This document shows positions 1 through 33,126 of a DNA stretch of 33,126 nucleotides, piece by piece. The notes beneath the pieces were generated by a model. It did no database searches, was not told the DNA's origin, and saw only the letters and a program-made list of their open reading frames with translations. Every line of letters begins with the position of its first letter. Position 1 is the first letter of the stretch. Origin of the DNA: Chromera velia (taxonomy: Eukaryota; Sar; Chromeraceae); the NCBI GenBank assembly GCA_018398765.1, contig JAHBMJ010005818.1:31698-64823 (forward strand), written 5' to 3'. A program made the position numbers and the translations under genes.

Positions 1-226
1 CCCCCCCCCGTCATGCTCTCTTTCCCCCCTTTCTCTTTCTTTTTTCCCCCCTCTTTTTTCTTTTTCGCTCTCTTCCGCTCTCTTCCCCCTCCTTTCTATC
101 TCACCCCCCACTCATAGTCTTTGGAAGCCCCTTCTTTTCTCTCCGTTTCTCTCTCCCCCCTCATCCCCCCTTCAAATAACGCTGGGCAGGCTTTCCATCA
201 ACCGAGGGCGCACAAGGCTCCTGTAG
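1..226 (+). other. Pyrimidine-rich tract, possible intron tail upstream of the first gene
   Basis: The first 170 bases are almost all C and T with long C runs. They are followed by about 55 bases of mixed sequence ending in CTGTAG at 221-226. From 227 the reading frame of the following exon is open without a stop. The tract could therefore be the 3' part of an intron whose exon starts at 227, or simply a low-complexity promoter region. The acceptor would be TGTAG rather than the TGCAG typical of this window, so the intron reading is weak. Confidence 0.3.
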
Positions 227-256
227 GCTGCAAAGCCAAGGGAGTGGGGAGATGAC

Positions 257-1072
257 ATGAAAAAATTCGTTCGGGAGCAGGCGGAGCTTCACAAGAGAGA
301 TCTGAAGAAGATCTTCATTGCGCTGGAGAAGAAAAGACTTCAGTCAGTCAATCTTTAAATTTTTACCGCTTCTTTTGCCCTGTTCATTCTTCTTTCTTTT
401 TTTAATTCCTTCTTGTTTCTTTCTCCCCTTTTTGATTCCTTTTCCCCCCCTTTTCCCCCTTTCATTTGAAAGTAATTTATCTCTTTCTCCCTTGTTCTTT
501 CTTGCAGACAACAGAGCCCGAACGTGGCCCACAAAGAGAGGATGACAGACGCCCAGGCGATCAAGTTAACCTCACGTACGTACATCAAGGAATTTTTGGA
601 CGCTGAGGACTCGAGGGCCGGAACTCAATCGGCTATGACATTGAGCTCAATCCACGCCAACGCACTTGCAGAGAACCACCTCCCTTCGAATGTGGCACCT
701 GGGGGAAATCAAGAGTACGAGCGAGCGCAGATCAGACTGGGCAGTGCCGAAGATGCCCCTGGCCCGGAAAGCCATGACTTTGGCACCTCTGCGCTGCAGG
801 TATACATTGAGACGGCCAGAGAGATGAGAGAGAAAGTACTAGCAGGCACCCTTGTCCAGCCAAAAACTCGTTTCAACCTACAGAAGGGAAAGGATGTCAG
901 GGTGTACTTTTGTTATGCTGTAGCGCCTGATGGAAAAGAATGCGGACTTGAGAAGACGCCTTCGACGTATCCGAAATTTGAGTCCTTCACGTGGTGTCCG
1001 ATTGCACACCCCGACCACGCTGCGTGGATGCGTTCTGAGATGGAAGCAAAGAAGACAGCTGCTGTAAAGTGA
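257..1072 (+). CDS. Hypothetical protein, two exons (216 aa if complete)
   Basis: Exons are 257-342 and 508-1072; the intron has donor GTCAGTC and acceptor TTGCAG after a pyrimidine-rich tract. The split codon (CA plus A) keeps the frame: the first exon ends in a basic helix (KKRL then Q) and continues into QQSPNVAHKERMTDAQ. The first in-frame ATG is at 257, but the frame is also open back to 227, so an upstream exon outside or at the window edge is possible. The N-terminal 30 residues are rich in Lys, Arg and Glu and should be helical. The C-terminal third has three cysteines spread over about 35 residues (YFCYAV, KECGLE, TWCPIAH) and ends in a charged tail, EMEAKKTAAVK. No signal peptide or membrane segment is visible. 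I do not recognise the family. The frame continuity across the splice makes it a convincing gene. Confidence 0.7.
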
Positions 1073-1374
1073 AAAGAGGAGCAACAGCTGCGGGGAGTGC
1101 TTCCGGTGGCCGGAGGCCGGAGGGCGGGTTTGTGATAGTTATGTTGCAATGATACAATCGCAAGTGTTTTTTGTGCATGCATTCTGCTTATGGCTTGCAC
1201 AGATCTTTCAATCGGGGGAATATTAGAGACTGTGTGTAGAAAAACATCATTTAAAATTTAAAGATGCCATCTTATATCTAATGATTTAAAGTTGTACGTT
1301 CTCATTATGAAATGGTAGCGCCGCAGGCAATTTTTTTTTTTTTATCAGTTTTTTGAATGATTTTTTATCAATAA
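1073..1374. other. Intergenic, 3' flank of the first gene
   Basis: There is no coding signal. The stretch becomes AT-rich after 1200 and has a T run near 1331-1343. A polyadenylation site for the preceding gene would lie here, but I cannot place it. Confidence 0.5.
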
Positions 1375-1502
1375 GATGCGATCTCGATAAAATGTTTAGT
1401 GATGGAGATGGGATCTTGATAAAATCTTTAGTAATGGAGATGGGATCTTGATAAAATCTTTAGTAATGGAGATGGGATCTTGATAAAATCTTTAGTGATA
1501 GA
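1375..1502 (+). repeat. Minisatellite, four copies of a 32-bp unit
   Basis: Copies run 1375-1406, 1407-1438, 1439-1470 and 1471-1502. Copies 2 and 3 are identical, copy 4 differs near its end, and copy 1 is the most diverged. Each unit begins GATGGGATCTTGATAAAATC. The 32-bp length is not a multiple of three, and no long frame crosses it, so it is probably non-coding. Confidence 0.9.
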
Positions 1503-1736
1503 GCATCGAAAAGGAGCCCAAATAAGTTCACAATTGAACAAAAGGAGAGACTCGTCGAGCCTCCACGTCTCCATATTTTAAAGGCGGACATACTTCGCGG
1601 AAAAGAGGGATACCGGGCTCTTCCTTTAGGGATCTGAACCATTTGGTTTCCGTGGCTTCTATTCTCCAGAGACAGTTCATCAAAAATTCTGGACCGGAAG
1701 CTTGAGCACGTAGCATTTTCCTTTTTGACTGATTGA

Positions 1737-2156
1737 CCCTTCCTCCACTTTGTTGACTTCGATTTCAACCTGCTGCTCCGAAGGTCATACCGATCTTTGG
1801 GGAGAAGAAGCCTTCCCAAATCCCGACCTTGGCGGATCCCCTCTGCCTCCCCCCCTCTTCCTTCCACACGTCGAGTTCCAGCAGCCCCGACAGGAAGTAC
1901 GCGAAGGAGAGGCTCCCTGGTCACCGGGGAGCGCATCGCGCTCAGAGAAGTGACTCAATCGATGCTGGCAAGGAAAAGAAACTCACACCGCCAAACGATG
2001 TGCAACCTACAGCTGCAGGTGCGACAGCAGGAGAATCAGTCGCGGGAAGGAGAGAAGAAGGAGGAGGAAAGAGCCACCCAGCGCGTGAACGAAGGAGACG
2101 AGGAGGATCAGCGTCTCCCTCACCCCATCGTCCCGCAGCTGCAGAGGGTCCAGTAG
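1737..2156 (+). CDS. Doubtful ORF, basic and charged
   Basis: A stop-free frame covers this stretch and ends in TAG at 2154-2156. It reads a basic segment followed by a Glu/Arg/Gln-rich tail (LQVRQQENQSREGEKKEEE) and has no convincing ATG at its start. The other two forward frames and one reverse frame are also open over most of the interval. Openness here may therefore reflect GC-rich, stop-poor composition rather than a gene. If real, it would be the last exon of a gene whose upstream exons I could not find. No family is recognised. Confidence 0.2.
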   Translation, partial: PFLHFVDFDFNLLLRRSYRSLGRRSLPKSRPWRIPSASPPLPSTRRVPAAPTGSTRRRGSLVTGERIALREVTQSMLARKRNSHRQTMCNLQLQVRQQENQSREGEKKEEERATQRVNEGDEEDQRLPHPIVPQLQRVQ

Positions 2157-2534
2157 GAAGACGAATGATCATATGGTGGTTCTCTCTCTTCTTTCACAGT
2201 CAGTCATAGAGGCCCCTGATGAGTGTGAAGGATTCTCTTCTGGCTGTTTCCTAGCTGTCTCTCTTTTTGGCTTTCTATCTCTGTGTCTCGAGTTTCCTTC
2301 ACCTCTCTTCTCGTCCATTTTGGTGTGCCCCTCTTGGTGCTGGGAGGAATTCCAAAAAGCCTCGGAGTCGTTGCTCCCTTCTTGTTCTTTTCCGTTGCTG
2401 TTCCCTCTCTGCTGCTGCGCTTTTGACCTTCCTAGTCTCCCTGCACGCCTGTTTGCAGAATTTCTTTGCGCAACTTGAATACTTGGAGGGATCAGTGCCA
2501 TGAGGGAGGAAGAAGTCCCGCGATGCTGTCAAAA

Positions 2535-2684
2535 GGGGAATGAGTTGGCACAAAGAATGTAGAAACAAAGTGCGTACACGAGAAGTGGAATGAGTAGGCA
2601 CAAATCATTCAGAAACAAAGTGCGTGCACAAGAAGGGGAATGAGTTGGCACAAAGAATGTAGAAACAAAGTGCGTGCACGAGAA
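2535..2684 (+). repeat. Minisatellite, three copies of a 50-bp unit
   Basis: Copies run 2535-2584, 2585-2634 and 2635-2684. Copies 1 and 3 differ at one base by eye (TACACG against TGCACG), while the middle copy carries several changes (ATCATTCAG in place of AGAATGTAG). A higher similarity between outer copies suggests the array grew by more than one step. No gene is evident across it. Confidence 0.9.
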
Positions 2685-3207
2685 AAGCTGCCTACCCGCC
2701 TGCCTTGCTGGCTGAAAGAAAGACTGGCAGGGTGGGCCCACGAAAAGAAACTCGGTGACAATGAATGTAGTATAGTTCATTTGAGTGGCAGACAGAGACA
2801 TGCATAAAATGGTTCGCTTGCTTGAGACTTTGCATGGAGGGAGGAATTTGGTTGCATGGATACAGAAGGAAGGAAGAGTTCGAGCGAGGGAGGGAGGGAT
2901 GACCACATGAGCAGAAGAGAGATGGAGGAAATGAATGTTTGCGTTCCTCATACATTGCAGTGTTAACGGGAGACAGGCATAGCGGTGCTGAGGGCGTCGA
3001 AAGTGTGAAAGGAGCGTGCTAGACGTCCCCCCCTCTTTCTTCATATTTGTGGGGAAGAGAGAAAAGAAACGCGGAAACAGAAGACGTTATCTGCCTGAAG
3101 AAAAAGAAGATAGAGAGAAAGCGTGCCTGATCTGCATGCGGGTGAGTCGATTCGTCGTTTGTGTTTTTGTTTGTTTGCGTGTGTATGGACCGGTATCAGC
3201 CGAAGTG

Positions 3208-3240
3208 CTTTGAGTTTTTGTTTGCTTCAAAAACTCAAAG
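3208..3240. other. Perfect 13-bp hairpin
   Basis: The left arm CTTTGAGTTTTTG (3208-3220) and the right arm CAAAAACTCAAAG (3228-3240) are exact reverse complements around a 7-base loop (TTTGCTT). The stem is mostly A/T. It lies in otherwise non-coding sequence, and its function is unknown. Confidence 0.85.
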
Positions 3241-4136
3241 AGAAGAATTGCTGCTTGCTGGCGTGGAAGGAAAAGGAAAAACTTCACGGCCACTTCCAGT
3301 GTCAGTCGGCTTGCTTTGATCATTGTTCGGCAGGAATAGGTTTCCTATTTTTTTGACCATTTTTCGGATGAAAAAACTGTTGTTCCTGTTTTCAGTCATC
3401 GTTAGTTTGACAATGAGTGCTGACTGTTTGGGAGATAATGGGTGGTCTTCACCATACCCAACAAAGAGAAAAGAAAGTAAGTCGGGTTCGATGGGAATTG
3501 GAAGTCGAAATTTTTTAATGCATTTTTTTTTGTAGTGTCGAGTTGCCTCTCGGTGTTTCTTTCTTGCCTAAATTCTGGTGATCGCTGTTTGTCAGCTGAA
3601 ATGAAGGGCTACCTGGATGGCAGGCAGTCGACCGCTGGGGGGACTCTGTCGATGATGTCTTTTTTTGGGGGGTTGATTTTTGGGTGAACCTCTTGACTAT
3701 TCATTCTTGTTGACCGACCCTCTTTCTTCCTTTTTTTTTTGCTTACTTCAATATCGGGCACCCTTCATCAGAGAAAGGAAGCAATCAAATCTTTCGGAGA
3801 GTTCTCTGAAAGAAAACAGGTGGGGGATGCATGCATGGGGTGTGTGTGCCATCGGGGGTCGCCTTTCTTTTGCTGTCCTTTCTGTCCTGGATTGACTGAC
3901 GGAAAGGCGAAGGAACGGGAAGCAACCGACAGAGAGAAGTGAAATGAAAAAAGCGAGAATTATTAAAAACTAGAGAAAGTTGAGAAAGCGAAAGAAGATC
4001 GAATGAAGGGGGGCTGCCAAAAAAGGGCAAAGAAAATCGTACAGACGGAGGCAAGGACACGCAGATTTAAAAAACAGCCGGCCGGAGGAATTTAACAGCA
4101 GATGGACAGCTGATTGCGCGGGAGGAATCCTGAGTA

Positions 4137-4156
4137 TGAATGAATGAATGAATGAA
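4137..4156 (+). repeat. (TGAA)5 microsatellite
   Basis: Five TGAA units. The motif recurs in inverted orientation at 4307-4336, about 150 bases downstream. Confidence 0.9.
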
Positions 4157-4306
4157 GCCTATGATTCCTTCTGGTTTGTGGTTTTCTTTTTTCTTTCTTT
4201 TTGAAGAGTTGGAGGAAGGGAGAGAGAGAGGGAGAAAGGGGCGGACGGAGCAAAGGAAGAAGCACAGGAGAGAGAATGAATAACAGAGAAGAGCAAGCGA
4301 TTGCTC

Positions 4307-4336
4307 TTCATTCATTCATTCATTCATTCATTCATT
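4307..4336 (+). repeat. (TTCA)7 microsatellite, inverted relative to 4137-4156
   Basis: About seven and a half TTCA units, the reverse complement of the TGAA run upstream. The two could pair as a 20-bp stem around a 150-base loop. Confidence 0.9.
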
Positions 4337-4745
4337 AAGTTTGATCCATCCTCCGTTCGTTCATCTTCGGATCATTCCGACCCCCCATTGGGGTGTCAGA
4401 ATGGGTGGGTGGGAATGAACGAGGCATGAAGGGCATTGAGGAATAGAAAAGCTGAAGAACCTCTCTTCTCTTCCTACCAGATGAAATGAGGATAAGGTGA
4501 TCTCGATCGTCAACAAACAAACGAACAACCTGATTCTCTCTTCTTCTCTCCTCTTTTACTCTTCCGTTCCACCGACTCGAAAGCGAATCCCCCATGCTTT
4601 CTGCGGCCTGCATTTTCGTCTATTGTTTCTCTGTCTTCTTCGCTTGCTTTTTGAATTATGCCGTTGTTTCTCTGCGCAGCGGCCTGTCTGTCGGTGTGTC
4701 TCTCTGTGTGGCTGGGTACGTTAAAAGAAGGAAGAGGTGGGACAG

Positions 4746-4786
4746 AAAAAAAGAAAGAAGGAAAGAAAGAAAGAAAAGAAAGAAAG

Positions 4787-4821
<35 letters not shown>

Positions 4822-4823
4822 GT
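4746..4823 (+). repeat. GAAA-rich run followed by a (TGTC)n run
   Basis: Imperfect GAAA/GAAG units to about 4786 are followed directly by an imperfect TGTC array to about 4822. The purine-rich to pyrimidine-rich switch is sharp. It is non-coding. Confidence 0.85.
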
Positions 4824-5700
4824 GTATGTGCCGTCGCTCTGGATTTCAGACAGAAAAACAGAATGAATCGTTGCAGAGTGCTCAGACCAATTGTCAACAG
4901 ATCAATTCTTTTATTTTCTCGTGTGCGTAAAGACAGGGGCCAGACGAACGTACAGTCTCAGTCAGTCAAGCAGAAGCAAGCGCTTTTGGCTGAAAGCGCT
5001 GGCGTGCGTATGCAAAGAAAAGCATAAAACCATACACAAAGACACATGAACTGTTGCAGACTAGACTGCAGAATATGAAAGTAAGCACAACGCAGCTCGT
5101 GCCTTCCAAGTGGTTTTTTGCAGATTGACGCTGGCCACACGATGCAATCAAAATGATCTCACTCGACCCTGACGGCTTTGATGACCTGATTGAGAGAGAA
5201 TAGTCTGACAGCAGCTGAGACAATACAATGGGGGTTCGTCGTTCCGTTTGCATGTGCCCCAACACATACAGGCAGGCATATGCGTCCAGGCTCTGACACT
5301 TGTCTGCGTGGCAAGCTGGATGTATTCCCATGCCCGGCGCTACGTGGTGAAATGAAAGTAGTGGCAGAAAACAAAATCTTTTGACACCAGACAAGTAAGC
5401 ATGTGGCATGCATGTCTGGCTTGCATAAAAGCGGGGGGCGCTTATGTAGTCGTCCCACCAGTCCATTATGCACTGTCAGTATGCATGTTTGCATGCATTC
5501 GAAGAAAATGGTCAAAATTGCATTTTGTTGGACCTGGTGTTGGACTCGATCTAGACTCGATCAGATGCAGACAACCTTGATGTGTCCGATTACATACACC
5601 CACAACTTCAACGTCTCATGCATGGATGATGATGGACCGCAGCATGGTGTTGCATTTGATTTTAGATGTCATATGATGAACTAAGTTAGTGCGTTTCAAA

Positions 5701-6210
5701 CTAGGTTTCAAAAGTTATATTTTGGAGTCCACAGACTCAAACCAGACTTTAGGATTAGGATTAGGATTTATGTTCCGGGTTGTCCCGCGGTCTACTGCCG
5801 GGCCTCGACTTTAAACTTTATTTCACTTTAAAACTTTACAGATCATACCTAGTATACTTTCAGTCTACTACTGAGTCTAGTTCCCAGTTTTATTAGGAAC
5901 TAGATTAAGAAAACAATAGAAAGCAAAGTAAATGAGGTCTTGTCATATCTTGTCTCTCAATCATTAAAATAGAAAGACTGGGTTGTTTATACAAAATATT
6001 TTTAGCCTTAACAATTGCTTTATTTTAAAAAAAGTTTATTATTTTTTTTTAACTTTGAAATTTTTTTTTTGTAAAAATTGTATGTTTTGGGAACGTTTTT
6101 TGAAAATGATTTCCATTTATGAATTAAATAAAATAAAATTAAAAAAAGAAAGAAAACCAGCCCAAGTTTTGATTGTTTAGAGCTTTACAGTTCGTATATG
6201 ATGTTACTAG
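5701..6210. other. AT-rich intergenic stretch
   Basis: There are A/T homopolymers and a short TTAGGA x3 run at about 5753-5769. No gene or RNA is recognised. Confidence 0.5.
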
Positions 6211-6380
6211 CAGGAACCTTGATTGTAAGTTCAGAAAAAATACCATTTGGGGACGGGGTTTTCTTTGCCAACTGAGACTTCAGCTGTAACCAACTTTATG
6301 TAGCTGACTCATGAGATGGCACGGCCGCAGTTATTAGAATAATTTTGCTTAGTAAAAATCCGAGTCCGCCTAGCTTCAGC
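6211..6380 (+). repeat. Diverged duplicated block, copy 1
   Basis: This block aligns to 7196-7358 from CAGGAACCTTGATT through a long identical stretch (TTTGCCAACTGAGACTTCAG) to a CCGCCT motif. It is more AT-rich than copy 2, and most differences are C in copy 2 against T here. It may be a fragment of a dispersed element or of a duplicated gene; I do not recognise a family. Confidence 0.75.
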
Positions 6381-7195
6381 TAGCTTTAGCTGAAGATGCT
6401 TCTAGAGACGCATTCAAAATATAGATCGAGCTATATAAAATGTATAACTGCTGCTATTAAATTTGAGCTGCCAACTTTCTGTAAATTGTAAGAAATAAGC
6501 TTCCTAAGTTTTTAGAATTTTGTGGAATCTAGTCGAATCTAGACGAGTAGATTCCACGGTAAATTCCACTAAAATCCATCAACTTCCACTAATTATATAA
6601 ATTCCAGGGGTAAATTCTATTAAATTCCACTAAATTCCCGGAGAATTTAACTCGTAGGCAAAGCCAGAGTTTAACTTATAACTTTTTGAATAGCTAGCTC
6701 AGAAATCTCTATAGTACGTCACAAAGCCTTACAGTGGGTTTTGAAAAGCGCACAGGCAGCGCATACTAGCCGCATAGAAGTGGATTTGTGAGCAATTCTT
6801 TCGAGTCTCTTCATGAAGGAGTAGTGACGCAGTGTCGTTGGAGGTTGAGACAGTCTGAGACCCGACGAGCGACTCGGTTCTAGGATCCGGTTGACGGCTG
6901 GTAATGCGTCAAGGTGGTGTTAAACCTTCAAATTGATCATTCAAGTTGAATGACATCACATTTCGGCGCTTTCAGGCTTTGGCTCTCTTATGATGTAAAC
7001 CGAGGCTGATCCCATCGCAACTGAGTCCTGCTGGCCACCTGCATGCCGAAAGTGAAAAGACTCATTGTTGAAAACAAAATCAAAACAGCGGAACGACACA
7101 GGGAGGGCAGACACTTTGATTCTCTCTTTGAATACCATCAAGGCCCGGTTTAGCGGGTGAATATTAGGCGAACGTACCGGGGAAGGTCCCGCCGC
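6381..7195. other. Intergenic spacer between the duplicated blocks
   Basis: AT-rich, with repeated short words near 6520-6650 (AAATTCCACTAAATT-like variants). No coding signal is supported. Confidence 0.45.
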
Positions 7196-7358
7196 CAGGA
7201 ACCTTGATTCTAAGTTCGGACAAAAGACCCCCTGATGACGGGCTTTCCTTTGCCAACTGAGACTTCAGCTGCAACCAACTTTATGCAGGTGATTCATGGG
7301 ATGGCATGGCCGCAGCTACCAGAATACTTTCGCCTAGCAGAATTCCGCCTTCAACTGA
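7196..7358 (+). repeat. Diverged duplicated block, copy 2
   Basis: This is the partner of 6211-6380, about 985 bases downstream and in the same orientation. A 69-codon frame (7235-7444) runs through it, but the corresponding frame is not kept in copy 1, so coding is unproven. Confidence 0.75.
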
Positions 7359-7608
7359 CAGAAGCAATCTCATCTTTCAGTCCCGCAATCTCATCCGCGA
7401 CAGATTCTTCAATGCAGGAAAGCGGGAAATGGACAGCAAAATGAGATCGAAGTCGTCGGTGGTCTCTTGTTGATCAACAGTGGCTTGACCGAGCTGTGGA
7501 GTTTGACCGAGTTGCCACTGGTCAGGAGGGTTCGAGGTGCCGACCTGTAGACATCCTGTCTGCAGTCATTCTCAGTCAATGAGTGCTTTGTCTTAATTTG
7601 ACAAAAAG

Positions 7609-7776
7609 ATGCCGAAGCTTCACGTGCAAGTCAAACCTGCGACAGTAGGAAGGTCTTCGGGATCGATCTGCGCCACGGCCGAAATCGCGAAGAAGGCCGA
7701 AATCGCGAAGAAGGCCGAAATCGCGAAGAAAAGGAACCGCATGGTCTCGAAATCTCTTGTTTCGGTTGGCGAATGA
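7609..7776 (+). CDS. Small ORF (55 aa) with a tripled AEIAKK peptide
   Basis: ATG at 7609, stop TGA at 7774-7776. The peptide starts MPKLHVQVKPATVG. An 18-bp exact tandem repeat (7677-7730) then encodes AEIAKK three times, followed by a basic tail (KRNRMVSKS). The repeat unit is a multiple of three, so copy-number change keeps the frame. The AEIAKK repeats would form a lysine-studded amphipathic helix. No homologue is recognised. It could equally be a relic exon of a larger gene, or chance. Confidence 0.25.
   Translation: MPKLHVQVKPATVGRSSGSICATAEIAKKAEIAKKAEIAKKRNRMVSKSLVSVGE
7677..7730 (+). repeat. Three exact copies of an 18-bp unit
   Basis: The unit GGCCGAAATCGCGAAGAA repeats at 7677, 7695 and 7713. 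It is frame-preserving within the small ORF 7609-7776. Confidence 0.9.
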
Positions 7777-8032
7777 GATTCACGTGCATGTACAGCCGGG
7801 TTTCGATTGCCGAAAACGCAATGGGTTCCGGTTGAGGCAGTGGCTTGATCGATTGAAACTCAAGGAGGACCGACCGTCTGCATGATCGGGTGACTTAGCG
7901 TGACTATTAAAGTCCGAGACTTTTGTGGCGTTTTCGCGATCTGTATTTGCGAATATATATCCAAATACAGATTTGTTGTCTTTTTTTTTTTGAAAAAAAA
8001 AAATAATTAGCCTAGCTTGCTGTGTACGTATG

Positions 8033-8186
8033 CAATATATATATATATACATCGCAGACTAGGAATTCAGACTTCATGCATGAATAAACCCTATACATCA
8101 AATTTGTTTGTAAATATATATATATATATATATATCACATTCATGTGCTCAGCTATATCTATATGTTGCCATGCATGCATGCATGC
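8033..8186 (+). repeat. AT dinucleotide and ATGC microsatellites upstream of the large gene
   Basis: TA runs lie at about 8035-8050 and 8113-8135, and an ATGC run at about 8171-8186. They sit 240-390 bases before the ATG of the downstream gene, in its likely promoter or 5' leader. No TATA box can be picked out among them. Confidence 0.8.
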
Positions 8187-8421
8187 GTATACATGCAACT
8201 GCAAGAGTCTGCATGCTCGTCGTCTGCTCGATCAGCTTTCCTTCTATATACAGGGGGGCATATATAAAGAGATTCAGATGAGCAGTCTCACAAGGGTCTG
8301 CCTTGGACTGCAGAGCTTTTTGCAGATTGAAGCTTGTATTCTCGTTTTGAAACACAAACAACAGTAGCCGTTGCACTGTTGCATTTCAAACTCGACCGTC
8401 GACTGTGTGTTGCTTCCAAAA

Positions 8422-11400
8422 ATGTCAGACGTCGGATCTGGAAATCGCACCCCACCTTCGAAGAGTGCCCGAGAGATCGAGGAGCTACGCGCCAAGCTGG
8501 AGTCCCTGAAGCAGAGAAGCTCGAGCCTTTTGGAAGAGCGGGAACCTGAACGGTCGAATCGGCCCACCGGTGTGGAGTGGCAACCACAAATCTCTCTTTT
8601 TGACCTTGGTCACTTCAGCCATAGTTCCTCACTGTCAGCGGATGTAAAAGACAGTCGCCAACTAGAGTCGCCTTCTTCTGCTTCCTCTTCATCCTCTTTG
8701 CCCAGCAATGTCTTCAAAACATCCCACAACGCCCGTCCCGTCACACAAGTCAAGTCGTCCTCTTCAGGCAGACAGTCGAATGCAGGAAAAGAACAAGAGG
8801 ACACTGCCCACCCTCCCTTGGCACCTTCCTCTCGTGGTGTTCGAGCTCCATACAGGCAAATGTCATCTGCAAGTGATACTGCCCGGAAGTTAACCTCTAC
8901 GCACTCACACTCAGCCGAAACCAGGAGCCGTACACACGACATTGTTCTTGAACCAAAAAACACAACCAGTAAGGAGAGAGAAGAGTCACATGGAGAAAAA
9001 CAGCAGCTTCACCCCACAGGTCCAGCATGGGAGGTTGACCTCCAAGGCCTCAGAGTTCCCCGTCCAGCTGTAGCGAAGGACAAAGAGAAAGGGGGGGCGT
9101 CAATTCAAAAACAACAGAAGACCCCGCACATGAAACGGTCTGTCGTTTCGCCTTCCTCTGCCTTTGTGTGCCCCATTCTCTCACTTCTCTTCTTCTCTTT
9201 ATCCTTGTGTATTCATATATGCTGAAAATTCATTTCAACTCATTTATGCTTTGCATTTGTGCAGGACTAAGACACAATCGAAGGCCTCCAGCGTGGCATC
9301 ATCTGTGGCCCCGAGAAGGAGCAATGCAGACCGTCCGATTGCTCGTGAACATCCCAATCAGCCTCATGAAGACTCTCGGGCCTCACAACAAAGTCTGACA
9401 CCTCCTCCTGGGCCGACAACTCAACCACAGGTCATGAACCCCCATCCGATACCCCCCCAAGTCACCCCACCGCAAGCACCTGCACCTATTGCAATGCAAA
9501 AGCCTTCCGGCGTGCCGACTGATGTTGCACAAGGGTACCTCGCAGCACCAATCCCCCCTTACAGCACACTTTTTGAAGCTCAAATGGCAGCCATGCAACA
9601 AGCACTGCTCACTTTAGGCCCGTCGGTCTTGGAGGCTTGGATTGCCAGAGGGTTGGGAGGGGTTCCACCCCCCAATCTGCCCCCCCCTGCAACGGCTGCC
9701 GTACCCCGGAAAGCTCCGTCTCAGAGAAACTCATCTCAAAGCACTATCGGGGGGGCTGCTCTAGCAAGATCACCAGGTCCTGCTTCCGCCCCGTCCCCCG
9801 GTCCTGCTCGAACGCGGCAATCTGAGAAGCGAAGCTTGAAACCCACGTCAGAAAAACAACAATCTGGCACTACATTTGCGCTTCTCTGTTCGCAGCACTC
9901 CTGCACGAGCACGTTGCAGAGTGGGTCTCCCAGTCGTCAGTCCAAACAGGTCAAGAAAGGTGCAAGCGGAGGCTGTTGTGCTCCAATCCGACCACATACA
10001 GAACCCGCCCCCCTTTTGCGAGAGCAGCGGAGACAGCAGCGACAGCAGGAGGAAGCACAACAGCTGAGGGAGACAAAGAAGGACGACTTACAGCAACAAA
10101 GACAACAAAGATCGCCGCACCGCCCTTCTCCAGTATTCGGCAAACCTCTCCCTGCTGCAACCACTTCGAATTCGAACCAAAAAAACAGAGCCAATCCTAC
10201 CAGACAGACCCTTCCTGCCGGTTCATCTCCCTACCGTTGTCGCTCCTCCGCACATGAATCGTCGTCTTCAAATAAAAACACAGCGAGTCAGGCAGACAAG
10301 CGGAGGCGTCAAATTGGGAGTGCACCTGCTCTGGTCCGCCCTCCGATGCCGAATCAATCCGTTTGCCCTATGGGCATGTCCGCAGACACAAGCGAAAAAG
10401 ACTTTCCAGAACCTCCCCACGAAGACCCCCCTTCCCCCTCACCAGAAGCCGAAGATATTCCCCAAGAACACCCTGATGCCACCCCTCAGAACCCCGGGGG
10501 AAAAATTGTGCACCGCATCACTTCGTCAAAAGATTCATCCAAACGGGGCGTGTCCAGACTGACACCACCGAAGCCTGCCAACAGTCATTCCTCAGATGGA
10601 AAGTCGTGCCACCAACGGAGACCTGTCGGTGCAAACCGGGGCAGCGTGTCACACGCCAGCTCTTCGCAGGCTGCCGTCTCTGTATCCACATCAATATCGG
10701 CATCAAAAAAGAAAGGACGCCCAGGAGCACAGTCAAACTGCGCCAATTCAACCACCCCCCCTTCCCAAAGCCGCCCCTTTCCTCCCAAATCCTCTCCGCC
10801 TCAGCGAATTGACCCTGCAGCTGTATGGTCAGACGACGATGGACGAGACCAGCACATACATGCAGAGATCAGCAGAATGTGTGCAGAGCAGGAGAAGCTG
10901 ATGACTCTGTTGAGGGATCTCAAACAGAGCCAGGCAGACATTCTGAGTATGATCTCCAAGAAAGATTCAAACCCCCCGCCTGCCGAGCATCGCCTTCCCT
11001 CACACCGTTCATACACTCCAAAGGACTTACACAGAAATCGTACCCACACACATACAGACGTCCCGTACTCACCCCACACCACCGACCGAAAAGGGTCCAC
11101 TGGAGACCACAGGAGCCGTCCCCGCACCCCCCCGCCTCGTGTGTCCTCACTCTCTCAACCGAAGAGGACTCCTACGAGGGAACCATACGTGCCTTCCAGT
11201 TTGAAAACGGTGGCAATTTCATACGCACAGGCTGCGTCTGATCTACTATTTCGATCAGCGGCGCAGAAGGCTGCTGCGGAGTATTCCTTTCTACCCTCCA
11301 ATCGTGTCAAGGTTCCCAAGGCCTCTCCGAGAACCAGGGGCCTCCAGTACCCCCACACAGCCAAGGGCGGATCAGTCAAAAGACACCATAAAACTGACAT

Positions 11401-14300
11401 TTCAGGCAGGGGAGACGATGAATGTCGAAAGGGCTCAGACACTGCTCGAATTCTCGCAAGGATGCTCCAGGGAAAAGGGAGGCAGGAAGAGTTGAGCGAC
11501 ACCGAGAGAAAAGAGGCAGGAGGGAAGGGACGAATGGCATCAGGGTCTCTCAATCGCAAAGCCCAACTGGAGACTCATGCAGAGTCCATCATGGTCAGTC
11601 AGCCAGTTATGCTTGGACTTTGACTAGTCTGGAAGTCTTTCAGCCGTCTGTCCAGCCGGCAGGTCTCAGTGCTATGCAGATTCTGCTCCAGTGAGTCGGT
11701 CGGTAAAGCAACTTGTGAATTTGCAGGTCATCCGGCCTGCCTCTCTGCTTTATTACATTCATTCATTCATTCACTCATTCAGTCACTCATTCATTCATTC
11801 GTTCATTCATTCATTCATTCATTCATTCATTCATTCATCCAGTCATCAGTCAGTCAGTCAGTCAGTCAGTCCCTCATCGATTCATTCAGTCGGTCTAGTC
11901 AGTTGGTCGGTAAGCAAGTAGGCTAGTGAGTTTCTAGACCTCGCAGCTAGTCAGTCAAGCAGGCAGCTAGGCGGGTAGGCAGGCAACGAGTCACACAGTT
12001 ATTTAGACATGCGTTTTTTCTGCAGGCATTCCTTTTTGACGTGTCCGCTAAAGGGCGCCGTACAATAAAAAGACCTCACCAAAAGGATTCATCCATGCAC
12101 AACGTTCTCATTTCTCTGCAGGCAATGGCGCTGGATCTGGCTAAAGAAATGCACCGTGCTTCCATGCCTTCGCTTGTTTCGCGCTCTCCGCGTCACCAAA
12201 CATCCTACTCCCCCGGGCCCTCTGTAAAGAAGACGTCAAAGGGAGGCAAATCGAGGTCTCCCTCTCCTGTTGCTGCCAGTCCAAAAAGGCCGAGACAACC
12301 ACACTCCGCGAGAAGGGGATCTCCTGGTCTCGAGAGAATGGTCAGTCAGCTTGACAAAAGGAAGAGCACGGCTCGGAAGTCCCCCAGCGTCGACGTGTCT
12401 TTATCATATTGTGTTGCCTGCGTGTTTGCGTCACTGAAATCGTATCTCCTCTTTCCTGGGCTCTGCCACGATGAACGATGCCTCACGCTATAAGATCATT
12501 CGGGCGCCTAGCCTGCATGTCGTTTATTCCTGATGTTTTTATCTTTCTTCCTCTCTGCAGCAAGCGACACAAGCCACCCCTCCAGCAAAGTCAGAGCGAC
12601 CTCCGAGAGAGATGACGATTTCTAAACCCGTCCTCTCCAGGTCACATCCTTCCAAGGGCAATGGAAGAAGCCCCTCTTCCTCTCCACCTGCAGCACAACA
12701 ACAGCCACGACCCGAGGCACCCCCCTCTAGACACGAACCTCATGTGCATGACAGAGCACACAACGCAGTCGGGACTCCCTCTTACTCTGTCGAGAATCCC
12801 CTTTTTGTCTCCACCTCAATAAACGCTGAAGATAAAGGAATTCAAGAACCAAAAACAGAACAGAGAAACGAATCGATTAGTGAGGTAGAAGGGGAGAGAC
12901 CAGTACAGAGAAATACGGTCGGCCAACTAGTCACCATACCCGCTAAAGTTGCTGGAGCCCCGACCCCTCCCGTCTCCACGTCACCAGAACCTCGATTTCC
13001 CCTCTTCCACTCAGTCTCATTTCCTGCTTTATTCAGAGCTCCAGTCGCCCCTCCCATTCGAACCCTAAGTGCCTATCCTTCAAGTCCCAACGCCAGGCCT
13101 GTCACACCCCCGACGTCCACCCTGAAACTTGACAACACCCCATGGCAAAGCCCATCCCCGCCCCTGCACGAACCGGCTGCCTCTTCTCCCACCCGCACCC
13201 GTCTCCCTGCTGCTGCGACCTCCGCTCTTCCTCAGTCCAGTCCCTACTCTCCCATTCCGTTTCAACTCGGAGGCATGCGCTCTGCAGTTCTTAGCTCGGC
13301 ACGAAGCCCCCCATTTGATATTCACCAGTCTCGTGTCGTGTCACCCCTGACAGTTCGAGTCTCCGCTTTGCATTCCCCTCCAAGTCTTGCACGCCCTCAC
13401 ACCGTCTCCACTCCTCCTCACGGTCTAGTCCAGTTTGTCTCCATGCCCTCGGCCCCTGCTCCAGGAACTCCCCCATCTGATCCTTCCTTCCAACGCCCCC
13501 CCTCTGCCCCTCCTTCAACAGCCATGCCTCAACCGCAATCCCCCCATCAGACCACGAGGATAACTGGAAGAGCAAACGGCGTGACCGTGCCGCAACTGGC
13601 GCCTGCCGGATCACCACCTTCGTCTGCGCCTGTACCCGCCCAGCCAGCCCAGCAGGGTGTGATTGCGAGACCACTCTTTTCCGTCTCCCCAGTGAGCACA
13701 GCAACATCTTACATCTCCGTGGGAAGACCCCACACAGGGCATCAGAGGGTCCATCCACCTTCATGGGGACACCGACCGTGGCCGCCGCCATCTGGCGGGC
13801 CGTCCCCATTTGTCCGATCCTGGACTGCAGGCCCCTTCCGTGCGCCCACTCCTATCGCTCCGCCGCCCCCGGTGCACGTAAGCGCGTTGGGGGTACCGGT
13901 ACAGAGAGGGACGCCAGTGAAAGGAGGCGTTGAGGTTATTGCAGCAGCCAAGGGGGGGGAAGCATTTGTGGCCCCCATTGCACGTGCCCCCCAAGCAGCT
14001 GCAGCACTCTCACGGAGTCCAAATGCCTTTGCATCTAATGCACAGAGCGCACAACAGCACCATGGGAGTCTCTTCGGTTTTGTACGGCGTGCTTCCGCGG
14101 CACCAAATGCGTCCGCTGCAGGAATCTCGGATGCAGGGGTAAACGGGCTGCATGCGCAGATGGGTGGAGAGATGGCGGGGGCACATACCGTCTCTGTCCG
14201 CCAAGGGACTGCACAGACCCCCATCCAACCTCCTGCCCAACTGAAGCAACAGAGGAGCAGCACGTCCTCCGCTGCTGTTCCCGTCAGCTTCCAGACGTAG
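8422..14300 (+). CDS. Large Ser/Pro/Gln-rich disordered protein, four exons (about 1,717 aa)
   Basis: Exons 8422-9137, 9265-11593, 12026-12394 and 12561-14300 join in frame to TAG at 14298. Donors are GTCTGTC, GTCAGTC and GTGTCTT; all three acceptors are TGCAG. The start is the ATG in CCAAAAATGTCA. Residues 17-42 (REIEELRAKLESLKQR) and roughly 770-805 (EISRMCAEQEKLMTLLRDLKQSQADIL) look like short coiled coils. About residues 339-373 form another helical patch (ALLTLGPSVLEAWIARGL). The rest is low-complexity Ser, Pro, Gln, Thr and basic sequence with many SP/TP and SPxP motifs, as in scaffold or RNA-associated proteins. There is no catalytic domain, signal peptide or membrane segment, and I recognise no family. 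An alternative in-phase acceptor at 12121 would drop 32 residues. The intron at 11594-12025 is packed with ATTC/AGTC repeats. Confidence 0.8.
11755..11875 (+). repeat. (ATTC)n then (AGTC)n array inside an intron
   Basis: About twenty imperfect ATTC units are followed by a run of CAGT/AGTC units at about 11845-11870. The array lies in the second intron of the large gene. The AGTC run contains GTCAGT several times, which is the donor consensus of this window. Confidence 0.9.
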
Positions 14301-15499
14301 TAAGACGGTCCAGGGACCGGGTGGCAGAGGCATGTTCAGGGGAGGAGAGATAGAAGTGAGTGCACAATGACATTGGGGCGGGCTTCTGTGAATCGCTTCG
14401 CGCGTCATTATTTAAACTGCTGCTGACATGTATGTATACGCCACACGCGTGTCAACCCAATTCAATTGCCAAGCCGTTCCAAGAACCGGACCTACTCATG
14501 GCCGGAGGATTCCGAAGGATATTAGACTGGTATCAGATGCTGCGGAGACGTGGTTCATTCGCTAAATCGTGGCGCTACAGCGACTGGGATTTGCTACTTC
14601 ATATCAACTCAAACTCAAATAAATGTGATACATCAAGGCTGAAACGAGGTAGACCATTCATATCAATCCGTAAGATAATTAGTTTACATTTTAAATTCAA
14701 GTATTGTACACTGAATTAACCCATACTGCAAGTTTGATTCTCTGAGAACTTCTCTCACTTGCTGAGACTCTAGACTATGACTGACTAGCTGACTAAGAGA
14801 CTAACCAATTTACAATTAAATTGATTACTATATTAAACTAAGCATACAGATCTAGATATAGATATAAACTTTAAGTGAATTAAATCTAGTTAGCATAGAC
14901 TTATATTTGATTGTAAAGCTTATATATTCAATTAATTAATTTAGCTAGCTAAAAAATTTATAACAATTGATGCATCAGTCTACGCATCGGTGTATAATTA
15001 AGCTATATGATGCAACTGTAGGCAGCAACCTAGCTAGTACAATGCCTTAAATGTCCTTAAATTTTATGTCAGAATGATTTAGAATGAACTTAAGCCTAAG
15101 AATGAAGTTAAAATTCAATGAATGGTCAAAAATTTGGTTACAAAAAGCGACAAAGTTTTTAAACGTACCACAAAACCTATAGCTCTATTTAAAAAAACTT
15201 TTGTATATTTTGATTAGTAGTCCTAGACGCATAGTATATATTTATTGAGAACCACAACTAGTATAGTGATTCATATTAATTAGTGAATATAAATCAATGA
15301 ATGTAAGAGCATTGAATATATTACTATATGCTCCATAAGCAACACAACGCATAGCTAGGCATAAAACATGATGTTGCATTGATGTATATGATAAAAAAAC
15401 AATTCTTTTACTCTAAGTCCTGACTGTTTAGCTGTCACAGGAGATTTGCAGCCCAGATTTGCAACTGAACGTTGAGAGACTCTCTCTGGTATTACCCAT
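14301..15499. other. AT-rich spacer between convergent genes
   Basis: GC content falls sharply after about 14620. The spacer has many TAGCTAG and TTAATTAA-like words. It must contain the polyadenylation regions of both flanking genes. No ORF of protein-like composition, RNA gene or terminal repeats is recognised. Confidence 0.5.
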
Positions 15500-16990
15500 C
15501 TACTGGCTAGAACACCCGCCTTTACACGTACCAGACGCATTTCCAAACAAACCAAAAGGCTCGTCTGCCACCAAAACCACACGTCGCCCTCGGATGAATT
15601 CTTGTACAACCTCGGTGTACGTGACTCCCTCTCCCCCCTCCCCCTCCACCGTCGTCCCGTTGTTCCCCACACAAATCGTGCCTGTGTGAGACCTGCAGGG
15701 CGGTATAAAGAACGAGACTGGTGCCCCCGAATCAACCAGACTTCGTGCCGTCTCTACGGTTGCCTTTTTATATTCTAACCAATCCCCCCCCGGTCCCATG
15801 GCTGCAACTGTCGCCTCTGTGTCTTGGATATTCACGGCAACCAGAGTCGACACACTCGTTTTTCTGAGTGCCCCAACCACATCCCAATCCACCGTACCTT
15901 CGGACCAAGCACCAGAGTATGCCCAGCTCATCACGCTATGACCAAATGATCGTGGTGAGAGAAACTTCGGCCCCCCCTTCAACCAACCAAAATGGGCTCC
16001 TTCCGGGAAAAAAAGACCGGACTGGGAAATCGCAAGCATTTCTGACGACTGCAGTTGACCAAAAAACTGTTGCCGGAGCACACTCTCCTCTCTTAAAGGG
16101 CCCCCGGATGGCATAAGAAACCTTCCCGAACTCGGACGAAACACCGAGTCTCTAATTTCGTCGGAAATCAACGCCACCCCAATGCCACCCGCCGACCCCC
16201 CAGCCAAAACAATGCGTCTGGGGCCTGCCCCTATTCCTTCAAGCGTAGTGCCTGATTCCCCATCTCCCCCGCCCCCAAGTCCTAAACTTTCTGCTCTTTT
16301 AGAGGAGTCTGTAGGATAGAACATCACTGTGTCACGCAAATGCAGCATGATGCTCTGCACATTTACAAACCCGGCAAAATGCAATCCCCAAGGCCCTGCC
16401 TTCCCCCCATTTCCCTTCCCAGCATGGGTGTCACCCGAACAATACGGGATCTCCACATGATTGCAGTTCATGAAAGGATTTTTCTCGTCTGTTGACAGAA
16501 GCCCGTCCTTGTCTCTAAATTCCGGAAGGAAGTGACACGAAGACCCGAGATCGCTGTCCTTCCTTCTCCAACAATCCATTGGGGTAATGCAGAGGCCTCC
16601 TCCCTGAAGGAAGAAGACCCAGTCATCAGCACAAGAGGACCCTGGAGGAGCCAACCGGATAAAAAATCCGGCATCACTTCCATCTAGACATCGGGCTCCT
16701 GGGTAGACGTCACGAGGCACGTAGCGAAGTACTAGGGAGTCGGTTTGCAAGTCAACCGTTGCTTCTGTTTTCTTGCACGTCGCCTTTTGATTTAGAAACG
16801 GAGAAAGGCCAAACCAAAACAATGCAACCGCCACGATCAATGCACATGTGTAGGGAACACACGGTCCTGGCATTCTATTTGGGGGCTTGGGAAGCAGAGT
16901 GCTGCGTCCTGCCGTGACGTTGTTGAGTTCCCTCCCGGCTGTGTTGCCAGCTGCTTCACGCGCACTGTTGTCTGGCAGCTGCAAGTACAT
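15500..16990 (-). CDS. Notum/pectinacetylesterase-family serine hydrolase (496 aa, single exon)
   Basis: Members of this alpha/beta-hydrolase family remove acyl or acetyl groups: plant enzymes act on pectin and animal Notum on Wnt lipid. The frame is one exon. Residues 44-66 (PYTCALIVAVALFWFGLSPF) are a single membrane segment after a short N-terminal tail, so it is probably a type II secretory-pathway protein with a lumenal or extracellular catalytic domain. The oxyanion-hole motif LQGGGLC is at 128-134. The nucleophile elbow GGSAGG puts the catalytic Ser at 266. The likely Asp is D390 (NIQDTEA) and the His is H435 (CRSHT). Paired cysteines fit the family. The start at 16990 is the first Met; Met40 (MPGPCVPY), just before the membrane segment, is an alternative. 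Natural substrate is unknown; a cell-wall polysaccharide ester is a reasonable inference. Confidence 0.88.
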   Translation of the reverse strand: MYLQLPDNSAREAAGNTAGRELNNVTAGRSTLLPKPPNRMPGPCVPYTCALIVAVALFWFGLSPFLNQKATCKKTEATVDLQTDSLVLRYVPRDVYPGARCLDGSDAGFFIRLAPPGSSCADDWVFFLQGGGLCITPMDCWRRKDSDLGSSCHFLPEFRDKDGLLSTDEKNPFMNCNHVEIPYCSGDTHAGKGNGGKAGPWGLHFAGFVNVQSIMLHLRDTVMFYPTDSSKRAESLGLGGGGDGESGTTLEGIGAGPRRIVLAGGSAGGIGVALISDEIRDSVFRPSSGRFLMPSGGPLREESVLRQQFFGQLQSSEMLAISQSGLFFPEGAHFGWLKGGPKFLSPRSFGHSVMSWAYSGAWSEGTVDWDVVGALRKTSVSTLVAVNIQDTEATVAAMGPGGDWLEYKKATVETARSLVDSGAPVSFFIPPCRSHTGTICVGNNGTTVEGEGGEGVTYTEVVQEFIRGRRVVLVADEPFGLFGNASGTCKGGCSSQ

Positions 16991-17830
16991 GGCCAGCCTG
17001 GTTTTGCTTACATGAGGTCACGACCGAGAAAGGAATGGACTGACATATGCAGCGCATTGCACTTGCTGGTGTGTTGTTGCAGTTCCGAAAGCGTTAGTCA
17101 CTCCTTTCATGCATGCGTGCTGTGAAACACAATTAACGCTGCCAGGCGCAGACATATACAACCACTTCCGAAGGTGAATAGCTGAATTGGCAATGTGCCC
17201 ATGGTGCAGATAGTCTGTCAGGACACTCGAGTCGCGCATATATATACCTTTACGTCGTAGTACTCAGTAGTAACGCACCATTCAATGCGCATCCAACAGT
17301 GTCGTTGGCTGACAATGTGTTGCATCATTGCAACGATCACCATGCACTGCAACAGACTTATATAGTAGCTGCATGCATGCATGCATGTGTCGATCGATCA
17401 GCTAATCGGGATCTTTACCCCAAAAGGGTCCGCGGGGGATCGGGCTCCCCCCCCCCTCCCCCCCCGCCCCCCATGCACCCACCCACAATATATCACGGGA
17501 TACACCCAACCAGTTGGGTAAGTGCCTCGGGAGGCCATTTAAGGGGTCGGCCATAATTTGATTGATGCAAAGTCAGGGATCGACTTGGGCATGTCTTGTC
17601 TGCAATGGGTAGGCAAGTGGTGGAGGCTACGGAAATGCACGCAAAATATGCTTTTCGGGACCACACCATACTATCTAAAGTAGTTGGGGACCAAGGGGCA
17701 CCCCTAGGTCAACCTGGCTGCCCGTTAGCATAGTTGCTGAAAGGATAGTACATTGTACTATCAGATAGTACAATAGGATAGTACCTGATGTACCTTAAGA
17801 AGAGGGGAGGGGGAAGGCTTAAGGTTACTT
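16991..17830. other. Upstream region of the esterase gene and spacer
   Basis: The esterase promoter should lie here on the minus strand. A TATATATA run at about 17239-17246 lies roughly 250 bases upstream of its ATG and could be a TATA element, though it could equally be a microsatellite. A TGCATGCA run (about 17372-17388) and long C runs (17448-17471) follow. No gene is seen. Confidence 0.4.
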
Positions 17831-17866
17831 AGGGTTCATCCTAGGGTCTATCCTAGGGTCCATCCT
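17831..17866 (+). repeat. Three copies of a 12-bp unit
   Basis: Copies AGGGTTCATCCT, AGGGTCTATCCT and AGGGTCCATCCT lie head to tail. They are followed directly by unrelated sequence. Confidence 0.85.
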
Positions 17867-17975
17867 AAATTGACTCTAGCCGAGCGGGCCTAGTCATCCT
17901 ATAACCACGTGTACAAGGATAAAAGGAACTGAGAAGAACCGACTGATGCAGAAGTATCAGAACATTGAGGTCCGA

Positions 17976-17991
17976 ATAGGTTCGAACCTAT
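17976..17991. other. Perfect 16-bp palindrome
   Basis: ATAGGTTCGAACCTAT equals its own reverse complement. Its centre GGTTCGAACC also matches a Pol III B-box or tRNA T-arm core, but a full tRNA cannot be folded around it. It overlaps the start of the HA-like relic frame. Confidence 0.7.
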
Positions 17992-18186
17992 ACCAGCCTC
18001 CGTCTGCTTCGCCTGCACCAGAAGCAGGCTGGCATCCCCATGTCTAAGACACGTATCCATGCCATTGAGTCTCTCGGTTTATGTAAGTGGGAGAACAGTT
18101 ATACATTCAACACAGATTCTGAGGGAGAGCTCTTGGAGGCTCACTTGGATGTGTTTAGCCTGTGCTCCCATGAGGAGGCTGTTTGA
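17980..18186 (+). pseudogene. Relic resembling a helicase-associated (HA) domain
   Basis: A 68-residue open frame ending in TGA contains SLRLLRLHQKQAGIPMSKTR, followed by IHAIESLGLCKW. HA domains have a QR..Y..L core, a short loop, then (M)xxERIxxLExIGFxW; the second half here fits well, with a one-residue insertion before the final Trp. The usual leading W..Q is not evident. The remaining 28 residues end in a Cys-poor acidic tail. The frame has a stop just upstream and only one internal Met (18040), so it is probably a fragment of a former gene or multi-domain protein. HA-domain proteins are numerous in some algae. The assignment rests on eye alignment. Confidence 0.35.
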
Positions 18187-18213
18187 GGGGGGGGGAGGGA
18201 GGAAGGGGGGGGG
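18184..18213 (+). repeat. G-run cluster
   Basis: Several G runs of three to eleven bases occur within 30 bp, separated by single A or GAA spacers. The plus strand could form a G-quadruplex. The lengths of such homopolymers are also prone to sequencing error. Confidence 0.7.
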
Positions 18214-18505
18214 GGTATTCAGTTAAGTAAACTCTGTTGTGCAGGCTCCTTCTCATTCATTCACTCATTCTGGAGGCCTCAGATGTTTTAACTAGTTCTA
18301 ATACTCAAAAAATGTTATAAATATTTTATAAAACATTAAACTCTACCTAGATACTGTGTAATAATTGATAGATAGCCTATAACGCTTAGAGAATAATAAC
18401 ATTAATTAATATTTATTGATAGCACTATTAAGATAGTACATTATACTATTACAATCAGTACAACGGGTTTTAGTACATTAGAATTCCAGTGTAGTACAGT
18501 GTATT

Positions 18506-18778
18506 ATGGCAACGATGCCTGTTAGGGCAGCCGAAAGCTGCCCCCAGTTCGTTTTTGAAAGTTTATTGAGCGACCCGGGGGCATATATCCCGGGTGCTTG
18601 TGAGAGCACCCGGGGGCGGCCGGCGCAGCACGACAACCTGGGATACATGCAACTCCGTGCAAATTACTTGAAGGGCACGTATTATGAGGAGCGAAATAAT
18701 TATAATGCAATCGTTGCTCCGTGCGACTTGCTTAAGGGACATATTTTAGAATTTGGGCGACACCTAGCGACACCGTAA
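18506..18778 (+). CDS. Doubtful small ORF (90 aa)
   Basis: ATG at 18506, TAA at 18776. The product is of mixed composition (for example LGYMQLRANYLKGTYYEERN) and not low-complexity, unlike most chance frames here. It lies alone in AT-rich sequence, and its GC-rich middle contains hairpin-forming CCCGGG repeats. I recognise no family, and no spliced partner is seen. Possibly a remnant of a mobile or duplicated gene. Confidence 0.25.
   Translation: MATMPVRAAESCPQFVFESLLSDPGAYIPGACESTRGRPAQHDNLGYMQLRANYLKGTYYEERNNYNAIVAPCDLLKGHILEFGRHLATP
18573..18614. other. Nested CCCGGG hairpins
   Basis: CCCGGGTGCT (18589-18598) and AGCACCCGGG (18605-18614) form a perfect 10-bp stem with a 6-base loop. An alternative stem pairs ACCCGGG (18573-18579) with CCCGGGT (18589-18595). 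The two folds are mutually exclusive. Confidence 0.8.
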
Positions 18779-19092
18779 CGGATGGACAGAGATAGAACTG
18801 AACCCCCCCCCCCAAAAATGAAAAAATGCGTTATGCAGATCCGTGTGATCTCAGGGCCTCTCGGCTGATCTCAGTAGAGCTGAGCTGCCGCCCGAGGCGA
18901 CAATCTCCTCAAGAAGGAAGCCTGTCTTCAAGCGTGGGCGCACGCACGTACGTTAACGTTCTGTGTTAGTATTTTTTTTGTATTTTATTAGATTTTTATA
19001 TAAATTTTACAGTCAGATTGTCTTTTTTGTACCTTCTATGCTCTGGGCATGAGCTCTTTGGCCCATACATGTAGATATGCATGTAGAGATTT

Positions 19093-19323
19093 ATGCAGAT
19101 AAGTACATGCGGACCCTATTGGGGTAATGGACCACTGATCAACTGTCAATCTGACGCACGCAAAGCATGCGAATGGCCCGGAAAGCAAATTTTGGGGATT
19201 AAAAATCTACGCGGTGAGGTTCCGGGTTGTAGTCTATGCACCTTCACTTTTCCATCAAAATTTACGGGGGAATCATCACGTGGTCTTATGCAGGGAAGTA
19301 GATTTGACATCCTGCACAACTAA
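19093..19323 (+). CDS. Doubtful small ORF, Cys-containing (76 aa)
   Basis: ATG at 19093, TAA at 19321. The product has spaced cysteines (STCGPYW, INCQSD, ACEWPG, GCSLCTF) and balanced composition. An overlapping frame (19214-19480) is also open. No family is recognised. It may be a relic of a longer coding sequence; there is no splice-linked exon I can add. Confidence 0.22.
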   Translation: MQISTCGPYWGNGPLINCQSDARKACEWPGKQILGIKNLRGEVPGCSLCTFTFPSKFTGESSRGLMQGSRFDILHN

Positions 19324-19485
19324 AGTTGTGCTAGACTGCCCCAGTGAAAGAGGGGGCAGACATGCATGCATATGGGGTATGGGACTGACTCCGGAGGAGT
19401 GTATCCCAGTGGATAGCCACAGCCCCGTGGTGGACGAAAGTTTACCGAGACCGAGACCGAGTGCAGTTGTTTTTAATTGAGTGCC

Positions 19486-19566
19486 ACGCGGCCTCCGCGG
19501 CCCATGCAAAAGCGGCGGCGCGGGCGCGGGGCCGCGGGCCGCGCCTGCGGCGGCGGCCCCCGGCCC
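19486..19566. promoter_or_regulatory. GC-rich island upstream of the KH gene
   Basis: About 80 bases of nearly pure G and C (GCGGCGCGGGCGCGGGGCCG and similar) lie 240-320 bases before the ATG at 19808, between AT-rich flanks. A comparable island precedes the gene at 24279. A CpG-rich core promoter is an inference only. Confidence 0.35.
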
Positions 19567-19807
19567 AATCAACAAAATCGATCGAATTAAAAAATGAATC
19601 AGAGGAAAATTTGTGTGTCGGAGTCGACCAGGAGGCCGGGAAGGAGAAACACTGCTGCAGCGACTCAATTTCATTCGATTATATACAGACAGGTCAAACG
19701 TGTACTTTGTCAGTCTTTTGTTTGATTTTGTGCTTTTCTGTTCCGACATTGGAAGAGAGAAAAAGACAGGGGAGACGGGCCGTTTATTTTGTTGTCGGTC
19801 CGAAGCA

Positions 19808-22268
19808 ATGGACAAGAATGCACAACTTGCTCAGCGATTGCAGGCGGCCGTAAAGGGCGAACCTTCTCCAGAACATGCCTCCGCCGCAGCCTCCAATGGA
19901 TTTTCCCACAACCGCATTCGCATTGCCTTATGGGATGCAGAGGCACCTTACTCCTTCACGGAAGAGGACCTTGCCCAGGTGTTCTCCTGCTTTGGCGCCG
20001 TCGAGAGAGTCGAAGTGGACTTCAATGGAGAGGGAATTGTCACACTCCCTTCTCTGGCAGCTCTCGAGGATGCCATCAAAGAGTTGAATGGTCTTGTCGT
20101 TCCAGCACTAGGTCATATTGTAGTGGAAGTTGACAACGGGAACCCCATCGGAAAAGTGAAGGAACCCGCCAGACTGTCTGATGAGGTGCAAAATCTGGTC
20201 GCTGCCTTGAGAGAAGTTCCGGCCGCCTCACCAGCATTTGATCCAGTCAGTAGTGTGTGTCGTAAGGTGCTTCCGATTCCTTTGCATCGGGTCTCCAAAA
20301 TACACCGTCTTTGACTCTTGTCTCCTTCGTGCAGATAAGGGGACCGCCTCCAGGTCCTCTGCAGGCACCAGCACCCATCGCGCCACCTCCCAGACCAGGG
20401 GCGGACCTTTCAAAGAGCAAACTTCTTGCGAAGATGGAACTGATCGACTGTTTCGGGCTTGAACCTGCCTTCGGCATTGCAGGCGTCAGTCCTACCTTCC
20501 CCTTTTGAGTCTCACAGACCTCTGCACTGTCTTCTCCGTTTGGATAGCAAGGGTCCACTTCCCCTTTTTATTCGCTTCCCTGTCATCTCCTGGATTCTTG
20601 TAGGATCCAGTCGTATGGTTCTTCATTCACCTCCGTTTCTTTCACCCTCGATGTCCTACGGCACAAGAGTTCTCTCCTGCTCGTGGATCTACATTTAGAT
20701 TTGCATTTGTGTGCGCTTCTATGTCTGGTGCAACTCTCTGTTGCACGGGGAATGCCTCTTGGCTCCCTGTCTGTCAGTCACTGACCTCGATTCCCTTCTG
20801 GTCGCATCGCGAATTTTCCCCCTTTTTAAGTCCTTGCTTTGCCGCTCTCCCCCTTCTCGACTGTTCCTACCTTTCTTATCGACGTGGCAAACTTCCGCAA
20901 GCTTCTCGTGTCAGCAAGCCTCTGTAAGGGAGCAAGCCTCCCACCTGTACGGTCCCTTCCATGCGTTAACTGCACACGCCCCTCCCACCATTCCGTTCCG
21001 ATCCATGCATCAACCAACTCTTCCGTTCCCTCCCGTGAATGCACGCATGCGGGAGTACGTGCAGCGCCTGCTGGGAGAGAAGAACACGAACATGCTCCAC
21101 ATCTTGAAGGAGTGCAACCACCAAATAGACATCGGGATCAAGGGTCAGCCATCCAAGGGGGGGCTAGGGGAAAAATTATTTGAGAACTTCAGATGAATGC
21201 GTCAAACCTGGAGCAGCTTGTCGTCATGACCGTTTTGTTGGAGAGACGTGGTTCCGCTTCTACAACGGTCCGTGTTTCTCTCCACGTGAACCTGTGCGAC
21301 TCTTGGCTGACCTTGTCGGGTTAGCTTTCTGGACTGTGAAGGAAAGGGGCTGACACTTTTTGTTCATTCATTCAGCCTTTGATGAGTATTTTTTCGTGCA
21401 GACTTTTCTGCACAAAACATGGATAAGCATGTTGTGATCTTGAAATCCGTTTGCTTTTCTGTCGTGTCCACGGAGGCTAAATGCGTCGAGGCAAACACAC
21501 TTGAACTGACTGCTTTATCGATCCTCTGTGGCTTTATGTTCTCTGCGCATGCATGCAGGGAAAGCTTCGAACACCGCAGAAAGGAGAGAACGCCTTCATT
21601 TGACTGTTTCTTCTACCTCTCCGCAAGCCTATGAGTCAGTCAGTTCGTCAGATAGTCAGCCAGCGAGCCTTCCTCGCCTGTGCTTTTCCCCTTCTTCCCT
21701 CTGCTCTGTCTTCACCTTTACACTGTTTCGGTTTGAGTTCCTTATTTTTGCCGTCCTCTCGATCCCTTCAGTCAACGGCGGCTTTGTTTCTTCCCCCCCC
21801 GGAGGTCTGCGTGGCAGAATCTAGTGCCTTTTTGAAAGTCTGCTTCGCTTTGGGGGACGTGATACAAAACTGTTGTTTCGTATTGATCATGCTCGGGGGA
21901 TTGTGAGGAGAAGGAACAGATCACCATCTCGCTCACTTTTCATTTGATTTTGACTGATGCGGTGCAGCAAGGCTGTGGGCTTAGTGGAGGACCTGACTGT
22001 GTCCGTGTTCAGAGACTTCATCGAGTTTGCAGCGTAAGTCAGTGAGTCAGACACTGTATGCAGATGCAATCGGTCGTGTTTTCATTTTGTCTTATCACTT
22101 CCCACCTTTCCCTGTCGTCCTCTGATACACTCTCGGGTTGTTTCTCTCTTTCTTGCTTCCTTCCTTCTCGTTTTTGGTTTTTATCTCTTGATTCCTTACT
22201 GCGCCCCTTGATTCCTTCCTTCTGTTCGTTTTTTCGTTCTTTTCTCATTCTTTTGTTTTCTTTCTTTC

Positions 22269-22299
<31 letters not shown>

Positions 22300-22793
22300 T
22301 CGTTCGTTCTTCTTCCTTTCTTTCGCTCTCCCTCCCCCAGTTCTCTTCTCTATGTTTGCCCTTCTCGTGTTCTTTTCTTTCTTCGCCTCATGATGTGTCC
22401 TTCTTTTGGCCTCTTTGTATGGTTTTCCTTCGCCACAATCTTCTCTGAATGCCTTTTCGTACTCCAACTCTGTTACTCGGCAGTCTCTCCCTTGAGCGAG
22501 AACATATCCGAGCACAACGACTGTGCAGATTGATGTCGGGTCGTTATTGTTTTTATCGCCTCGTCCCTCGCACCGTTTTTTCACCGTTGCACTCATGTGC
22601 CGCTACAATAACGAATACAATACAATTCAGTGTGATGCGATACAATACAATACAATGCAGGCAACGGGGCTCGCAGGCTCCTCCGACTCTTGGTCTGATG
22701 CGGCACGAGTATCTGGAGACAGAGGGCAATCAGCCGCAGTACCTGGGGCACACAGTCATCTTCCCCCCCCCCGACCCTATTCCTCCGTACTAA
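19808..22793 (+). CDS. RRM-like plus KH-domain RNA-binding protein, KHDC4/BLOM7-like (six exons, 363 aa)
   Basis: Exons 19808-20245, 20335-20484, 20915-21143, 21559-21634, 21968-22033 and 22661-22793 join with matching phases. Donors are GTCAGT, GTCAGT, GTCAGC, GTCAGT and GTAAGT; four acceptors are TGCAG and one is GTCAG. The start is the only ATG in its open frame. Residues 35-110 resemble an RRM (IRIALWD as RNP2-like; the RNP1 position lacks the usual aromatics). A Pro-rich linker follows. Residues 237-320 form a KH domain that appears only after splicing: MREYVQRLLGEKNTNMLHIL, DIGIKGKAS, ERLHLTVSSTSPQAYDKAVG, LVEDL. This parallels the KHDC4 class, where the lobe reads FLRGKGS. The GxxG loop is GEKN, so its second Gly is missing, which may weaken nucleic-acid contact. 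It probably acts in the nucleus in splicing or mRNA metabolism, by family analogy. Confidence 0.75.
22257..22312 (+). repeat. (TTTC)n microsatellite in the last intron of the KH gene
   Basis: Imperfect TTTC/CTTT units sit within the 627-base intron 22034-22660. The bases just before the acceptor are an ACAAT-type repeat rather than a polypyrimidine tract. Confidence 0.85.
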
Positions 22794-23096
22794 AATATGA
22801 GCTGTTGATCTATCTGCTCTCTCTTTTAAATGGCATCTTGCCGTTTTTTTCTATGTTGTCCCTAGTGCTGTCCTACTTGTCATAAGGACCCTCATCTAGC
22901 GAGCCCGGCGGCGCACCATCTAGCGTATCCGTCGATAGGCTAGTCATACATTCTTTACATAGTATTACATAGTATTTTGTTGATTAAAAAGTTTTCAATG
23001 AAAACCATGTTGGCATACAGCAATCTATAGATTAACACCTTATTGATTTGACTATTTCAAATTTGATTCGAATTAATTTGAACTTAAATTTTTGTT

Positions 23097-23118
23097 GATA
23101 GGATAGGATAGGATAGGA
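23097..23118 (+). repeat. (GATAG)n short tandem repeat
   Basis: About four copies of GATAG in an AT-rich spacer. Confidence 0.8.
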
Positions 23119-24045
23119 TTAATGTCTGGAGGATTGGCCTCCTGCCCCAATGCCGAGCGCTCGACGTGCGGCGTCCAGGAAAAGCGCATACACGCGTCAG
23201 ACCTTCCTGGCCGGCCCGCACAGGCCAAAAAGACCTGTACCGCAAACTGTTTACGTGATACTCAATCAATTACTATTAATCGCATGCGAAAGACTGCAAT
23301 CAATCAACTCTCACTGACGATGCTGTGGCCCGCCGATCGATCCGGCGGAGCTCAAACAGGCTTCAAACGGAGGCATCTCAAAACAAACGGTCGATCGATT
23401 AGAGGCCAATCTCATTACTTCCCAGTCACTCCACCCTTTGGTTTCTCCCTCTTCCTGAATGTTTGAATTGAATAAGTCATTTGAATTTTTTGTAGAATGA
23501 TTGATTGAATGTTTGAGTAAGTTAGAGTGACTGTAGGCGTATCTGAGTGGATGCTTTAATCTAGGGGCCTTAGTACGGTATTGATTGATTGATTGTATCA
23601 TTATCATGCGCCATCACCTTCCAGCCTGGACTTATCCGCCTATTTACGCCTATTTGTAGACTTTTAGTATTTAGCAGTAACGTATGAGGCAGTTTTATGT
23701 ATTTTTGTGTCTGCAATAGCATTCCATTGAAATGAATTCATTAATTTTATTTCACTGATTTTTAGAGTAAAGTACTTTAGATGCCCTTTTTCAAACTTTG
23801 TCAGTTAATTTAGGTGTAGCAAGCCTATGATGTGTGATTGATGCTGACTCTACTCATGTGGCCCCTGATATGGGAAATTGTAGGAGATTGTTTGCCACCC
23901 AGGCTAAGCCACTTCAGAACGCTAGCCCCAGCTTTCAACTACTGAGCTTTGCCGGTACTATCTGGTACTTTGCCAAAATTTTTAACTATAAATCAGCGGT
24001 ATCCTTAGCCTACTCTAGCCTACTCCTCGCGGCTCAGGAGTCAGG

Positions 24046-24112
24046 TCGGCGCGGGCAGGCCGGCGCTTTCAAGCTGGTGGGGGGCGCGCCGCCCGGCGCG
24101 GTACGCATGCGT
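24046..24112. promoter_or_regulatory. GC-rich island upstream of the ankyrin/RING gene
   Basis: A GC-dense stretch (GGGGGGCGCGCCGCCCGGCG) lies 170-230 bases before the ATG at 24279. The position parallels the island before the KH gene. A promoter role is inferred. Confidence 0.3.
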
Positions 24113-24278
24113 GCGTCAAATTCACAGACGGACAAGAAAACGGACGTCAGTTTCCTTGCTTAGATGTACTCTCTGCCGGCTCATTGGAAGTCCAAGTTCA
24201 ACACGTGGGTCGTGTGCCTTGTTGCTCGTGAAGTGAATTTTGTCTAAAACGTGCTTGGCTGTTGCCTCTTCCACGCAA

Positions 24279-25246
24279 ATGAGCGATTTTGGAGACTGGG
24301 GGGACTTTCTCTTTGAGGAGAAAGAGGAATACCCTCCCCCGTCTCCTCCTTCAGAGCGGGATCCCGAGCAGCTGCTTTTGCAATTCTTGTCTTCGTCTCC
24401 CAGCCCCACCGCCTCCGCTCTCAATGCTTTCGCGGCGGAGAACGGTATCGACACCTCGCCCCACGAAGAATCGATCTTCTTCGTTGCTGCGTCTCTAGGA
24501 AACGTCTCCGTGGTCGATTCGCTCCTTAACCTCTTCCCCGTCACGCTGAGGGACGAGCAGGGCCGCACGGTGCTGCACCGGGCCATCAAGAGCAGACGGG
24601 ATAGTCTGGTGCGTTTCCTGTGCTACTGTAAGAAGATCGGCTGGGATCGCAAGAGGGCCCTGTTCGAAGTGAGGGATGAAAGGGGTTTGACTCCCCTAGC
24701 CCAGGCCGTGGTGCTCAATTTTGTTCCTGCCATCATCGCCCTGTGCGGCGAGCAGTACTGCGGCGGGAGGAACCCTGATGAGTTTATTGGCCAGGATGTG
24801 GAAGTCGTTAGAGAGGCCGCACAGCGCGCGCTGTCGGAAACGACGAAGGAGCGTCTGATCGACTGGCTCCACTTCCACTTCCTCCAGCAACTCTCCTACG
24901 CCATCTTCACAAGAGACATGACGCCAGAGAAGGCACAGGAGAGACTAAGGTACCTTGGTGTCGACCCGGAGATGTTTGGGTTGTTTGACAGTGGTGTGGA
25001 CCAGGTGTTGGGTTGTGTCCGGGTTGCTTGTCTGTGCTCAGATGCCAGGATGCTCCGGTGGCTTCTGGACACCTACGGTGAAATGACCAACCTGAGGGAG
25101 TTGGCCGAAAGGGAGGCTTATATCCCTATAGGGGGGCGTGCGCTGATGGGGAGGGATGGGAGGGAGTTGTCAGAAGGCGGATACGGAGAAGATCAGAAGA
25201 TGAACAGAGTGAAAATGATTTCTATGTTTTGGGATGGACAGGTGGG

Positions 25247-25310
<64 letters not shown>

Positions 25311-25455
25311 TTCTTTCTTTCTTTCTTTCTTTCTTTTCTTTCCTTTCTTTCCTTTCTTTCCTTCTTTCTTTCTTTCCTTCTTTCCTTCTTTCCTTCTTTC
25401 CTTCTTTCCTTCTTTCCTTCCTTTCTTTCTTTCTTTCTTTCTTTCTTTTCTTTCN

Positions 25456-25488
<33 letters not shown>

Positions 25489-25601
25489 GTGTATGTATCT
25501 ATGCGTCTTTGTGTCCCCAGCTTTCTCTCTCTCTCTCTCTCTCTGAGTGTCTCCTTCTCCCTCTCTCTGTATATGTATATGTATATATATACATACACAC
25601 A

Positions 25602-25636
<35 letters not shown>

Positions 25637-27509
25637 CTGCAGGGGTCCTTCGCCGACTTTCTGGAAAGGCGGATGAAGGACAGGTATGGTGGGGAGGATC
25701 CCCGCGAGCGCGACATTCAGCGGTCGGTTGACAAAGAGATCAAACGGCAGAGGGGGACTGGCTGGGGTCTGAGGGAAAAGGAAAGGAACAAAAGCGAACA
25801 AGAGCAAGAGCAGGAGGGGCAACAGGAGGAGGAAGTCGGGGAGGGGGATATGGGTACGCTCTTCCCATCTCGTGTTTCCACGTTCGAGATGTTGGTTGAC
25901 CACATTGGCCTCTCCGTCGTTCCCCCTCTAGACCCCCTGGTTGACCTAGGCCGAGTCGATATCCTAGAGTATCTCATCAAAAAGTACGAGATCGACTTGC
26001 TCATTCCTCTGCCCGACAACCTGGAGGAGGTGTTGGAGGCAGAGAGGGAAGAAGAGCTACAGGCTACGGAGAATGGAGGGGAGGAGGGAGACACGTGCGG
26101 CATTTGCTGTGACAAGATGGTCAACCCCATCACTCTGGACTGTCCCGGAAAGCACACCTTCTGCAGGGTGTGTCTCCGCAGGGTGCGGTACCCAAACGCT
26201 GAGAGGCCCAATATCCCCTGTCCCCTCTGCCGCCACGAGGTCTACTTCCCCCACGCCCACGACTCTGTCTCTGATCGACAAGCGCGCGCATTGCGCGAAT
26301 GGATTACCCGAGATAAGAATTCCCCCCGGCACTCCTCTGAAGACGAGTCGGACAGAGACTCCAACGATCGAGAAATCGAAGATCGGTCCCGCTCCCATCA
26401 ATGGAATAAGAAGCGTCCCCCGCTCTGGTGGGCCAGGAGGTGGTGGGAGGGGCGGGGGAGGCTCTGGGACAAGGCAGACACCTTGGGCTCCTCTCTTCTG
26501 GCTGTCGCCTTCGCCTCCAGTGCGATGGGGGTCGTGGAGAAACTCCGCAAGGACTTCGGGATGGATCCCGGAAAGGTCAGTTGACGGACTGTGACCCACT
26601 TGCGTTGGAAAGTGTTTGGTCCTCTCTGGATTGTGGCTGTCCGGAAAAGTGCGCTTGTTTGTGTTCATCACTGGCAGCCCACATGTCCAGTACTGTCTGA
26701 AATCGTGTGTATCTGTCAGTCCGCTTTGGACCCTGGGTGTTTTTTCTACAGGCAGTGAAGCTTAAGGTCCTGCAGTGCCCTTCGAAGTTTTTTGTTTCGT
26801 GAATGAGTCTGGGTGTGGAGGATCTGGTGCAGGCTACGTTCCTTGAGCGTTCCATGCTTTTTTTTTTTCATGAAATAAACGTCTGCTGTGAAGACACACA
26901 TGCAGGCAACGTTCCTTGGGCGTTCCATGCTCCTTTTTGTTTTTTCTTCATGAAATGAACCTCTGCTGTAAACACACACATGCAGACCACGTTTCTTGGG
27001 CGTTCCATGCTCCTTTTTGTTTTTTCTTCATGAAATGAACCTCTGCTGTAAACACACACATGCAGGCCACGTTTCTTGGGCGTTCCATGCTCCACGTCGC
27101 TGTGACTTGCGGGCAGCGTGTAAGCGTGAAGTGGCTTCTTTCGAGGTACGGAGCTGAGTTGGCGTCCCTGGTGTGCAGGGAGGACGGGAGGGCCCCTGTG
27201 CATGTGGCCGCGCTGCAGGGGGACGATCACTTGATCGGCGTTTTGGAGGATTTTGTCGGGGGTGAGGGGGTGAAGGACTCTGAGGGGCGGGTGTGGGAGG
27301 ATATGATACTGGAGATGGTTGGCGAGGAAGATGAACAAACGGATGGTGAAGACGGCAAAGGGCGGAAGGAAAAGAAAAAGAAGAAGAAGAAAAAGGGGAA
27401 GAAGAAAGAGTCTTCTGCTGCTGAGCGGCTGCGGGAGATGAAGGTCCTGGCGATGAAGAGACGCGCGCCGGACACGGTCAACCGAAGGTCACTCACACCG
27501 GTCAATTAG
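24279..27509 (+). CDS. Ankyrin-repeat protein with a RING finger (three exons, 779 aa as modelled)
   Basis: Exons 24279-25241, 25643-26575 and 27066-27509 are all phase 0; donors are GTGGGT and GTCAGT, acceptors TGCAG. The start is the only Met in its upstream-open frame. Ankyrin-like repeats occupy about residues 64-158 (GRTVLHRAIKSRRDSLVRFL, GLTPLAQAV) and about 637-690 (GRSMLHVAVTCGQ, GRAPVHVAALQGDD). A complete C3HC4 RING lies at 473-517: CGIC, then C-x3-H-x2-C-x2-C, then CPLC. This architecture suggests an E3 ubiquitin ligase that recognises partners through ankyrin repeats. Around the RING the sequence is acidic, with an Arg/Ser/Asp-rich tail after it. The third exon ends in a Lys-rich run (KKKKKKKKGKKKE) and an AERLREMKVLAMKRR helix. 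The true 3' end is uncertain: the next exons (from 27687) may belong to this gene through a donor upstream of the TAG. Confidence 0.75.
25244..25635 (+). repeat. Composite microsatellite filling an intron, with an unresolved base
   Basis: In order: CT repeats (about 25247-25273), CTTT/CCTT repeats to 25454, an n at 25455, CT repeats again, a second CT run (25522-25544), a TATG/TA segment, then ACAC and a GT run of about 15 units ending near 25634. Together they occupy nearly the whole 401-base intron 25242-25642. The GT run stops within eight bases of the acceptor GCCTGCAG. The array length may be misassembled around the n. Confidence 0.9.
26828..27090 (+). repeat. Tandem ~80-bp repeat carrying a 3' splice site and exon start
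   Basis: TGCAG followed by a near-identical 25-base exon start (ACGTTTCTTGGGCGTTCCAT in the last two copies) occurs at 26828, 26901, 26981 and 27061. Spacings are 73, 80 and 80 bases. The last copy is the acceptor of the real ankyrin exon; the earlier ones continue into T-rich sequence and a TGA. A fainter fifth copy may begin at about 26773. The repeat spans intron end and coding start, so it copied a functional splice junction. Confidence 0.9.
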
Positions 27510-27686
27510 TTGTGCATGTATCGGTATCTATTCATAGATACTCGAGAGACTGTTGTCATGCATGCAAACACGCGACTGGACCTCGTGTGCATGTACGCGA
27601 ATCTTGGAACCGTTTTTGCTCTTGGCCTCTTCTTCATCTGTGTGTGAGGATGTTCAAGTGATCCCTCGTGTGTTGGCGTTGTGCAG

Positions 27687-30600
27687 AATGGCTTCGTCGC
27701 TTCATGAATGCGGAATGCTACTCCTTCATGATGATCGTCTCTACGTGCATAGTTTCCATTGAAGATGATTTCCATGCAACGAATGCAGACTGGTTGCACT
27801 CCTCGAGGCAGAGGCTCCCCTCGAGACCCTGGTAGCCCTCTGTAAATCCACAAATGCGCTGTACACGCTCCTGAACAATTTTATACACGACCGGTCCATG
27901 TACTGGATTTTCGCGGGCGCTGACGCCCGGAAGCGCAGGGAGGAGAAGAGCAGCGAGGGGAATCAGGAGGACGGGGGGGAACGGGAGAATGAGGAGGGGA
28001 AGGAGAATTGCCCGGAGGGGGGGAAGGAGAAGGAAGACGAAAAAGGTGAGGGTGAGGGAGAGCCAAGTTGCACTGCTGTAGACAACACGGACCCGGTCAT
28101 GAGGTTCCTCATGTCTCACGTCCTCCCCAAGTACCAGAGGGTTGACTTCTTCAGATGGGTCATCCTGAACGTCTACGTCAAAGAGTATCGCTTCATGAAG
28201 TACGCGTCAGTTTCTCTCATCCACCTGCTGCATGTTTTCCTCTTGTCGCCTGCCGCTGTTTTGGCTGCTGCTTCAGACAGAAAGACTGCCACCGATAGAT
28301 AGGCAAAAAGATGAGGTGGCAAAGTTATGAAAGTACATTGAAAAGATGGATGGACCGAGAAACAGACGCACAGGTAGATAAGTACGCAAGCAGGCAGGCA
28401 AGAAAAGACTGCACATACATGAAGGTCTATGTGTTGTCGTGACAGTGCAAGCGTTTGTCGGTCCGAAGACTGCGGGTCGACAGCTGGGCTTAAAAGCGGA
28501 GTCCCAGAATACGAATCTCGGATCGATCATATGGAACAACGCACTTCTAAACAGACGCACTGACATTCAAAAAGGTCTTAAAAAATAAAGGAGTTCCATC
28601 ATGAAAGAAATGTTGCTTGATTTATTATGTACAGATGCACACATCATGGATACAGCCTTTTGACGCTCTTCATCCCTTCCCACTGCAGGTGTTGCGATTG
28701 GGGCGGTCCCCCCGGATTCACCCCTGAGTCTTTTCGCGTCCTCGCCCACTTGCCCCCCGACAGTCAGATGAGCCTCCCTCTCCACCCCCTGTCTTTGGAG
28801 GGCCACCGGGAGGTCGGGAGGGTCTGCGAGGACCTGCAGAAAGTGGTGGAAGCCGACAAGGCGCTGTCGAAGATTCGGGAGCCTCTGAAAAACTTGTTGA
28901 GACAGAGCAGGGACGCAGACGGCCGGGAGGGTCTGTTCGGTCCTGAGGTGCTCATTCGCCTTCGAAATGAGGAGGAGCGATTGCTGGCCTCCCTCCCGGG
29001 TGAGTGTCTTGAGCTAGAGGAGATTCAGAACTCGATCTTTTGGACAAAGGAGATCCTCCGAAATCCGGACAATCGAATTTTGGGGTGCGCATATAGCGCA
29101 AGAGGGTCGGGCAGCAAGCCAACCCTGGTGGAGATGGCGGCGCTGTTTGGGACAGTGGAGGCCCTCCAGTGGGTCCTGGACGAGTGGGCAAAGGTCAGGG
29201 AGTGCTTTTTTTCTTTCGGAAACTCAGCATTATTAATTGTTTTTCTGAGTAACACTCTAGTGAGTCCTCGGCGAGAAGCAAACTGTCAGACAAACAGGTT
29301 ATGATTGGCATTGCAGGAATGTTGCGGTACAGTAAAAGGTGCCCCCCCCCCCTCCTTAAATTCAAATAGAATCCTGTTTCCCTCTTTCTTTCTGCCTGTG
29401 TGTCTCTTATGTACCTTGATGTTGTCTGACCTGTCTGAGGATCCTGTGGCATCTTTCTCCGTCTTGGTGAGGACTGTGTGTATGTGATTTGTGTGATGAC
29501 GTCTCTGAACAGATTGCATTTAGATTGTGTCTCTTTTTTGTCTTTCTTCTTCTCTTCCTCCTCCCCCTTCTACTACTACTTGTTCAGATCTTCGGAGAGG
29601 CCTCCCAGGTACGAGAGGCGATCTGGGCCCTCCGTACGGTCTGCTACGGGGCCCGGCTGTCGATTGGACGGCCCGACGCAGCACAGTTCCTCCTCGACTG
29701 GCTCCACTCCAGGGGGGTGGACGTGAACACACTGGAGGTCCCTTCACGCTTCAGGAGGAGGCCGAGAGAGGAAGAAGTGTGTTTGGAGGAGGACGGTGAG
29801 GGAGTAGGGGTGGAGAGCGAGGAGGAGGAGGGAGAGGAGGAGACAGGGTCAGAGGACGAGGAGGGGGTCCAGGGAGGGAAGGGAGCCTCCCCACCGGGCC
29901 CTCAGAGTATAGAGAAGAGGTGGAAGGACGGGCCGTGCCACCATCTTGTTGATCTTGCTGTGGATATTCTGAGCAACCAGCGGAGTGACTGGAAGTTTCG
30001 GTGCAAAATTTCGGAATCTCCAGAGGCCAAATTTAGTGACCTGATGGTCGCTGTGTTTCGGTCTGAGGATGTGGCTTCTGTTCTATTGTCCCACCCTGCA
30101 GTCAAAATCCGTCCTGAAGAATTCCTCTCCCATCAGACATTGGACCGGTCGATGATGCGTTCGTTTTCATCGAATGGTCTTCTGGCGGGGATTGCAGAAA
30201 CCCTGTGGGTCTGCAAAGTGTCGCAGGCGCAGAAGGAGAGAGAGAAGCAGGCGGAGTTGGACAGGGAGAGAAGGGAGGAGGAGGCAAATCGAGAGAATGG
30301 AGAGCTCCCAGAAAATTCTAGCAGCAAAGAAAAAGAAGCCGCCTCCTTAGCCTCAGCCTCAAAACAACCATCAGCCAAAGCCATAGCTGCAGCCGCGAAA
30401 TCTGTTCGCTCCTCGGTTCCCCTTCCTGGTGTGCTTTCTGAGCTTGTCGATGTAGTGCATCAGACGAGCTTCTTCCCCCACCCCGTCTCCCTCGTAGAGT
30501 GGCTCTACGCAGACCGTCTTGCCTTCGTTGCACGAAAGTTCTGTGACAAGATTCAGTGGCGAGACGCAGAGCAGCCCCACCTAGAAGAATCCAGTGCCCC

Positions 30601-31867
30601 CCCCACAGAGGCAACGGCCCCCTCCCCTCTCCCTGCCGTGCCCCCTGCAGCGTCAGCTGCTGCTGCCGCCGCCCCAAGCGATCCTGAAGAGGAAGTCGCA
30701 ACGTCTTGTGCTCCCCAAATCCCCCTTAGCCTCTTGCGGGCTTTAGTGAAATTTAACCTTCCGGGTCCTTTGGAGGTTCTGGTCTCTGCCTTCGAAGTCT
30801 CCGTTCAGAGGGACGTGACAGAGAGAGCCATCCTAGAAGCAGAAGACGACGTTTTCTCTTTCACCAGAGACATCCAGTCTCTCATGAAACCGGTGGTGCG
30901 GGCGATCAGGGAAGCGCAGAGACTGCGGTGGTTGCTTATGGATAGACTGCTGGAGCTCGCTGCAGCTTTTCCATCCGATGCAGATACTTCCCCTCCCCCC
31001 CAATGTAGCCCCAGTGCCCCTTCCCCCCAGTCTAGGTGGGTGGAGGATGCAAAGACCCGAGGCTTGTCTGTCACTGTGCACAGTCTCCTCAACAGCATCT
31101 GCTGCTCCCTCGAGGCAGCGAACTGTCTCTGGGTCTCCGGAGCCATGGAGCGCGCTCAGCTGGAGAGCGATTTCGTGGCACAGTTCCCCGAAGAGTCAAT
31201 GCCGACGGAGCTCGCTGCAGCGCTCAGAGGGGACAGGGAGACCCGGTATAGGACTCTACAGCAGCAACAGCAGCAGGTGACGGGCGGTCTGCCCCACTCC
31301 ACTGAAGAAGCGGTGGACGAGGAGGAGCAGGCCCTGCCGCCCCCCTCACCCTCGCAGCATGCCGGGGAGGCAGAGGCTGAGAAGAAAGAACACCTGCAAG
31401 CCCTTGAGCTGCTGCAAGCTGCTCCGGCTGGTAGCTCGGGGCTTTTGGGTGGAGGGGGGGAAGAGTCAAAAGAGAAAGCAGTGAAGGTAAGGCAGAAGGA
31501 AATTGGGGAGGCGGCAGTGAGAGAGGCAGACTCTGAGGCTATGGTGCCGTCTTCCGTGCCGAGCAGGGGAGATTCTTCCGGAGAGAGTAGACCTCAGCCT
31601 AGCGCAGCTCCTTCCTCCGCCTGTTGTGCGCAGACGTCTGCAGCACCTCCCGCAGCAGTCGCCAAGCCAGCCTCGTCAGTCGGCCCTCCCGTGTTTCCCT
31701 CAAGTGAGAAGAGGGCGTGTCTGATTGGCCGCATGAGGCTCCGCAGTGGCCGTCCCCTCCTTTCGGCTCTCGAGACGGACTTTCCTCATTCACCCGTGAC
31801 TCTTCTTGTCAGAGAAGAAGGCGCAGATCAGAGAGACAGCGAGCTCCGTCGCTGTTCCGATAAGTGA
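27687..31867 (+). CDS. Large acidic, solenoid-like protein (four exons; may continue the ankyrin/RING gene)
   Basis: Exons 27687-27744 (possible ATG at 27704), 27789-28205, 28689-29193 and 29588-31867 join with matching phases; donors are GTGCAT, GTCAGT and GTCAGG. From Met 27704 the product is 1,080 aa. Helical ankyrin-like segments recur (MIVSTLVALLEAEAPLETLV; TLVEMAALFGTVEALQWVLD; REAIWALRT; DAAQFLLDWLHSRGVDVNTL). They are interrupted by Glu/Gly/Lys-rich insertions (about residues 58-105, and a Glu-rich block early in exon 4). Later parts are Ala/Ser/Pro/Gln-rich with a QQQQQQ run, and end in a basic tail. The first exon is open 5' of the ATG with a TGCAG acceptor in front, so the protein may start in the preceding gene. 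I do not recognise a known family; a scaffold role is only a guess. The final stop is TGA at 31865. Confidence 0.68.
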
Positions 31868-32570
31868 CATTCAATTGCGTGACGATCGATCCAGTCGGCA
31901 TGTTCTTGTGGACTTGTATATACTCGAATAGTAATTCTTCAATAAATGTCTAGATAAATGTTCGAGTAAATCTAAGAATAATCTAGAGAATAATTTTGAA
32001 TTTGCAGATCGATATTCAACTACAGACTCGGCCCCAGAGATTCAAAGAAAACATCTTAAAGAACTTGAACCATATTTATGGCTAGATTTATGGTATACGC
32101 TTTCAACGTCGCTTTTTCTAGGCAGTGGACCTCTAGGGTACTTGGAACATAAATCTTACTCAAAATCATTTCATTCATTCATTTATTCATTCATTTATTG
32201 ATTCATTCATTCATTCATTTATTCATTCATTCATATCTTATTCTAGATCTTATTCCATGTTATTATCATTATCATACGCCATCATTATCATGGGTGTCTA
32301 GCTATATTTAGCGTTCGGCGGCCGGTAACGCACGATGTATCATATATTCAATAGAATCTAAAATCTAGAACTTCTCGTATAACTTTTGCCAATGTACGGC
32401 GGAATTAAGCCTGAGATGGGCATCCAGCTAGGCATTAATTCAGACGACCAATTAATATACAACACATACAGGGCAATGAGAAGGGGTAGAATGTAATAAA
32501 CGGATGTAGAAGGCTCTGATCTTGAATTAAACTTGAACGTCTATGGGTCGGCTGGGGAGGATGACTAGTC
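31868..32570. other. AT-rich 3' flank and spacer
   Basis: No gene is seen. An AATAAA-type word occurs in TTCAATAAATG near 31940, about 75 bases after the stop of the upstream gene, and is a reasonable polyadenylation signal. ATTC repeats and a copy of a short motif shared with 23596-23616 follow. Confidence 0.45.
32170..32235 (+). repeat. (ATTC)n imperfect microsatellite
   Basis: ATTC and ATTT units alternate over about 65 bases in the spacer after the last plus-strand gene. Confidence 0.85.
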
Positions 32571-32787
32571 GGAATAGTGGGAATAGTCCACTATTCCAAC
32601 TATTCCACTAGGGAATGATAAAAAAAAAAATAGTATCAAAATTTTTCAAAACATGTTAAAAATGTCTAGTATCATTTAAAAACCATTTAAAACGTTTTTG
32701 AAAAGAATTTCAGTTTTTTTGATCTTTGAATAGTATAATCTCTGGAAAAGGGAATAGAGGACTATTCCACTATTCCAACTATTCTCC
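32571..32787. repeat. Hairpin-edged AT-rich repeat unit, possibly a MITE-like element
   Basis: At its left edge GGAATAGTGG (32571-32580) and CCACTATTCC (32588-32597) form a perfect 10-bp hairpin with a 7-base loop. A direct repeat CCACTATTCCAACTATTC occurs at 32588-32605 and 32767-32784, enclosing about 160 bases of A/T-rich sequence. The right edge begins with another GGAATAG. No transposase is seen inside. The family is unknown. Confidence 0.5.
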
Positions 32788-32883
32788 AGGATGAAGTATT
32801 GGCACCTACGCTGCCAATCCATAGGCGTTTGACGAACAGCCTGAGGTCTATTGTGCAGATACATCAAAGGAGATCTTTTCTTA

Positions 32884-33120
32884 TCAGGTGATGTACCAAT
32901 TCACCCAAAACCGAAAATCTTGCGTGTCTTTCATTTGTTGTCTCTGTCGTCCTCCCCAATTGAACTTGATGTCTGGCATAAGAACCACGCGATCAACCAC
33001 ATGCCGAGCAAAGAGAACCATTGATTTCTTATTAAAAAACACATATTTTGAATGAAGGTTCTCGCTGTATGAAGGATATGCATCCTCCCTAAACTCTTGC
33101 AATTCTTCAATGAGACACAT
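32884..33120 (-). CDS. Unrecognised ORF at the window edge (partial?)
   Basis: A 78-codon frame runs leftward from ATG at 33118-33120 to TGA. It is not low-complexity and contains YVFFNKKSMVLFARHVVDRV and later DIKFNWGGRQRQQ, followed by an aromatic-rich end (FRFWVNWYIT). A second minus-strand frame (32676-32867) just beyond reads HNRPQAVRQTPMDWQRRCQY, equally protein-like. The two may be parts of one degraded or spliced coding sequence, extending right of the window. I cannot assign a family; a mobile-element relic is possible. Confidence 0.35.
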   Translation of the reverse strand: MCLIEELQEFREDAYPSYSENLHSKYVFFNKKSMVLFARHVVDRVVLMPDIKFNWGGRQRQQMKDTQDFRFWVNWYIT

Positions 33121-33126
33121 TTTCTC

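Follow-up and report, generated by a model that had tools for sequence, protein, structure and literature searches.

Where a 3' splice site is present in duplicate, classic work found that the choice between the copies is set by both proximity and exon sequence. The closest described arrangement is the 'mirage' of lancelets, a minisatellite-like tandem duplication, the duplicated segment of which, in the globin gene BflGb6, runs from the 3' end of an intron into the 5' part of exon 2 (PMC3087553). According to the same source, BflGb6 has six and three units in two haplotypes, with concerted evolution inside the array and diverged edges, and RT-PCR suggests that lancelet mirages are spliced without interference (PMC3087553). 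The mirage genes given in two sources are Adh3, the globins BflGb6 and BflGb9, troponin C and PGBD5 (PMC3087553, PMC3902484), troponin C and the imperfect case of PGBD5 being the further ones of PMC3902484. The term 'mirage' was found for lancelets only in the literature searched, subscription papers lying largely outside the search. In Drosophila, tandem duplication of proto-splice sites has led to the gain or movement of introns, and a premature stop was noted for introns of this type (PMC2891723).

The array described here lies in a stretch of 33,126 nucleotides of Chromera velia DNA (the window; contig C3890, 31698-64823), in a gene with a RING finger and ankyrin repeats that spans approximately 24-32 kb of the window. 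Protein searches of the organism's own genome (assembly size 177,833,721 bases, 4040 contigs) found four places for each of the RING and ankyrin exons, on contigs C3890, C522, C137 and C70, and the position and phase 0 of the intron between these exons are identical in all four. Within the window gene, a Pfam Ank_2 match (E 7e-15) was obtained within 24237-25175, and zero Pfam families in 28690-29193 or 29510-31864. The parts of the gene that surround the array are:

25643-26575, plus strand: upstream exon, a RING finger with ankyrin-like sequence at its end and the donor AAG|GTCAGT (open frame; Pfam zf-C3HC4, E 1.6e-5, 25646-26575; counterpart exon in C522)
26576-27065, plus strand: predicted phase-0 intron of 490 bp, at a position common to the four paralogues (frame and paralogue comparison)
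27066-27487, plus strand: ankyrin exon, beginning with the 28 bases of the repeated exon head (Pfam Ank_3, E 3.1e-5, 27066-27506; paralogous exons)
27789 and 28689, plus strand: starts of exon 4 and exon 5, respectively (from sequence)

The join 26575|27066 gives GMDPGK|ATFLGRSMLH, with ankyrin spacing as judged by eye, and the donor of the ankyrin exon (CGAAG|GTCACT) was also placed by eye. TGCAG is the usual predicted acceptor of the RING-ankyrin gene, and was present at 7/7 acceptors placed by frame and homology (RING, ankyrin, exon 4 and exon 5 in the window gene; RING, ankyrin and exon 4 in C522). The acceptor of the ankyrin exon is TGCAG in C70 and ATCAG in C137. Elsewhere in the window, a pectinacetylesterase-family protein is encoded on the minus strand at 15503-17017 (Pfam PAE, E 2.1e-28), and an RNA recognition motif on the plus strand at 19598-20311 (Pfam RRM_1, E 6.5e-7).

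At 26828-27093 lies a tandem array with a period of 80, the unit of which joins the final ~50 bases of the intron to the opening 28 bases of the ankyrin exon. The sequence-only reading had described a unit of about 80 bp, holding the acceptor and the exon head, as being repeated upstream with each TGCAG intact, and this description was confirmed. TRF detected the period of 80 at 26828-27090 (3.4 copies, 90% matches) and at 26860-27093 (2.9 copies, 94%), and an ungapped repeat finder gave copy spacings of 73, 80 and 80. Chance similarity as the origin of the array was ruled out by TRF and by shuffles, of which 0/1000 reached the score. The four acceptors, designated w1 to w4, end at 26832, 26905, 26985 and 27065, with TGCAG in 4/4, and the units to which they belong are:

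26763-26832, plus strand: w1 unit, probably the oldest and decayed, ending in TGCAG with decoy acceptor 26832 (alignment to 26833-26900; weaker against later units)
26833-26905, plus strand: w2 unit, copied exon head and intron tail, 73 bp, decoy acceptor 26905 (repeat finders, frames, unit alignment)
26906-26985, plus strand: w3 unit, copied exon head and intron tail, 80 bp, decoy acceptor 26985 (repeat finders, frames, unit alignment)
26986-27065, plus strand: w4 unit, copied exon head and intron tail, 80 bp, acceptor 27065, taken as authentic (repeat finders, frames, unit alignment)

Read in the phase that the donor imposes, w4 is the sole acceptor of the array that opens into the ankyrin exon, as had been expected of the last copy. 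A stop-bearing alternative product is predicted from the sequence, as the frames of 3/3 decoys end in stops. The short peptide followed by a stop that had been predicted for the earlier copies was found for w2 and w3, each with 15 codons (ATFLGRSMLLFVFSS and TTFLGRSMLLFVFSS, respectively, then the stop), but not for w1, the frame of which continues for 41 codons before its stop. Splicing to a decoy would amount to an alternative 3' splice site that brings in a stop, and not to a cassette 'poison exon'. The intron also has a fifth TGCAG, with its last base at 26775, and a pyrimidine-rich TTTTTTCTACAG (CTACAG), with its last base at 26751; both lead to a stop. On the 3' side of the array, the codon score was matched by 0.3% of 1700 random stretches, the ankyrin exon itself being among the eight training exons.

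The units were compared over 42 intron bases and 28 exon bases. The w3 and w4 units differ at 1/70 positions and are identical in the last 42 intron bases, and the differences from w4 amount to 7/70 in w2 and to 18 of 67 aligned positions in w1. Decay increases toward the 5' side and the two exon-proximal units are nearly identical, i.e. homogenised inner units are bordered by a diverged edge unit, as in a mirage. This edge, at approximately 26763-26820, is probably an older decayed unit. Its alignment to 26833-26900 had a score of 36, which was reached by 0/1000 shuffles (best shuffle 34), and its alignment to the intron part of w2 a score of 29, reached by 0/1000 by a narrow margin (best 28). 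Against the intron part of w3, the intron part of w4 and 26986-27060, the score was reached by 20, 22 and 69 of 1000 shuffles, respectively.

The closest paralogue, on C522, has an intron of 276 bp with a two-unit array. Its upstream unit reads GTGCGG at the acceptor site (GCGG for GCAG) and is dead; GTGCAG adjoins the exon. The two C522 units (c1 and c2) differ from each other at 11/66 positions, and w2 differs from c2 at 7/68. For each of the four genes, the 28-base exon head was compared with the gene's own intron, and the 42-base intron tail with the rest of the intron, using 1000 shuffles for each comparison. In the window gene and in C522, the score was reached by 0/1000 shuffles for the head and 0/1000 for the tail. 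In these comparisons the repeat was undetectable in C70, where 942/1000 (head) and 435/1000 (tail) shuffles reached the score, and in C137, with 219/1000 and 200/1000, respectively. The intron is placed identically in all four paralogues although two of these lack the repeat, so that it is older than the repeat and no new intron was created. The break between exon head and intron (ATGCTCC, then T-rich sequence) is alike in the inner window units and in C522, which suggests that the first duplication predates the C3890/C522 split. The c1 exon head has CGGCC in common with c2, and this motif is absent from the window units, so the two genes could also have undergone duplication independently.

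The window/C522 pair is old and, judged from its substitutions, is under purifying selection (dS 0.94, dN 0.13, dN/dS 0.14; 450 codons in two exons), and the upstream acceptor has been lost in one member of the pair, C522. The number of units differs between paralogues, with one haplotype per gene compared. Three extra TGCAGs occur upstream of the acceptor in the C70 intron (contig positions ~38440-38525, L013), without a detectable copy of head or tail, and one extra TGCAG is present upstream in the same intron of C137. One stop each was seen within the ankyrin-exon match of C137 and the RING-exon match of C70.

The array is very probably a boundary-spanning minisatellite, or 'mirage', produced by neutral repeat turnover and carrying tolerated decoys. 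A neutral tandem duplication taking in a junction by chance had been one of two options offered by the sequence-only reading, and it was supported by the differing copy numbers of the paralogues, the dead C522 acceptor, the lack of any trace in C70 and C137 and the decay of the older units. Many units, but not all, keep their splice signals (4/4 TGCAG in the window; GCGG upstream in C522). A first tandem duplication of the intron 3' end and 28 exon bases would have occurred before the C3890/C522 split, and slippage or unequal exchange would later have enlarged the array of the window gene. The spliceosome would mainly use 27065, the sole acceptor joined to the full exon, and use of an upstream acceptor would yield premature-stop transcripts as a tolerated cost and not as a regulated output, if splicing is assumed to be unregulated. 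Counting against this neutral reading are the intact TGCAG at 3/3 decoy acceptors of the window and the conservation of the intron tail beyond silent sites.

Costly splicing noise is a stronger form of the mirage interpretation and compatible with it; the decoys, above all 26985, would be spliced to a considerable extent without regulation, lowering the gene's output without being selected. The w3 and w4 segments are near-identical, both with TGCAG, and w3 comes earlier in the transcript. However, w3 has an A at exon position +1, its exon consists of the 28 copied bases only, and splicing appears normal in lancelet mirages (PMC3087553). Noise on this scale is conceivable, and is suggested here tentatively.

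The other option of the sequence-only reading was a poison-exon switch tuned by repeat number. In such a regulated switch, the upstream acceptors would compete with 27065, the stop would lead to RNA decay and the repeat number would set the productive share. The three intact TGCAG decoys with in-phase stops are in keeping with this proposal, as is the unusual conservation of the intron tail; w3 and w4 are preceded by the same 42 intron bases, and some competition is therefore likely. TGCAG retention was measured against how far each unit has diverged from w4. The chance of an intact TGCAG under neutrality was 0.93 for w3, 0.59 for w2 and 0.21 for w1 (~0.12 jointly), so that retention in the window decoys is about what neutral decay permits. 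Because of this joint chance and the dead C522 acceptor, there is no sign of decoy maintenance. Among the paralogues compared, the stop-bearing option is not conserved, the upstream acceptor being dead in C522 and the repeat undetectable in C70 and C137. RNA structure hiding the decoys was also considered and rejected, as a fold of 535 bases had an ordinary z of -1.06, with 16/100 shuffles as good. A switch of this kind is thus improbable, and this part of the earlier reading gained no positive support, although some room for function remains because the intron tail is conserved beyond silent sites.

This tail comprises the last ~40 intron bases (window 27024-27065; C522:1688-1729, L012), which are conserved between the two old paralogues. 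Between w2 and c2, 36/40 aligned bases match, and between w4 and c2 34/40 (34/43 with other gap costs). At fourfold-degenerate sites of the window gene and C522, 78/148 are unchanged and 70/148 changed. The difference between tail and fourfold sites had a Fisher p of 8e-6 (w2-c2) and 2e-4 (w4-c2), or 8e-5 and 1e-3 when TGCAG was left out. The tail alignment scored 31 against a shuffle maximum of 6, with 0/500 single-base shuffles reaching the score, and the identities are flattered to some extent by the gapped alignment. Two other intron tails (-8 vs 7 and -2 vs 4) and two donor ends (-13 vs 2 and 1 vs 2) were below their shuffle maxima. Interlocus gene conversion was rejected as the cause of tail conservation, as 7/15 fourfold sites differ within exon codons 1-24, a level like that of the RING exon (50/103), and there is no sign of conversion there. 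The tail may contain a branch point or a regulatory signal. That it is a conserved splicing regulatory element, multiplied in the window gene so that unit number, changing by slippage, sets the share of productive RING-ankyrin splicing, is decidedly unlikely.

The w3 and w4 units differ at so few positions that one of them could be spurious, and the exact copy number is therefore uncertain. In contrast, w1 and w2 are clearly diverged, and a diverged two-unit form is found in C522 on another contig. As the units differ and a related array lies on a separate contig, an assembly artefact does not account for the array itself, and it is very unlikely that the extra units were made by short-read misassembly. 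An introner or other mobile element inserted at the junction could have supplied the intron part of the unit, but this is hardly credible, as genome searches, run with the array as well as the intron, led to one further place, C522, making two places, the window and its paralogue (repeat counts being lower bounds), instead of many near-identical copies in introns genome-wide, and the 21-base tail motif with <=3 mismatches occurred in 8 places, four of them in these two genes, against 9 for a reversed control.

A sample of 174,942 non-N bases, consisting of the first 10 kb of 20 contigs taken at even steps of contig number, was screened for further arrays with a filter of period >=30, score >=90 and unit entropy >4. 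Thirteen rows were kept, eight from the sample (7 arrays, as two L017 rows are one), four from the window and one from L013. Noncoding repeats run into a coding flank in 0/7 sample arrays, under a filter that also missed the C522 array (L012). The two arrays of L026 and that of L017 were coding-looking inside. A genome-wide rate is not derivable from this sample, because the C522 array escaped the filter and the studied exon was itself among the eight by-eye exons used to train the codon score. L026 contains 114-bp coding-like tandem repeats in two blocks at 6699-7577. Two other minisatellites of the window, at 1374-1503 (32 bp x 4.1) and 2533-2684 (50 bp x 3.0), lack a strong coding flank.

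The four paralogues, with no trace, two units, or three or more, form a natural series for the choice of the spliceosome among near-identical acceptors. Like poison exons and those alternative 3' splice sites that carry a stop, the window array would bring a stop into the transcript if a decoy were used, and it differs from them in that there is no cassette exon and the decoys are not conserved. With the Drosophila introns it shares tandem duplication around splice sites (PMC2891723), whereas the window intron predates the duplication and no new intron has arisen. With the lancelet mirages, the likeness extends to an intron-exon boundary in tandem, splice signals in many units, homogenised inner units with a diverged edge, and perhaps length differences, seen here between paralogues. 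The window array has this already described architecture. Unlike the lancelet mirages, it has an 80-bp unit, lies in a RING-ankyrin gene, is present in an old paralogue too and belongs to a distant lineage, the Chromera velia genome having light-harvesting genes (58 family matches). A mirage in so distant a genome would point to boundary-spanning minisatellites as something that tandem repeat turnover generally leaves behind.
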